Shown: positions 1 through 64,000, counted from the first letter of the stretch. The stretch is DNA of 64,000 nucleotides from an uncultured Granulosicoccaceae bacterium (GCA_938045275.1 CALIMV010000177.1:1-64000), one strand, 5' to 3'. Notes: generated by a model from the letters alone, not told the origin. Translations and numbers: made by a program.

Positions 1-51
1 GCTTGACACGAAATTACACTATGAATGTAGCGTTTAATAGGAACATAAATC

Positions 52-1071
52 TTACTGCATCAAGGACTTCATGTACTCATGGGCAGCCTTGGCATCAACG
101 CCACGGCTTTCAATTTCAGCCAGAACTGCAGCTTCAATTCCAGCTGTTTTCTCTTTGAAATAAGCGCGTTCTTCTTCGCTTGCATCAATCACAACTGAAC
201 CACCAGCTGCTGACTGCTCAAGTCCAATAGCATCGGCTTCATCCCAGAATTTGCCAATTTGACGAGCGGTTTCAACGCCACTGGCCGCATCGACGCAGGC
301 TTTGTGCTCATCCGATAAATCGTTGTAAGTATCTTCACTGATGATCATGGCAAAAGAGGTGGTGTACATGCCATCAGGGTTTCTGAACGAAAACTTGGTT
401 AACTCATCAATTTTAAATGACGCCAGTGTTTCAAGCGGGAAGAAAACACCTTCAGCCACACCTGAGGCAATTGCTTCATATACTGATGGTGCTGGCATAT
501 TCACTCCTGCCACACCCAGCGCTTCGCCAACTGCGTTGGCAACACCACCACCAACCCGTATTTTCATACCTTCAAGCTGCTTGTACGAAGTAATTTTCTC
601 TGCTGTATTCACCATACCGGGGCCGTGCACGAACTTAGACATGACTTTCACACCTTTGGCCTCATTCGCAGCAGCAAAAAACTTTTCATGGGTTTTCTGA
701 AATGCCACTGACATCTCTTCAGCATTACCAGACCATCCAGGCATTTCAATCATTTTAGTTGTCAGGAATTTACCCTTCGTATAACCATGTACAATCCAAC
801 CAATGTCAGCAACGCCATCACGAATAGTGTCGTACTGAGCAGGTGGTGGTGCCAAGCCGTTCTCTACTTTTACTGTCAGCGAACCACCAGAGCATTCACT
901 GAGCTGTTCACCCAACCAGGGAAAAACCATGGTAGCCATAGCGTGTTTGGGGCCTGCCCAATGCGATACGATCAGCTCCTTATCAGCCGATTGCGCAGTA
1001 CCACACATAGCCAATCCGATGCTGCCAGTGACTAATACGGTTTTAAAACTCATTTTCATTTCTTTCTCCAA
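52..1071 (-). CDS. TRAP transporter solute-binding protein, DctP family
   Basis: 339-aa ORF with signal peptide (MSFKTVLVTGSIGLAMCGTAQSA) and DctP-like features (ELIVSHWAGPKHAM, YDTIRDGVADIGW, GMKIRVGGG, PSVYEAIASGVAEGVFFPLET). True start may be the internal Met (MKMSF). Confidence 0.9.
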   Translation of the reverse strand: MEKEMKMSFKTVLVTGSIGLAMCGTAQSADKELIVSHWAGPKHAMATMVFPWLGEQLSECSGGSLTVKVENGLAPPPAQYDTIRDGVADIGWIVHGYTKGKFLTTKMIEMPGWSGNAEEMSVAFQKTHEKFFAAANEAKGVKVMSKFVHGPGMVNTAEKITSYKQLEGMKIRVGGGVANAVGEALGVAGVNMPAPSVYEAIASGVAEGVFFPLETLASFKIDELTKFSFRNPDGMYTTSFAMIISEDTYNDLSDEHKACVDAASGVETARQIGKFWDEADAIGLEQSAAGGSVVIDASEEERAYFKEKTAGIEAAVLAEIESRGVDAKAAHEYMKSLMQ

Positions 1072-1519
1072 GTGTTGAGCAGGAAATCATATTCCAGATA
1101 GTCTACATGCAGCTCTAATGTGCTACGAGCACTAACACACTATTGTAGAGTTAATTTATTGGCGAGCGCTAGGCCTATTGTTCGCGATAAGCGACTCTGA
1201 TATGTGCAACAGTGCGCATCTTGATCGGTTGTTTCTCAGAAAAATCTCCACGCGTGCCAAAAATTGAAATTTCAGTGGTTGTGGCTGAGAATTGTTCAGC
1301 ACACCATTTTACGATAATGCCCTATTTTAGTACAATTCATGAGAAATGGTCCGTCGAAACTGTCGTCAACAATGCGAAAACCTGCGTGGGGCGGTTTTCT
1401 AAGCTGACCGAAGTGGTTTGTACAGAATCGAGTCTGGAATGAAACCTGACAGAGCGTATTTCCGAGAACTTAGTCTGTAGACACGGCCCTGACCAGGTTC
1501 GGTCTGTTGTAACTTACCA

Positions 1520-1740
1520 AGCAGCTGCTCAACGGTTGCTCTACAAGATTGTGACCATTCGAATCAGCAACTATATGCGCCACACGAAGCATGCCTGCCG
1601 ACATTAATATCGGACCGGTGGCTTGTGCAGATTTCGGTAGATGGACGATACCGCTTTATTAGTGGCTGAGACGATCTGAACTCTGAATCGATTCGCACTG
1701 ACGAACAGTGTATTCGACCTACTGCCATGCAAGCACTTGG
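1520..1740 (+). pseudogene. possible decayed IS66-like transposase fragment
   Basis: Stop-interrupted translation contains fragments resembling IS66 transposase landmarks: 'MRHTKHACRH' (cf. RPKYACRxC), 'IPLY' (cf. DHLPLY, other frame) and 'LNRFALTNSV' (cf. LDRSTLANWV). By eye only. Confidence 0.3.
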
Positions 1741-1779
1741 TATACTATTGTTCACACCAAACCCTGGGCTCCTGGAATA

Positions 1780-4143
1780 ATGCAACCCTCTACACATATA
1801 AAAATTATCGGCTTGATATTACTCTGGTGTTCGTCGGTCGTTTTAAGCGCCGACTTACCACTATCTGCAGGCGAGGCGGATGCGGCATCGAGTCAAATAG
1901 CAATACCAGAGGATTTATCCCCGGATGAAGTCACTGACTTTGTTGCGCCACTGGGTGAGGAGCAAGTTCGCAATTTACTGATCACCAACTTGCGTTCAGA
2001 CGCAGCAGCCAGTCAACAAGTGATACAGGAAGTGCGTCCTTCCATGCTGGAATTGTTAAAAGGGGTTGGAAACCCGAACACCTTACTGGGCGGTAGGTTA
2101 CAGGAGATAGGCAATTCAACCAGCACTTATTTTGCCAACGTTTCTGCAATTATAAATGACATATCCGATGGGCAAGGATATTTGGGGTTCTTAAAAATAT
2201 TAGGTTTTTTGGCTCTGCTAATACTGGCCTCATGGACAATAGAATCACTGTGCATGCGCAAGCGGTACAACAAGCAATTTCCCGAATTAAATTCTGATGA
2301 ACATAATGACTGGAAACTGAGATTTAAATATCCGCTGTACTATTTACTTTTCCATTGCATTGGCCTGGTTATATTTGCTGTTGCTGGTCATGTGATGGCC
2401 AACATTGTGCTTGATCATTCCAGCAATTCCCATGCGGCACTCACGCGTTTCTTTGACTTGGTCGTCAAAGTCAGATTGCTAATGATTATTTTTAAATTCC
2501 TTATGCATGCTCCACACAGGGGGCTTGATCTTATTGACGACAGAATTGATAAACCCATGTTAGAGAAAAGCTTTATGGGCTTTTTAGCTATCTACTATTT
2601 GTTGTTCCATGGCTTTGTTATAACCCTGGGTCAATTCGGCCTGTCTAAAGATCACTTTATATTGTCTGCGGCAGTAACCTTTGGGTTGCTGGTTAACCCC
2701 CTTATTATCGGCGCTGTTTGGCTGGCGCGTAATGATATTGACCGCGTACTATTCGGTTCGCTCGAACAACAAGACTACACGAGTAAACCTTATCGATTTG
2801 CCGCGCGAGCAAAGATCTGGCCAACGGTTGTAATCGTGTCGTTACTGGTCGTGTTTGGCCTTTGGCAAGTTATAACCATAATAAATGGGCGACAATCGCA
2901 TTTGAAAGCGCTTGAACAAGCCTGGTGGATTATCATTTTATTCCCTTTGATTGATTTGGTTGTGTCCTCCTTGCTGAACAGGCTGACCAGCTTACCCCTG
3001 TTTCAAAATGCCAGTTTCCAGAAACGTCGGGCACGTTTTATCTTTGTTATTCGCAATATAGTCAGATTAGTTTTGCTAATTACCTTAATGCTGAACATTG
3101 TTAGTGTGCTCAATATTCCCATTCTCAGCCAATTAGGTGCTGAAGATGGAGAGTTCGTTTCTGTCTTAATCGATATTGGCGCTATATTATTAATTGGATT
3201 TATTGTTTGGGAAGTTGTGCAACTCTGGATTGAACACAAATTACCTGACAAACCGGAGGACGGCGCAGTCGAAAGGGATGAAGGTGGCGGTGCAGGCGCA
3301 TCGCGCAGTGAAACACTGCTGCCATTGCTCAGTACTACCTTGTTAGTTGTTGTATTCCTTGCCGTGGTCATGTCGGTGTTGAGCAAGTTGGGTGTGCAAA
3401 TTGCTCCACTACTCGCTGGTGCAGGTGTGGTGGGTATCGCTGTTGGGTTTGGCTCCCAAAAGCTTGTTCAGGACATCCTTTCCGGCGTGTTCTTTTTGGT
3501 TGATGACGCATTTCGTAAAGGTGAATACGTTGTATTGGCTGATATGGGTGGCACAGTTGAGAAATTGTCGGTTCGCTCTATGCAGTTGCGACATCATCAA
3601 GGGGCGGTTCAAACTATTCCTTACGGCGAAATACAAACGGTAAAAAATCACAGCCGCGACTGGACTACCATGAAGCTTGAATTACGGCTCGCCTACGATG
3701 TTGATCTGGAAAAAGTTCGCAAAATAATCAAGAGAATAGGTAAAGAGTTATTAGCGGATGAGGAACACGGCCGACATTTTTTAGCGCCGCTAAAGTCGCA
3801 AGGCGTTATGCGTGTTGAGGAATCAGCGTTAATTGTTCGAATGAAGTTTACCGTCGTACCGGGCGAGCAATGGGTCATTCGCCGAGTCGCCTACACGCGG
3901 GTTCGAGATGCGTTAGCTGCCGAAGGCATTGAATTTGCGCGACGTGAAGTCAAAGTCCGTTTGCCAGAAGAGTTAGAAGATCTGCAAAAAAAGGATTTAG
4001 AACAAAAACTATTGCCTAACGGGGATGACACTGCAGGTTCTAATAAGGATTCCGCTGCACCGTCAGCGATGGCTGCCGCGGCGATATCAGCAACAGTTGC
4101 TCAAGAGTTGGAAGGTGATTCCGACCCTGTCGATGATCGATAA
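1780..4143 (+). CDS. MscS-family mechanosensitive channel, large multi-TM form
   Basis: Long ORF; start at 1780 chosen because it gives a signal peptide (MQPSTHIKIIGLILLWCSSVVLSA). MscS core: APLLAGAGVVGIAVGFGSQKLVQDILSGVFFLVDDAFRKGEYVVLADMGGTVEKLSVRSMQLR. Confidence 0.9.
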   Translation: MQPSTHIKIIGLILLWCSSVVLSADLPLSAGEADAASSQIAIPEDLSPDEVTDFVAPLGEEQVRNLLITNLRSDAAASQQVIQEVRPSMLELLKGVGNPNTLLGGRLQEIGNSTSTYFANVSAIINDISDGQGYLGFLKILGFLALLILASWTIESLCMRKRYNKQFPELNSDEHNDWKLRFKYPLYYLLFHCIGLVIFAVAGHVMANIVLDHSSNSHAALTRFFDLVVKVRLLMIIFKFLMHAPHRGLDLIDDRIDKPMLEKSFMGFLAIYYLLFHGFVITLGQFGLSKDHFILSAAVTFGLLVNPLIIGAVWLARNDIDRVLFGSLEQQDYTSKPYRFAARAKIWPTVVIVSLLVVFGLWQVITIINGRQSHLKALEQAWWIIILFPLIDLVVSSLLNRLTSLPLFQNASFQKRRARFIFVIRNIVRLVLLITLMLNIVSVLNIPILSQLGAEDGEFVSVLIDIGAILLIGFIVWEVVQLWIEHKLPDKPEDGAVERDEGGGAGASRSETLLPLLSTTLLVVVFLAVVMSVLSKLGVQIAPLLAGAGVVGIAVGFGSQKLVQDILSGVFFLVDDAFRKGEYVVLADMGGTVEKLSVRSMQLRHHQGAVQTIPYGEIQTVKNHSRDWTTMKLELRLAYDVDLEKVRKIIKRIGKELLADEEHGRHFLAPLKSQGVMRVEESALIVRMKFTVVPGEQWVIRRVAYTRVRDALAAEGIEFARREVKVRLPEELEDLQKKDLEQKLLPNGDDTAGSNKDSAAPSAMAAAAISATVAQELEGDSDPVDDR

Positions 4144-4483
4144 CCGCCCAATGTGATGAAGCGAGCCGCTCAAAATAATTTGGGCTGGCTTAACTCGATA
4201 AAAGCCATTCAGATTGTTCAGCAACAGACCAATTGTTTGTGCGCTATTGCCCGATGGCGATACACCATTGATCGACTCGAATCAAAGAGATTCAATCGAT
4301 CAGGGACTGCCTGATCAAAATGACGTGTTATTCAACACCTGAGGGAGCAGCAACCAGGCCAGTTACTGTGTTGAGCTTCAACCAGCTGACGAACTAAAAG
4401 TGACCAACACAGAGGTGCACGACCTGATGGTCGAACACATAGATCATAACCTGTTAGGTTAACGCTTTAAGTTAGTTTTTGAG

Positions 4484-5398
4484 TCAGCCAACCGCTTCTT
4501 GCGGCTGAGTGTATGAAATTGGGGCAGTGTCCACATCTTCAAATACCACTTCTTCCCAAGCGGACTGATTAACCAGCAGCTCACGAAGCAAGCGATTGTT
4601 CAGCGCATGACCCGATTTATAGCCGGTGAACGAACCAATCAGGCTGTGGCCCAAAAGATATAGATCGCCGATGGCGTCAAGAATTTTATGACGCACGAAT
4701 TCATTTTTGTAGCGTAGCCCATCTTCGTTTAGCACACGGAAGTCATCAATAACAATGGCATTATCCATGCTGCCGCCTCGTGCCAGATCACGTTTTCTGA
4801 GGGCTTCAATGTCGCTCATAAAACCAAAAGTTCTAGCTCGACTGATTTCTCGCACAAAAGACGTGGTAGAGAAATCGACTTCAGATGTTTGTGGTTTTCT
4901 ATCAAACAGCGGATGGTCGAAATCGATGGTAAATTTCACTTTAAAGCCGTTAAATGGCTCAAAACGCGCCCATTTGTCGCCATCTCGTACTTCGATGACC
5001 TTCTTTATGCGCGTAAATTTCTTTGCGGCACCTTGTTCAAGAATGCCGGCAGACTGCACCAGAAATACAAATGGTGCAGCGCTGCCGTCCATAATAGGCA
5101 CTTCGTCGGCACTGACGTCGACGAAGCAATTATCTATGCCCAGACCTGCTAGAGCCGCCATTAAATGTTCAACGGTTGACACGCGAACACCGTCCTTGCC
5201 CAGTGACGTAGCAAGCTCGGTATCTTGCACATTCAACGGGTGGCCGGGGATAACAACGGGTGGAGTGCAGTCGACTCTTCGAAAAACAACACCAGAGTCG
5301 ATCGGTGCCGGGCTCAGGGTAAGGTAAACCTTCTTCCCCGTATGAAGCCCAATTCCGGTCGCTCGGATGGTGTTTTTTAGAGTTCTTTGTCTTATCAC
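4484..5398 (-). CDS. lpxC: UDP-3-O-acyl-N-acetylglucosamine deacetylase
   Basis: 304 aa, [59 protein letters not shown]; located downstream of ftsZ. Confidence 0.98.
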
Positions 5399-5592
5399 TG
5401 TTTGATCCTAACTGCGATTAATTACTAGTATCCATACATTATATAGCAGCTGATCCTTATTCTGCAGACGAATAATGTCATAGGTACGAGCTGTTACAAG
5501 ACTCAAACCGTCAGCCTTGCCAAATCGCAGCATGATATCTGATCGCACAGTTGCTCTCCACCTACCTTAAGCACTGGTAATCTCGTTCCTAC

Positions 5593-6909
5593 CTAGTCAG
5601 CTTGCCTACGTAGAAACGCTGGAATATCCAGATAATCGTGCTCACCTGAACCACCGGCCGACGGAATACCACTGCTGGCCGCAGAGCCTTGGGCCGTCTT
5701 TCGAACAACCTGCGGTTTATCGTAGTTGGGACCAACACCATTATTATGGCCAGGTTGTCCATTTCCATAAGAATGCGGCGGTGCCGGAGTATAAGGACGC
5801 CCCCCCGTACTGGTTGGTGTACCGCCATAGGACTGCTGCTGTTGTCCGGCATGTGGTTGCGCGTAACCCTGTCGAGCTCCACCAGTGCCAGTGGCCTGCA
5901 TTGAACCACTTGCTGGCTGGGCGCGAACGCCACGAATAGCTTGTGATTGATGCTGCTGACCAAGACCTGTAGCCACAACGGTTACATGAAGTTCGCCTTC
6001 CAGAGATTCATCTATCGCTGTACCGACCACCACAGTTGCATCATCAGCGGCAAATGAGCGCACGACATTGCCCACTTCTTCAAACTCACCGATAGCCATG
6101 TCGAGCCCTGCTGTGATATTGACCAGAATACCGCGAGCCCCAGCAAGATCGATGTCTTCGAGCAACGGACTGGCAATGGCCATTTCTGCAGCCTCAGTGG
6201 CACGTTCGTCGCCACGGCCAATACCAGAACCCATCATTGCCAAACCCATTTCTGACATAACGGTCCGCACATCCGCGAAATCCACATTGATCAGACCAGG
6301 ATTTGTGATCAGCTCGGCAATGCCTTGCACCGCACCTCGAAGTACGTCGTTCGCTGCACGAAACGCATCTAATAAACTGATGTTCTTGCCAAGCACAGAT
6401 AAAAGCTTTTCGTTCGGGATGGTGATCAATGAATCCACATGCGCGCGAAGCTCTTCGATTCCAGCTGTTGCAATCTGCATTCGCTTGCCACCTTCAAAAG
6501 GAAACGGCTTGGTTACTACTGCAACAGTCAAAACACCCATTTCACGCGCAATTTGCGCTACAACAGGAATCGCACCTGTACCTGTTCCACCACCCATGCC
6601 GGCGGTGATGAACAGCATATCTGTGCCTTCGATCAAGTCCTGAATGCGATCTCTGTCTTCCATCGCCGCCTGGCGACCGATTTCCGGGTTGGCACCGGCA
6701 CCAAGGCCCTTTGTGATGCTTTGCCCGATGTGCAAAATGGTTTGTGCATGCATGGATTTCAATGCCTGAGCATCTGTATTTGCACAAATGAAATCTACAC
6801 TCTCTATTCCAGATGCCACCATGTGCTGAACGGCATTACTACCGCCACCGCCAACACCGATGAGCTTTATTACTGGTGCGTCGTTTATCGAATCAACGAG
6901 TTCAAACAT
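5593..6909 (-). CDS. ftsZ: cell division protein FtsZ
   Basis: [18 protein letters not shown] tubulin signature, Q/G-rich linker, C-terminal peptide [14 protein letters not shown]. Confidence 0.99.
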
Positions 6910-7008
6910 AAGTTACGTCCTCTAGTCACTGTTTATAAAAAACTTATACATATATAAAGTTAATAAAGTTGCAATGATTCCGACTCAGCATAAGACTGAA
7001 TCGGTCCC

Positions 7009-8247
7009 CTAAAAATTGCGTTTAAACCACGCCGTCATTCTTTGCAGTAATCCTTCTTCGGACCGCGTATCAACTGTAGAATGATGTTGTGGGCTTAAGC
7101 GGCTCTGTTTGCCAAAAAGCAATAAGCCAACGCCAGTTGCATGAATTGGGTTGCGAACAACTTCCGCCATCCCCGTTACATGCTGCGGAGTTCCTAGCCT
7201 TACTGGCATGTGAAAAATTTCTTCTGCCAGCTCCACTACTCCTTCCATTTTGGAAGTTCCGCCGGTTAGTACAACGCCGGCCGCGCAAACTTCTTCAAAA
7301 CCGCTGCGTCGAAGTTCTGCATGAACAAGTCCAAGCAATTCTTCGTATCGCGGTTCAACCACTTCTGCGAGTGTTTGTCTTGCTAGTCGGCGAGCAGCTC
7401 GATCGCCAACACCTGGTACTTCAATCATTTCTTCCGGGCTCGCCAGTTGTTGCAAAGCGCAAGCGTGTTTCACTTTTATTTGCTCTGCAAACTGCGTTGG
7501 TGTACGAAACGCTACTGCGATATCGTTCGTAACCTGATCACCGGCAATGGGAATAACGGCTGTATGTCGTATTGCGCCTTCCGTAAACACAGCGATATCG
7601 GTTGTACCGCCACCCATATCAACAATGATTACGCCCAATTCCTTTTCATCCGGAGTAAGCACTGAATAACTCGACGCTAATTGCTCCAGAATGATGTCTT
7701 CGACTTCGAGGTTGCACCGCCGAATACACTTTGCGATATTCTGCGCCGCACTGATTGAGCCTGTAACCAAATGCACCTTAGCTTCGAGTCGTACTCCGGA
7801 CATGCCAATGGGCTGCCGAATACCATCCTGGTTGTCGATAATAAATTCTTGTGGCAGCACATGAAGAATGCGTTGATCGGCAGGAATGGCCACCGCTTTG
7901 GCAGCATCAATAACGCGCTCAACATCATCTGGTTCAACCTCGTTTGCTTTAATGGCAACAATGCCATGTGAGTTCAAACTCTTGATGTGGCTACCCGCAA
8001 TGCCTGCAAATACCGATTGAATTTTTACGTTGGCCATTTTTTCGGCTTCTTCAATCGCTTTTTCTATGGCATGAACAGTGGAGTCGATATTTATAACAAC
8101 CCCTTTCTTTAGACCTTGCGAAGGGTGCGAGCCCATTCCAACAATTTCTACATTGCCGTCCTCATCGATCTCAGCCACAATCGCAACAATCTTCGAAGTG
8201 CCAATATCCAGACCTACAATCATCTGATTTTGAGTCTTATCCACCAT
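7009..8247 (-). CDS. ftsA: cell division protein FtsA
   Basis: VGLDIGTSKIVAIVAEI, IVDMGGGTTDIAVF, C-terminal amphipathic LLQRMTAWFKRNF. Confidence 0.99.
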   Translation of the reverse strand: MVDKTQNQMIVGLDIGTSKIVAIVAEIDEDGNVEIVGMGSHPSQGLKKGVVINIDSTVHAIEKAIEEAEKMANVKIQSVFAGIAGSHIKSLNSHGIVAIKANEVEPDDVERVIDAAKAVAIPADQRILHVLPQEFIIDNQDGIRQPIGMSGVRLEAKVHLVTGSISAAQNIAKCIRRCNLEVEDIILEQLASSYSVLTPDEKELGVIIVDMGGGTTDIAVFTEGAIRHTAVIPIAGDQVTNDIAVAFRTPTQFAEQIKVKHACALQQLASPEEMIEVPGVGDRAARRLARQTLAEVVEPRYEELLGLVHAELRRSGFEEVCAAGVVLTGGTSKMEGVVELAEEIFHMPVRLGTPQHVTGMAEVVRNPIHATGVGLLLFGKQSRLSPQHHSTVDTRSEEGLLQRMTAWFKRNF

Positions 8248-8249
8248 GC

Positions 8250-9047
8250 TCAGTTAGCTCCTCCAGCGAGCTCACCTTTCGAAAGCGCAAACCCATTGCT
8301 ATAGCGCATATCAAATCGCGCAGGTTGTCCGTTCAATGGCACTACCAAACGCTCATACACGTCAATAAATCGCTGCAAACGCAGCTCATGTGACTCGTAG
8401 CCAATACTGACGGTTATATCGTTTGCTAATTCAAGCGTTTGTGATCGACGCTCATCTTCGAGCAGCGCTTTCACTTTTACATTAAATGGCGCTAACGCCA
8501 GTTCGTAATTTCGAAATGCATCCAATACAATTTCGTGACGGCCTTGCGCACCGGCCAGACGCGGCAAATTCGAAAAGCTACGTTGCCATTGGCGATAGTC
8601 CGGATTGTCTTTTTGTAATTGCGCAGGTTTGAATATCTCCAAACTTTTACTAACCAGCATATCGTCGTTGAATCGCGCTGCAGGCTCGTGCTCTTCCACA
8701 GTAACCATTAAACGCGCTGGCCAGACACGCCTCACATGTGCCCTTGACACCCACGGCATGGACTCAACATCTGTTCTGATTGCATCAACGCTCATGCCAT
8801 AAAAACCTTGTTGAGTATGTCGCTCAACATGCTGACGCAATACAGTTCGATCGGTGTAATCGAGCGTGCCCTGTACATCCACATTGGTGACCGGAAAGCG
8901 TTCCGGATCGGATGCGAAACCCGAGATGTACATGCCACCGGCAACCACGATGACTAATCCCAAAATACCAATTGACCAGCGAAACCCCGCCCCCATAGGC
9001 TCTTTGCTGACAGGCAAGACTTGTTCAGAACGAAGTACAGCACTCAT
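8250..9047 (-). CDS. ftsQ: cell division protein FtsQ
   Basis: Single N-terminal TM, POTRA-like region (FPVTNVDVQGTLDYTDRTVLRQHVERH), position between ddl and ftsA. Confidence 0.95.
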   Translation of the reverse strand: MSAVLRSEQVLPVSKEPMGAGFRWSIGILGLVIVVAGGMYISGFASDPERFPVTNVDVQGTLDYTDRTVLRQHVERHTQQGFYGMSVDAIRTDVESMPWVSRAHVRRVWPARLMVTVEEHEPAARFNDDMLVSKSLEIFKPAQLQKDNPDYRQWQRSFSNLPRLAGAQGRHEIVLDAFRNYELALAPFNVKVKALLEDERRSQTLELANDITVSIGYESHELRLQRFIDVYERLVVPLNGQPARFDMRYSNGFALSKGELAGGAN

Positions 9048-9991
9048 GCCGCCAACTCCTCTGCAGTCAATGTATCAACAAGGATTTTCATGCATAAGGT
9101 TTCGTAGGATATGTCACATTGCTTTGCAGCGATGGGTAACAAGGAGTGGCTTGTCATGCCCGGCGCCGTATTGCATTCAACAAAAAACGGGTTATCGTCT
9201 TCATCAAGCATGAAATCAACACGTCCCCAACCACTGCAACCGAGTGCCTTAAAAGCCTGCATGGCATATTGTTGAATCTGCGCGGTTAGCGATGCATCCA
9301 GATCGGCTGGACACTGGTACTTCGTATCATCTGCAAAGTACTTGGCTTCATAGTCGTAAAATTCTCCGGAGGCCTTCATGCTGACCAACGGCAAACATTG
9401 ATCGCCTAAAATGCCAGCGGTAATTTCACGTCCCATCAAACGGCGTTCAACCATAACTGGACCATGTATTGCTGCGTCCGCGAATGCTGGTGCGATTGAC
9501 TGTGTTCCATTGACCATTGATACACCGATACTGGAGCCTTCAAGCGTTGGCTTGATCACTACCGGTAGGCCAATTTCGCGCGCGGCTGACTGCGCCTCAT
9601 TAAGGCTACTCACCAACTGCGCTTCGGCAGTGGGCACGCCGATATCACGACAAATCGTTTTAGATCGAAACTTGTCCATAGCCAGTGCCGAACCCAGAAC
9701 ACCACTGCCTGTGTACGGCACACCAGCCAGTTCCAGCGCACCTTGTACGTGCCCGTCTTCACCACCACGGCCGTGCAAAATGAGAAACGCACGATTAAAT
9801 CCGCCAGAGACCAGCACGCTAGCCACATCACGACCTGCATCCACTGCATGAGCATCGATGCCCTGTGAGACCAGCGCTTCGAACACTTGTTGCCCACTCA
9901 TCAGCGACACGTCACGCTCAGCCGACCAACCGCCCATAACCACAGCGACTTTGCCGAATCGTGAAGGAGAAGGCAGCGCAGTATCACGCAT
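9044..9991 (-). CDS. ddl: D-alanine--D-alanine ligase
   Basis: [61 protein letters not shown]. Start reset to 9991 ([14 protein letters not shown]). Confidence 0.97.
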
Positions 9992-11423
9992 GATTGCCTC
10001 CTTTCGAAAAGTATTCCGGCAGTGAGCTGGCAAGACTCCCCACATTGCCTGCACCCAGCGTTAGCACCACGTCGCCATCTTGCAAAACACTTTGCAGTGC
10101 CTTGGGAACAGCGCCGATATCTTCAACAAAAATAGGATCAACCTGACCGCGGTTGCGAATGGCACGCGCCAACGATCGTCCATCAGCACCGGTTATTTTT
10201 TCCTCGCCTGCACTGTAGACTTCGGTTAGCACCAGCACATCTGGCGTGGATAAACTCTCTGCGAAATCTTCAAATAAATCGCGCGTACGGGTGTATCGAT
10301 GCGGCTGAAACACCACCACCAGGCGTTTATCTGGCCAACCACCAGAGATAGCTGCAAGCGTTGCTGCCACTTCTGTTGGATGATGGCCATAGTCATCGAA
10401 CAATCTGGCCGTTCCGGCAGCGAAGTGTAATTCGCCGGCAGCTTGAGCGCGACGACCAACACCTGCAAAGCCACTCAGTGCCCGTTTTATAGCTGCCTCG
10501 TTGACACCCAGTTCGTTAGCTATGGCAATGGCTGCAAGCGCATTCAGCACATTGTGATGGCCAGGCATGTTCAGCACGACATTATTGATATTAACGCCGT
10601 TTGGAAAGTGCACATCGAAATGCATTTCCAAGCCACTTTGTGTGATGTTGCTTGCTCGGATTTCTGCTTCTTCAGATATGCCGTATGTTCGAATAGGTCT
10701 TGCTACGCTCGGAAGCACTTCTCGTACGTGTTCATCATCTATACACACTACAGCCAGCCCGTAGAATGGCAAGTGCATTAGGAAATCTATAAATGTCTGT
10801 TTTAGTTTTTCAAAATCACCATCGTAGGTAGACAAGTGGTCTGCGTCTATATTGGTAACAATGGAAATTACCGGTTGCAAATATAAAAACGAGGCATCGC
10901 TTTCATCGGCTTCTGCTACCAGCCAATCTGACTGCCCCAGATACGCATTGGTTGATGAGCTATTCAGCCGACCACCTATAACATACGTGGGGTCGAGCTC
11001 ACCTTCAGTTAATAAACTTGCAACCAGACTCGTGGTAGTGGTTTTGCCATGCGTACCTGCCACCGCGATACCCTGTTGAAATCGCATCAGCTCTGCCAGC
11101 ATTTCCGCACGACGCACAACCGGAATATTGAGTTCCCTGGCACGCTCAAGTTCAGGATTATCCTGTGGTACAGCCGTGGATATAACCACGACATCGACAC
11201 CTTCAACATGCTCTGCGGCATGGCCTTGTTGCACCTTCACACCAAGCGACTCGAGTCGCTGGGTGAGTGCGTTACTGCCAAGATCGGAACCGCTCACACT
11301 GAACCCAAGATGATGCATAACTTCAGCTATGCCACCCATCCCAACACCACCGATACCAATGAAGTGCATACCACGAACACGGCGCATCTGGCTTTTTACA
11401 TTGGGTGAAATATCAACAACCAT
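9984..11423 (-). CDS. murC: UDP-N-acetylmuramate--L-alanine ligase
   Basis: [45 protein letters not shown]. Confidence 0.98.
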
Positions 11424-12574
11424 CAGGTAGAAGCCCCCTGTAGTGCATCGGCAACCACCACTGCTGCATCAGGCTTATGCAAGGCCTGCGCTGCTTTGGA
11501 CATATTCATTAAAATTTCTGGCGATGAATTGAGCTGTTTTAAAGTTGTCGCCAAAACGTCACTGGTAAGCTCACTTTGCGGTATCAACACAGCAGCACCT
11601 GCATCCACAAGAAACTTTGCATTAACCGTTTGGTGATCGTCGACATGATGTGGAAATGGTACAAATACACCAGGTAATCCAGCTGCGCTTAGCTCGCTTA
11701 CGGTCATTGCGCCTGCTCGGCAAATGATGATATCCGCCCACCGATACGCGTCTGTCACATCCTCGATGTAGGCTGCAATCTCTATTGAATTCGCGACGCT
11801 CTGTAAACTTTGATACGACTTTTTCACCGCTGGCTCATCAGCAGGTCCTGTTTGGTGCCACACACTCAAACTCAGGTCAGGCTGTATTTCAAGCAAATGC
11901 TTTAAGCCATCGGGTACCGACTCATTAAGTGCCCGTGCACCACGACTACCGCCGACAACCAGCACATTTAAAGACGGGCGCTCAATACCAGCAGAGCTTT
12001 GCGCATTACCGGATGCTGTTGTTCCGGTGCAATCTGCACCGCGCTCCACCTTTTGCACCCCCAAGGCTTCAATTGATGTACGCACCGGATTACCGATAGC
12101 GATAGCACCAACTTTCTCAGGAAAAACATTCGGCATGGCGCTGTAGACCCGATTTGCCATTCGCGCCAACCATTTATTGGTCATACCAGCAACGGCGTTT
12201 TGTTCGTGCAAAACCAACATTCGACGCGTTAGCAATGCGGCGATACCTACCGGCCCTGACACGAACCCACCCATACCAAGCACGGCACTGGCCTGAACGT
12301 CGGTTAAAATGCGAATGCTTTGAATACAGGCACGAAGCACTTTAAATGGCCCGGTAATCATGCCTTTGACACCTTGTCCGCGAAGCCCGCTGACATTAAT
12401 AAAACGAATGTCGATATTGGCAGCAGGTACAATACGAGACTCAAGACCGTCTCGCGTGCCAACCCAGACAACGGGCACTTTTCGGCTCTCCAACACGCGT
12501 GCAACAGCCATAGCCGGATAAATATGGCCACCTGTTCCACCTGCTGCTATCACAACTGTTTGAGATGCACTCAT
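11423..12574 (-). CDS. murG: UDP-GlcNAc:undecaprenyl-PP-MurNAc-pentapeptide GlcNAc transferase
   Basis: [60 protein letters not shown]. Confidence 0.98.
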
Positions 12575-13779
12575 GTTGCACCCCCGTGTGAATTGCTGCG
12601 CAATGCTCGATTCGCGAACTCACGCGTCTCAAGCTCGATTCTTAACAGCAATGCAAAAGACACGATAAACACCAGAGCGCTACTTCCGCCATAGCTCATC
12701 ATTGGCAAGGTGATGCCTTTGGTTGGCAAGATACCCATGTTTACACCGATATTGATAAACGATTGCAAACCAATCCAGATGCCTATGCCCAAGGCTAAAT
12801 ACCCTGCGAATCGATTGCCTTGTTGGTCGGCAATTTTTGCCAGGTTAAAGCTCTTCCAAAGAATAAATCCGTACAGAAACACCACAAACAAAACACCCAG
12901 GAAACCAAACTCTTCACACATAACGGCGAATAGAAAATCAGTGTGCGCTTCGGGCAAATAAAGTAATTTTTGCACGCTATTTCCCAAGCCCATGCCAGTC
13001 AAAGAACCATTGCCTATTGCGATTAAGGACTGAGTTAGCTGAAAGCCACTGGCGAACGGGTCATCAAACGGGTCGAGAAAACTGGCCAGTCGCTTGGCAC
13101 GGTATGGCGACATCATGATCAACACAGCACCGCTGATTGCCAAACTGACAAGGAGTGCCAAAAATTGCTGTAACTTTACGCCTGCGATAAATAACATTGC
13201 GCAAGAGGTCAACACTATTACCACCACAGCACCAAAGTCTGGTTCAAGCAATAACAACACGCTGGCCAGTAGAATTAAAGCAAGAGGTCTTAGAAACCCG
13301 CCTATTGTGTTTTGAACCAATTCACCGCGGCGCACAAGATAGCCAGCCAGGTACACAATAATGAACAGCTTGACGGTTTCCGATACTTGAACAGTAAAAA
13401 GACCAAGATCTATCCAGCGCTTACTGCCATTAACTTCTTTACCGATAACCAACACCAAGCTCAAAAATATCAACGAAATGATGATCAGATGGGGGCCGTA
13501 TTTTTCCCAGTCTGACAATGGGAATTGATACAAAACGGTTGCACCAATCAAGCCCACGGCAAGGAAAAATAATTGTCGACTGGCGAAATAAAATGGGTTG
13601 TTGTAGTTTTCCGCTGCTAACGCCATCGACGCTGAAGCAATCATCACAACACCAAACAATGACAAAGTAACCACTGCTATTAGCAAGGCGTTATCGGTCA
13701 ATTCGCTGCGCGATTTTTCTGCCAACTTAGCCCGGTTAACTATTTTCCCGGTTGCGACTTTTGAGACCAAAGAGCTCAT
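12571..13779 (-). CDS. ftsW: lipid II polymerase FtsW (SEDS family)
   Basis: Multi-TM SEDS protein, GMGLGNSVQKLLYLPEAHTDFLFAV, GILPTKGITLPMMSYGGSS. Confidence 0.98.
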   Translation of the reverse strand: MSSLVSKVATGKIVNRAKLAEKSRSELTDNALLIAVVTLSLFGVVMIASASMALAAENYNNPFYFASRQLFFLAVGLIGATVLYQFPLSDWEKYGPHLIIISLIFLSLVLVIGKEVNGSKRWIDLGLFTVQVSETVKLFIIVYLAGYLVRRGELVQNTIGGFLRPLALILLASVLLLLEPDFGAVVVIVLTSCAMLFIAGVKLQQFLALLVSLAISGAVLIMMSPYRAKRLASFLDPFDDPFASGFQLTQSLIAIGNGSLTGMGLGNSVQKLLYLPEAHTDFLFAVMCEEFGFLGVLFVVFLYGFILWKSFNLAKIADQQGNRFAGYLALGIGIWIGLQSFINIGVNMGILPTKGITLPMMSYGGSSALVFIVSFALLLRIELETREFANRALRSNSHGGAT

Positions 13780-15143
13780 GCTGCTATTGCCTCCACTGCC
13801 TGCTTAAACAACATTCCACGTTGTTCGAAGTTCTCAAACATGTCGAAACTGGAACAAGCTGGCGAGAGTAGAACCACATCGCCGTGTTCGGCCAGTTCAT
13901 CAGCACGCCGAACCACTTCGTCCAGGCTGGCTGCCATTACAATTTGCGTAGCACCGTTCAGCGCATCACGAATAAGTGCGGCATCTTCACCAATTAATAA
14001 TAAGGCCTTAACGCGTTGCTCTACCACCATACGCAGTGCTGTAAAGTCAGCGCCTTTAGCCATTCCACCGGCAATGAGAACAACCGGTCCACTCATGGCT
14101 GTTATAGCTTTCTCGCAAGCATCAATATTGGTGCCTTTAGAATCGTTATACCAACGCACACCATTGTGCTCTAAAACAAATTCGGTTCGATGCTCCAGAC
14201 CATTAAAGCCAACCAAGCCGGTAATCATTTGCTTTAAGTTCAGACTGATCGGTTCTAGCAATGCCAATACAGCCAATGCATTCGCAACATTGTGATCACC
14301 CGGCGTTTGCAACTGACTACGCAATACCAACTTTCGTTCTCCGTGGCACAACCAGGCATCGTTTGCAGCTTCCTCTACATGATAGTCGGCAGCGTCTGAG
14401 TTAATCAGCGAGAATGTAGCGCCTTTATTTTGAGCAACCGGATGCTGCTCGGCATCGATCGCAGCCGTGATTGGATTAATCCACGTGCGCTTATCATCAA
14501 GATTGACTACCGAGTGCAAACAATCCTTATAGACGCGACGTTTAACCTCAGCGTAGTGTTCAATTGACGGGTATCTGTCCAGGTGATCATCTGAAATATT
14601 CAGAACCGTTGCGGATATTGTTTTCAACGAGAATGTTGACTCGAGCTGATAACTGGATAGTTCGAGCACATACACTTCTGCATTTAAATCAATACTATCC
14701 AAAGCAGGCGTACCAATGTTCCCACAAAGCTTTACCCGTTTGCCACAATGTTTAAGTACGTGTGCTAGCCAGGAAACCACTGTGCTCTTGCCGTTCGACC
14801 CAGTCACTGCAATGACTGGCGTATCGCCTATTGCCCGTGCAAACAATTCAATGTCACCGATAATTTCCAAGCCAGCCTCTGCAGCACTTTGTAAGGCTTG
14901 TAGTGACCGTGGCACACCTGGACTGATCACTAATACGTCGTATCCGCTACACAATTGAGTATCGATGGCTGTATGGACGGTTGCATCTGTCAGATACTTT
15001 CGCAGCTCATCAGATGGGTTCGATTTTTCATCAACCACATCGAACATAATTTGATGTGCATGCAGAAAGCGCACGACCGACTCGCCAGTCACACCCAGAC
15101 CAACAACCAGCACGCGCTTGTTTTTGAAGTTTTCTATATCCAT
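13776..15143 (-). CDS. murD: UDP-N-acetylmuramoylalanine--D-glutamate ligase
   Basis: VLVVGLGVTGESVVRFL, VTGSNGKSTVVSWL, NDSKGTNIDACEKAI. Start reset to 15143 ([10 protein letters not shown]), overlapping the mraY stop. Confidence 0.97.
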   Translation of the reverse strand: MDIENFKNKRVLVVGLGVTGESVVRFLHAHQIMFDVVDEKSNPSDELRKYLTDATVHTAIDTQLCSGYDVLVISPGVPRSLQALQSAAEAGLEIIGDIELFARAIGDTPVIAVTGSNGKSTVVSWLAHVLKHCGKRVKLCGNIGTPALDSIDLNAEVYVLELSSYQLESTFSLKTISATVLNISDDHLDRYPSIEHYAEVKRRVYKDCLHSVVNLDDKRTWINPITAAIDAEQHPVAQNKGATFSLINSDAADYHVEEAANDAWLCHGERKLVLRSQLQTPGDHNVANALAVLALLEPISLNLKQMITGLVGFNGLEHRTEFVLEHNGVRWYNDSKGTNIDACEKAITAMSGPVVLIAGGMAKGADFTALRMVVEQRVKALLLIGEDAALIRDALNGATQIVMAASLDEVVRRADELAEHGDVVLLSPACSSFDMFENFEQRGMLFKQAVEAIAA

Positions 15144-16225
15144 CAACGTAGCTTCAAAGTGGACAAGCCAACCAATACCAGGATGACAGTGATAATCCAA
15201 AAACGCACAATAATTCGCGGCTCGGGCCAACCTTTAAGTTCAAAATGATGGTGAATTGGCGCCATACGAAAAACACGTTTACCGGTTAATTTAAATGACG
15301 CTACTTGTACAATTACTGACACAGCTTCAAGCACAAAGATGCCACCCATAATGAACAACACCAGTTCTTGTCGTACCATGATTGAAATTGCACCAAGTGC
15401 TGCACCCAAAGATAAGGCACCAACATCGCCCATGAACACTTGCGCAGGATAGGTGTTGAACCACAAAAATCCGAGGCCTGCACCGATCATTGCGGTACAA
15501 AAAACCGTTAATTCACCCGAGCCTTTAACGTTGGGAATGTGCAGATAGTCCGCAAAAATGGCATGACCAGCCAAATACGAAATAAGACCTAAACCGGCCG
15601 CAACCATCACCGTTGGCATGATGGCTAAACCGTCAAGACCATCAGTTAAATTTACCGCATTGCTGGCGCCCACGATCACCAGAAAAGCAAACGGTACAAA
15701 CATCCAACCCAAGTGAATATCAGCATCTTTGAAAATGGGGATGGTCAGCGTAAGCTGTGCCTGATCGTTGGTCGTAAAGTAGACGGCTACAACTGCCGCG
15801 CCCGCAATCAACGATTGCCAAAGCAGCTTTTCTCTGGCGCTAAGCCCTGCAGAGTTGGATAGCATGACTTTACGATAGTCATCAACCCAGCCCACTGCGG
15901 CAAATCCCACGGTCACGAACAATACAAACCAAACTTGTCGTACACCCAGATCTGACCACAACAATGTACTAAGAGTGACTGCCAGAACAATCATAGCCCC
16001 ACCCATCGTCGGTGTGCCTGCTTTGGAAAAATGCGACTCCGGACCATCGTCACGAACCGACTGCCCAATGTTTGCGGCCGTTAGCCAGCGAATCAATAAC
16101 GGCCCAAATACCAGACAAATAATCAATGCGGTCAAGGCGGAAAAAATCGCCCGTAGGGTGATGTACTTTATGGCACCGAAACCTGCGTCCAGACTGACTA
16201 ACCAATCACCAAGCAAGAGCATCAT
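15143..16225 (-). CDS. mraY: phospho-N-acetylmuramoyl-pentapeptide-transferase
   Basis: 360 aa multi-[65 protein letters not shown]. Confidence 0.98.
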
Positions 16226-17607
16226 AGTGATATGACCTCACTGGTATTTGCAGCATCCACATCACCCTCTGGCTCAGTTCGAGGACTGTTGTCAATCAAT
16301 GGATTCACAACCTGCTCCATCTGGCTACCGCGCGATCCTTTGACCAGAACTGTGGTGTCCGAATGAATCACAGCGCGCAAGGTATCGATCAACTGCTCTT
16401 TATCGGGGAAGTGCACCGCACCCTCAAACGCATCAGCGGTATGCTCGGTCAGCACACCCACTGTAAAAAGATGATCGATTCCGGCCTGCTTCGCATAGAC
16501 ACCAAGCTGTGCATGAATACTTATTTCATCTGCACCCAACTCAGCCAGATCGCCAAGAACCAGCATACGCATGCCATCAAATTCGGCCAGCACATCTATT
16601 GCCGCTCGCACTGATACAGGATTGGCATTGTATGTGTCGTCGATCACAGTTGATTCTTTTATACCGTAACGACGGCTTAAACGCCCTGCCACCGAATTTA
16701 TTTGCGCAAGGCCAGACATAACAGCGACAGGCTGTACATCCATACATTGCGCAACGGCTGTGGCAGCAACCGCGTTCAATCGGTTATGTCGACCAAGCAA
16801 CGCGAATCGCGGCGACAGCATTTTCTCGCCGGTATAAATTTTAAGTTCCCGCTCTGGCATAAGACGAACGGCAACATCTTCATCTGAACCAAACTGATGT
16901 ATATGTGCATGTGATGCGGCTTGACGCATAACATCGGCAAATCGATCATCAGCATTGATCACCGCCCAACCATCGGAGCTCAAGCCTTCAAAAATTTCTG
17001 ACTTGGCACTGGCAACGGCTTCAATACTGCCAAATCCTTCAAGGTGCGCTTCGCCAATATTATTTATCAGCGCAACATCGGGTTGCACCAGTCGACTTAA
17101 CATGGCCACTTCACCCGGGCCACTGGCTCCAATTTCAATAACCGCATAATGATGATGCGCACGCAACCGAAGTAGCGTCAACGGCACGCCGATTTCGTTA
17201 TTGAAATTTCCCTCTGTTGCTAACACCGGGCCCAGCTGACCCAGTATGGCTGCAACCATTTCTTTTCCTGTCGTTTTGCCATTACTGCCTGTTATGGCCA
17301 CCGTTGGTACTTGAAATTGTTCGGCCCACATTTTGCCTAACAACCCTAGTGCAACCCGCGTGTCCTCTACAATTAGTTGTGGTAAGTCCGAATTAACTTT
17401 TTCATGCACAACCAAGCCACTGGCACCGTTTTGTTCGGCATCGGCGCAATAGTCATGACCGTCAAAGCGATCGCCCTTCACAGCAATGTATAAATCACCC
17501 GGCTGTAAAGTGCGGCTATCGATGCTAAATCCGCTTAATTGGACATCGTCACCAAGCAGTTCACCTTCAACGTGTGGCTGGCAATCGGAAAGCATGAGGC
17601 GAACCAT
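16222..17607 (-). CDS. murF: UDP-N-acetylmuramoyl-tripeptide--D-Ala-D-Ala ligase
   Basis: [42 protein letters not shown]. Start reset to 17607 ([10 protein letters not shown]), giving TAATG overlap with murE. Confidence 0.96.
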
Positions 17608-19154
17608 TACACAGCCTCCCGCATGAACTGCTCTACACAAGCACGATCACTGAAATCGCGCTTTTGCGTACCCACGATTTGATAATCCTCATGACCTTTT
17701 CCAGCAATGAGTACCAGATCTGTTTTGGCAGCATGGCTTAACGCATAGGCAATAGCAGCAGCACGATCAGCAATTACTGTTGCACGCTCTGGTTGCTGCA
17801 TACCCGCTACAATTTGCTGAAGAATATCTTCAGAACGCTCGGTACGCGGGTTGTCATCGGTTACTACGACGTGGTCAGCCTGCTCGGCAGCAACACCCAT
17901 GGGTGCACGCTTGCCAGGATCACGATCACCACCGCACCCGAAAACGACCCAAAGCTTGCCAGAACAATGATGGCGAACTGCAGTAATAACAGCGGCCAAT
18001 GCTTGTGGTGTATGTGCGTAGTCAACAATGGCGGTTGGTTTTTCGTTAGCGCTAAATTGCTCAATACGCCCTGGCACTTGTTCTATATGACTCAAATTAG
18101 CACTGGCATCGTTTGCTGCCTGACCCAATGCGCGCAGCACACCGTGACAGGCAAGCAGATTATCAACATTGAATGAGCCCATCAGCTTAGAACGCTGTTC
18201 AAAACGCACGCCGTTGTCAATCAAACCAAACTTCAGTCCGTTGGCACAAAGCTCTACTGATTCAGCGCGAATCAATATATCGGCATCGATTCGAGCGCTA
18301 TCAGAGTCAGTGGTGTGGGCCATAAAAGCAACACTTGAACAATCTGCGCGGTCAGCGATTTTTCTGGCAAGCTCCCTGCCTAACTCGTCCTGTACATTGA
18401 GCACCGCAAAACGAATGTCTGGCCAGTCGAATAAACGTGCTTTGGCATTTTTATAATCAGCTAAGCTGCTGTGGTAGTCGAGGTGGTCCCGACCAAAATT
18501 GGTGAGCACTGCTACATCAATACTCACAGCATCAAGCCGACCCTCTTGCAACCCATGTGACGATGCTTCCAATGCCACAATACGTGCACCTGCATCTCTT
18601 AACTCAGCCATCATGCGCTGTATCGAAACCGCATCAGGTGTTGTCAGCTGCGTTTCAGTTAATTCGCCTATGCCCCAACCCAGAGTGCCAATATAACCAC
18701 AAGGTTGGCCAGCACCGTTGAGTGCATCGGCAACAAACCGGCATACGGAGGTTTTACCATCGGTGCCAGTGACTGCCACAACCTTCAGATGCCGGCTTGG
18801 GTACTGATAAAAACGGGCGGCAATGTCACCAGCTCGTTGTTTTAACTGCGCGACATGAAATACCGGCTTACCAGCGGCATGCACTTTGGCTATCGCCTCT
18901 AAATGATCATTTAAACCTGTGTCATCAACCACCACAGCGCACGCACCCTTAGTAAGTGCAGCGTCGACAAATTCCAGACCATGTGCGCTCGCACCATCCA
19001 TTGCCAGATAGACATCGCCAGAGGTTATCAATCGGCTGTCAAGACACACACCACTGACAGTCACGGCTTTATCCACTGAATTCAGCGTTGCCGTGTCTTG
19101 TATGAAGTCAGCGAGCAAGGTGGCTAACTGCATTGTTGTTGCTGCAATACTCAT
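17607..19154 (-). CDS. murE: UDP-N-acetylmuramoyl-L-alanyl-D-glutamate--2,6-diaminopimelate ligase
   Basis: VTGTDGKTSVCRFVADAL, DYAHTPQALAAVI, VVTDDNPRTERSEDI (DNPR, meso-DAP specificity motif). Confidence 0.97.
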   Translation of the reverse strand: MSIAATTMQLATLLADFIQDTATLNSVDKAVTVSGVCLDSRLITSGDVYLAMDGASAHGLEFVDAALTKGACAVVVDDTGLNDHLEAIAKVHAAGKPVFHVAQLKQRAGDIAARFYQYPSRHLKVVAVTGTDGKTSVCRFVADALNGAGQPCGYIGTLGWGIGELTETQLTTPDAVSIQRMMAELRDAGARIVALEASSHGLQEGRLDAVSIDVAVLTNFGRDHLDYHSSLADYKNAKARLFDWPDIRFAVLNVQDELGRELARKIADRADCSSVAFMAHTTDSDSARIDADILIRAESVELCANGLKFGLIDNGVRFEQRSKLMGSFNVDNLLACHGVLRALGQAANDASANLSHIEQVPGRIEQFSANEKPTAIVDYAHTPQALAAVITAVRHHCSGKLWVVFGCGGDRDPGKRAPMGVAAEQADHVVVTDDNPRTERSEDILQQIVAGMQQPERATVIADRAAAIAYALSHAAKTDLVLIAGKGHEDYQIVGTQKRDFSDRACVEQFMREAV

Positions 19155-20893
19155 CAGGAACGATCGCCTTCATACGGTCCAGGTACCGGATTCATTCCCA
19201 CGCGTTGATCTTCAACGTCATCCGGCTCAATATTCTGAATTCGTAGTGCATGCGACATCACATCGGCAAAAACCGGGGCAGCAACAACACTGCCGAAATG
19301 CTGTCCGGCCTTGGGGTCATGAATGACAACCACTGTGGCAAGCTCTGGTCGGGAGGCAGGCGCAAATCCTGCGAATACGGACACGTACCGATCTTCTGCA
19401 TAACCACCAGAAACCGATCGATGCGAGGTGCCGGTTTTACCTGCTACTCGATAACCGGGTATCGCCGCACGATGTCCAGTACCGTCAGTGACCACCGACT
19501 CGAGCATATTCCGAACCTCGCGAGCGATTTCTTTGTCAACGACCCGAACACCTTCACTCTGCTCCCCATTGGATGCGATAAAAGCTACAGGCGGCAAAAC
19601 GCCGTCGTTTGCAAAAGCGGCATAGGCACGCACTAACTGCAATGCGGACACTGAAATGCCATAACCGTAAGAAATACTCGCCTGCTCAATGTGGTGCCAA
19701 AGAATGGGGTGGTTGAAATAGCCAGCCACCTCACCCGGGAATTCACTTCCTGGCGAGCGACCAAAACCAAAGCTATCGAAAACCGACCACATTTGTTCGG
19801 GATCGAGTTGGGTGGCAACTTTGCTCACACCAACATTGCTGGACTGTCGAACAATGCCGCGTAAATCCAGCCACCCGTTGTCGCGAATATCGTTGATCTG
19901 ATATTTGCCGATGTTGTAATAGCCCGGTGACGTAAACACGATGTCTTCTGGTTTAAATTTTCCTGACTCCAATGCCGCCGCTATCGTAAAAGGCTTCATT
20001 GTTGAGCCAGGTTCAAATACATCGGTTAATGAGCGATTGCGTTGCTGCCCGCCCGTTCTGTCGTTTACGTCGTTAGGGTTGTACGATGGATAGTTCGACA
20101 TTGCCAACACTTCACCGGTTTGAACCTTCATAACAACAACCGATGCAGATTCAGCCTTGTGCTCTTTAATTACATCGATCAATGCCTGGTCTGCAAAGTA
20201 CTGCAGCTGCTTGTCTATGCTGAGTCGCAAATCTTTACCGGGCACAGCAGGCTTAATAATGTCGACGCCGGTAATTTCGCGACCGGTTCGGTCCTGGACC
20301 ACGCGACGCTTTCCAGCCTCACCGCTGAGCCATTCGTTATACGCCAACTCAAGTCCCTCGCGACCAACATCATCGATATCGGTGAAACCAACCACTTGAG
20401 AAGCAGCTCGACCACTTGGGTAGTACCGGCGATATTCACGCTGCAGACCAATGCCTTCAACATTAAGTTGATTTACCTTATTTGCTACATCCGGCATGAC
20501 GTGTCGCTTAACGTAAACAAACTCTTTACCCTGCGCATGCGCTTGCTCTACTTTTACTTGTAGCTTTTCGGCAGGCAAACCCAACAACGCACTTACTTCT
20601 CGCAGAGCCGCAGGTTGTGCTACTAACTTTTCAGGCACACCCCATACGGTTTTTATCGGCGTACTGATAGCCAGAGGCTCTCCGTTGCGATCGTGCATAT
20701 TGCCCCGATGAGCTGGTATTGCCACAGTACGTAAATGCCGAGCATCACCCTGATTACGATAGAAATCATATTCAAAGACTTGCAAGTACAAGGCGCGACC
20801 AATCAACGTTAACCCCATAAGCGCAAATATCAACAGAACGAACTGGCGGCGCAGCGTCCATCGACTAATTGATTTCTGAGATTTATTTTTCAC
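19154..20893 (-). CDS. ftsI: peptidoglycan transpeptidase FtsI (PBP3)
   Basis: N-terminal TM, EPGSTMKPFTIAAAL (SxxK), VRQSSNVGVSK, YRVAGKTGTSHR. Confidence 0.97.
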   Translation of the reverse strand: MKNKSQKSISRWTLRRQFVLLIFALMGLTLIGRALYLQVFEYDFYRNQGDARHLRTVAIPAHRGNMHDRNGEPLAISTPIKTVWGVPEKLVAQPAALREVSALLGLPAEKLQVKVEQAHAQGKEFVYVKRHVMPDVANKVNQLNVEGIGLQREYRRYYPSGRAASQVVGFTDIDDVGREGLELAYNEWLSGEAGKRRVVQDRTGREITGVDIIKPAVPGKDLRLSIDKQLQYFADQALIDVIKEHKAESASVVVMKVQTGEVLAMSNYPSYNPNDVNDRTGGQQRNRSLTDVFEPGSTMKPFTIAAALESGKFKPEDIVFTSPGYYNIGKYQINDIRDNGWLDLRGIVRQSSNVGVSKVATQLDPEQMWSVFDSFGFGRSPGSEFPGEVAGYFNHPILWHHIEQASISYGYGISVSALQLVRAYAAFANDGVLPPVAFIASNGEQSEGVRVVDKEIAREVRNMLESVVTDGTGHRAAIPGYRVAGKTGTSHRSVSGGYAEDRYVSVFAGFAPASRPELATVVVIHDPKAGQHFGSVVAAPVFADVMSHALRIQNIEPDDVEDQRVGMNPVPGPYEGDRS

Positions 20894-20901
20894 AAAACGC
20901 C

Positions 20902-21177
20902 TCAGGGTTGTCGCGTAATCATGACTATGCCCTTGTGTCCGGGCAAAACCATTCCCAACCGATCACGTGCCGTACGTGCAACCAGACCGTGCTCGGAAAA
21001 CGTGCTTTCTTCAATTTGCAATTGACTCCACTGAACATCAAGCTCATCAATAACCTGCTGGCTCTGCGAAATCTCAGCATAACGCTGGCGGCTTAAGTGC
21101 TTGCTATAAACAACTGCCACAGCTGAACACACGTTAAATGCAGCAAGTGCAAACAGTAAGAGCGAAAAATGATTCAT
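20902..21177 (-). CDS. ftsL: cell division protein FtsL
   Basis: 91-aa bitopic protein between rsmH and ftsI with FtsL-like coiled region. Confidence 0.88.
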   Translation of the reverse strand: MNHFSLLLFALAAFNVCSAVAVVYSKHLSRQRYAEISQSQQVIDELDVQWSQLQIEESTFSEHGLVARTARDRLGMVLPGHKGIVMITRQP

Positions 21178-22103
21178 ACCACTCTCTGTGCAACACGCAT
21201 CACTGCACTACGCGCGCGTGGATTTCTGGCCAGCTCTTCATCACTGGCTTTAATGGCTTTGCTCAACAGTTTCCAGGGATGAGCTTGCGTATCGGGCAAT
21301 GGCAAATGACGCGGCAAGTCCGCAGGCGGTGGAGGTTTACGCAGCGCACGTTTAACCAGCCTGTCTTCAAGAGAATGAAAACTGATCACCACCAAACGAC
21401 CACCCTTTTTCAGCACGGAAGTCGCTTTCGTCAACACCTGAGAGATGGCATCGAGTTCACCATTGACATGTATGCGTATAGCTTGAAAGCTGCGCGTAGC
21501 CGGATGGTGATGACGCTCCCATCGTGGGTGAGCCGCCTTAACTATGTCGGCCAACTGTAGTGTGTGTGTGATTGGTGCAATAGTGCGAGCAGCAACAATA
21601 GCTGCAGCGATTCTGCGCGCATACCGCTCTTCACCGTATGTTTTTAGCACGTACACTAAATTTTCTTCTCTTACATCAGCCAGCCATTGAGCTGCTGAAA
21701 CCCCAGTTAACGGATCCATTCGCATATCGAGCGGTCCGTCGCGAGAAAAACCAAAACCTCTGTTAGCTACATCAAGCTGGGGTGATGACACACCCAGATC
21801 GAGTAGCAATCCGTCCACTGTGCCGACCCAATCATGCTGTTCGATCACATGATCGATGTCTGCAAAATTAGCGCTGACTATATTGAATCTTTGGTCATCG
21901 TAAAATCGCCGCTCTGCGTCGGCTAGTGCATCCGGGTCTCTGTCAATCGCCAACAACCGCCCTGACTCACCCAATTGCTCAATAATTTTTTCACTATGAC
22001 CACCACGGCCATAGGTTGCATCGACGTACCTGCCATCGGAAACAATATTCAGTGCTTCCACTGCCTCGGCCTGTAGAACCGACACGTGCGTGTCTGAGTT
22101 CAT
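21174..22103 (-). CDS. rsmH: 16S rRNA (cytosine1402-N4)-methyltransferase
   Basis: HVSVLQAEAVEAL, YVDATYGRGGHSEKI, LLLDLGVSSPQLD, RGFGFSRDGPLDMRMD, ISFHSLEDRLVKR. Confidence 0.98.
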   Translation of the reverse strand: MNSDTHVSVLQAEAVEALNIVSDGRYVDATYGRGGHSEKIIEQLGESGRLLAIDRDPDALADAERRFYDDQRFNIVSANFADIDHVIEQHDWVGTVDGLLLDLGVSSPQLDVANRGFGFSRDGPLDMRMDPLTGVSAAQWLADVREENLVYVLKTYGEERYARRIAAAIVAARTIAPITHTLQLADIVKAAHPRWERHHHPATRSFQAIRIHVNGELDAISQVLTKATSVLKKGGRLVVISFHSLEDRLVKRALRKPPPPADLPRHLPLPDTQAHPWKLLSKAIKASDEELARNPRARSAVMRVAQRVV

Positions 22104-22561
22104 CAGAACGACAAATTCTGTATCGCTTCTGGCGTGCTGGTCAGGTCAACGTCACCCACTTCGTTGGGCCACATCTCTGCAGATGAATCAAACGACTCTT
22201 CACTCCAGAGTTCGCACTTTTTTCCCTGACCGATCATCACCGTTTTCTTCTTTATTCCAGCGTAGTCACGTAACGCTTGTGGCAGCAAAATTCGACCGTT
22301 GACATCAAACTCAACCTCGGAGGCATAGCCAACAAACAGTCGCTGCATGGTTCGTATCCGCGGATCAGCATTTGGTGCGCTCATCAACTGAGCCTCAATT
22401 TCCAACCAATCTGGCATGGGGTAAATCAACAAGCAGTGCGACGGATCGACCGTAACCATCAGTCGTGTAATGCCGTCACTTTCAAGGCGGTCACGGTGAT
22501 GCTTGGGCATCGCCAAGCGTCCCTTTGCGTCAACCGTTAATTTTGAAATGCCCCGAAACAT
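22103..22561 (-). CDS. mraZ: transcriptional regulator MraZ
   Basis: MFRGISKLTVDAKGRLAMPKHHRD, VDVNGRILLPQALRDYA-type double AbrB-like repeat; first gene of the division cluster. Confidence 0.97.
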   Translation of the reverse strand: MFRGISKLTVDAKGRLAMPKHHRDRLESDGITRLMVTVDPSHCLLIYPMPDWLEIEAQLMSAPNADPRIRTMQRLFVGYASEVEFDVNGRILLPQALRDYAGIKKKTVMIGQGKKCELWSEESFDSSAEMWPNEVGDVDLTSTPEAIQNLSF

Positions 22562-22590
22562 TGATTTTTTAGCTCAAAATAAGCCCCAAA

Positions 22591-22626
22591 CCCCACTTGT
22601 AACCACAAAAAAGCACTGAGGGCCAC
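22591..22626 (-). promoter_or_regulatory. probable MraZ operator: four GTG-core repeats with 10-bp period
   Basis: Plus strand reads CCCCACTTGT AACCACAAAA AAGCACTGAG GGCCACTATA: CAC at positions 4-6 of four consecutive 10-mers, i.e. GTG(G/C)N repeats toward mraZ, 30-65 bp upstream of its start. Confidence 0.65.
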
Positions 22627-22938
22627 TATACGGCTACGACTTAAGATGGTCAATGGAAAAGAGACCTTAAGGCGCTGTTTTTACGTTAAAAGACAATGAG
22701 TTAGTGAGCATAATCGTCACTATATGAATCAAGCAGTTACGGCGCTATCATAGATTCAACTTGAGGAAAATACGTAAAGTGAGTCAAAATTACGACGCTG
22801 TATGATTTGGGTGTCTGAAAATTTGCAATCCTCTGGAAGATTTTTGATCGACTATCAAAATGGATTAGCATTAATGGGCCAATGTAACAGCCTAATTTAT
22901 TAAATTATTAGGTTATGGCACCTAATAGTTAATTAAAT

Positions 22939-24342
22939 CTAATTAATAACGCCATTTTCAGTTTCGGCTAAAACGTCATCTAGCGTCTTTCCAACCCGCC
23001 CAATCAGGTCATCAACTTCATGCTTATTAATGATCAATGGTGGACAAAATGCCATTGAGTCAACAATGCTACGTGTAATGAACCCATTCGCAGCGGCGTG
23101 CTTGCCAGCCATGAGGCCGAGCATGCCGGGTTTTTCCAAGGCTGTTTTAGTTTCCTTGTTTGTCACCAGTTCCATAGCCGCGATAAGCCCAACACCGCGC
23201 ACTTCCGCGACCAGCGGATGAGATTCGTACTGTTTAAGACCCTCAAGCATGTAAGCGCCTACGCCCCTTGCGTGCTCCACCAAATTTTCTTCTTCGATAA
23301 TCCGGATAGTCTCATTGGCAACGGCGCACACGACTGGATGCCCGCCACCGGTAAAACCATGCCCCAGAACACCAATTCGATTGCTTTCGTCTGCTATGGG
23401 TTCGAATACACGCTCGTTGAGCAACAAGGCGGAGCCTGGCAAATAGGATGAAGTCAGTTGCTTGGACAAGGTCATCATGTCCGGCTTGATGTTGTAGGTC
23501 TGACAGCCAAACATATTTCCGGTCCGCCCAAACCCGCAGATCACTTCGTCAGCAACCAATAAAACATCATGTTTGTTGAGCACGGCCTGCATTTTTTCCC
23601 AATACGTATGCGGTGGCACAACAACCCCACCAGCACCTTGTACTGGTTCCGCAAAAAAAGCGGCAACAGTATCAGGGCCTTGCTCTTCAATGGTGTCATC
23701 GAGCTCTTTAGCAAGACGCGTAGCAAATGCTTCTTCAGTTTCATTGTTTTGTTTTTCTCGCCAATAGTGCGGGCAAGTTAGTCGCACCACTGGCACAAGA
23801 CAATCAAACGATGCGTGGTTCGCCGGCAGACCTGTTAGGCACGCGCCGGCAGTGGTAACACCGTGGTAAGCACGATTTCTGGTGAGAATTTTTTTCTTAT
23901 CGGGCTTGCCGAGGGCATTTGATCGGTACCAGATAAGTTTAATAGCAGTATCAATGGCTTCTGAGCCAGAGTTAGTGAAAAACGCCTTGCTCATATTGCC
24001 AGGCACTATTTCAACCAATTTGTGAGCTAGCTCTGCGGCCTGCGAGTGACCTTTATGACTGAAGGTATGATAGTACGGCAGTTTTTGCATCTGAGCTGTG
24101 GCTACATCAACGAGGCGTTGCTCGCCGAAGCCCAGCGCTACGCTCCATAGCCCTGACATAGCTTCTATATATTTATTACCGGAGTTATCCCAAACATGAA
24201 CACCACTGCCTTCTTCGATGAGCAGCGGACCCTGTTCAAGATGGGCGCGAGCATTTGTGTAACCATGCAAATGTGACGCGACATCTCGCCCTTCCACCGA
24301 ATTTGGTAACTTGCTCAAATCAAAACTCCCCTTAATTGACAA
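22939..24342 (-). CDS. class III PLP-dependent aminotransferase (omega-amino acid/pyruvate type)
   Basis: 467 aa; GSGVHVWDNSGNKYIEAMSGLWSVALG, NSGSEAIDTAIKLI, LLVADEVICGFGRTG, TLSKQLTSSYLPGSAL. Confidence 0.92.
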   Translation of the reverse strand: MSIKGSFDLSKLPNSVEGRDVASHLHGYTNARAHLEQGPLLIEEGSGVHVWDNSGNKYIEAMSGLWSVALGFGEQRLVDVATAQMQKLPYYHTFSHKGHSQAAELAHKLVEIVPGNMSKAFFTNSGSEAIDTAIKLIWYRSNALGKPDKKKILTRNRAYHGVTTAGACLTGLPANHASFDCLVPVVRLTCPHYWREKQNNETEEAFATRLAKELDDTIEEQGPDTVAAFFAEPVQGAGGVVVPPHTYWEKMQAVLNKHDVLLVADEVICGFGRTGNMFGCQTYNIKPDMMTLSKQLTSSYLPGSALLLNERVFEPIADESNRIGVLGHGFTGGGHPVVCAVANETIRIIEEENLVEHARGVGAYMLEGLKQYESHPLVAEVRGVGLIAAMELVTNKETKTALEKPGMLGLMAGKHAAANGFITRSIVDSMAFCPPLIINKHEVDDLIGRVGKTLDDVLAETENGVIN

Positions 24343-24394
24343 ACCGAAGAGGCGAGCCTCAAGGCGAACCTCAACGATTATCAGAACTTTAAGA

Positions 24395-26446
24395 TTATCG
24401 GAACTTTAACAGGTTACGCCGATTACGACGACGCAGCAGCAACATGGTCAGTACAAAAACGACTGAAGCTGATGATGCACCACCACCGCCGCCACTACCA
24501 CTATTAGCAGTCATACCCGCTTCCGCATTGGTCGAATTGTTGTCGGTGGTGCTCGGTTGTTCAGTACTACCAGTATCCGCCGGCTGTGATACACCATTGT
24601 CAGATGGTGTTGATGTCGAGGGATTAGTCATCTCATTGCCGGGGGACCCGGGATTGGCTGTTGTTGGTTCAGTATCAGTTGTTCCGATGTTGTCAGTAGT
24701 TGGTCGTAATGGTTCAACCGGGCTGAATAAATTTGGCCTGATATCACCAGGGGTTGCAGGATCGCCTAGCACGGTGGATGTACCAGGTGGCAACGGCGTT
24801 GGCCCTGTTGGATCGGCAAGTTCGTTAAATGCCAGACTCGGTGAGTCGGGCAACACATTGAAAGCGATTGGTAGAAAACCCGGTGTGGTAGCCGGCTTCA
24901 ATGCAACAGGTGTTGGCGGACTTTGCACAGCAGCCCATGGATCGCGGCCATAGATAAGGTAACTATTGCCTTGCCCTGAAGCACCGATAAGAATGTCGTC
25001 GCGACCATCAGCATTGAAGTCGCCGCCCTTGCGCGAATAAACGCCGAAATAATCCACTGTGCCGATGCCGTTAATTCGAAATCCATTGTCACCGTCAAGA
25101 TCACTCAGCCGGAACTTAGCAGGAAATGCGGTCGTAGTGCCGTAAATAACATAGATTTGTCCAACGCCTTTGCGACGAGGATTAATTATCGTGTGTGATG
25201 CGCCTATCAGCAAGTCATCGATTCCGTCGTTGTTGAAATCACCCGCACCATCAACCGATGTACCAGCAAGGTCTCCCCATATGGCTTCATCTACCTCAAT
25301 CGGCACGACTCCGCCGCGTCTGCCACGAACAACAAAACCGTTCTGACCGTTCAGACTTTGTTCATTAATTTCCGCCACATCATCGAACCGACCACCAAAT
25401 AATACATACACCTCGCCAGGGTAATCGCTTGGTGAACCAAACGGCCCTTTGCCAGGCGCACTGATCGCGATGTCATCGATACCGTCATGATTTAAATCAC
25501 CAATGCCAGTTACTGCACTACCTGCAGAATCCTGGATGTCGCTGCCTTTGAAAACAAAACCATTCTTACCATTAATGTCGCTAAGACTTATGGCACCAGG
25601 GAAACCCTCTCTACGACCGTATATAAGATAGGCTTCACCAACTTCAGCAATACCATTCTGGGTTTTATTCGGCGCACCAATCATAAAATCGTCAACGCCA
25701 TCGTGATTGAAGTCGCCAGCATCACCAACAAATTTTCCGCTACGATCTTCCTGGTTGGTACCCAGAATCGCAAAGCCATTTGTTCCGTCAAGATCGGAAG
25801 GGCGTAACACAGTTGGGAACGCTGCATCTCGGCCGTATACAACATAGCTAACGCCAGCCGCTGGCAATTCGTTAGCACCCGCTCGCGCATTGCCGACCAG
25901 CATGTCAACAATGCCATCACCATTAACATCGCCAGCACTACTCACCGAGGTGGCAGGTGAGTCAAAGCTGAATCCGTTAACACCATTAAAACTGCTTGGT
26001 TCCAGGGTTCTGGCGAAGCTACCGCTTTGTCCAAAAAATACATGCGTACCAGCGGCACTGCCAACCAATACATCGTCAAAGCCATCGGCGTTCAGATCAC
26101 CGACACCTGCAACTACCGAGATATTGACAAGATCGTGCGCTATGTTGAAACCATTGACACCGTTGATTGACGATGCATTCACGATACCGTTATTGCCATT
26201 AGTCGGCCCGAAAATAACACGTATTCCGCCGGCGCCGGAACCAACGATAATATCGTCAAAACCATCGCCATTGACATCGCCAAGCTCATCGACCGGGCCA
26301 CCACGATCAACAATCAGGTGTTGCTGCTCACCAAAAAAAATAAGCTCTTCAACGGGGTCCATTGGCTGAGCCAGTGCGACCTTGTGAAACAAGGAGCCTA
26401 GCGTGATTACTGTAAACAGAAAAAGCCTAATGGCTGCCAACGTCAT
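24395..26446 (-). CDS. secreted FG-GAP/integrin-alpha-repeat protein with Gly-rich C-terminal tail, TM and Arg-rich end
   Basis: Start reset to 26446 (MTLAAIRLFLFTVITLGSLFHKVALAQ). Repeated GDxNxDGxDDxxxG and (S/D)(L/I)(N/D)GxNGF motifs; tail SGSGGGGGASSASVVFVLTMLLLRRRNRRNLLKFR. Confidence 0.85.
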   Translation of the reverse strand: MTLAAIRLFLFTVITLGSLFHKVALAQPMDPVEELIFFGEQQHLIVDRGGPVDELGDVNGDGFDDIIVGSGAGGIRVIFGPTNGNNGIVNASSINGVNGFNIAHDLVNISVVAGVGDLNADGFDDVLVGSAAGTHVFFGQSGSFARTLEPSSFNGVNGFSFDSPATSVSSAGDVNGDGIVDMLVGNARAGANELPAAGVSYVVYGRDAAFPTVLRPSDLDGTNGFAILGTNQEDRSGKFVGDAGDFNHDGVDDFMIGAPNKTQNGIAEVGEAYLIYGRREGFPGAISLSDINGKNGFVFKGSDIQDSAGSAVTGIGDLNHDGIDDIAISAPGKGPFGSPSDYPGEVYVLFGGRFDDVAEINEQSLNGQNGFVVRGRRGGVVPIEVDEAIWGDLAGTSVDGAGDFNNDGIDDLLIGASHTIINPRRKGVGQIYVIYGTTTAFPAKFRLSDLDGDNGFRINGIGTVDYFGVYSRKGGDFNADGRDDILIGASGQGNSYLIYGRDPWAAVQSPPTPVALKPATTPGFLPIAFNVLPDSPSLAFNELADPTGPTPLPPGTSTVLGDPATPGDIRPNLFSPVEPLRPTTDNIGTTDTEPTTANPGSPGNEMTNPSTSTPSDNGVSQPADTGSTEQPSTTDNNSTNAEAGMTANSGSGGGGGASSASVVFVLTMLLLRRRNRRNLLKFR

Positions 26447-26517
26447 TCCGGGCAATAATATTTTATTCAATTCAGCGAACTCCCTTGTTCGAAAAACAGC
26501 ACGTGTGCTGATTGTTA

Positions 26518-27093
26518 TTATTTTGTGATGATGGTTACGTTCATCAAATTGGCACGCTGTAGTGCGTCGGTCTTGTAAAAAACGAATACTTTGACTGTGT
26601 CGCTGCCACCTGACCAAGTGGTTGTTAGTAGTTGCGCATCGGCAACATCTTTTGTCGTTGGCTCTTTACCCACCATCGTTTTCAATCGCTCAAATATCAG
26701 CTGTGCATCATCACGCCCATCGAGTATCAGGGTACAGCTGGTTGCAGTGCCATCAGCCATATCAGGAAAGGTTTCAATGAATGAATCGCTTGGCTCCGAT
26801 TGGACAATACCAAGACGATAAATACGCTCAGACAAGCGTATATCCCAGCCTTCCAATAATGACGGGGTTTTTACTGTGGTAAAGCTTTCAAGGTCTTCTC
26901 CACCCATTGGCCCCCATGCAAAGCGTTTTGCCATGTCTTGAATTTTTGCCACATCGGGTACTTGTGTGTAGCAAACCTCGTTAAACAGATAAACGGGATC
27001 GGTTTCGCTGCCCTGCTCAGTTTGCGCAAAGGCATTGTTTCCCAACACGCTAATTAATATCAGCGGAACAATTTTTCTAGTTAGTATTTTCAT
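26518..27093 (-). CDS. secreted protein of unknown function
   Basis: 191-aa ORF with signal peptide (MKILTRKIVPLILISVLGNNAFA); upstream of the FG-GAP gene on the same strand. Confidence 0.7.
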   Translation of the reverse strand: MKILTRKIVPLILISVLGNNAFAQTEQGSETDPVYLFNEVCYTQVPDVAKIQDMAKRFAWGPMGGEDLESFTTVKTPSLLEGWDIRLSERIYRLGIVQSEPSDSFIETFPDMADGTATSCTLILDGRDDAQLIFERLKTMVGKEPTTKDVADAQLLTTTWSGGSDTVKVFVFYKTDALQRANLMNVTIITK

Positions 27094-27299
27094 GACACCA
27101 ATTATATAGAGTTGCGCCGGAATACGAGTGCCGCGCGTGCGCAGCCAAAGTGCAACAAAGCGACACCGCAGCCAGTGTAGTCAAGTGATGCCCAATAGCT
27201 GTGTTGCAGGCATAAATTCGAGTAAATTCATATCGAATTTACATTGAACGCTTGTGAAGTGTGAAGCAGCACATAAAAGCCACGGCCTTTAAACGCAGA

Positions 27300-27319
27300 A
27301 GCGGCCCGTCAGGGCCGCT
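27300..27319 (-). terminator. intrinsic terminator-like hairpin downstream of the lipoprotein gene
   Basis: AGCGGCCC-GTCA-GGGCCGCT: perfect 8-bp GC-rich stem, 4-nt loop. The T tract on the minus side is weak (ttctgcgttt); the plus side has TCTTT. Confidence 0.55.
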
Positions 27320-27381
27320 CTTTCCAAACAGTTAATCCGCTCGCCAGTATAGTTACTTAGAATTGGCCGTGAAGCAGCCGA

Positions 27382-28401
27382 TCAATTACACAATTCAAAC
27401 TGAACTATACGCGTAACCAGCAAATCTTCAAACAAACTTGAACCAACAATCAGCGAACCATTAACGATGTTATCAATGTCGAAAATAAAGCCTACATTGG
27501 CCTGAGCACCATAGGTAATTGTGGCAATTTCAAGCTCTACAACCCCGAACTCATCCTCTGGGTCAGCTGTTTCCCAAGTGAAGGCGCCTCCGTAAGGCTC
27601 ATCGACTACCAGACCCATGAATGCTCTGGGGAACACTTCAATATTACCCATTTCGCTGTTGCACGGAAATTCAACGTTGATATAGCTATTTTCAACAAAT
27701 TCAGCGAAATCTGTTGGCAACCCCGGATCGATTGCATCGCCCGAAAAGATCTTATAACCGGCGGGCCCTGCAACGCTAGACAGGTCAATCGACGACGCTT
27801 CGCCCAGTACAGGGTCAGGAACGGAGCCAGGATTATCACCTTGTGAACCGCTGTCGTTATCTGTTGTGGTACCTGCGGTGCTGCCTGCTGTTTCGCTGGC
27901 AGTGCCATCGCCTCCGGTACTGCCGGTCGCAGCATCAGTACTGCCCGCAGTCTCGCCGGCTGTTCCTGCGTCTCCAGCTGTTGTCGTGTCACCTGCCGTG
28001 TCACCTGCCGTATCACCGACAGTACTACCAACCGTGGTTCCGACTGTGGTTCCAAGTGTTGTCAGTCCGGCAGCAGCACTGGCGGTACTGCCTGCGGTTT
28101 CACTTGCCGTTCCACCGGCCGTGGTATCACCCGCGGAAGTACCGGCTGTGCCAGCGTCAGCCGATGAATTATCGGTACTGTCGGCATCTGTATTTCCAGC
28201 CGTTTCACCGACGGTGGAACCGACCGTGGTGCCAATAGTTGTCTGCCCGGCACTGGCACTTGCTGTGCTGCCAGCCGACGCAGTTGCACCTTCACCTTCA
28301 GTAGAATTGGCTGTTGAGCCGCCGTCTCCGCTGCTACCACCACCACACCCAATAAGCCCTAACACGACTGCGTTTACGAGCACTAACGGTATCTTGTCCA
28401 T
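27382..28401 (-). CDS. putative lipoprotein with long T/G/S/A-rich repetitive linker and C-terminal domain
   Basis: Lipobox-like LGLIGC at the N-terminus followed by about 170 aa of T-A-G-D/S/E repeats, then a non-repetitive region of about 150 aa. Confidence 0.75.
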   Translation of the reverse strand: MDKIPLVLVNAVVLGLIGCGGGSSGDGGSTANSTEGEGATASAGSTASASAGQTTIGTTVGSTVGETAGNTDADSTDNSSADAGTAGTSAGDTTAGGTASETAGSTASAAAGLTTLGTTVGTTVGSTVGDTAGDTAGDTTTAGDAGTAGETAGSTDAATGSTGGDGTASETAGSTAGTTTDNDSGSQGDNPGSVPDPVLGEASSIDLSSVAGPAGYKIFSGDAIDPGLPTDFAEFVENSYINVEFPCNSEMGNIEVFPRAFMGLVVDEPYGGAFTWETADPEDEFGVVELEIATITYGAQANVGFIFDIDNIVNGSLIVGSSLFEDLLVTRIVQFELCN

Positions 28402-28630
28402 ATTACGTTATTCCATGTAACTACTTGAATTCCATGCACTGCCGTGTCACTTAAAACCACCGCACAATTGTATAAGTTAAGCGCGAATGCTCAAAGGGAA
28501 ACCGGCTTATCTAACCAAATAGCCAGCAATAACTGATCAAGAATTCAGGTCAAGTCGGTGCGAATAATCAATAAAACAAATCGGTCTGAGTTTGGGTGCA
28601 TTGAACGCAAACGCCGATCAATGAATAAAA

Positions 28631-29009
<379 letters not shown>

Positions 29010-29064
29010 GCCGACATAGTACACCGCATAGACAGCTGAATGGTGATAGAAAGTTGAGTTTGAT

Positions 29065-29919
29065 TCAATCCGACTTGTTCAATCCGATGCCCACTTCGTA
29101 AACCTGTTTGCGCGGTGCTCCGGTAAGTTCACTTGCCACTTTTGCAGCAGTCTTTAACGGCATATGCTTGAGCAGGGTTTTAAGCAATTCGGTAATCTCG
29201 GTTTGGTCTGGCGAGTTAGCCAGTCGATCTTTTTTACCTGAAATAACCAGAACAAATTCGCCGCGTTGTTGCTGAGCATCTTGTTCTACTATTCTCAAAA
29301 CCTCCTCACTCGATGCCCTGATCACAGTTTCAAACCGCTTGGTCAGCTCTCGAGCCAGCGTCATTTCACGCTCCCGTCCGAACACCTGCACAATATCGCC
29401 AAGCGATGCGAGGATACGGTGCGGTGATTCGTACAACACGATGGTGCACGATTGATCGGCAAACTCGCTCAGCCAGGCAACCCGGGCAGCAGATTTTGCC
29501 GGCGGGAAACCCGCATACAGGAACCGATCGGTGGCGACACCTGCTACGCTTAGGGCCGTGATCAACGCACTGGCGCCGGGAATGGGTGACACAGGAATGT
29601 CAGCATCCTGGCAGGCACGAACAATGCGATATCCCGGGTCGCTGATCAACGGTGTTCCAGCATCACTGATAATCGCCACCGAGCCATCGGTTCGCAATTG
29701 GGAGATAATGATGTCTGCGCGCCCGGCTTCATTGTGTTCGTGTAGAGAGCGTATTTGGGTTTCGATACCATGGTATTGCAGCAAAGGCCGACTGTGTCGT
29801 GTGTCTTCTGCGTAGATACAATGGCAATCATTGAGTGTTTTTATGGCTCTTCCTGACAAATCGTCACGGTTACCAATTGGCGTGGCCACCACGTACAGAG
29901 TATGCTTTAGGGTTGTCAC
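29065..29919 (-). CDS. rsmI: 16S rRNA (cytidine1402-2'-O)-methyltransferase
   Basis: LYVVATPIGNRDDLSGRAI, AEDTRHSRPLL, ISDAGTPLISDPGYRIV, PIPGASALITALSVAG. Confidence 0.96.
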   Translation of the reverse strand: MTTLKHTLYVVATPIGNRDDLSGRAIKTLNDCHCIYAEDTRHSRPLLQYHGIETQIRSLHEHNEAGRADIIISQLRTDGSVAIISDAGTPLISDPGYRIVRACQDADIPVSPIPGASALITALSVAGVATDRFLYAGFPPAKSAARVAWLSEFADQSCTIVLYESPHRILASLGDIVQVFGREREMTLARELTKRFETVIRASSEEVLRIVEQDAQQQRGEFVLVISGKKDRLANSPDQTEITELLKTLLKHMPLKTAAKVASELTGAPRKQVYEVGIGLNKSD

Positions 29920-29945
29920 ATTCAGCTATTCGATTGATTTCTCGT

Positions 29946-31895
29946 ATGCTTAAAACACGTATGCTTCATAAAAGCCATTTCACCACGGTATTACTGTCAT
30001 TGCTACTGTCTGTCGGGTGCGTCGTCAAAGGACCCACGCAGCCTGCCGACCCGTTTAATGGAAGGGTAACAGACAGCAAAGCGCTGAGACTGCTGAACAG
30101 CGGAAAACCGGAGGCTGCTGCCGATTATTACTCCACCCAGGCAAGTAAGGCTGCAACTACACAGGCTCGGGAGGAGTATCAATTAATTGCGGCGGAAATA
30201 TTGTTCGATCGCGGATTGCTTGATTCTGGACAAAATAAATTAGCCGAACTGCCACAACTGATGAGCTCACTCGAGCTACAACAACGACGCGACATTGTTT
30301 TTTCCAAAAGCCTGCTGTTCAGCGATCAACCAGAAGCTGCTGTTGCAGCACTTCCGAACCCAGCTGAAGTGGAGTCGGCTCTGGATAGAGCCCGTGTACA
30401 CGAAACCCGCGCACAATCGTTCAGTCGCCTGGACGACCCCGATAACGAGCTAATCGCCAGAATAGAGCTCGAAAAAGAACTGCACGATGAAAACATTATC
30501 GACAAAAACCACCGACAAATTTGGACAATGCTAACGACTCAGCCAGTCTCACGCCTGCGTACGCTCACCACTAATGTGCGCGGTGATACGTATCAGGGCT
30601 GGCTGGCATTGGCCATGCTTAACGCCGATGCGGCAAGCAACCCGAATCTGCGCTCGGAAAAACTGGATCAGTGGCGCGCATTGTTTACCCAACACCCCGC
30701 CAGAGATCGGTTTGTACCGCAAATTTATACCAGCACCGACCCATTCGATTTTACCGCGCCGTCGAACGGTACTATCAATAGCATAGCGGTACTGCTGCCG
30801 TTATCCGCCGAAGGATTGGGTCAGGTTGCCGGCTCCATTCGTGACGGCATTATAGCCGCACACCAATTTTCTTCAGATCAGTTTAATCCGCCTACTTTGC
30901 GATTCTATGATGTGGGTGAAAACCCGGGATACGTAAGAGCAGCCTACGAAAATGCGATAGCCGACGGCGCAGATGCGGTCATTGGCCCACTGCGAAAACA
31001 GGCTGTATCAGCCATTGTTACGCTGCGCGATGTTAACGTACCAACGGTTACGCTCAATACGGTTGACCCGTCACTGACGTACAGCGACAGCTCGGCAAAT
31101 ATAATTCAATTCGGTTTGGCTCCTGAAGATGAAGCAAGAGCGGCGGCATCACGCGCTATTGGTTTATCGCTGAAAAACGCTGTAGTCATTCAAGCCGATG
31201 ACTCGCGCGGCGATCGTGAGGCACGTGCTTTTCAAGACGCAATGTTTTCCTACGGAGGCGATGTTCTGCACGTTGCAGTTCTTCCAAAAGATGAGTACGA
31301 CTATTCCAAGCCAATAAAAGATGCGTTGCAAATAACACAAAGCGACGCGCGTTTTAAGCAGATATCCAATTTAGTCGGCGCCAAGTTATTTTTCGAGCCG
31401 AACATCCGACCGGATGTAGATGTGATCTTTTTGGCTGTGAGCTCCGAACAAGCTCGTTCAGTTCGACCTCAATTAGATTTCTTCCATGCCTCACAGGTAC
31501 CTCGCTTCGGAACCTCGCGCATAGCTGGCCCGGATGACGACATAAAGAAAAATCGCGATCTGAATTCAATCTACTATCCTGAAGCACCATGGGTGCTGCG
31601 TGAATCAATGCAAAACGACCCACTACGCAAACAAATACTGGAGAGCTTTCCTGGCGCCAGCGGAGCCTATGCCAAGTTGTACGCGCTCGGGGCCGACTCT
31701 TATAAAGTGGTCACCAATTTGAATGCACTTAGCAATGGTGAACGTCTCGAAGGCTTTACCGGCGATCTGGAATTTACTGGCACCGGCTACGTGCGTCGTC
31801 ATCTTGACTGGGCACAATATCAGGAAGGTATTTCGGTTGGCGTTAAAAGCATTGAGGCCGACACACTACCTGCGATTCAGTCCGGTGGAAGTTAA
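29946..31895 (+). CDS. lpoA: penicillin-binding protein activator LpoA/YraM-like lipoprotein
   Basis: Lipobox LLLSVGC, N-terminal helical repeats, C-terminal periplasmic-binding fold (IAVLLPLSAEGLGQVAGSIRDGIIAAH); divergent from rsmI, upstream of yraN. Start reset to 29946. Confidence 0.88.
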   Translation: MLKTRMLHKSHFTTVLLSLLLSVGCVVKGPTQPADPFNGRVTDSKALRLLNSGKPEAAADYYSTQASKAATTQAREEYQLIAAEILFDRGLLDSGQNKLAELPQLMSSLELQQRRDIVFSKSLLFSDQPEAAVAALPNPAEVESALDRARVHETRAQSFSRLDDPDNELIARIELEKELHDENIIDKNHRQIWTMLTTQPVSRLRTLTTNVRGDTYQGWLALAMLNADAASNPNLRSEKLDQWRALFTQHPARDRFVPQIYTSTDPFDFTAPSNGTINSIAVLLPLSAEGLGQVAGSIRDGIIAAHQFSSDQFNPPTLRFYDVGENPGYVRAAYENAIADGADAVIGPLRKQAVSAIVTLRDVNVPTVTLNTVDPSLTYSDSSANIIQFGLAPEDEARAAASRAIGLSLKNAVVIQADDSRGDREARAFQDAMFSYGGDVLHVAVLPKDEYDYSKPIKDALQITQSDARFKQISNLVGAKLFFEPNIRPDVDVIFLAVSSEQARSVRPQLDFFHASQVPRFGTSRIAGPDDDIKKNRDLNSIYYPEAPWVLRESMQNDPLRKQILESFPGASGAYAKLYALGADSYKVVTNLNALSNGERLEGFTGDLEFTGTGYVRRHLDWAQYQEGISVGVKSIEADTLPAIQSGGS

Positions 31896-31953
31896 GAAAA
31901 GACGGCCACAATTACGCTAATTTATTCTCTAAGCACACCGACATGGAGGTCAC

Positions 31954-32373
31954 GTGCGAAAAATACTTATCGGCAATGCCATAGAAACCCTTGCGTGCGC
32001 GTTCCTCGAAGGCAATGAGCTTGAGTGTGTGGAAAAAAATTTTTCCTGCAGGCTCGGGGAAATAGACCTGATTATGTTCGAAGCCTCCAGCGATACATTG
32101 GTGTTTGTAGAAGTACGCTTTCGCTCAAACGTAAACCACGGCAATGCAACTGAGAGCGTTGACTGGAAAAAACAACGAAAACTCCGACGTACGGTACTTT
32201 ATTATTTGCAAAAAAATGCTACTGCTCGTACGAACGCTCGCATCGATGTTATCGGCGTTAGTAAAATCGATACACGGGAGCAGAACATGACTTTTTCGGC
32301 ACAAAGCGTTTCACAGCACTACTTTGAAAACCATTTGCTCACATGGACTCAAAATGCCATAGAAGACGCTTGA
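31954..32373 (+). CDS. yraN: YraN/UPF0102 family endonuclease-fold protein
   Basis: RKILIGNAIETLACAFLEGNELECVEKNFSCRLGEIDLIM...LVFVEVRFRSN: UPF0102 signature. Confidence 0.93.
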   Translation: MRKILIGNAIETLACAFLEGNELECVEKNFSCRLGEIDLIMFEASSDTLVFVEVRFRSNVNHGNATESVDWKKQRKLRRTVLYYLQKNATARTNARIDVIGVSKIDTREQNMTFSAQSVSQHYFENHLLTWTQNAIEDA

Positions 32374-32391
32374 AAAACTGAAGGGTCTCGA

Positions 32392-32796
32392 CTATTTAAC
32401 TATTTTCAAATTTGGCCGTTTCACTTGACTCGGCGCTGATGGTTTGTCAGTGCTTTTACCTGGTTCTGGATCGGGTGGTGTCTCATCTTCCTGCTCACCA
32501 AACATCATGCCTTGACCGTTCTCGCGCGCGTAAATGGCCAGTACACTCGATACCGGCACATGCACATCCATTGCCGTTCCACTAAAGCGTGCGTTAAACG
32601 TAATCGCATCGTTGCCCAGTACCAGGGAATGGGTCGCTTCTGGACTGACATTCAAAATAATACGACCGTTTTCAACAAACGCGCGCGGCACTTCGACCGA
32701 CTCATGCGCCGTATCAACCAGCATATGCGGCGTTAGATTGTTATCAACAATCCACTCGTAAAGCGCTCGTACTAAATAGGGCCTGTTGGATATCAT
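32392..32796 (-). CDS. sspB: ClpXP protease specificity-enhancing factor
   Basis: SNRPYLVRALYEWIVDNNLTPHMLVD, VLAIYARENGQGMMFG; pairs with upstream sspA; C-terminal basic tail. Confidence 0.95.
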   Translation of the reverse strand: MISNRPYLVRALYEWIVDNNLTPHMLVDTAHESVEVPRAFVENGRIILNVSPEATHSLVLGNDAITFNARFSGTAMDVHVPVSSVLAIYARENGQGMMFGEQEDETPPDPEPGKSTDKPSAPSQVKRPNLKIVK

Positions 32797-33416
32797 TAAC
32801 CTAACTCTCGTTCCAGTTCAGTCAAACTCGACTGAAAACCAGTTCGTGCGAAAATGCGTTTGCAATATTCGTTAACCGGTGCTGCTGCCTCGGGCAGTAC
32901 AATGCCATAGTGATTCAATCGCCACAACAATGGGGCAAGCGTTGCATCCAACATGGAAAACTCTTCGCTTAGAAAATAGGGCAACACATCGAACACATCC
33001 GATGACGCGGTTAGCGACTCTGCCAATTGATGACGGGCCGCTTCAGCCGACTCACCACCTGCTTCAAGTGATGGTACAAAAGAGTACCAATCGGACTCAA
33101 TTCTATACAAAGCTAACCTGGTCCGCGCCCGTGATACCGGATCGACGGGCATAAATGGCGGATGTGGATAGCGTTCATCCAGATACTCTATGACAACACG
33201 CGCATCATACAATATCAAATCGCGATCAAGCAGGGTTGGCAAGCTATTATTCGGATTAAGCTGACCCAGCTCTTCCGGCTTGTTGTCCGGATCGCACGAC
33301 TCGATATCGGCTTTAATGCCCTTCTCGGACAACACCAGGCGCACACGGTGGCTATGTATGCATTCCGGGTCGGAAAACACTGTCAATACCGCGCGCCGAT
33401 TAGTGGGTGCTGTCAA
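32796..33416 (-). CDS. sspA: stringent starvation protein A (GST fold)
   Basis: TVFSDPECIHSHRVRLVLSEKGI, LNPNNSLPTLLDRDLILYDARVVIEYLDERYPHPPFMPVDP. Confidence 0.95.
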   Translation of the reverse strand: MTAPTNRRAVLTVFSDPECIHSHRVRLVLSEKGIKADIESCDPDNKPEELGQLNPNNSLPTLLDRDLILYDARVVIEYLDERYPHPPFMPVDPVSRARTRLALYRIESDWYSFVPSLEAGGESAEAARHQLAESLTASSDVFDVLPYFLSEEFSMLDATLAPLLWRLNHYGIVLPEAAAPVNEYCKRIFARTGFQSSLTELERELG

Positions 33417-33514
33417 AGGTTACCTCGAATTTTCTAGGTAGTACAAAAACTGCTGACCTGGCCGCTGACCTGGCCGCTGATTCAAGCCATGCCAGCGGAT
33501 TATTTGTACAATTT

Positions 33515-34312
33515 TTATACGACGTCCTTCCAATATTCTTTTTTCAAAAGATATGAAATAGCCGTTAGAACCAATAGAAATAGCATCACAAACATACCAA
33601 TTCGATGTCGAGTCTGCTTGATTGGGTCTGCCATGTAGGACATGAATGCCGTTATATCGGTAATCAGAGCATCATACTCTCGGGTAGACAAGGTACCTTC
33701 AGTGACTTGTTTAAATCCTGTAAACGTTTTGTCGTCACCTTCGCCCTCGTAAACCGGTTCCTGCCAGCCTTGCTGTTCCCACAGCACGTGCGGCATGGCT
33801 GCTCCGGGATACACGAGATTGTTCACACCCACACCACCGCGGCTGTCATCGCGATAAAAGCTTTTCAGATAAGTATAAATCCAGTCCTCACCACGCGAAC
33901 GTGCTGTTAAAGCAAGGTTCGGAGGTACAACACCAAACGCCTGGCGACCATAATCGTTTGACATGTTGTTGAACATTAACGAGCCGACTTTGGTTGTTTC
34001 TCCGGCTTTGTCGGTGGTGAATATCAGATTACCGGCGACATCATCTTCGGACAAACCAAGGTCGGTCGCCAGACGGCTGTAGCGCTGATAATCGGCGGTG
34101 TGGCAACCCATGCAATAGTTCACATAGGCTTTCGCACCACGTTGTAACGACTTTTTATTGGAAACATCGATTCGTGGCGTTTCCAGTGCAAAGCTGCCTC
34201 CGGCTGCATTGACTGGCATTGATACAGACAGCATCAGTGGTGCGGCAGCTATGGCCGCAACCGACAATATTTTGGCTGCGGACTTCACTTTATTGATTAT
34301 GGTACTCATCAT
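33515..34312 (-). CDS. petC: ubiquinol-cytochrome c reductase cytochrome c1 subunit
   Basis: AYVNYCMGCHTADYQRYSRLATDLGLSEDDV; C-terminal TM; downstream of cytochrome b. Confidence 0.96.
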   Translation of the reverse strand: MMSTIINKVKSAAKILSVAAIAAAPLMLSVSMPVNAAGGSFALETPRIDVSNKKSLQRGAKAYVNYCMGCHTADYQRYSRLATDLGLSEDDVAGNLIFTTDKAGETTKVGSLMFNNMSNDYGRQAFGVVPPNLALTARSRGEDWIYTYLKSFYRDDSRGGVGVNNLVYPGAAMPHVLWEQQGWQEPVYEGEGDDKTFTGFKQVTEGTLSTREYDALITDITAFMSYMADPIKQTRHRIGMFVMLFLLVLTAISYLLKKEYWKDVV

Positions 34313-35535
34313 GTCAGTCGCTCCGGCACCGGTTTGTTTTTCTCAGATTTACTCACCACGTACAAGCCAATAAAAAACCCGAAGTAAATGACCGCACATA
34401 TCCGAGAAATTAAAGTTCCAGCATCGGTCGGTGCCTGCATACCGAAATAACCCAGCACGATAAACGCTATGGCAAAAGAGAACAGCAGCACTTTGTACGC
34501 AAACGAACGGTAGCGTATTGAGCGAACCGGATTACGGTCAATCCAAGGCAAAAAGAACAACACCATGATTGCCGCGCCCATCGCCATGACCCCCATAAGT
34601 TTGTCAGGAACAGCACGAAGAATTGCGTAGAACGGCGTGAAATACCATACCGGTGCAATGTGCTCTGGCGTTTTTAATGGATCGGCCGGAACAAAATTGG
34701 CGTGTTCAAGAAAGTAACCACCCATTTCAGGTGCAAAAAATACAATAGCGAAAAACACCAAAAAGAACACACACGCACCGAACAGATCTTTGACCGTGTA
34801 GTACGGGTGGAACGGAATGCCGTCTCTGGGGATGCCCTCGGCGTTCTTGTTTGCTTTTATTTCAACACCGTCGGGGTTGTTTGAACCCACTTCATGCAAC
34901 GCAAGTATATGTGCCACAACCAGGCCAATGAGCACCAGAGGTACAGCGATAACATGCAGTGCAAAAAAGCGGTTGAGTGTTGCATCAGAAACGATGTAAT
35001 CACCTTTCAACCACAATGTGAGTGCATCTCCAATACCAAACGGTATCGCACCAAACAACGAGATAATAACCTGTGCACCCCAGTAACTCATTTGCCCCCA
35101 AGGTAGCAGGTACCCCATGAAAGCCTCGGCCATCAGAACAACATAGATAAGCATGCCGAATATCCACAGTAATTCACGTGGTTTTTTGTAAGAACCGTAC
35201 AACAGAGCACGAAACATGTGCAGATAAACCACGACAAAAAACAGTGATGCGCCGGTTGAATGCATATAACGAATAAGCCAACCGAAATTGACATCACGCA
35301 TTATGTATTCGACCGATTTAAACGCAAGCTCGCCATCGGGCTTGTAGTTCATGGTCAGAAAAATACCCGTCACAATCTGAATGATCAGCACCAATAACGA
35401 AAGAGCGCCGAAGTAGTACCAGAAGTTAAAGTTCTTTGGGGCGTAGTATTTGGTTATATGCGTTTCAAGTGCTTTGGTTACCGGCAGACGTTCGTCTATC
35501 CAGCCCATCAAGCCACCACCGCTACTTTTACTCAT
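34309..35535 (-). CDS. petB: ubiquinol-cytochrome c reductase cytochrome b subunit
   Basis: RYMHSTGASLFFVVVYLHMFRALLYGSYKKPRELLW, GYLLPWGQMSYWGAQVI, PEW-like DPLKTPEHIAPVWYFTPFYAILRAVP. Confidence 0.97.
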   Translation of the reverse strand: MSKSSGGGLMGWIDERLPVTKALETHITKYYAPKNFNFWYYFGALSLLVLIIQIVTGIFLTMNYKPDGELAFKSVEYIMRDVNFGWLIRYMHSTGASLFFVVVYLHMFRALLYGSYKKPRELLWIFGMLIYVVLMAEAFMGYLLPWGQMSYWGAQVIISLFGAIPFGIGDALTLWLKGDYIVSDATLNRFFALHVIAVPLVLIGLVVAHILALHEVGSNNPDGVEIKANKNAEGIPRDGIPFHPYYTVKDLFGACVFFLVFFAIVFFAPEMGGYFLEHANFVPADPLKTPEHIAPVWYFTPFYAILRAVPDKLMGVMAMGAAIMVLFFLPWIDRNPVRSIRYRSFAYKVLLFSFAIAFIVLGYFGMQAPTDAGTLISRICAVIYFGFFIGLYVVSKSEKNKPVPERLT

Positions 35536-36182
35536 GCTGCTACTCCGTCATCTTCGCCGATAATGATACGGTTATCGTCCAGATACATATACGGTGGAAC
35601 TTCCAGGTTGGTTGGAGCAGGAACGCCTGAGTAAACTCTACCTGCGTAGTCGAATTTTGATCCGTGACAAGGACAGAAGAACCCACCTTCCCAATCGCTG
35701 CCCAAATCGGATGCGGCAATATCAGGCCGGTATGTGGGAGAGCAGCCCAAGTGAGTGCAAATACCTATTACCACCAGGTACTCGTCTTTAATCGCGCGAC
35801 TTTCGTTTTGCGCGTATTCAGGCTGTTGCTCTTCGATTGAGTCGGGGTCAGCCAGCTGGCTGGCAACCGATGACAATGAACCCAGGGCTTGCTCGGTTCG
35901 GCGCACAATCCACACCGGTTTACCGCGCCATTCAACGGTCAGCAACTGACCAGGTGCAAGCTTGCTGATATCTGCTTCAACCGGTGCACCAGCCGCTTTG
36001 GCTCGTGCACTTGGCGACATGGATGCCAGCATAGACACACCCAGTGCCCCAGCGCCAAGACCGGCGGTGGTAGCCATACCACCCACTAACAACCGGCGTC
36101 GTTTCGGGTCTATTCCATCGTCCGATATGGAACTATCAACAGCGACCCGACGTGTGTCGGCCGCTTTTTTATTCGCACTCAT
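35532..36182 (-). CDS. petA: ubiquinol-cytochrome c reductase Rieske Fe-S subunit
   Basis: CTHLGCSPTYR ... CPCHGSKFDYAGRVYSGVPAPTNLEVPPY; twin-arginine-like KRRRLLVGG N-terminus. Confidence 0.97.
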   Translation of the reverse strand: MSANKKAADTRRVAVDSSISDDGIDPKRRRLLVGGMATTAGLGAGALGVSMLASMSPSARAKAAGAPVEADISKLAPGQLLTVEWRGKPVWIVRRTEQALGSLSSVASQLADPDSIEEQQPEYAQNESRAIKDEYLVVIGICTHLGCSPTYRPDIAASDLGSDWEGGFFCPCHGSKFDYAGRVYSGVPAPTNLEVPPYMYLDDNRIIIGEDDGVAA

Positions 36183-36318
36183 GCGACAACTCCACTAAAT
36201 ACTAGAAATCGTTGGTCAGGTGTGTTCCATTACTTAAAATCACCCCGCCGATGCAACCCACAAGATTAACACACAAGCGGGCACAAACAGCCTTATCAGG
36301 GCAATTGTTGCGCCTCGA

Positions 36319-37077
36319 TCAAGCCGGATTGTCAACGTCAATGAACTGATGGGTTAACTGTAGTTGCCTGGATAATTGTTCACCAAGCGCCTGTACACCA
36401 AATCGTTCCGTCGCGTGATGGCCGGCGGCAATATACAACACCCCGTTTTCACGCGCTTCGTGAGTGGTTTGCTCACTGATTTCACCGCTGATATAGGCGT
36501 CAACACCCAATTCAGCCGCCTGACTGAGAAATCGCTGCGCACCGCCAGAACACCAGGCTACGCGCTCAATCGGTCGCTCGCTGCGCCCTACCGCCACTAC
36601 CGGTCGGCCTATTCGCTGTTCTACACCCTCAATAAACGCGCCATTTGCGTAAGACTGGCGCGCCCGACCATGAAAAAGCAGCCCATCCGTGCCGCCAGCC
36701 AAAACACGGCCATCCACCTGAAAGCCCAGTAGCTCGGCAAGCTGAGCATTGTTACCCAAAGTTGGGTGCACATCGAGCGGCAAATGGTAGGCCAGCAAGG
36801 AGATATCAGCCTCCAGCAAAGCGCGAATTCGCGCAAGCTTCATGCCTGTAAGCACCGGCGACTCACCGCTCCAGAAATAGCCGTGATGTACCAGAACAGC
36901 GTCGGCAGACGCCGCGATGGCCGCCTCCAGAAAGCGGGCGCTGGCCGTTACACCACTGACAATATGGTTAATTTGCGCGCGACCTTCGACCTGGAGTCCG
37001 TTTGGGCAATAGTCCTTGATACTGCCGATATCAAGTGTTCGGTTAATATACTCAACTACATCGTCACGCTGTGCCAT
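36319..37077 (-). CDS. Nif3-like dinuclear metal center protein (DUF34/YbgI family)
   Basis: YCPNGLQVEGRAQINHIVSGVTASARFLEAAI, VHHGYFWSGE, AYHLPLDVHPTLGNNAQLA, GHHATERFGVQAL. Confidence 0.93.
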   Translation of the reverse strand: MAQRDDVVEYINRTLDIGSIKDYCPNGLQVEGRAQINHIVSGVTASARFLEAAIAASADAVLVHHGYFWSGESPVLTGMKLARIRALLEADISLLAYHLPLDVHPTLGNNAQLAELLGFQVDGRVLAGGTDGLLFHGRARQSYANGAFIEGVEQRIGRPVVAVGRSERPIERVAWCSGGAQRFLSQAAELGVDAYISGEISEQTTHEARENGVLYIAAGHHATERFGVQALGEQLSRQLQLTHQFIDVDNPA

Positions 37078-38245
37078 GATCGCCTTTTTTGATGTTTACA
37101 CGCTAGCGGGGAAAAATAAACTGAACAAACTGCTCTTTATGTTGGCCTGTGTCATTGGTGGTGCGGCGCTGGGAATTGGGTTATACCGAACAGTTCCAGC
37201 CCTTAGCCCTGCCTTTCTATCCTTCGACGGTGCATCGCAAAACAGCCAGCAAACGCCCACCCGAATGCGCTTCTCAAAGCACTCTTATTACGATGGCATT
37301 ATGAAGGTAGCGCCTTCGGTTGTAAGCCTGTACTCAAGCGAAACCATTTATAAATCACCAGTGCAAAGTTTCCAGGGCAACGAACAAGAGCCTATTATCG
37401 CACCCAGAGAGAGGCGCAGCACCAGTCAAGGTTCTGGCGTTATTATCGATGCAAATGGTCTTGTGTTGACAAACTGGCACCTGATCCAGGATGCAGACGA
37501 GATCAACGTCGTACTGAGTAACGGTTCTCTGCATCAAGCCACCGTGATTGGCATGGACTCAGAAACTGACCTGGCGGTAGTGCGCATTGACGCAACCGGG
37601 CTTCCTGCTGTGAAAATTGAACCTAATATTGGCTTGCGCGTTGGCGATATTGTGCTGGCAATAGGCAATCCATTTGGCGTCGGACAAACCGTCACTCAGG
37701 GTATTGTCAGCGCCACCGCGCGGCGTGTGGCTGGCGCTAGTGCATGGCAGAATTTTGTTCAGGTCGATGCCGCCATTAATCCTGGAAATTCAGGTGGTGC
37801 GCTTATCAGCCCTGACGGTGAATTGCTCGGCATTAATACAGCTGCATTTTTACGCGACAATGGTGCCGAGGGCATCGGCTTTGCCATTCCGGCCGAGTTA
37901 CTCGTACACGTTGTTCCGCAGCTAATAGAGAAAAGTCGCGTTAGCCGAGGCTGGCTTGGCATAGGCGCCGACGATCTGCAAATGTTTCCCGGAATCAACC
38001 GACAGGTAGACAAAGGTGCGGTTATTACCGCTGTACTGGAAGCAAGCCCAGCCCATGTAAGCGGATTAAAGCCATACGATGTTGTCGTTGCTGCCGCCGA
38101 TCAACCCATTACCAATGCAACCGAATTGCTGTTATTGATTTCAGGTATGGCGCCTGGCACTGAGGTGCCACTGACCGTGCTGCGAAACAACCAATCGCTG
38201 GAAATATCCGCACAGTTGTTGGAACGACCCAATTTTGCCCAATAG
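37076..38245 (+). CDS. DegS/AlgW-like periplasmic serine protease with PDZ domain
   Basis: N-terminal TM, GSGVIIDANGLVLTNWHLI, DSETDLAVVRID, AAINPGNSGGALI (catalytic Ser), C-terminal PDZ. Start set to 37076. Confidence 0.93.
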   Translation: MIAFFDVYTLAGKNKLNKLLFMLACVIGGAALGIGLYRTVPALSPAFLSFDGASQNSQQTPTRMRFSKHSYYDGIMKVAPSVVSLYSSETIYKSPVQSFQGNEQEPIIAPRERRSTSQGSGVIIDANGLVLTNWHLIQDADEINVVLSNGSLHQATVIGMDSETDLAVVRIDATGLPAVKIEPNIGLRVGDIVLAIGNPFGVGQTVTQGIVSATARRVAGASAWQNFVQVDAAINPGNSGGALISPDGELLGINTAAFLRDNGAEGIGFAIPAELLVHVVPQLIEKSRVSRGWLGIGADDLQMFPGINRQVDKGAVITAVLEASPAHVSGLKPYDVVVAAADQPITNATELLLLISGMAPGTEVPLTVLRNNQSLEISAQLLERPNFAQ

Positions 38246-38381
38246 CCAAACTGGCTGACTTGCTGGCCCAACAAGCGCGCAAGAAAACAGCACGTTGGCT
38301 TGGACAACATGGGCCTTTTAACTCACTGCGGTAGGATGAGTTAATCTCGGTCGAACATTAGTCTGCCAGTTAGGCACGAAT

Positions 38382-40625
38382 CTACTTCGATTTAAACGTG
38401 CTAAAAAAATGCAGCAACGAAAGTATCAGTAATCCGGATTTTGATACCGCGCCGGAGCCTGCAGCCGCAGGCGCGTTATTTCCGCTACCGGCTGTGGTTG
38501 CGCTGCCAACAGGTTCACCTGCGAGCAGCAAATGTTCTGTCGAAGCAGTGCCTTTCTGTATGTCGAACGAAGCAACATTGTTCGACGTTATAAAGTCTTT
38601 GGTAGTAGTCGGTGTTAATTGTCCGGTTATAAAAGAACCGGTTGTTACATTTGCATCGTTTACTTGAAAAGACAAGGTGCGTCGCTCACCAGCCTGCAGC
38701 TCGCTGATAATGCATTCAGCACTGGTTGGTGACACTGGGTTACAGCCGGCCGGGTAGCTAACCAGGCCAGCGGTACTGGTTTCGACTACTAGCGAGGCAT
38801 CTACCGTAATTTCAGAATCCAGGTTATGAGCTTCAAACGTGACACCCATCGCTCCATCATCAACCAGCAACGCAACGTCAATTGAATCAACAAGACAGAA
38901 TTTGCTACGTGCACCCGAGAGTGAGGCCTGAGAGCAACCACTGAATTCAACTTCCGTACGAGCCGATATGTGTGGCCACATAAGCTTGGTGGTATCTTGA
39001 TTACAACTGGTGTCTGAATCGTGTTGTGAGCCGAGAGAATGGCCCAGCTCATGGGTAAGCAGTACATCGCCAATCGCACTCGGCGTGGTGATACCAACAT
39101 CATAACCATCGGTACGACACAACGTATCTATCCATGCCAACCCTAAAGTACTGTCTGTGCGTTGTTTGCCGGTAAAAAGGTAGGTCAAAACGCTGTCGTT
39201 AAAAAGGGCACGGTTATCCTGTCTATATTGCCTGAAACTATTAAGATAATCTTCCAGTGTCGCAGGTGCGCTGAGCATTCCGTTGTAGTCATTGTCGCCA
39301 AACACCTGCACTTCATCCACTGCCAGTGCAAGACCAAATTGTCTGTATATGCCATCTGCAACATTTAACTGATTTAGCGCCACTACCAAACCGCTTCCGC
39401 CGTGGTATCGATCGAATTCAGCGTCCACGACAATTGATACAGGTACAACCCGTAAATCGCTATACTTGGTCGCACTTCTCGCAGCCCCCAGCTGTGGTGG
39501 TGCAACGAGCGCATCACCCTTGAGCTCTATTTCAGTGGACACCGAATCTGGCGAGCTGGCTGATCGCGTTTTTGAGCTGCGTGGTTGGTAGTAGTCAAGC
39601 GTACCGATCAGGGTGCCAGGTTGCATTGTGTATTTCTGACCAAACGCATTCGCAACACCGGATATGGTGTTTTCTACTATTACCGCTCGCACCCATGAGT
39701 CTGGATCGCCAATGACTTTACCGACGAACACACCAGCCGAAGGTGGTAGACGGTCTTGCAGACTGCCATCAACCCAAGCGGTTTCAAGTGTCAGCGGACT
39801 GGGTGTTAGAGCAAAGTCAAGATCGGTACCGTCTACATTCACCTTTATATTCCAGGCACCGGAGTCCAGTTCTTGCTTTGAGCGCATTTGACTCGCATTT
39901 GCAGCTCGCTGATTAATAATGTCTATTCGACGATCTGCTCTATCGTACCAATAGCGTGACAGCACGTTACCCGAAGGCCAGCTGCGTCCAAATGGTAGCT
40001 TGATCGCGGTATGCCTGTCTCGCAAGACTTCCAGCGCAGCTTTGGCATCCGCTGTTTGCCCTAATTGCTCAAGTGCAATAGCAACAAGATAATCTGCCGA
40101 GTCTCGATAAGACGATTCTGGATGTGTTTGCTCCAGTTGTATCAGCGTACGACGAGCTGCATCAAAGTCGTATCGGTCCATAATTTGTACGTACGCTTTC
40201 AGGTATAGCGCATCATCATGCAATGAACTTTCCTGATACTGGGTCAAGATAAAATCAAGCGAACTCAATGCACCATCAATATCTCCTGCATCACGCTTGT
40301 CCAGCGCGCTGAGATAATGACTAAGCACATTACCCGCGTCATCTGCTTCTTGCAGTGCAGCAATACGAGTCTGTACAGCCGAAATACGTTCAAACTCTGG
40401 GTAGTAAGCTTGTATCCGTCTTAATAAAGCCAAGGCTTCGTCAAACGAACGAGACTCAACCAGCTGTAATGCGTTTTCATAATGTGTAAGGGCCGGTGTT
40501 AGTTTAAATTCAGACTTTGTGATTTCGCTCGCACCAGCTACCGATACACCAAGCCCGATACAGCACAGCAGAAAAATACCGGCGCGCGCGCTTCTGATTA
40601 ACCTGAACACGTTTTGCATTGCCAT
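38382..40625 (-). CDS. secreted metzincin-like zinc metalloprotease with N-terminal repeat region and C-terminal hydrophobic tail
   Basis: LLTHELGHSLGSQHD matches the HExxHxxGxxHD reprolysin-type motif; N-terminal signal/TM; C-terminus GSGAVSKSGLLILSLLHFFSTFKSK. ATG start at 40625 preferred over upstream GTG at 40643. Confidence 0.8.
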   Translation of the reverse strand: MAMQNVFRLIRSARAGIFLLCCIGLGVSVAGASEITKSEFKLTPALTHYENALQLVESRSFDEALALLRRIQAYYPEFERISAVQTRIAALQEADDAGNVLSHYLSALDKRDAGDIDGALSSLDFILTQYQESSLHDDALYLKAYVQIMDRYDFDAARRTLIQLEQTHPESSYRDSADYLVAIALEQLGQTADAKAALEVLRDRHTAIKLPFGRSWPSGNVLSRYWYDRADRRIDIINQRAANASQMRSKQELDSGAWNIKVNVDGTDLDFALTPSPLTLETAWVDGSLQDRLPPSAGVFVGKVIGDPDSWVRAVIVENTISGVANAFGQKYTMQPGTLIGTLDYYQPRSSKTRSASSPDSVSTEIELKGDALVAPPQLGAARSATKYSDLRVVPVSIVVDAEFDRYHGGSGLVVALNQLNVADGIYRQFGLALAVDEVQVFGDNDYNGMLSAPATLEDYLNSFRQYRQDNRALFNDSVLTYLFTGKQRTDSTLGLAWIDTLCRTDGYDVGITTPSAIGDVLLTHELGHSLGSQHDSDTSCNQDTTKLMWPHISARTEVEFSGCSQASLSGARSKFCLVDSIDVALLVDDGAMGVTFEAHNLDSEITVDASLVVETSTAGLVSYPAGCNPVSPTSAECIISELQAGERRTLSFQVNDANVTTGSFITGQLTPTTTKDFITSNNVASFDIQKGTASTEHLLLAGEPVGSATTAGSGNNAPAAAGSGAVSKSGLLILSLLHFFSTFKSK

Positions 40626-40645
40626 AGCCTCTTTGTCGTGCACCC

Positions 40646-41275
40646 TTATCCGTTTGCGGCTGGTTGCTCGTCTTTGACTACGCTGCCTTTATCGAAAAAC
40701 CCTAACGCATCACGGCAATTTACTAGCGCTTGTTCGATCTGTTCTGCATCGGGTCGTGGTTGTTGTTCCAGAGAATCCAGAATACGAGTTTGCTGGCGAG
40801 CTTCTTCTACTTTTTCGTGTATTTGCTCCAAAGCACGGTTTAACGCATCACTCAGTTCAGAGAATTCTGATGAATCGCTCGCACGTAGTCGCACGCTGAG
40901 ATTCCCATCACCAAGTTCATTCAATGCACGCCGAATAGCCAATATGGGGTTACCCAATTTGCGCATGATATAAACACCAATGGCTATGGTAACCAAAGCG
41001 TTTATGGCGAGCATAATGAATACCCAACGCATCATCACCTCTTTGGTGCTGGGTACACTCTCGGTAAGCATCTGTAGATCTTCCGAAGCGAATAAAAGTG
41101 GTGCAGTACCTGCCACCATTTCTCCAAGCAAATAGTGATAGAACAACCCTAAAACAATGGTCGATTGCACAACAAAAAAAAGCGTTAGCCATAGCACACG
41201 TCTGATTTGACGCATTTGAAAGGCTTTGTCTTTAACCAGTGATAGTGGAAATACAGCATCTGATGAGCGTGCCAT
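40646..41275 (-). CDS. membrane protein with HAMP domain and C-terminal coiled coil, no kinase or MCP output domain
   Basis: Two TM segments (WLTLFFVVQSTIVLGLFYHYLL; WVFIMLAINALVTIAIGVYIMRKLGNPI) then HAMP-like GNPILAIRRALNELGDGNLSVRLRASDSSEFSELSDALNRALEQI. Confidence 0.78.
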   Translation of the reverse strand: MARSSDAVFPLSLVKDKAFQMRQIRRVLWLTLFFVVQSTIVLGLFYHYLLGEMVAGTAPLLFASEDLQMLTESVPSTKEVMMRWVFIMLAINALVTIAIGVYIMRKLGNPILAIRRALNELGDGNLSVRLRASDSSEFSELSDALNRALEQIHEKVEEARQQTRILDSLEQQPRPDAEQIEQALVNCRDALGFFDKGSVVKDEQPAANG

Positions 41276-41431
41276 GTTTGCCCTTTTCTATAAACACCCA
41301 ACCCGGGTAATGAATAAAAAATCGGCTCGTCGACAGATAACTTGATCAAGTTGCACCGACCTGCTGAGGAGCAGGCAGACAAGAGTTTAAAATGTGATGG
41401 AGTTGACTTCTTTACACAGCTGGAGAACCGG

Positions 41432-41938
41432 TTACTCACCACTCCAGCTAACACTGTGATCTACCAGACGATCGGCATCAAAAATGAAGCGACCATCAAC
41501 ACGCCCGCCTGCGAGCACACGTGGCAACCAGATTCGATCATCGGCCCACATTTCATCGTACGGAATTTCAGCTATATCAAACCATAACGGAATAGCTTCT
41601 TCGGTCTCGCTGGGCGTACCACTAAAACGACTGGCAACAAATACTTGTACATCAATTGAATAGCCATCGATGAATTGAAAGCGTAGCCTTCCGCAATTGG
41701 TCGATTCAACGACATCCAAACAAAGCTCTTCCTTGATTTCGCGGTGTGCGCACTGCTGTGGTGTTTCGCCTGACTCTTGCTTCCCACCGGGCCCGTTGAT
41801 CTTGCCTGCCCCAAGGCCACGCTTTTTTCGAATAAGCAGTACTTCATGTTCTCGCACCACAAAAATGAGAGTGGCTTTGTGTACAGCCTGCCAACTTGCG
41901 TTGATTTGGTCTATCGAGTGGCTATGACCTGTAGACAT
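41432..41938 (-). CDS. Nudix hydrolase, MutT/MTH1-like
   Basis: Nudix box GPGGKQESGETPQQCAHREIKEELCL. Confidence 0.92.
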   Translation of the reverse strand: MSTGHSHSIDQINASWQAVHKATLIFVVREHEVLLIRKKRGLGAGKINGPGGKQESGETPQQCAHREIKEELCLDVVESTNCGRLRFQFIDGYSIDVQVFVASRFSGTPSETEEAIPLWFDIAEIPYDEMWADDRIWLPRVLAGGRVDGRFIFDADRLVDHSVSWSGE

Positions 41939-41949
41939 GCGAGTCGTGT

Positions 41950-43005
41950 TTAAGCTGAACGTCGGGCGACGACGGCCTGCGCCAGCTTATCCAGTAATGG
42001 TTGAGTATCACTCCAAGACAAACAGGCATCGGTAACACTCTGTCCACGAACCAGTGGTTTGGCAGACGGACTTTGGGCACCTTCAACCAGATTACTTTCT
42101 ATCATGACTCCCATAATGCGATTATCGCCATCACTAAGCTGCGCACAGATATCGCGGCACACGTAAATTTGCCGCTTGTGTTGCTTTCGGGAATTTGCAT
42201 GACTGCAATCGATCATTACATACTCAGGCAGTTTGGCCTTTTGCAATAACGAACAGGCATCGTCTACGCTGGCAGCATCATGGTTGGTGCTGGATTTACC
42301 CCCGCGCAAGATCAAATGACAATCCTGGTTTCCAGCTGTGGTGAATATACTGGAGTGACCGTTTTTAGAAACCGACAGAAAGTTGTGAGGTTGAATTGCA
42401 GCACCGATCGCATCTACGGCAATTTGCATGCTACCAGCGGTACCGTTTTTAAATCCGACAGGACAGGATAATCCTGAGGCCAGTTCACGATGCCCCTGGC
42501 TTTCAGTGGTGCGAGCACCAATTGCGCCCCATCCAACCAAGTCTGCAATGTACTGTGGGCTGATTAAATCGAGGTACTCCACACCAGCAGGTAAACCCAT
42601 GGCGTTGATATCGAATAAAAGCGTTCGTGCCAGCTCCAGTCCCTTATTAATATTGAAGCTGCCATCCATATCCGGATCGTTAATCAGACCTTTCCAGCCA
42701 ACCGTAGTGCGTGGCTTTTCGAAGTAGACGCGCATAATGATGCACAATTCATTCTGATATTGCTGCTTCAAGGCAACCAGCTTTTCGGCATATTCTCGCG
42801 CTGCATCCGGGTCGTGAATGGAGCAAGGGCCAACGACTACAGCGATACGATCGTCTTTGCCGTTAAGCATGGCACTGACTTCTGCTCGCGCACTGCTCAC
42901 GGTTTTGGCAGCATCGCTAGAGACTGGAATTTTTTGAATAAGTTCTTCTGGTTCGCGTAGCACTTGAGTGCTGGTTATACGCAGATCATCTGTTGTGGTT
43001 GTCAT
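41950..43005 (-). CDS. 3-deoxy-7-phosphoheptulonate synthase, class I (AroF/G/H type)
   Basis: VVVGPCSIHDPDAAREYAEKL, MRVYFEKPRTTVGWKGLINDPDMDGS, GARTTESQGHRELASGLSCPVGFKNGT, IDCSHANSRKQHKRQ. Confidence 0.96.
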   Translation of the reverse strand: MTTTTDDLRITSTQVLREPEELIQKIPVSSDAAKTVSSARAEVSAMLNGKDDRIAVVVGPCSIHDPDAAREYAEKLVALKQQYQNELCIIMRVYFEKPRTTVGWKGLINDPDMDGSFNINKGLELARTLLFDINAMGLPAGVEYLDLISPQYIADLVGWGAIGARTTESQGHRELASGLSCPVGFKNGTAGSMQIAVDAIGAAIQPHNFLSVSKNGHSSIFTTAGNQDCHLILRGGKSSTNHDAASVDDACSLLQKAKLPEYVMIDCSHANSRKQHKRQIYVCRDICAQLSDGDNRIMGVMIESNLVEGAQSPSAKPLVRGQSVTDACLSWSDTQPLLDKLAQAVVARRSA

Positions 43006-43025
43006 GGTTCACTTATTTTGTTTAC

Positions 43026-43667
43026 TTAGTTTTTATTTTGCGTCACAGCCGCTTCCAGGCTTGTTAAAAGTGAACTGATCTGCTGATTGTTGGTTTTAAG
43101 AGCCGCTCGGTTGACAACTACTCGTGACGATATTTGCGCGATCATTTCCAGTGGCACAAGACCATTGGCAGCAAGCGTTGCACCCGAGTCGACTACATCG
43201 ACAATTAGATCACATAAGCCAACAATTGGTGCAAGTTCCATGGAACCATACAACTTTATAATTTCAACCTGGCGGGCATGCTGAGCAAAATGTCTTCGTG
43301 CGCAATTGGCGAACTTGGTCGCAACGCGCAGCCGCTGCGACCCATCGAGTTTGACATCAGGGTAGCCTGCAACCATTAATCGACAACGCGCGATGTTTAA
43401 ATCCAGCGGTTCAACCAAGCCGTCACCGCCATGCTCCATTAGCACATCTTTGCCTACCACCCCTAAATGGGCACCACCGAGCTGTACGTAGGTGGGAACG
43501 TCTGAGGCACGCACAATTAAAAACTGCACGTTGGGGTGGTTACTCGGAAGTATCAGTTTTCGCGATGTATCCGGGTTGTCTTGCGGCTCTATCCCCGCCT
43601 TCGCCAACAACGGCAGAGTCTCTTTAAAAATACGACCCTTAGACAGCGCTATATTCAACATAGTCAT
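43026..43667 (-). CDS. hisG: ATP phosphoribosyltransferase, short form
   Basis: [54 protein letters not shown]; 213 aa, lacking the C-terminal regulatory domain. Confidence 0.96.
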
Positions 43668-43669
43668 GG

Positions 43670-44950
<1,281 letters not shown>

Positions 44951-45097
44951 TTAAAATACGGTCGAATAAAGCCGACCAGCACAGCCGCATCACGGACTGC
45001 ACAGCATAATGCGTCCGAATAAAATCGAATGGTGATTACCCGGATCAGCCGCTCTTTATAGCTCACCTAATGGCTCGCATACGCGACTGGGGGAGAA

Positions 45098-45442
45098 TTA
45101 TATCAGGCTGTCCACCTGACAAACGGTTGAAATCTGACGAAGTGAGTCGGGGATATTATCAAATCTGATGTTTCGACCAGTGCGTTGCGCTTCGGCTAAC
45201 CACTCAATCATGAGCGCTAACCCTGCACTGTTGCAGTGTGTTACAGCGGCCAGATCGATCACCTGGGCATGAGCGATTGGTTGGTCAGAGTCGGCAACCT
45301 GCTTGCCATTGATTCCAGATGGACTCGCCGACATGTGCTCATTAACGGCGCCCAAAACCTGGGTCGCCGTGGTAAAGTCCAAACGCCCCGATACAGCGAT
45401 AACGCCATTGTTGGTGGCAACCTGAAAATCAGGAGTTGGCAT
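45098..45442 (-). CDS. mlaB: STAS-domain protein of the Mla system
   Basis: 114-aa STAS-like protein (VIDLAAVTHCNSAGLALMIEWL) at the end of mlaFEDC. Confidence 0.88.
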   Translation of the reverse strand: MPTPDFQVATNNGVIAVSGRLDFTTATQVLGAVNEHMSASPSGINGKQVADSDQPIAHAQVIDLAAVTHCNSAGLALMIEWLAEAQRTGRNIRFDNIPDSLRQISTVCQVDSLI

Positions 45443-46049
45443 TTTTGTCTTTCATGGTTTTAAGTAAACCGTCTATTCCGCCTTTCTCGATTTCACTTGA
45501 AAACGCGGTGCGATAGCTTGTTACAAGACTAATCTGATCGACCTCAATATCGTAGATTAACCAACCATCTTTCTCACGTAGCTTGTACAAAACCGGCACT
45601 GTACTGCCACTGGCTTGTTTGAAAGTGGACCTTACCACCGCCCGATCATCGCGTCGCTCTGGCTTGAAGTCTTCAAACTCGATTGATTCACCACTGTATT
45701 CGGTCAGTGCATTAGTGTAGGTGTTGAGCAACAAAGCCTTGAATTCGTTCACCAGATCGACACGTTGCTGTGCGTCAGCTTGTTTCCATGATTTGCCAAC
45801 TGCCAGCTTGGTCATGGTGTTGAAGTCGACATACGGAACCACGAATTTGTCTATTTGCTCATCCAAAAACGCTTCATCGTTTTTAATTCGATCGCTTTGC
45901 GTTTTGAGCACGTCGATCAACTGCGAGGTTGAATTAACAACCATGGCTTGCGCTGGATGATCATCCGCGGCCAACACGCCGAGAGCCAAAGTCGAAAACA
46001 ACAAGCCTGCTAATACTTGCTTGATTTTTATATTCATTAAGAAATCCAT
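45429..46049 (-). CDS. mlaC: phospholipid-binding protein MlaC
   Basis: Signal peptide; VDFNTMTKLAVGKSWKQADAQQRVDLVNEFKALLLNTYTNAL, DGWLIYDIEVDQISLVTSYR. Confidence 0.95.
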   Translation of the reverse strand: MDFLMNIKIKQVLAGLLFSTLALGVLAADDHPAQAMVVNSTSQLIDVLKTQSDRIKNDEAFLDEQIDKFVVPYVDFNTMTKLAVGKSWKQADAQQRVDLVNEFKALLLNTYTNALTEYSGESIEFEDFKPERRDDRAVVRSTFKQASGSTVPVLYKLREKDGWLIYDIEVDQISLVTSYRTAFSSEIEKGGIDGLLKTMKDKNANS

Positions 46050-46088
46050 AGTCTTTTCTCACTCACTATTTGTACTATACCTGCCGAT

Positions 46089-46544
46089 TTACCGATTCAG
46101 TAAGACCTGACCAATAAGGCGCTCCAGCACCAAGGCCGACTGGGTCAGCGAAATTTCGTCTTCAGGCATTAAAACCGAATCTTCCGCCCCAGGCTCCAGC
46201 CCAATGTATTGCTCTCCGAGCAAACCTGCTGTGTAAATGCTCGCCGTGGTGTCTTCAGGAAAGTTATCGTATGCCTCGTCAATAGTTAGCGTCACTTTAG
46301 CCTGAAAAGTTTCAACGTCGTACTCAATTCGTGATACCTGCCCGACGCGAACGCCTCCCGCAGTTATCGGTGCGCGCTCTCGCAATCCGCCTATATTCTC
46401 AAAATAGGCCGATAACTCGTAGCCTTTCGCGCCTGAAAGGCTCGTCAGATTACTGGCTTTGAGCACCAGAAAAGCCATAGCAACCAAAAATAGCGCCATG
46501 AACAAACCTACCAATATTTCGACCGATCTAGAGTTCATTTGCAA
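46089..46544 (-). CDS. mlaD: phospholipid ABC transporter MCE-domain protein MlaD
   Basis: MNSRSVEILVGLFMALFLVAMAFLVLK, YFENIGGLRERAPITAGGVRVGQVSRI, TAGLLGEQYIGLEPG. Confidence 0.96.
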   Translation of the reverse strand: MQMNSRSVEILVGLFMALFLVAMAFLVLKASNLTSLSGAKGYELSAYFENIGGLRERAPITAGGVRVGQVSRIEYDVETFQAKVTLTIDEAYDNFPEDTTASIYTAGLLGEQYIGLEPGAEDSVLMPEDEISLTQSALVLERLIGQVLLNR

Positions 46545-46618
46545 ATTAACCTTATAATCATTTAACCAACCGTGCTCTCAAGCACTACGCGCGCTCTGAC
46601 AAATACTTGAACTCTCAT

Positions 46619-47392
46619 TTAGAACATCAGAGCTGTTAATACAAAATCAAGGCCCAAAACAGCCAAAGATGAATATACGACTGTGTGGGTCGTCGCACTA
46701 CTAACCCCTTCAGAGGTCGGGATGCAGTCAGCGCCTTCAAAGATTGCAATCCAGCAAATAACGAACCCGAACACCAATGCTTTGAGCATTCCACTCAATA
46801 CGTCGTACCGAAAGCTCACTTCAGATTGCATTTGAGACCAGTACGCACCGGCGTCCACGCCCAGCATTTCTACGCCAACCAAATGACCACCAAGAATGGC
46901 CACAGTACCAAACATGGCCGTCAATGCCGGCACAACAATAAAACCTGCCAGCAAACGCGGAGCGTAAATCCGCTTAAATGGGTCAACCGCCATCATTTCC
47001 AACCCCGCCAATTGCTCAGTGGCTTTCATCAGACCAATTTCAGAGGTCATTGCAGAACCAGCTCGACCAGCAAACAGCAATGCTGTCAAAACTGGAGCCA
47101 ACTCACGAAACAATACCAGAGCGACGAATTGACCTAGCGCCTCTTCAGCGCCGAAGCGTACCAGGGAGTTGTAACCCTGCAACGCCAAAACCATACCGAC
47201 AAACAACCCTGAAACCAAAATGATGAGCAGCGTCATAACCCCAGTGGAGTACAACTGCTTGGTCAATAAAAACAACCTGACAAACAACGACGGTATGCCG
47301 AGTAATACTTGAAACAAAAACAAATGTGCACGACCCAGTCGCTCAAACAGCACAATCCAACCACGGCCAAATTGTTGTAACAAATCGATCAA
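46619..47392 (-). CDS. mlaE: phospholipid ABC transporter permease MlaE
   Basis: MlaE/YrbE signature: LFRELAPVLTALLFAGRAGSAMTSEIGLMKATEQLAGLEMMAVDP. Confidence 0.97.
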   Translation of the reverse strand: MIDLLQQFGRGWIVLFERLGRAHLFLFQVLLGIPSLFVRLFLLTKQLYSTGVMTLLIILVSGLFVGMVLALQGYNSLVRFGAEEALGQFVALVLFRELAPVLTALLFAGRAGSAMTSEIGLMKATEQLAGLEMMAVDPFKRIYAPRLLAGFIVVPALTAMFGTVAILGGHLVGVEMLGVDAGAYWSQMQSEVSFRYDVLSGMLKALVFGFVICWIAIFEGADCIPTSEGVSSATTHTVVYSSLAVLGLDFVLTALMF

Positions 47393-48249
47393 GAGTTATC
47401 AGCCGAATATTGAGAAGCACCGCTTTTGGCACCTAAAAGATCGAGCCGGTAGTCTGGTGCGTCCAGTTGAAACGGTACTGGGCCATCGGCAGTTCCATTC
47501 AAAAATTGTTGTACCCATTCAGATTCCGACGCTCGCAACGCATCTGGCGAACCCGCTTCTACAACGCGACCGTCAGAAATAATAACGACGTAGTCAGAGA
47601 TAGACATCGATTCGAGAAGATCGTGCGACACAATAATTGAAGTAATGCCCAATGCACTGTTAACTGTCTTGATAAGTTCAAGTAATACTCCCATTGAGAT
47701 TGGGTCTTGGCCAGTAAACGGTTCGTCGTACATGATCATCATTGGGTCTAGTATCAAGGCCCGCGCCAAAGCAACTCTACGCGCCATACCGCCTGAAAGC
47801 TCTGCAGGGTAAAGGTCTCTCGCACCTCGTAAACCAACAGCATGCAGCCGCATAAGCACCAGATGACGGATTAGACTTTCGGGTAATGTAGTATGTTCAC
47901 GCAATGGAAAGGCTACATTGTCGAACACGTTGAAATCGGTGAGTAACGCACCAGATTGAAACAGCATGCCCATACGTTTACGCAGGGTATAAAGTGCAGA
48001 ACGGGATAACTTCGGTACATTCTGACCTTCGACCTCAATACTGCCATTGGACGGCTTCAGTTGCCCGCCAATGAGCTTAAGCAAGGTGGTCTTTCCGGTG
48101 CCGCTCGGTCCCATTATTGTGGTGATCTGGCCCTTTGGGATTTCCATGTCAATACCGCTGAAAATTTGTTTGGATCCACGTTGAAAGTGTAAATCCTGAA
48201 TTTTCACCAGCGGCACGGTGTTTTGTTCAGATGTAATCACATTACTCAT
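47389..48249 (-). CDS. mlaF: phospholipid ABC transporter ATPase MlaF
   Basis: GPSGTGKTTLLKLIGG (Walker A), LSGGMARRVALARAL, LDPMMIMYDEPFTGQDP. Start MSNVITSEQN at 48249 is one plausible choice (ORF extends to 48306). Confidence 0.96.
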   Translation of the reverse strand: MSNVITSEQNTVPLVKIQDLHFQRGSKQIFSGIDMEIPKGQITTIMGPSGTGKTTLLKLIGGQLKPSNGSIEVEGQNVPKLSRSALYTLRKRMGMLFQSGALLTDFNVFDNVAFPLREHTTLPESLIRHLVLMRLHAVGLRGARDLYPAELSGGMARRVALARALILDPMMIMYDEPFTGQDPISMGVLLELIKTVNSALGITSIIVSHDLLESMSISDYVVIISDGRVVEAGSPDALRASESEWVQQFLNGTADGPVPFQLDAPDYRLDLLGAKSGASQYSADNS

Positions 48250-48403
48250 TGATAAATGCCCCGCACCAAGTGTACCAGTTTGGCCGCTTTTGCCCGCTAA
48301 CCTCATGTATCGTTTAGTAACTGTGCATTAATACGTTCAAGAAGCGGTTCAGCTACACTTGAACACCCCACTGACAAAATACTGGAACGACAGAGCTTTA
48401 ATC

Positions 48404-49309
48404 ATGAGAAATGTACTCATCTGCGTGCTGCTATTGCTGGCGACCGGTTGTGCGACAAATCCCCCCAACGGACCAGTGTACGACCCATGGGAGAACACAA
48501 ACCGGAAAATATTCAAGTTCAATGACAAGTTCGATCAATATGTGGGCAGGCCCGTTGCACGAGGCTATCGAAAAATTCTGCCAGACCCGGTAGAAAAAGG
48601 CATTGGCAATTTTTTCAGTAATATCGATGACGTCAATGTGTTGGCCAATGATCTCCTGCAAGGCAAACCTGAGAAAGCCGGTAATGCCGCTACCCGCTTC
48701 GCCATAAACTCTGTGTTTGGTGTATTCGGCATCTTCGATGTTAGTACTCGCGTTGGTTTGCCCAAGCATTATGAAAACTTTGGCCAGACACTTGGCGTCT
48801 GGGGCGTTGGTGAAGGACCTTATGTGGTTTTACCGCTGTTCGGACCCAACAATATGAGATCAACAGTAGGCGTTGTGGTCGAACCACAAACCACCTACCT
48901 GCCCCCTTATCTGACAAGCGATCGCATCATCTTAAGTGGCGCGACAATTCTAGACATCGTAGATACACGCGCACAACTACTCGGCGCAGGCAATGTACTT
49001 GATACGGCACTTGACCCTTACTTGTTATTGCGCGATACGTGGATAGTAAGACACCGAAAAGCCACATTGGACTCGGATGAACGCATTGAGCTCGGCTCAG
49101 CCAAAACAACAACAGGCGATAATGAAGTCGATGAACTGGACAAAGAAGTTGACGAGCTTGATGAACTGGACGAACTGGACGAACTGGACGAACTGGACGA
49201 ACTGGGCGAGCTGGACGAGCTGGACGAACTGGACGAACTGGACGAACTGGACGAACTGGACGAACTTGACTCTCAGGAAGAAGAAGTGGACAAGGCTGTC
49301 ACCCAATGA
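48404..49309 (+). CDS. mlaA: outer-membrane lipoprotein MlaA/VacJ with repetitive acidic (DEL)n C-terminus
   Basis: Lipobox LLLLATGC, YDPWENTNRKIFKFNDKFD, NDLLQGKPEKAGNAATRFAINSVFGVFGIFDVSTRVGLPKHYENFGQTLGVWGVGEGPYVVLPLFGP; start reset to 48404. Stop overlaps kdsD start (ATGA). Confidence 0.96.
   Translation: MRNVLICVLLLLATGCATNPPNGPVYDPWENTNRKIFKFNDKFDQYVGRPVARGYRKILPDPVEKGIGNFFSNIDDVNVLANDLLQGKPEKAGNAATRFAINSVFGVFGIFDVSTRVGLPKHYENFGQTLGVWGVGEGPYVVLPLFGPNNMRSTVGVVVEPQTTYLPPYLTSDRIILSGATILDIVDTRAQLLGAGNVLDTALDPYLLLRDTWIVRHRKATLDSDERIELGSAKTTTGDNEVDELDKEVDELDELDELDELDELDELGELDELDELDELDELDELDELDSQEEEVDKAVTQ
49151..49270 (+). repeat. 9-bp in-frame tandem repeat (GACGAACTG) encoding (Asp-Glu-Leu)13 in mlaA
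   Basis: About 13 consecutive 9-bp units GAY-GAR-CTK; one unit has GGC for GAC (DELGEL). Also produces NWT and VQF repeats in spurious frames. Confidence 0.95.
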
Positions 49310-50289
49310 CACTACACGGTACCGACCGGCAGGGAATACAAGCGCTCGCCAAAGCCGTTATCGAAACTGAAATGTCGGCCGTAACCGCTCTGCTGGAGCG
49401 CATCGATGATTCATTTCTCAGCGCCGTTTCGCTTTTGTTGGCTTGTCGTGGACGTATCATAGTCACCGGAATTGGCAAGTCTGGCCACATAGGTAATAAA
49501 ATCGCCGCAACCTTTGCCAGTACCGGCAGTCCCGCCTACTTCGTTCATGCCGCCGAAGCCAGTCATGGTGATATGGGCATGATGCAGAAAGGTGATGTGG
49601 TTATTGCCATTTCCTATTCCGGCTCATCAGACGAATTGGTCAAGCTCGTGCCCGGTATCAAACGGCTGGGATTGAAGCTTATTGTATTGTCCGGCATACG
49701 AAATTCAACGCTTGCAAGCGCTGCAGACGTGGTACTCGATGTCAGTGTTGAACGAGAGGCCTGCCCACTGGGACTTGCACCAACTGCCAGTACCACGTGC
49801 ACGTTGGTTACAGGTGATGCGCTGGCGATATCACTGCTGCACGCACGTGGCTTTGATGCCAATGATTTTGCGCGCTCACACCCAGGTGGCCGGCTTGGCA
49901 GACAATTACTGTTGCATGTAAGTGATGTCATGAGCAGCGGGGATGCAATGCCCACCGTGAAAGATGATGTTCGTTTGCCGGCTGCCTTAATCGAAATAAG
50001 TAAAAAAGGTCTTGGCATGGTAGCAATCGTCAATGATCAGAACCAGCTGACCGGCATATTTACAGACGGTGATTTGCGACGTACGCTTGAGCACAAAGGT
50101 GACATTCGCTCGATAGCTGTGACCGATGTGATGACACAGGGTGGACTTTCAATAGCACCAAATGAATTGGCTGTTACAGCCGTTAGTCAAATGCAACAAC
50201 ATCAGATAACGGCACTTCCTGTGGTTGAAAATGAGCATGTAGTTGGCATCGTTACCATGCACGGCTTACTTGCCGCAGGCGTTGTCTAG
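49306..50289 (+). CDS. kdsD: arabinose-5-phosphate isomerase
   Basis: SIS domain (ITGIGKSGHIGNKIAATFASTGSPAYFVHAAEASHGDMGM) plus two CBS domains; SHPGGRLGRQLLLHVSDVM. Confidence 0.96.
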   Translation: MTLHGTDRQGIQALAKAVIETEMSAVTALLERIDDSFLSAVSLLLACRGRIIVTGIGKSGHIGNKIAATFASTGSPAYFVHAAEASHGDMGMMQKGDVVIAISYSGSSDELVKLVPGIKRLGLKLIVLSGIRNSTLASAADVVLDVSVEREACPLGLAPTASTTCTLVTGDALAISLLHARGFDANDFARSHPGGRLGRQLLLHVSDVMSSGDAMPTVKDDVRLPAALIEISKKGLGMVAIVNDQNQLTGIFTDGDLRRTLEHKGDIRSIAVTDVMTQGGLSIAPNELAVTAVSQMQQHQITALPVVENEHVVGIVTMHGLLAAGVV

Positions 50290-50320
50290 TGAGCAGGAAA
50301 TCAGTGAGAGAAGACCAAAA

Positions 50321-50902
50321 ATGTTAATGCGGCTGATATCACGATACTGGTTATTGGTGCCGCTACTGCTGCTTGCCATTGTTATTCGTGACTGGGTTGA
50401 AACAACACCGACTCTGGTTGAAGTTGAAGAAACAATCGATATGAGCCAAACGCAGTCTGACTATTATCTGGAACAATTTAAAACACGCAAGTTCGATACA
50501 CACGGCAATATCGAATACGAAGTCACCGGCAACACGCTTGCCCACTATCCTGACGATGACCGTTCAGAAATTACCAAGCCCTCCGTCGTGCTGCACCGCG
50601 AAGCTGTTCGCTGGGAAGTTGCTTCGACACTGGGACTGCTAATGAAAGACCCGGCCATATTCACACTACAGGGAGATGTTGTAGTAAAACGCGAGTCTCC
50701 ATCGGGAGAACCGCTAACCATTCGCACAGAGGAACTGTCGATTCTGACCGATGACAATGAAGTTCGAACCGACAAACCGATTGAAATTGTCGCCGAGACT
50801 TGGCAATTGCGGTCAATCGGCTTACAGTCCTCACTCAACGAAGGCAAGCTAAACCTGCTTTCCAAGGTTACCGGGCGTTATGAAGTGGCAAATCCGGAGT
50901 AA
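50321..50902 (+). CDS. lptC: LPS export protein LptC
   Basis: N-terminal TM and YxVTGNTLAHYPDDDRSEITKPSVVL; position before lptA. Start reset to 50321. Confidence 0.9.
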   Translation: MLMRLISRYWLLVPLLLLAIVIRDWVETTPTLVEVEETIDMSQTQSDYYLEQFKTRKFDTHGNIEYEVTGNTLAHYPDDDRSEITKPSVVLHREAVRWEVASTLGLLMKDPAIFTLQGDVVVKRESPSGEPLTIRTEELSILTDDNEVRTDKPIEIVAETWQLRSIGLQSSLNEGKLNLLSKVTGRYEVANPE

Positions 50903-50909
50903 ATTAAGC

Positions 50910-51446
50910 ATGATAATGACATCTTCAAACGAACAATCCGGCACATTCTCACGATTCGTCTTGGTAATTGCCTGCCTGTGTGTGTTGTGCACGACAATGA
51001 TCATTAACAAGGCGCATGCTCGCCAAAGCGATTTCACTCAGCCGATAACTATCAACGCTGACCGCACAGAGTACGATGAAAAGTCCGGCATTCAGATTTG
51101 GTCAGGGAATGTTGTAATGACGCAAGGCACCATGGAAATCAAAGCCGAACGTATCACGATAACACTGCGTGATAAAAAGCTCAGTCGTGTTGAAGGCACA
51201 GGCTCTCCGATTCAGTTTCAGCAGGAAAATGAAGCAGGCGAACTGGTAACCGGCAAAGCCAATGCAATTGACTACAACGCAGAAGAAAACACTCTGGCTC
51301 TTAGCGGAAGCGCAACGTTGACACAACCAGGACAACGTTTGCAAAGTGAACGTATTGTGTTCGACATAAACAAGCAGAAAGTCAGCGCGGAAGGCGGCAA
51401 TAATGGCCGTGTCAGCATCCAAATACAGCCACCCACAGCCAAGTAG
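50910..51446 (+). CDS. lptA: LPS transport periplasmic protein LptA
   Basis: Signal peptide; [39 protein letters not shown]. Start could be 50880 or 50910. Confidence 0.93.
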
Positions 51447-51454
51447 CATACAAA

Positions 51455-52204
51455 GTGAACACCAGATCCGACCCCACAGTACACACACTGGTGGCAAAAG
51501 ACCTGCATAAGGCTTATAAAAAACGCCGAGTTTTGGAAGGCGTTTCAATGAGCGTTAGCAGTGGTGACATTGTTGGCCTTCTTGGCCCCAACGGTGCAGG
51601 CAAGACCACGTGTTTTTACATGGTAGTTGGGCTGGTTAAACCAGATCAGGGACAAATACTGTTCGATGATACCGACATTACTGCCCATCCGATGCATGCC
51701 AGGGCGAGGCTAGGTGTCGGGTATTTGCCACAAGAGGCGTCAGTGTTTCGACAACTGACGGTCACCCAGAATATTATGGCCATTCTGGAGACACGCAAAG
51801 GCCTGAGCAAAGTCGATCAACGTGACAAACTCGAATCGCTACTCGAAGAGCTGCAGATAACCCATATTCGAGACAGCTTAGGGATCAGCCTATCGGGTGG
51901 GGAGCGGAGACGAGTTGAAATAGCACGTGCCCTGTCTGCCGACCCAAGCTTTATATTGCTCGATGAGCCATTTGCAGGCGTTGATCCCATCTCGATCATC
52001 GATATTCAACGCATTATTGAGCATTTAAAAGAGCGTGGAATCGGCGTGTTGATAACCGATCACAACGTGCGTGAAACCCTGGGCATATGCGATCGAGCCT
52101 ATATCCTGAGCCAAGGCAAACTCATAGCCGAGGGTAAGCCAGACGTCATCCTGGCTAACGAACAAGTAAAAGAAGTTTACCTCGGTGAAAATTTTTCCAT
52201 TTAG
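51455..52204 (+). CDS. lptB: LPS export ABC transporter ATPase LptB
   Basis: [82 protein letters not shown] start. Confidence 0.98.
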
Positions 52205-52402
52205 CCCACAACCGATGTAAACACAGCGGTTGTAATCCCAATCGCTTAGTCCATACTCACTAGTTATAAATATTAGTATTGTCAGACAGTGTAGACAGTA
52301 TTATCGTTGCACACGCGTGTCACATTTTTGCCAGAATGGCTTCACGGCGGTATAACGGCATTAGCCATGTCGCTCGCCTTAGATAATCAGTGGATAGCTC
52401 TA

Positions 52403-53989
52403 ATGAAACAGTCAATGCAAATCAAGATGGGCCAACAGCTGGCGATGACTCCCCAGTTGCAGCAAGCCATCAAATTACTGCAGCTATCGACTCTGGAATT
52501 GCAAACCGAAATTCAAACTGCGTTGGAAAATAATCCGATGCTCGAAGTCGCCGATGATGAAGGTGCCGAGCCGCGTGAGAATGATGCTGCCAACGAAAGT
52601 AATGCTGAAATTAATGAGCGCAGGCGCAACGAAGAGAAACTGGAAAAGGAAAAAATAAAGCAAGAAGTTAGCGCAAATTCTGCTGATGACACCATTGTGG
52701 AAGAGCATCTCGAATCTGCCATGAGTGAGAATAATGACTCAATGACCGACTCGATGTCGGACGCCAGCCCTGATGAGCTTCCCGTTGACAGCGTTTGGGA
52801 AGATGTATACGACAACAGCGCCCCGTCCACCTCAAGCAGTGGATCTGATGGAGAATCCCGTGACTTTACAGAGTTTCATAACTCGGGCATCTCAAGCATC
52901 CAGGACCATCTAAATGATCAAATTCGGTTCGCCCCCTTATCAGAACGCGATCAGGTTATCGCAGAAACACTGATTGATGCGGTTGATGATAATGGCTACC
53001 TCATCGACGATGTCGAGATTCTACTTGAGGGTTTGAATCGCGATTTTAAAGACCCGGAAGACATGTTCGAAATGAGCGAACTTGAAGCCGTCCTGCGCAT
53101 GGTGCAACACTTGGATCCACCAGGATGTGGTGCGCGCAATGCCAGTGAATGCATGGCAATACAACTGGGCCAGTTACCACAAACCGATGTAGCAGAAACC
53201 GCCCTTCGTATCGTGACAGATCATCTGGATTTGTTGGCCGCACACGATTTTTCAAGATTGCGGCGTTTGTTGAAGATTAACGACGAACATCTGCAAGAAG
53301 CCATAGCCTTAATTCGAAGTTTAAACCCACGCCCTGGTCGTCAACTTGTGCAGGATCACGATCAATATATTGTTCCTGATGTTTTTGTACAGAAGGCCAA
53401 AGGTGTATGGCGAGTTGAGTTGAATCCTGATATTGCACCAAAGCTTGGCATCAACGCGTTATACGCTGGCATGGTTAAACGTGCAGATAAAAGTGATGAC
53501 AATAACTTTTTAAGAAATCATTTGCAGGAAGCGCGTTGGTTCATTAAGAGTTTGCAAAGCCGCAACGAAACTTTACTAAGAGTTGCAACTGCCATCGTTG
53601 AACGTCAAAGAAATTTTCTCGAGTACGGTGAAGAAGCAATGAAACCTTTGGTGTTACGCGATATTGCGGAACAGTTAAGCTTGCACGAATCAACTATTTC
53701 GCGTGTTACGACACAAAAGTACATACACACACCGCGCGGTATATTTGAATTCAAATATTTCTTCTCGAGTCATGTTTCTACTGCTAATGGCGGGGAATGC
53801 TCCGCAACTGCGATACGCGCCATGATTCAGCGTTTTATAGATGCCGAGGACCGCACGAAACCGTTAAGCGACAGTAAAATCGCTAGCACATTGGTCGCTG
53901 ATGGAATACAGGTTGCTAGAAGAACTGTGGCCAAGTACCGGGAGTCTATGGGCATTGCGCCATCTAACGAACGCAAACGGCTGAACTAG
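52403..53989 (+). CDS. rpoN: RNA polymerase sigma-54 factor
   Basis: MKQSMQIKMGQQLAMTPQLQQAIKLLQLSTLELQTEIQ; RpoN box ARRTVAKYRESMGI. Start reset to 52403. Confidence 0.98.
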   Translation: MKQSMQIKMGQQLAMTPQLQQAIKLLQLSTLELQTEIQTALENNPMLEVADDEGAEPRENDAANESNAEINERRRNEEKLEKEKIKQEVSANSADDTIVEEHLESAMSENNDSMTDSMSDASPDELPVDSVWEDVYDNSAPSTSSSGSDGESRDFTEFHNSGISSIQDHLNDQIRFAPLSERDQVIAETLIDAVDDNGYLIDDVEILLEGLNRDFKDPEDMFEMSELEAVLRMVQHLDPPGCGARNASECMAIQLGQLPQTDVAETALRIVTDHLDLLAAHDFSRLRRLLKINDEHLQEAIALIRSLNPRPGRQLVQDHDQYIVPDVFVQKAKGVWRVELNPDIAPKLGINALYAGMVKRADKSDDNNFLRNHLQEARWFIKSLQSRNETLLRVATAIVERQRNFLEYGEEAMKPLVLRDIAEQLSLHESTISRVTTQKYIHTPRGIFEFKYFFSSHVSTANGGECSATAIRAMIQRFIDAEDRTKPLSDSKIASTLVADGIQVARRTVAKYRESMGIAPSNERKRLN

Positions 53990-54232
53990 TTGCATATGCC
54001 GGAAGAGTACTGTATAGATAGTACTAGGAGTTTTTAAGTATCAGCTGGCATCAGACAAACGTTACTTGTAATTTGCTAACTGTTACAACTTACGCATTAG
54101 CGATTGTGTATAAATTAAGTCTAGGTACACTGAAGTTATCGCGTTACCAACATTACAAGGCAAACACAGGGTATTCACAAAAAATCGGCAATAACTAAAC
54201 GACGAAACAAACGACTTATTGAAACTAACTCC

Positions 54233-54281
54233 TAGCGAACAATAATTTTTCGCTAATAGTGTTAGCTAATATTGTTCGCTA
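54233..54281. repeat. perfect 12-bp inverted repeat in the rpoN-hpf intergenic region
   Basis: TAGCGAACAATA (54233-54244) and its exact reverse complement TATTGTTCGCTA (54270-54281), separated by 25 nt. Confidence 0.9.
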
Positions 54282-54529
54282 AGGTAATACAGTTTTATGC
54301 AGATAGCGCAAGTTCAGCAAATACGATTCAAGGCTTTGATTCACATTCTGTGTTTTCAATCCATACGAATCTCTGAATTTGCTTCCCTCCCTCCAGGAAG
54401 CGCAATCTTCCGCCATTCGATCGCACTGTTCTTACACCACAAACAACCACTACTTTCACTCTTTACTTTAAGTCGTTGCTGTGGTCGTGATAAACAGTCC
54501 TCATTATGTTTATTTAACAGGAGAAATTT

Positions 54530-54868
54530 ATGAATCTTACCGTTACAGGTCATCACGTTGAAGTTACCAGTTCAATGCGAAACTACGTCGCTGAAAAACT
54601 GAAACGACTGCAAAGGCATTCAGAAAACCTGTTCGACATTCACGTCATCCTGTCGGTGGAAAAAGTACGGCAAAAGGCCGAAGCTACCATCCAAATAGCC
54701 GGTGGAAAAATTTATGCAGATACTACCCAACCAGACATGTACGCAGCCATTGACCTGTTAATGGACAAATTAGACAGACAACTCATCCGCCAGAAAGAAA
54801 AATCCAAAAATCACCACCGAGGTAACAAATCCTCCCGACTTGAGGGCACCGAATCGCTGCTGGTGTGA
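54530..54868 (+). CDS. hpf: ribosome hibernation promoting factor, short form
   Basis: MNLTVTGHHVEVTSSMRNYVAEKLKRLQRHSENLFDIHVIL, MYAAIDLLMDKLDRQLIRQKEKSKNHH; 112 aa. Confidence 0.96.
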   Translation: MNLTVTGHHVEVTSSMRNYVAEKLKRLQRHSENLFDIHVILSVEKVRQKAEATIQIAGGKIYADTTQPDMYAAIDLLMDKLDRQLIRQKEKSKNHHRGNKSSRLEGTESLLV

Positions 54869-54926
54869 CAACAGACACTTTCTTATCGCTCCTGAAGAGC
54901 GCACAATAACGGGCTGAAGGAAAGTT

Positions 54927-54950
54927 GCTGCGGTCAATCGAGGCCGCAGC
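54927..54950. terminator. stem-loop between hpf and ptsN (possible attenuator/terminator or processing site)
   Basis: GCTGCGGTC-AATCGA-GGCCGCAGC: 9-bp stem including one G-T pair, 6-nt loop; no clean T tract (CGCTTTACTATT). Confidence 0.4.
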
Positions 54951-54987
54951 CGCTTTACTATTGAATTTAAAACCCGGTTTTTTATGA

Positions 54988-55494
54988 ATGATTGAGTTAT
55001 CAGAGCTACTGGCCCCCAGTCGGATGCGCTGCCAGTGCGATATACGCAGCAAGAAACGCGCTGTACAAACCCTTGCAGAACTTTTAGCCCCCAGCGTCGG
55101 TGAGTTACTGGCCGAAGATGAGGGGCCAGACGACGAAAATCATTCTGACATGGACATTTTTGACGCATTGATCACACGCGAGCGCCTGGGTAGTACCGCG
55201 CTGGGACATGGCGTCGCTCTGCCACACAGCCGCCTGGCAGCCATCGAAGAGCCCATTGCGGCCATGATCACGCTGTCAGATGGCGTGGACTTCGAAGCCC
55301 AGGATGGACAGCCCGTGGACCTTCTGATCGGTTTACTGGTACCGGAGCGTTGTAATGATGAACACTTGAAGATTCTTGCCGCTCTGGCGCAACGCTTCAG
55401 TGATCACTATTTTCGTGACGAGCTTCGCACTTTTGGCACTGGCCAGGCGGAAGACCTGTATGCCTTTTTAAAACAGACAGCGCCCGCTGCCTGA
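54988..55494 (+). CDS. ptsN: PTS IIA-like nitrogen regulatory protein
   Basis: ITRERLGSTALGHGVALPHSRLAAIEEPIAAMITL, PVDLLIGLLVPERCNDEHLKILAALAQRF. Confidence 0.95.
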   Translation: MIELSELLAPSRMRCQCDIRSKKRAVQTLAELLAPSVGELLAEDEGPDDENHSDMDIFDALITRERLGSTALGHGVALPHSRLAAIEEPIAAMITLSDGVDFEAQDGQPVDLLIGLLVPERCNDEHLKILAALAQRFSDHYFRDELRTFGTGQAEDLYAFLKQTAPAA

Positions 55495-55532
55495 GCATCA
55501 TGGGAAAAACGCGTGTGCAGGACTAATCTGCC

Positions 55533-56495
55533 GTGACAAACAAAAGCCGGCTTACAGTCGCAAACGCTTATGCCGAATTCAAGGACGACTTGAAACTCGA
55601 GTGGGTTACCGGCACAGACGGTGGCGATCGCCTGCTGTCCAGCGAACGTGGCGCAGCAAAACGACCTCGGTTGCTCGGTCCATTGAGTTTCAACAGCCCT
55701 AATCGAATCCAGGTTATCGGTAAAGCCGAATCACGCCTGTTTGAGCACGCAGAGCAACTAGAGCCTTCGCGCTTCGAATACTCCCTGGAACAAAGCTGCG
55801 AGCTATTTATTGTCACCGACAACACCAAACCGCCGGAACCGATCATCAATCTGGCCAAAAAGGCCAAAATTCCACTGTTCGTTACACCGCTGGCCTATAG
55901 TGAACTATTTCGCACCTTGCGCTATCGGCTAACACAGGTACTGGCAGAATCCGAAATCATTCATGGTGTGTTAATGGACGTACACGGTACTGGCGTACTA
56001 ATCACTGGTGAAGCAAGTGTTGGTAAAAGCGAATTGGCACTTGAACTGATCAGTCGAACCCATATTCTAGTAGCTGACGATGCACCAGAATTTCGTCGTA
56101 TAGCACCAGGAACGGTTGAAGGTCGTTGTCCACCGTTATTACAGGATTTTCTGGAAGTGCGCGGCCTGGGTGTGCTTAATATTGCCCGTATGTACGGCGA
56201 CGCACATACACGAAAACGAAAAATTTTACGCTTTATTATTAACCTGAAAAACGTCAAAACATCCGATTTCGAAAACTCTCTGGAACATATCGTTGGTGAA
56301 CGTTTGGGTGAACCGGATGCGCAGCGAGACGTACTGGGCGTGTCAATTCCACAACGGACCATTCCTGTTGCACCGGGTCGCAACTTAGCGGTACTGGTGG
56401 AAGCGGCAGTACGAGACTACATACTGCGTTCGGGTGGCTACAATGCCACGCGCGACCTGGTGGATAAACAGGCACAGGCGCTGACACAAACATGA
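55533..56495 (+). CDS. hprK: HPr kinase/phosphorylase
   Basis: VLITGEASVGKSELALELISRTHILVADDAPEFRRI (Walker A), EVRGLGVLNIARMYGD. GTG start. Confidence 0.95.
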   Translation: MTNKSRLTVANAYAEFKDDLKLEWVTGTDGGDRLLSSERGAAKRPRLLGPLSFNSPNRIQVIGKAESRLFEHAEQLEPSRFEYSLEQSCELFIVTDNTKPPEPIINLAKKAKIPLFVTPLAYSELFRTLRYRLTQVLAESEIIHGVLMDVHGTGVLITGEASVGKSELALELISRTHILVADDAPEFRRIAPGTVEGRCPPLLQDFLEVRGLGVLNIARMYGDAHTRKRKILRFIINLKNVKTSDFENSLEHIVGERLGEPDAQRDVLGVSIPQRTIPVAPGRNLAVLVEAAVRDYILRSGGYNATRDLVDKQAQALTQT

Positions 56496-57355
56496 ATCGA
56501 CTCATCATTGTTACCGGACTTTCGGGTTCAGGAAAGAGCGTTGCACTACATACTTTGGAAGACGAAGGGTTTTATTGCATCGACAATTTACCCAGCTCCA
56601 TGGTTAAAGATTTGCTCGATAGGGTTTTAATTGAAAAAACCAAGTTGTTTGAAAATCTCGCTATTGGTATCGATATGCGGGGCGAACACTACACACCAGA
56701 TCAATTTCTTAGCGTAATCAAGTCATTACAGGCAAGGACCGACTTGCCAACCGACGTTTTGTTCTTGGACACCTCGCGTCAAACCCTTTCCACTCGTTTC
56801 AGTGAAACACGCCGCAAGCATCCACTAAGCTCCAATGCTGTTCCTCTCATTAATGCTATCGATAAGGAAATTTCGCTACTTTCAAGTGTAAAACACGAAG
56901 CTGATCTGGTGATAGACACATCGCTGCTCAACTTGCATCAGTTACGTAAACTAATCAGCACAGATGTGCTTGGCAGGTCATCGGCTGATCTGTCGTTAAT
57001 TTTTCAATCGTTCGGCTTTAAGCATGGTCAGCCAACGAGTACCGATTTTATGTTCGATGTGCGATGCCTGCCCAACCCTTATTGGGAACCAAGCTTGCGT
57101 GAATTCACTGGCAAAGACGAGCCAATCATAGATTATTTGGGTGAACAGGAAAACGTGCAGAATATGTTTTCTGACATCCAGCAATATGTGGAACGTTGGT
57201 TACCGAGTTTTGAAAACGAAAATAGATCATATTTAACCGTGTCGATTGGTTGCACAGGTGGCCGCCATCGCTCTGTATATCTGTGCGAATTATTGGCAGC
57301 GCATTTTAGTAACATGCGTGAAAACGTATCTATTCGACATCGCGAGCTAAACTAG
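56492..57355 (+). CDS. rapZ: RNase adapter protein RapZ (GTP/ATP-binding)
   Basis: IIVTGLSGSGKSVALHTLEDEGFYCIDNLPSSMV, FQSFGFKHGQPTSTDFMFDVRCLPNPYW, IGCTGGRHRSVYL. Confidence 0.97.
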   Translation: MNRLIIVTGLSGSGKSVALHTLEDEGFYCIDNLPSSMVKDLLDRVLIEKTKLFENLAIGIDMRGEHYTPDQFLSVIKSLQARTDLPTDVLFLDTSRQTLSTRFSETRRKHPLSSNAVPLINAIDKEISLLSSVKHEADLVIDTSLLNLHQLRKLISTDVLGRSSADLSLIFQSFGFKHGQPTSTDFMFDVRCLPNPYWEPSLREFTGKDEPIIDYLGEQENVQNMFSDIQQYVERWLPSFENENRSYLTVSIGCTGGRHRSVYLCELLAAHFSNMRENVSIRHRELN

Positions 57356-57435
57356 CATTTGGCCGAGCGTTCTGCACTATTTCGCCTGAAATGTTCGAGT
57401 ATGTTATTCGTAAATACCTGTTGAGGACTTAAACC

Positions 57436-57705
57436 TTGATTAATAGTGAAATTAGCATTATTAACAAATTAGGGTTACATGCACGCGCAGCTGCTAAACT
57501 GGTAAAACTGAGTGCAAGTTTTGAATCGACTATTGAAATAGAGAAGGACAACCAAAAGGTCAACTGTAAAAGCATTATGGGCGTAATGATGTTAGCGGCC
57601 AGTTGTGGAAGCGTGGTAACACTGTATGTAGATGGACCAGATGAACGCAGCGCAATGGATGCAATAGAAGATCTAATAAACCGATATTTCGACGAAGACG
57701 AATGA
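57436..57705 (+). CDS. ptsH: HPr family phosphocarrier protein (NPr-like)
   Basis: INKLGLHARAAAKLVKLSASF (HPr active-site His15 context), KSIMGVMMLAASCGS. TTG start as predicted. Confidence 0.95.
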   Translation: MINSEISIINKLGLHARAAAKLVKLSASFESTIEIEKDNQKVNCKSIMGVMMLAASCGSVVTLYVDGPDERSAMDAIEDLINRYFDEDE

Positions 57706-57712
57706 CACTGTC

Positions 57713-59449
57713 ATGACCCTGATGTTCAATGGCATAGGCGTATCCAAAGGCTTCGCCATTGGCGAAGCTTATGTATTACATCGCAATCAGGTTGATGTTA
57801 CTGCTCGCAAGCTAACAAAAAAACAAATTCCCGCCGAGTGCCGACGCCTCAGAAAAGCCATTAAAGTCGCTAAAGCCGAATTGCTCACAGCCCGCGACAA
57901 TATACCCAAAGACGCACCCAGCGACATTAGTGCGTTTATTGAAACCCATATTCTCATGCTCGACGATGGATTGTTGAGCGACACACCAGTCGATATTATA
58001 AAAGCTGAACAATGTAATGCCGAAGCCGCGTTACAACAACAGCGCGAAGCTCTGGCCAAGGTATTTGGCTCAATGGATGATGAGTACCTGGCTACCCGCA
58101 TTGACGATGTAAACCATGTTATTGATGCTGTGTTACGAGTACTTGATAACGGTGAGGTGGTTACACCGGCTGAGAATTGGAAGGGGCAGATTGTTATCGC
58201 AGATGACTTAACACCTGCCGACACGGTGTTAATGCAACACAACGGCGCTGCAGGATTTGTAACCGAAACTGGCGGCCAGCTTTCACACACAGCTATCCTT
58301 GCTCGCAGCTTAGGGATTCCAGCGATGGTTGGTGTGCACAATATTCGCCAATATGTAAAATCCGGAGAGACTCTCACACTTGATGGTAAGCGTGGTTTGC
58401 TGCTGGCTGAGCCCAGCGATAATATGCTTAAGGAACTGCGTAAGCAAAAAAAGGCATTCAAGCAACAACAGCGCGACCTGAACAAACTGATCGATAAACC
58501 AGCGATCACGCAAGATGGTGTTGAGTTAAACCTCTTTGCCAATATAGAAATTGAAGAAGATTTAAAAGCGTTAAAGCGTGTAAATGCTGCAGGCGTTGGT
58601 TTATACCGTACCGAATTTTTGTACTTAAACCGCGATGCTCTGCCAACCGAACAAGAACATTTTAAAGACTACACGAAAGTACTGCGCTCGCTCAAAGGCG
58701 CCATGTTAACCATCAGAACCGCAGACCTCGGCGCCGACAAAGACTTCTCTCCAAACCATATCACCACTAGCGGCCCGCTGGCCCACAACCCGGCAATGGG
58801 TTTACGTGGCATACGTGTGTGCTTAAACGAACCGGCTTTGTTCGAAACGCAACTACGCGCTATTTTACGCGCGTCGGCACGTGGCCCACTACAAATTCTG
58901 TTACCGATGCTAACCACGGTAGCCGAAGTAAAACAAGCTTTAGCCATTATTGATTCAGTTAAGCAATCGCTAACCGAAGAAGGTATAGAGTTCGACCCCA
59001 ATGTTGCCGTTGGCGGCATGGTTGAAGTACCGGCTGTTGCCATCGCTGCTGATCAGTTCGCACAGCACCTGGATTTTCTATCCATCGGCACAAACGATCT
59101 GATTCAATACACACTGGCCATTGATCGAATCGATGACCAGGTCAATTACTTGTACGACCCACTACACCCGGCTGTTTTACAGCTGATAAAACACACCATT
59201 GATGCAGGACAACAAGCGGGCATTCCCGTCACCCTGTGCGGCGATATGGCCAGTGATACACGTTTTGTTCGCGTGTTGCTCGGCCTTGGCTTATCCGAAT
59301 TCAGTATGCCGCCAAATTCGTTATTAGCCGTTAAGCACAGTTTGATTAATGCGCGGCGAGTGCGTGTACGAAAATTTTGTATGGCACTGATGAAAACCAG
59401 TGATGCCAAAGAACAGGAATCTTTGCTCGAGCGGATTAATCGGGAGTAG
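57713..59449 (+). CDS. ptsI: PEP-protein phosphotransferase, enzyme I
   Basis: ETGGQLSHTAILARSLGIPAMVG (active His), GVGLYRTEFLYL, IGTNDLIQYTLAIDR, TLCGDMASD; no N-terminal GAF domain. Confidence 0.95.
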   Translation: MTLMFNGIGVSKGFAIGEAYVLHRNQVDVTARKLTKKQIPAECRRLRKAIKVAKAELLTARDNIPKDAPSDISAFIETHILMLDDGLLSDTPVDIIKAEQCNAEAALQQQREALAKVFGSMDDEYLATRIDDVNHVIDAVLRVLDNGEVVTPAENWKGQIVIADDLTPADTVLMQHNGAAGFVTETGGQLSHTAILARSLGIPAMVGVHNIRQYVKSGETLTLDGKRGLLLAEPSDNMLKELRKQKKAFKQQQRDLNKLIDKPAITQDGVELNLFANIEIEEDLKALKRVNAAGVGLYRTEFLYLNRDALPTEQEHFKDYTKVLRSLKGAMLTIRTADLGADKDFSPNHITTSGPLAHNPAMGLRGIRVCLNEPALFETQLRAILRASARGPLQILLPMLTTVAEVKQALAIIDSVKQSLTEEGIEFDPNVAVGGMVEVPAVAIAADQFAQHLDFLSIGTNDLIQYTLAIDRIDDQVNYLYDPLHPAVLQLIKHTIDAGQQAGIPVTLCGDMASDTRFVRVLLGLGLSEFSMPPNSLLAVKHSLINARRVRVRKFCMALMKTSDAKEQESLLERINRE

Positions 59450-59684
59450 GTGCTTTATCCTCGCAGACTTTATGCAATGTTAAATTTATCAGGCATGCAT
59501 ACTCATTTTAAACCCACAGAAACAAACCCCATCGATTTGTAAATCATTGACAAATAACACTTAAACATTTCGACAAGATCACCCTTTTCAATACCGGGTG
59601 CCCTCCATCGAGCTGTAAATTGCGCTAAGGCACGGTTACTGCCTTTCAATGCCGTATAAAAGTAACCCCCTGAAATTCACCACC

Positions 59685-62600
59685 ATGACGTCGCTAAAAC
59701 TCTCCACGCTACCCGGCCTGTCGATATTGACGCTGGCCACTTCAATGCTGGTTATATCGCCTAAGGTTCTCGCTCAGACCCAGGAATTTCCTGAACTTCA
59801 AGATCGAACGGGTGAAGTGCTCTCTGGGTTGCCGAACGACAGCTCGGCAAAGATCGTGGAATTGGGAGACTTTAACAACGACGGCTCGGAAGATCTGATT
59901 ATCTCCCGAACAGGCGATGACCCTGTGCTGTTGATGAACACAGGCGGTGGGTTGAACAATGACACTGCCCTTTTTATGTCATCGGCATCCAGCGCCAACG
60001 ATTCGCTGTATGTGGAAGCCTTCGATGCAAATGGAGATGGATGGACCGATGTGGTTTTTGGCAGAAGAGCCGTGGAGCCCATTCTCTTTATCAACCTTGC
60101 TAATGATGCCACGGGTGCCTGGCTAGGCTTTGATAGCGGCTCCGTCGTGCCGGGCACGTCGAACAATCTGGTTTTGGAAGCCGGTGACGTAAACGGCGAC
60201 GGCGCGGACGATTTATTCGCGATAAGGGTTGAGCGCGATACCAACGATCTGTTGATTAATGATGGCAGCGGAAACTTTACCGCCGAGAGCAATAAACTCG
60301 GCGGCCTCGGTGATCTGACTCGCGGGCACAGCGCGTTACTTGCCGATGTTGAAGGAGATGGTGATGAAGATATCGTGTACATCGAATCAGATCTGTTCCT
60401 GCACATCTACTACAACGACGGCAATGGAAACTTTGACGACATAAGACGTACCACATTTCGCAATCCTGATAATTTTGCTTACATTTTCGGAGCAGCAGAT
60501 TTCAACGGCGACGGCATATTTGACTACCGTCAATATTCTAATCCGGCTCCAAATGCTGAAATGTCTGATGGCACCTTCGATGCCAATGGCTTGCCCAACT
60601 ACACCGTAAGAACCGATGCCAACATGCTGCGCGGTAATCGCAAGCACGGCACGGTACATATTCGTGATATCGATGGCGATGGCGATCTTGACTATGTGCT
60701 GTCAAGCATCCTGCGTAACTTTGGTGGTCTGCGAAATACCACAGAAGGCATGCGTACTGAAATGGTTTTTAACACAGGCTTAAACAGCGGTGAATTTGTT
60801 ACGTTCGTTGGCGAAGACTGGGGTAACGAAGAATCGTTTGACATGAAGATTCTGGATATTAACGGCGATGGCAACATGGATATGTTTGTTGCACACCAGT
60901 TTCGCTATGGCGTGTACATGAATGGCCTGCCACCTGCAAACCTGGTTCTTGGAGATCGTACCAGTACGCCAGCCAGTGTTCGCAGCGCCCCTCTTTCGCT
61001 GAGTGTTGCAGTTGAGTCAGGAACAGCGACCAGTTTTAGCTGGGAATTCGGTGACGGCACAACGGCAACCAGTACGTCACCATCCATTTCGCACACCTAT
61101 GCCAATCCCGGACGTTATCAAGTGACGGTGACGGCGAGCAACGCGGTGTCTTCCGACCAAATCACATTCTTTCAACGAGTGCACGACCCTTTGTTACCCA
61201 ACCGGGCGCAGTCCTCGATGGATATGATTTACCAGCAACGAACAGACGATGATCGGGTTTTTATCGTTAACCCTGACAATGACAGCGTTACCGCGATTAA
61301 CGCGGTTACCGGTGCTTTGATAGGTGAGGTTTCAGTGGGTGATGAACCACGTTCTATTGCGCTTGGCAATGGCGGTCAAGCCTATGTTGTTAACAAGAAC
61401 TCCGATTCGATCAGTATTTTCAATACCACCTCCCTGACCATCTCTGGCACGCGCAATCTGCCAAGAGCGTCGCGCCCACATGGCATTGTATTAGACCGAT
61501 CAACTCAAATTGCCTACATTGCACTTGAGGCAAGCGGTGAAATTTTGAAAGTGGACACGCCGTCGGGTCTTATACAAGCCAGCGTTGATGTCGGCCCCAC
61601 ACCACGCGAATTAGCACTCAGTGCCGACGGCGCCACCTTGTACGCACCTCGATTCATCACACTGCCTGTCGCCGGCGAAAACACTCGCTCACCCGGACAA
61701 GACGGCGGTGATCTTATGGTGATTGATACAACATCAATGACTCAAGTCGACAACATCAATATTGTTGTCAATACGCCACCAAACAATATTGATACGGAAG
61801 TAAACGCGCGAGGCGTGCCCAATTATCTGCGAGCTCCAGCTATATCTCCCGACGGACTACGAGCAGCCTTGCCGTTAAAATTGGATAACATTTTCCGCGG
61901 TTCCATGCGCGATGGCCAAGCCAGAACCCACGATATGCTGATACGCGGCGCACTGTCACAAATAAATTTGGTATCGGGCAGCGAAGTATTAAATAACCGA
62001 TTTCAGTTTGACAACAATTCCCAACCCACGGCTATTGCTTACGGGCCAACGGGCAACTATCTGTTCGTCGTCCATGAAGCCAGCCGTAGTTTTGAAGTCA
62101 TTGACGTTCATTCCAACGAGATCATTTATTCCGACATATTAGGGTTTGCTCCAACTGGCGTTATTGTATCTCCCAATGGTGAACAGGTATTCGTGCATAA
62201 CTGGCTTGATCGTAGTGTGAGCGTCATTGACAGCAGTGCACTAATGGCCGGCACATCCAGCAATGCCGACACCGTTATCACCACTGATCTGGTGAGCACC
62301 GAAGCATTGCCTGACCGCGTGCTCGCTGGCAAAAAACTGTTTCATGATTCAGCGGACTTGCGCTTGTCAGCACAAAAATACATCAGCTGCGCAGGCTGCC
62401 ATGACGAAGCAGGACACGATGGAAGAACGTGGGACTTCAGCGATGCTGGTGAAGGTCTGCGTAATACCATTGATTTACGCGGACGCGCAGGCATCGGTAA
62501 CGGCAACGTTCACTGGAGTGCCAACTTCGACGAAATTCATGATTTCGAAAACGACATTCGCGAAATTTTCGACGGCAGCGGATTGCTCACTGATGCCGAC

Positions 62601-64000
62601 TTTACAGCATCATCAGCACCGCTCGATCCGGATACACCCAAAGCTGGCAGGAGCACATCGCTTGATGCTCTGGCAGCCTATGCTGCGACTCTGTCCAACA
62701 TTGGTAACAGCCCATATCGCGATGTCAGCGGAACACTAACAGCAGCTGGACTACGCGGCAAAGACGTATTCGATGCAGCCTCATGTGCCACTTGTCATAA
62801 CGGTGATCATTTCACCGACAGCTTAGAAGGCCGTACCCACAACATTGGCACAATCGATCAGGACACAGGTGGCAGGCTCGGTATGCCGCTTTTAAATGGT
62901 GGACTGGACACACCAACATTGCGCGGGCTGTGGCACGGTGCTCCGTACTTGCATGATGGCGAGGCTCTGATACTTCAGGATGCAGTACTCGCACACACGG
63001 CTGACATGCCCATTGACCCCGCAACGCTCAGTACAGCGCAGCTTGATGATCTTGCAGAATACTTATTGCAAATAGACGATGCAGAACCGGCACCGGCAAT
63101 GCCGAATGAACCGACAGATCCAAACAACCCGACAGCGGCCTCAACACAAGCATCCATCACCATCGACGGCAATCTGGCTGACTGGCCTGCAGCATCACAA
63201 GTTGCTACTGACCCCGAAGATGTAGCCGGTGCGCAGAACACACTTGATCTTGCAAAAGTATGGATGGCGCACGATGGTCGCCGCCTGTTTTTACGCTATG
63301 AAAACCATCTGCCTGATAATGCCGTACTAACCTGGGGCTATGGCATATACATTGATGTCGATGGCAATGACGGCTATACCGGCTTCGACTCGGAATTGCC
63401 CACAGGCATAGACTACATGGTTGAAGCAAACGTGTTGTACCGTTATACCGGTACAGGTACGAACTGGTCATGGGAAGCCGTAAGCAATCTGAGACTGGCA
63501 CTCTCAGGCAGAAGCGCCGAGTTGGCGATCATGCGCTCCGATCTTGGCGATGCCACCGCAATTAATGTGTTCTTCTACGCAAACAACGAAGCTGTGCAAG
63601 GCACCGTCCGCGACTACCTGCCCGATGCCGCCGGTGATCCACTGGCCGTTGCTGACCAGCGTGTTATCGCTTACAACTTTGGTGGCAACGCTGATCCAGA
63701 TCTGTCTGCTGCGCAACCTACACAAAAGATAACCAACAAAGTAATCGAATCCGATATCACCGTTGATGGCAATCTTGCCGATTGGAGCACACTGACATCA
63801 TTTGGAACCGACCCAATTGACCTATTCGGCAGTAACAATCCAATTGATTGGCGCGAAGGCTGGATGGCGCACTCAGATGACAATTACTACATTGCCTGGG
63901 AGAACAAACTGCCAACCCAAGTGACCTGGGGCAATGGCATTATGCTCGATACAGATTCGAGCACGGCAAACGGATTCACAGGATTTTCTTCTGAATTACC
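59685..64000 (+). CDS. giant secreted multidomain protein: FG-GAP/VCBS repeats, PKD domain, YVTN-like propeller, di-heme cytochrome c (CCP/MauG-like), tandem CBM9/DOMON-like repeats; 3' end outside the window
   Basis: Read by hand in one frame from ATG 59685 to the window end (about 1438 codons, no stop found); not listed in the ORF track because it has no stop within the window. Signal peptide MTSLKLSTLPGLSILTLATSMLVISPKVLAQ; GDFNNDGSEDLI; SFSWEFGDGT...SISHTYANPGRYQVTVTASN; VGDEPRSIALGNGGQAYVVNKNSDSISIFN; CAGCH (62388) and CATCH (62784); ITIDGNLADW / ITVDGNLADW repeats. Confidence 0.88.
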   Translation, partial: MTSLKLSTLPGLSILTLATSMLVISPKVLAQTQEFPELQDRTGEVLSGLPNDSSAKIVELGDFNNDGSEDLIISRTGDDPVLLMNTGGGLNNDTALFMSSASSANDSLYVEAFDANGDGWTDVVFGRRAVEPILFINLANDATGAWLGFDSGSVVPGTSNNLVLEAGDVNGDGADDLFAIRVERDTNDLLINDGSGNFTAESNKLGGLGDLTRGHSALLADVEGDGDEDIVYIESDLFLHIYYNDGNGNFDDIRRTTFRNPDNFAYIFGAADFNGDGIFDYRQYSNPAPNAEMSDGTFDANGLPNYTVRTDANMLRGNRKHGTVHIRDIDGDGDLDYVLSSILRNFGGLRNTTEGMRTEMVFNTGLNSGEFVTFVGEDWGNEESFDMKILDINGDGNMDMFVAHQFRYGVYMNGLPPANLVLGDRTSTPASVRSAPLSLSVAVESGTATSFSWEFGDGTTATSTSPSISHTYANPGRYQVTVTASNAVSSDQITFFQRVHDPLLPNRAQSSMDMIYQQRTDDDRVFIVNPDNDSVTAINAVTGALIGEVSVGDEPRSIALGNGGQAYVVNKNSDSISIFNTTSLTISGTRNLPRASRPHGIVLDRSTQIAYIALEASGEILKVDTPSGLIQASVDVGPTPRELALSADGATLYAPRFITLPVAGENTRSPGQDGGDLMVIDTTSMTQVDNINIVVNTPPNNIDTEVNARGVPNYLRAPAISPDGLRAALPLKLDNIFRGSMRDGQARTHDMLIRGALSQINLVSGSEVLNNRFQFDNNSQPTAIAYGPTGNYLFVVHEASRSFEVIDVHSNEIIYSDILGFAPTGVIVSPNGEQVFVHNWLDRSVSVIDSSALMAGTSSNADTVITTDLVSTEALPDRVLAGKKLFHDSADLRLSAQKYISCAGCHDEAGHDGRTWDFSDAGEGLRNTIDLRGRAGIGNGNVHWSANFDEIHDFENDIREIFDGSGLLTDADFTASSAPLDPDTPKAGRSTSLDALAAYAATLSNIGNSPYRDVSGTLTAAGLRGKDVFDAASCATCHNGDHFTDSLEGRTHNIGTIDQDTGGRLGMPLLNGGLDTPTLRGLWHGAPYLHDGEALILQDAVLAHTADMPIDPATLSTAQLDDLAEYLLQIDDAEPAPAMPNEPTDPNNPTAASTQASITIDGNLADWPAASQVATDPEDVAGAQNTLDLAKVWMAHDGRRLFLRYENHLPDNAVLTWGYGIYIDVDGNDGYTGFDSELPTGIDYMVEANVLYRYTGTGTNWSWEAVSNLRLALSGRSAELAIMRSDLGDATAINVFFYANNEAVQGTVRDYLPDAAGDPLAVADQRVIAYNFGGNADPDLSAAQPTQKITNKVIESDITVDGNLADWSTLTSFGTDPIDLFGSNNPIDWREGWMAHSDDNYYIAWENKLPTQVTWGNGIMLDTDSSTANGFTGFSSEL

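Follow-up and report, generated by a model that had tools for sequence, protein, structure and literature searches.

We propose that a gene of an uncultured marine Granulosicoccaceae bacterium encodes a polyprotein precursor. Judging from its sequence, the chain is probably cut by rhombosortase and by the lipoprotein pathway to give two products, a di-heme enzyme at the surface and a cytochrome that is a lipoprotein. We would give roughly even chances to a broader form of this proposal, in which Granulosicoccaceae have a bacterial polyprotein whose GlyGly-CTERM and lipoprotein signals, placed back to back, act as a self-contained "cut here" cassette; the cassette would be joined to at least two enzyme heads, and one chain would be the source of both a di-heme enzyme that is sorted to the surface and a cytochrome that is lipidated. 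What can be read directly is one frame that encodes FG-GAP, PKD, propeller, and di-heme domains, three repeats, a mid-chain GlyGly-CTERM-like sorting signal, a basic loop, a lipobox signal, and a CHRD domain with a mono-heme cytochrome c.

The window, which is the whole stretch of DNA that we started from, covers the opening 64000 bases of contig G000:C177 (79424 bases); the assembly is fragmented, with 499 contigs and a completeness of 82%. The part of the gene within the window (59649..64000, + strand) is open from an ATG at 59649 to the window's end, with 0 stops and 0 frameshifts. A second ATG at 59685 is also a possible start and begins a Sec-type signal sequence, MTSLKLSTLPGLSILTLATSMLVISPKVLAQ (59685..59777, + strand, read off the sequence). 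An earlier note on this DNA had described a single open frame with a signal peptide from 59685, and on re-reading we likewise found neither a stop nor a frameshift. The earlier note had also proposed extending the contig. The same frame continues to 66023, for a total of 2124 codons without an internal stop, and the stop codon (66021-66023) places the true C-terminus 2 kb past the end of the window. This extension revealed an internal GlyGly-CTERM-like signal, a lipobox, and a second cytochrome.

The features of this gene that are described below are on the + strand. The N-terminal repeats (59802..60938) match FG-GAP_3 (Pfam PF13517) in five stretches (E = 2.6e-23), and the Asp/Gly motif positions of this region are invariant across 6 relatives. 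They had been described as VCBS/FG-GAP repeats; the FG-GAP part of this name stands and the VCBS part does not, as the profile that they match is FG-GAP. The PKD-like motif that had been noticed after them is confirmed as a PKD domain by its match to PF00801 (60987..61169, residues 447-507, E = 5.5e-17).

The next domain is a YVTN-type β-propeller that resembles the β subunit of hydrazine synthase (61215..62258). Its repeats match TIGR02276 (E = 1.4e-11) and TIGR03866 (E = 4.4e-20) from NCBIfam, as expected from the propeller motifs reported earlier. An AlphaFold model of the propeller and di-heme part, built with a 35-row alignment, has a pLDDT of 89 and a pTM of 0.91. When we compared the propeller to known structures with Foldseek, the closest of the top matches by TM-score was hydrazine synthase β (5c2v_B; TMt = 0.74, E = 2.3e-19), and the closest by E-value was an archaeal S-layer YVTN protein. 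A profile search with the core also matched hydrazine synthase γ (5c2v_C), bacterial cytochrome c peroxidases, and MauG.

The propeller is followed by a CCP/MauG-like di-heme domain (62301..63083), in agreement with the earlier description of a di-heme cytochrome c with two CxxCH sites. This domain matches CCP_MauG (PF03150, E = 7e-9) at 36.9 bits, compared to a gathering score of 25.6, as well as Cytochrom_C (PF00034, E = 3.7e-6), and it contains the heme-binding motifs CAGCH (62388-62402) and CATCH (62784-62798), whose Cys, Cys, and His residues are invariant in the 35-row alignment. The two motifs and the above-threshold match place it in the di-heme CCP/MauG superfamily. The Trp of an HWxxNF motif, which follows an RNT motif, is also invariant in all 35 rows. 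A Trp is conserved in CCP, MauG, and the non-anammox homologs of hydrazine synthase, while hydrazine synthase itself has His at this position (PMC12758564); the two Trp residues are presumably the same. The large product would be a CCP/MauG-like peroxidase or oxidase. As for specific families, NCBIfam shows a faint but distinct similarity to both hydrazine synthase β-γ and MauG, yet the protein is not a member of the MauG family (TIGR03791; 37.6 bits compared to an equivalog cut-off of 443.85) or of the hydrazine synthase β-γ family (NF052342; 61.7 bits, E = 3.9e-17, compared to a cut-off of 1250 bits).

The combination of domains is found in other proteins as well: relatives throughout the family share the head order, and several phyla have the propeller/di-heme core. 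The union of propeller and di-heme domains is of a widespread and already known kind. Genomic context gives no clue as to function, because the neighborhood is not conserved: mgtE and ptsI had no matches beside the gene in 19 related loci.

Tandem repeats had been noticed after the heme domain, and they are real. The chain has three copies of a repeat of about 185 amino acids: the first at 63147..63698, identified by alignment; the second, which is 40% identical, at 63747..64000, where it is cut by the end of the window; and the third beyond the window at ~64335-64808 of the contig. Although 19 copies align well, none of these 19 has a match to CBM9 or DOMON, or to any other family, in Pfam. 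A model of the first repeat (pLDDT 86) had no significant match in the PDB (the best Foldseek hit had E = 0.02, and the hits were mostly immunoglobulin domains), and a profile of the repeat had no PDB match either. The repeats are thus β-rich domains without a known family, and their proposed CBM9/DOMON-like identity is not supported. It follows that a role in binding polysaccharide has no support here. The earlier note had suggested an extracellular redox enzyme that is anchored to polysaccharide or the cell surface; the first part fares better than the anchoring to polysaccharide, as our results support a redox protein with propeller and di-heme domains that is exported and bears a surface-sorting signal.

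This sorting signal lies in the extended part of the contig. The third repeat is followed by DDGGSGSLTLWALAWLSVLSGLRLWTSTR, a basic loop, FATMSVLALLLSGC, a tether rich in Ser, Gly, and Asn, a CHRD domain (65340-65675, E = 2.9e-17), and CSSCH (65748-65762), which is the third CxxCH of the chain. DDGGSGSLTLWALAWLSVLSGLRLWTSTR looks like a GlyGly-CTERM sorting signal, in which a glycine motif leads into a hydrophobic segment (the two start at 64932) and then into basic residues. FATMSVLALLLSGC looks like a lipoprotein signal peptide: it ends its own hydrophobic stretch with a lipobox, whose Cys codon is at 65115. The copy of the first signal in this genome scores 10.5 bits against TIGR03501, which is under the curated cut-off of 15.5 bits, but the model scores above this cut-off within 5 of the 9 fused chains that we identified (17.0, 19.2, 21.4, 18.0, and 17.3 bits). 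All nine fused loci have the second signal, with a basic n-region, a hydrophobic stretch, and a lipobox with an invariant Cys (by inspection and alignment). Both signals are out of place. The paper that defined GlyGly-CTERM places it at the extreme C-terminus (PMC3237569), and here it is followed by over 300 more codons, including the lipobox, the CHRD domain, and a CxxCH; the lipoprotein signal, instead of being at the N-terminus, is about 1800 codons into the frame. In other words, published accounts of GlyGly-CTERM have it at the ends of proteins only, lipoprotein signal peptides are normally at the starts, and the junction unites the two.

Because the genome is so fragmented, one might suspect that this is an ordinary exported multi-domain di-heme protein whose second half is an artefact of sequencing or assembly. 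We reject this explanation, which is very unlikely, because the in-frame junction recurs in nine Granulosicoccaceae genomes (G000, G028, G044, G042, G045, G029, G030, G040, and G039). Most of the genomes are metagenome assemblies, but the fused loci come from several separate assemblies, several of them from different studies, and the complete fused loci that share its head have about 50% identity to our protein. In each of the fused loci (L006, L042, L044, L045, L046, L047, L058, L057, and L188), the CHRD-cytochrome makes up the C-terminal portion of the giant open reading frame. In L057 and L188, the chain stops after the CHRD domain, and the di-heme head is of another kind; at least two kinds of head are therefore found with this tail.

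The linker at the junction is variable. In an alignment from the glycine motif through the lipobox Cys, only the columns of the glycines, one Leu, and the Cys are invariant, and the loop between the glycine motif and the lipobox is anywhere from about 3 to 46 residues long. This bears on the possibility that the fusion remains uncut, with the two hydrophobic segments forming a membrane hairpin, so that one large protein with both of its heme ends in the periplasm would stay in the inner membrane. The open frame and the hydrophobicity of both segments would fit with a hairpin, and a basic cytoplasmic loop would give it the same topology as the precursor that we propose. On the other hand, a hairpin would need neither the glycine motif nor the lipobox Cys, yet these are what is invariant within the variable linker, and each half of the junction matches a known processing signal. 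We consider an uncut hairpin to be rather improbable.

We also searched 48 genomes from the family with a model of the junction (48 positions). It had full-length matches at 7 places (E ≤ 1.6e-15), all of which were the model's own members, and the weaker matches (E ≥ 1e-5) were all partial. This compact model misses G000 and G028, which both have long loops. Among the partial matches, 38 of the 40 second-half matches that we examined had a Met upstream and a chain downstream, like ordinary lipoprotein signal peptides, and 2 of 4 first-half matches ended at a stop codon. Thus, each half on its own resembles its known signal.

The frame through the junction is open in 9 of 9 loci. By shuffling, the total probability that eight of the junctions would be free of stops is 3.8e-8, although these sequences are related and not independent. 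The tail also appears to be maintained: in the L046/L047 pair, synonymous change is saturated or nearly so (pS = 0.71-0.80), and for the CHRD-cytochrome, pS is 0.71 while pN is just 0.16. The low pN as compared to pS implies purifying selection on the downstream part as a protein.

Another explanation to consider is that two overlapping genes share a frame by chance: the first gene would have lost its stop codon, and the lipoprotein would also, or mainly, be made by internal initiation. Indeed, some relatives make the same pair from two neighboring genes. A separate gene for a CHRD-cytochrome lipoprotein, with its own lipoprotein signal, adjoins the giant gene in L043 and in L048-L053, and L054-L056 have a similar lipoprotein cytochrome without CHRD. 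These separate CHRD-cytochromes have the same domains, lipobox, and low-complexity tether as the fused tail. Also, L058 has a good internal start: an ATG just before the lipoprotein signal, preceded by a Shine-Dalgarno-like AGGTG, would give MKQAKLITGVIASAFLVTAC, and internal initiation is possible in this locus. But in L044, L046, and L006, no internal start yields a normal lipoprotein signal peptide; the sole ATG in L006 gives MSVLALLLSGC, which lacks basic residues. Furthermore, the first gene would still have no stop, so the read-through product must form, and the frame stays open in all nine loci. Overlapping genes are therefore unlikely as well, even if internal initiation and the uncut hairpin are the strongest rivals of the polyprotein.

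Many homologs turned up in 95 related genomes, and named matches place the family in Granulosicoccaceae. Across the class, a sample of 369 genomes yielded no fusion of this kind in a search for the CHRD-cytochrome, and the junction model had just weak and mostly half-length matches there. In the family and class genomes that we searched, we found the junction arrangement in Granulosicoccaceae only, which is a point against the proposal. When 120 loci, many of them overlapping, were scanned for the pattern, the fused loci and one unrelated membrane protein were the only hits. We also built a tree of 50 cores, in which one clade (support 100/99) holds the six fused genes that have a complete type-A head, together with two unfused members. 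The tree requires three changes between fused and unfused states. A single gain with two losses would account for these changes; that there was a single origin is our interpretation.

We infer that a polyprotein would be processed as follows. The Sec machinery would move the chain outward, inward, and then outward once more. Rhombosortase would cut at the first hydrophobic segment, and the large enzyme would go through type II secretion to the cell surface. Lgt and LspA would lipidate and cut the chain at the Cys, so that the CHRD-cytochrome would become a membrane lipoprotein. Two surface heme proteins would result in a 1:1 ratio, and the CHRD-cytochrome is likely to be the electron-transfer partner of the di-heme enzyme. 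As to the machinery, the genome encodes a rhombosortase (TIGR03902; 149.4 bits compared to a cut-off of 84) and GspD, the secretin of type II secretion. We found rhombosortase above the cut-off in all 14 of the relatives that we tested (15 of 15 genomes if G000 is included). We assumed that Lgt and LspA, which are general Gram-negative lipoprotein machinery, are present.

If the natural junction works in this way, then rhombosortase can act mid-chain, and a bacterial polyprotein, which is rare, would be made by protein sorting enzymes and without a dedicated protease. Also, because relatives keep the pair as neighboring genes, a widespread and uncharacterized propeller/di-heme family would be tied to a specific cytochrome partner.

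Among characterized systems, hydrazine synthase β and γ are the nearest solved relatives of the propeller/di-heme core. They (5c2v) and their non-anammox homologs (PMC12758564) share the seven-bladed type of propeller and the CCP-like di-heme part. Unlike hydrazine synthase, our protein has additional FG-GAP, PKD, and repeat domains and scores far under the equivalog cut-offs in NCBIfam, and we saw no partner like the α subunit adjoining the giant gene. MauG and the bacterial di-heme CCPs share two CxxCH motifs, the RNT motif, the invariant Trp, and a TPTLRGL..PYLHDG motif, but in our protein the di-heme part is fused behind a propeller, and the whole protein scores under the cut-offs for both the MauG and MbnH families.

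As to the polyprotein, we found nothing in the open literature that links GlyGly-CTERM to a polyprotein (the sole joint mention was unrelated), and nothing relevant on internal signal peptides with a lipobox or on bacterial polyproteins that involve signal peptidase. The fbcH gene of Bradyrhizobium encodes a redox polyprotein, of cytochromes b and c1, with an internal export signal that is cut by signal peptidase. In contrast to our protein, it has neither a rhombosortase signal nor a lipobox, and its products are subunits of a respiratory complex. The substrates of rhombosortase, such as VesB of Vibrio cholerae, have the same glycine-rich motif, hydrophobic segment, and basic residues (PMC3237569, PMC6219818, PMC13393428), and a 2026 study found that the GlyGly-CTERM signal works independently of its passenger (PMC13393428). 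As in other GlyGly-CTERM systems, the genome encodes a cognate rhombosortase and the GspD of a type II secretion system. Unlike in those substrates, the frame does not end after the signal but goes on to encode a lipoprotein signal peptide and a further protein.

The ~185-aa repeat of the giant protein (63147-64000 in the window, together with the other copies in our alignment) is well-defined, beta-rich, and common in giant proteins of the Granulosicoccaceae; it had no matches in Pfam or the PDB. In the giants at L188:1894-8457 and L189:11522-17656, the same repeats, junction, and CHRD domain lie behind a different propeller/di-heme head (CASCHVDGKWDRLGWDLGD...), and the last cytochrome is absent.

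Directly upstream of the giant gene, the window (50880-59449) contains genes that we take from their translations to be lptA, lptB, rpoN, hpf, ptsN, hprK, rapZ, and HPr- and ptsI-type genes; mgtE follows the giant gene on the contig. Another YVTN-propeller protein of the same genome is small, with 331 aa, and its gene (L007:3248-4243, contig G000:C274) stands next to a response-regulator/histidine-kinase gene.

One giant gene that is not fused to the CHRD-cytochrome (L043:4296-9818, genome G003) was placed inside the fused clade. Its product has an odd tail after the glycine motif and hydrophobic segment, which is possibly the remnant of a lost fusion, and the CHRD-cytochrome gene at this locus is divergently transcribed. 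In another genome (G042), a fused giant gene is immediately followed by a further CHRD-cytochrome lipoprotein gene, this one free-standing (L045:7023-7877).

In the sister clade (L048-L053), the giants are unfused and have a different, JDVT-CTERM-like C-terminal signal (in L051:4037-8080, for example, it scores 23.9 bits, below the cut-off of 27). Therefore, a switch of sorting systems seems to have occurred among these related enzymes.
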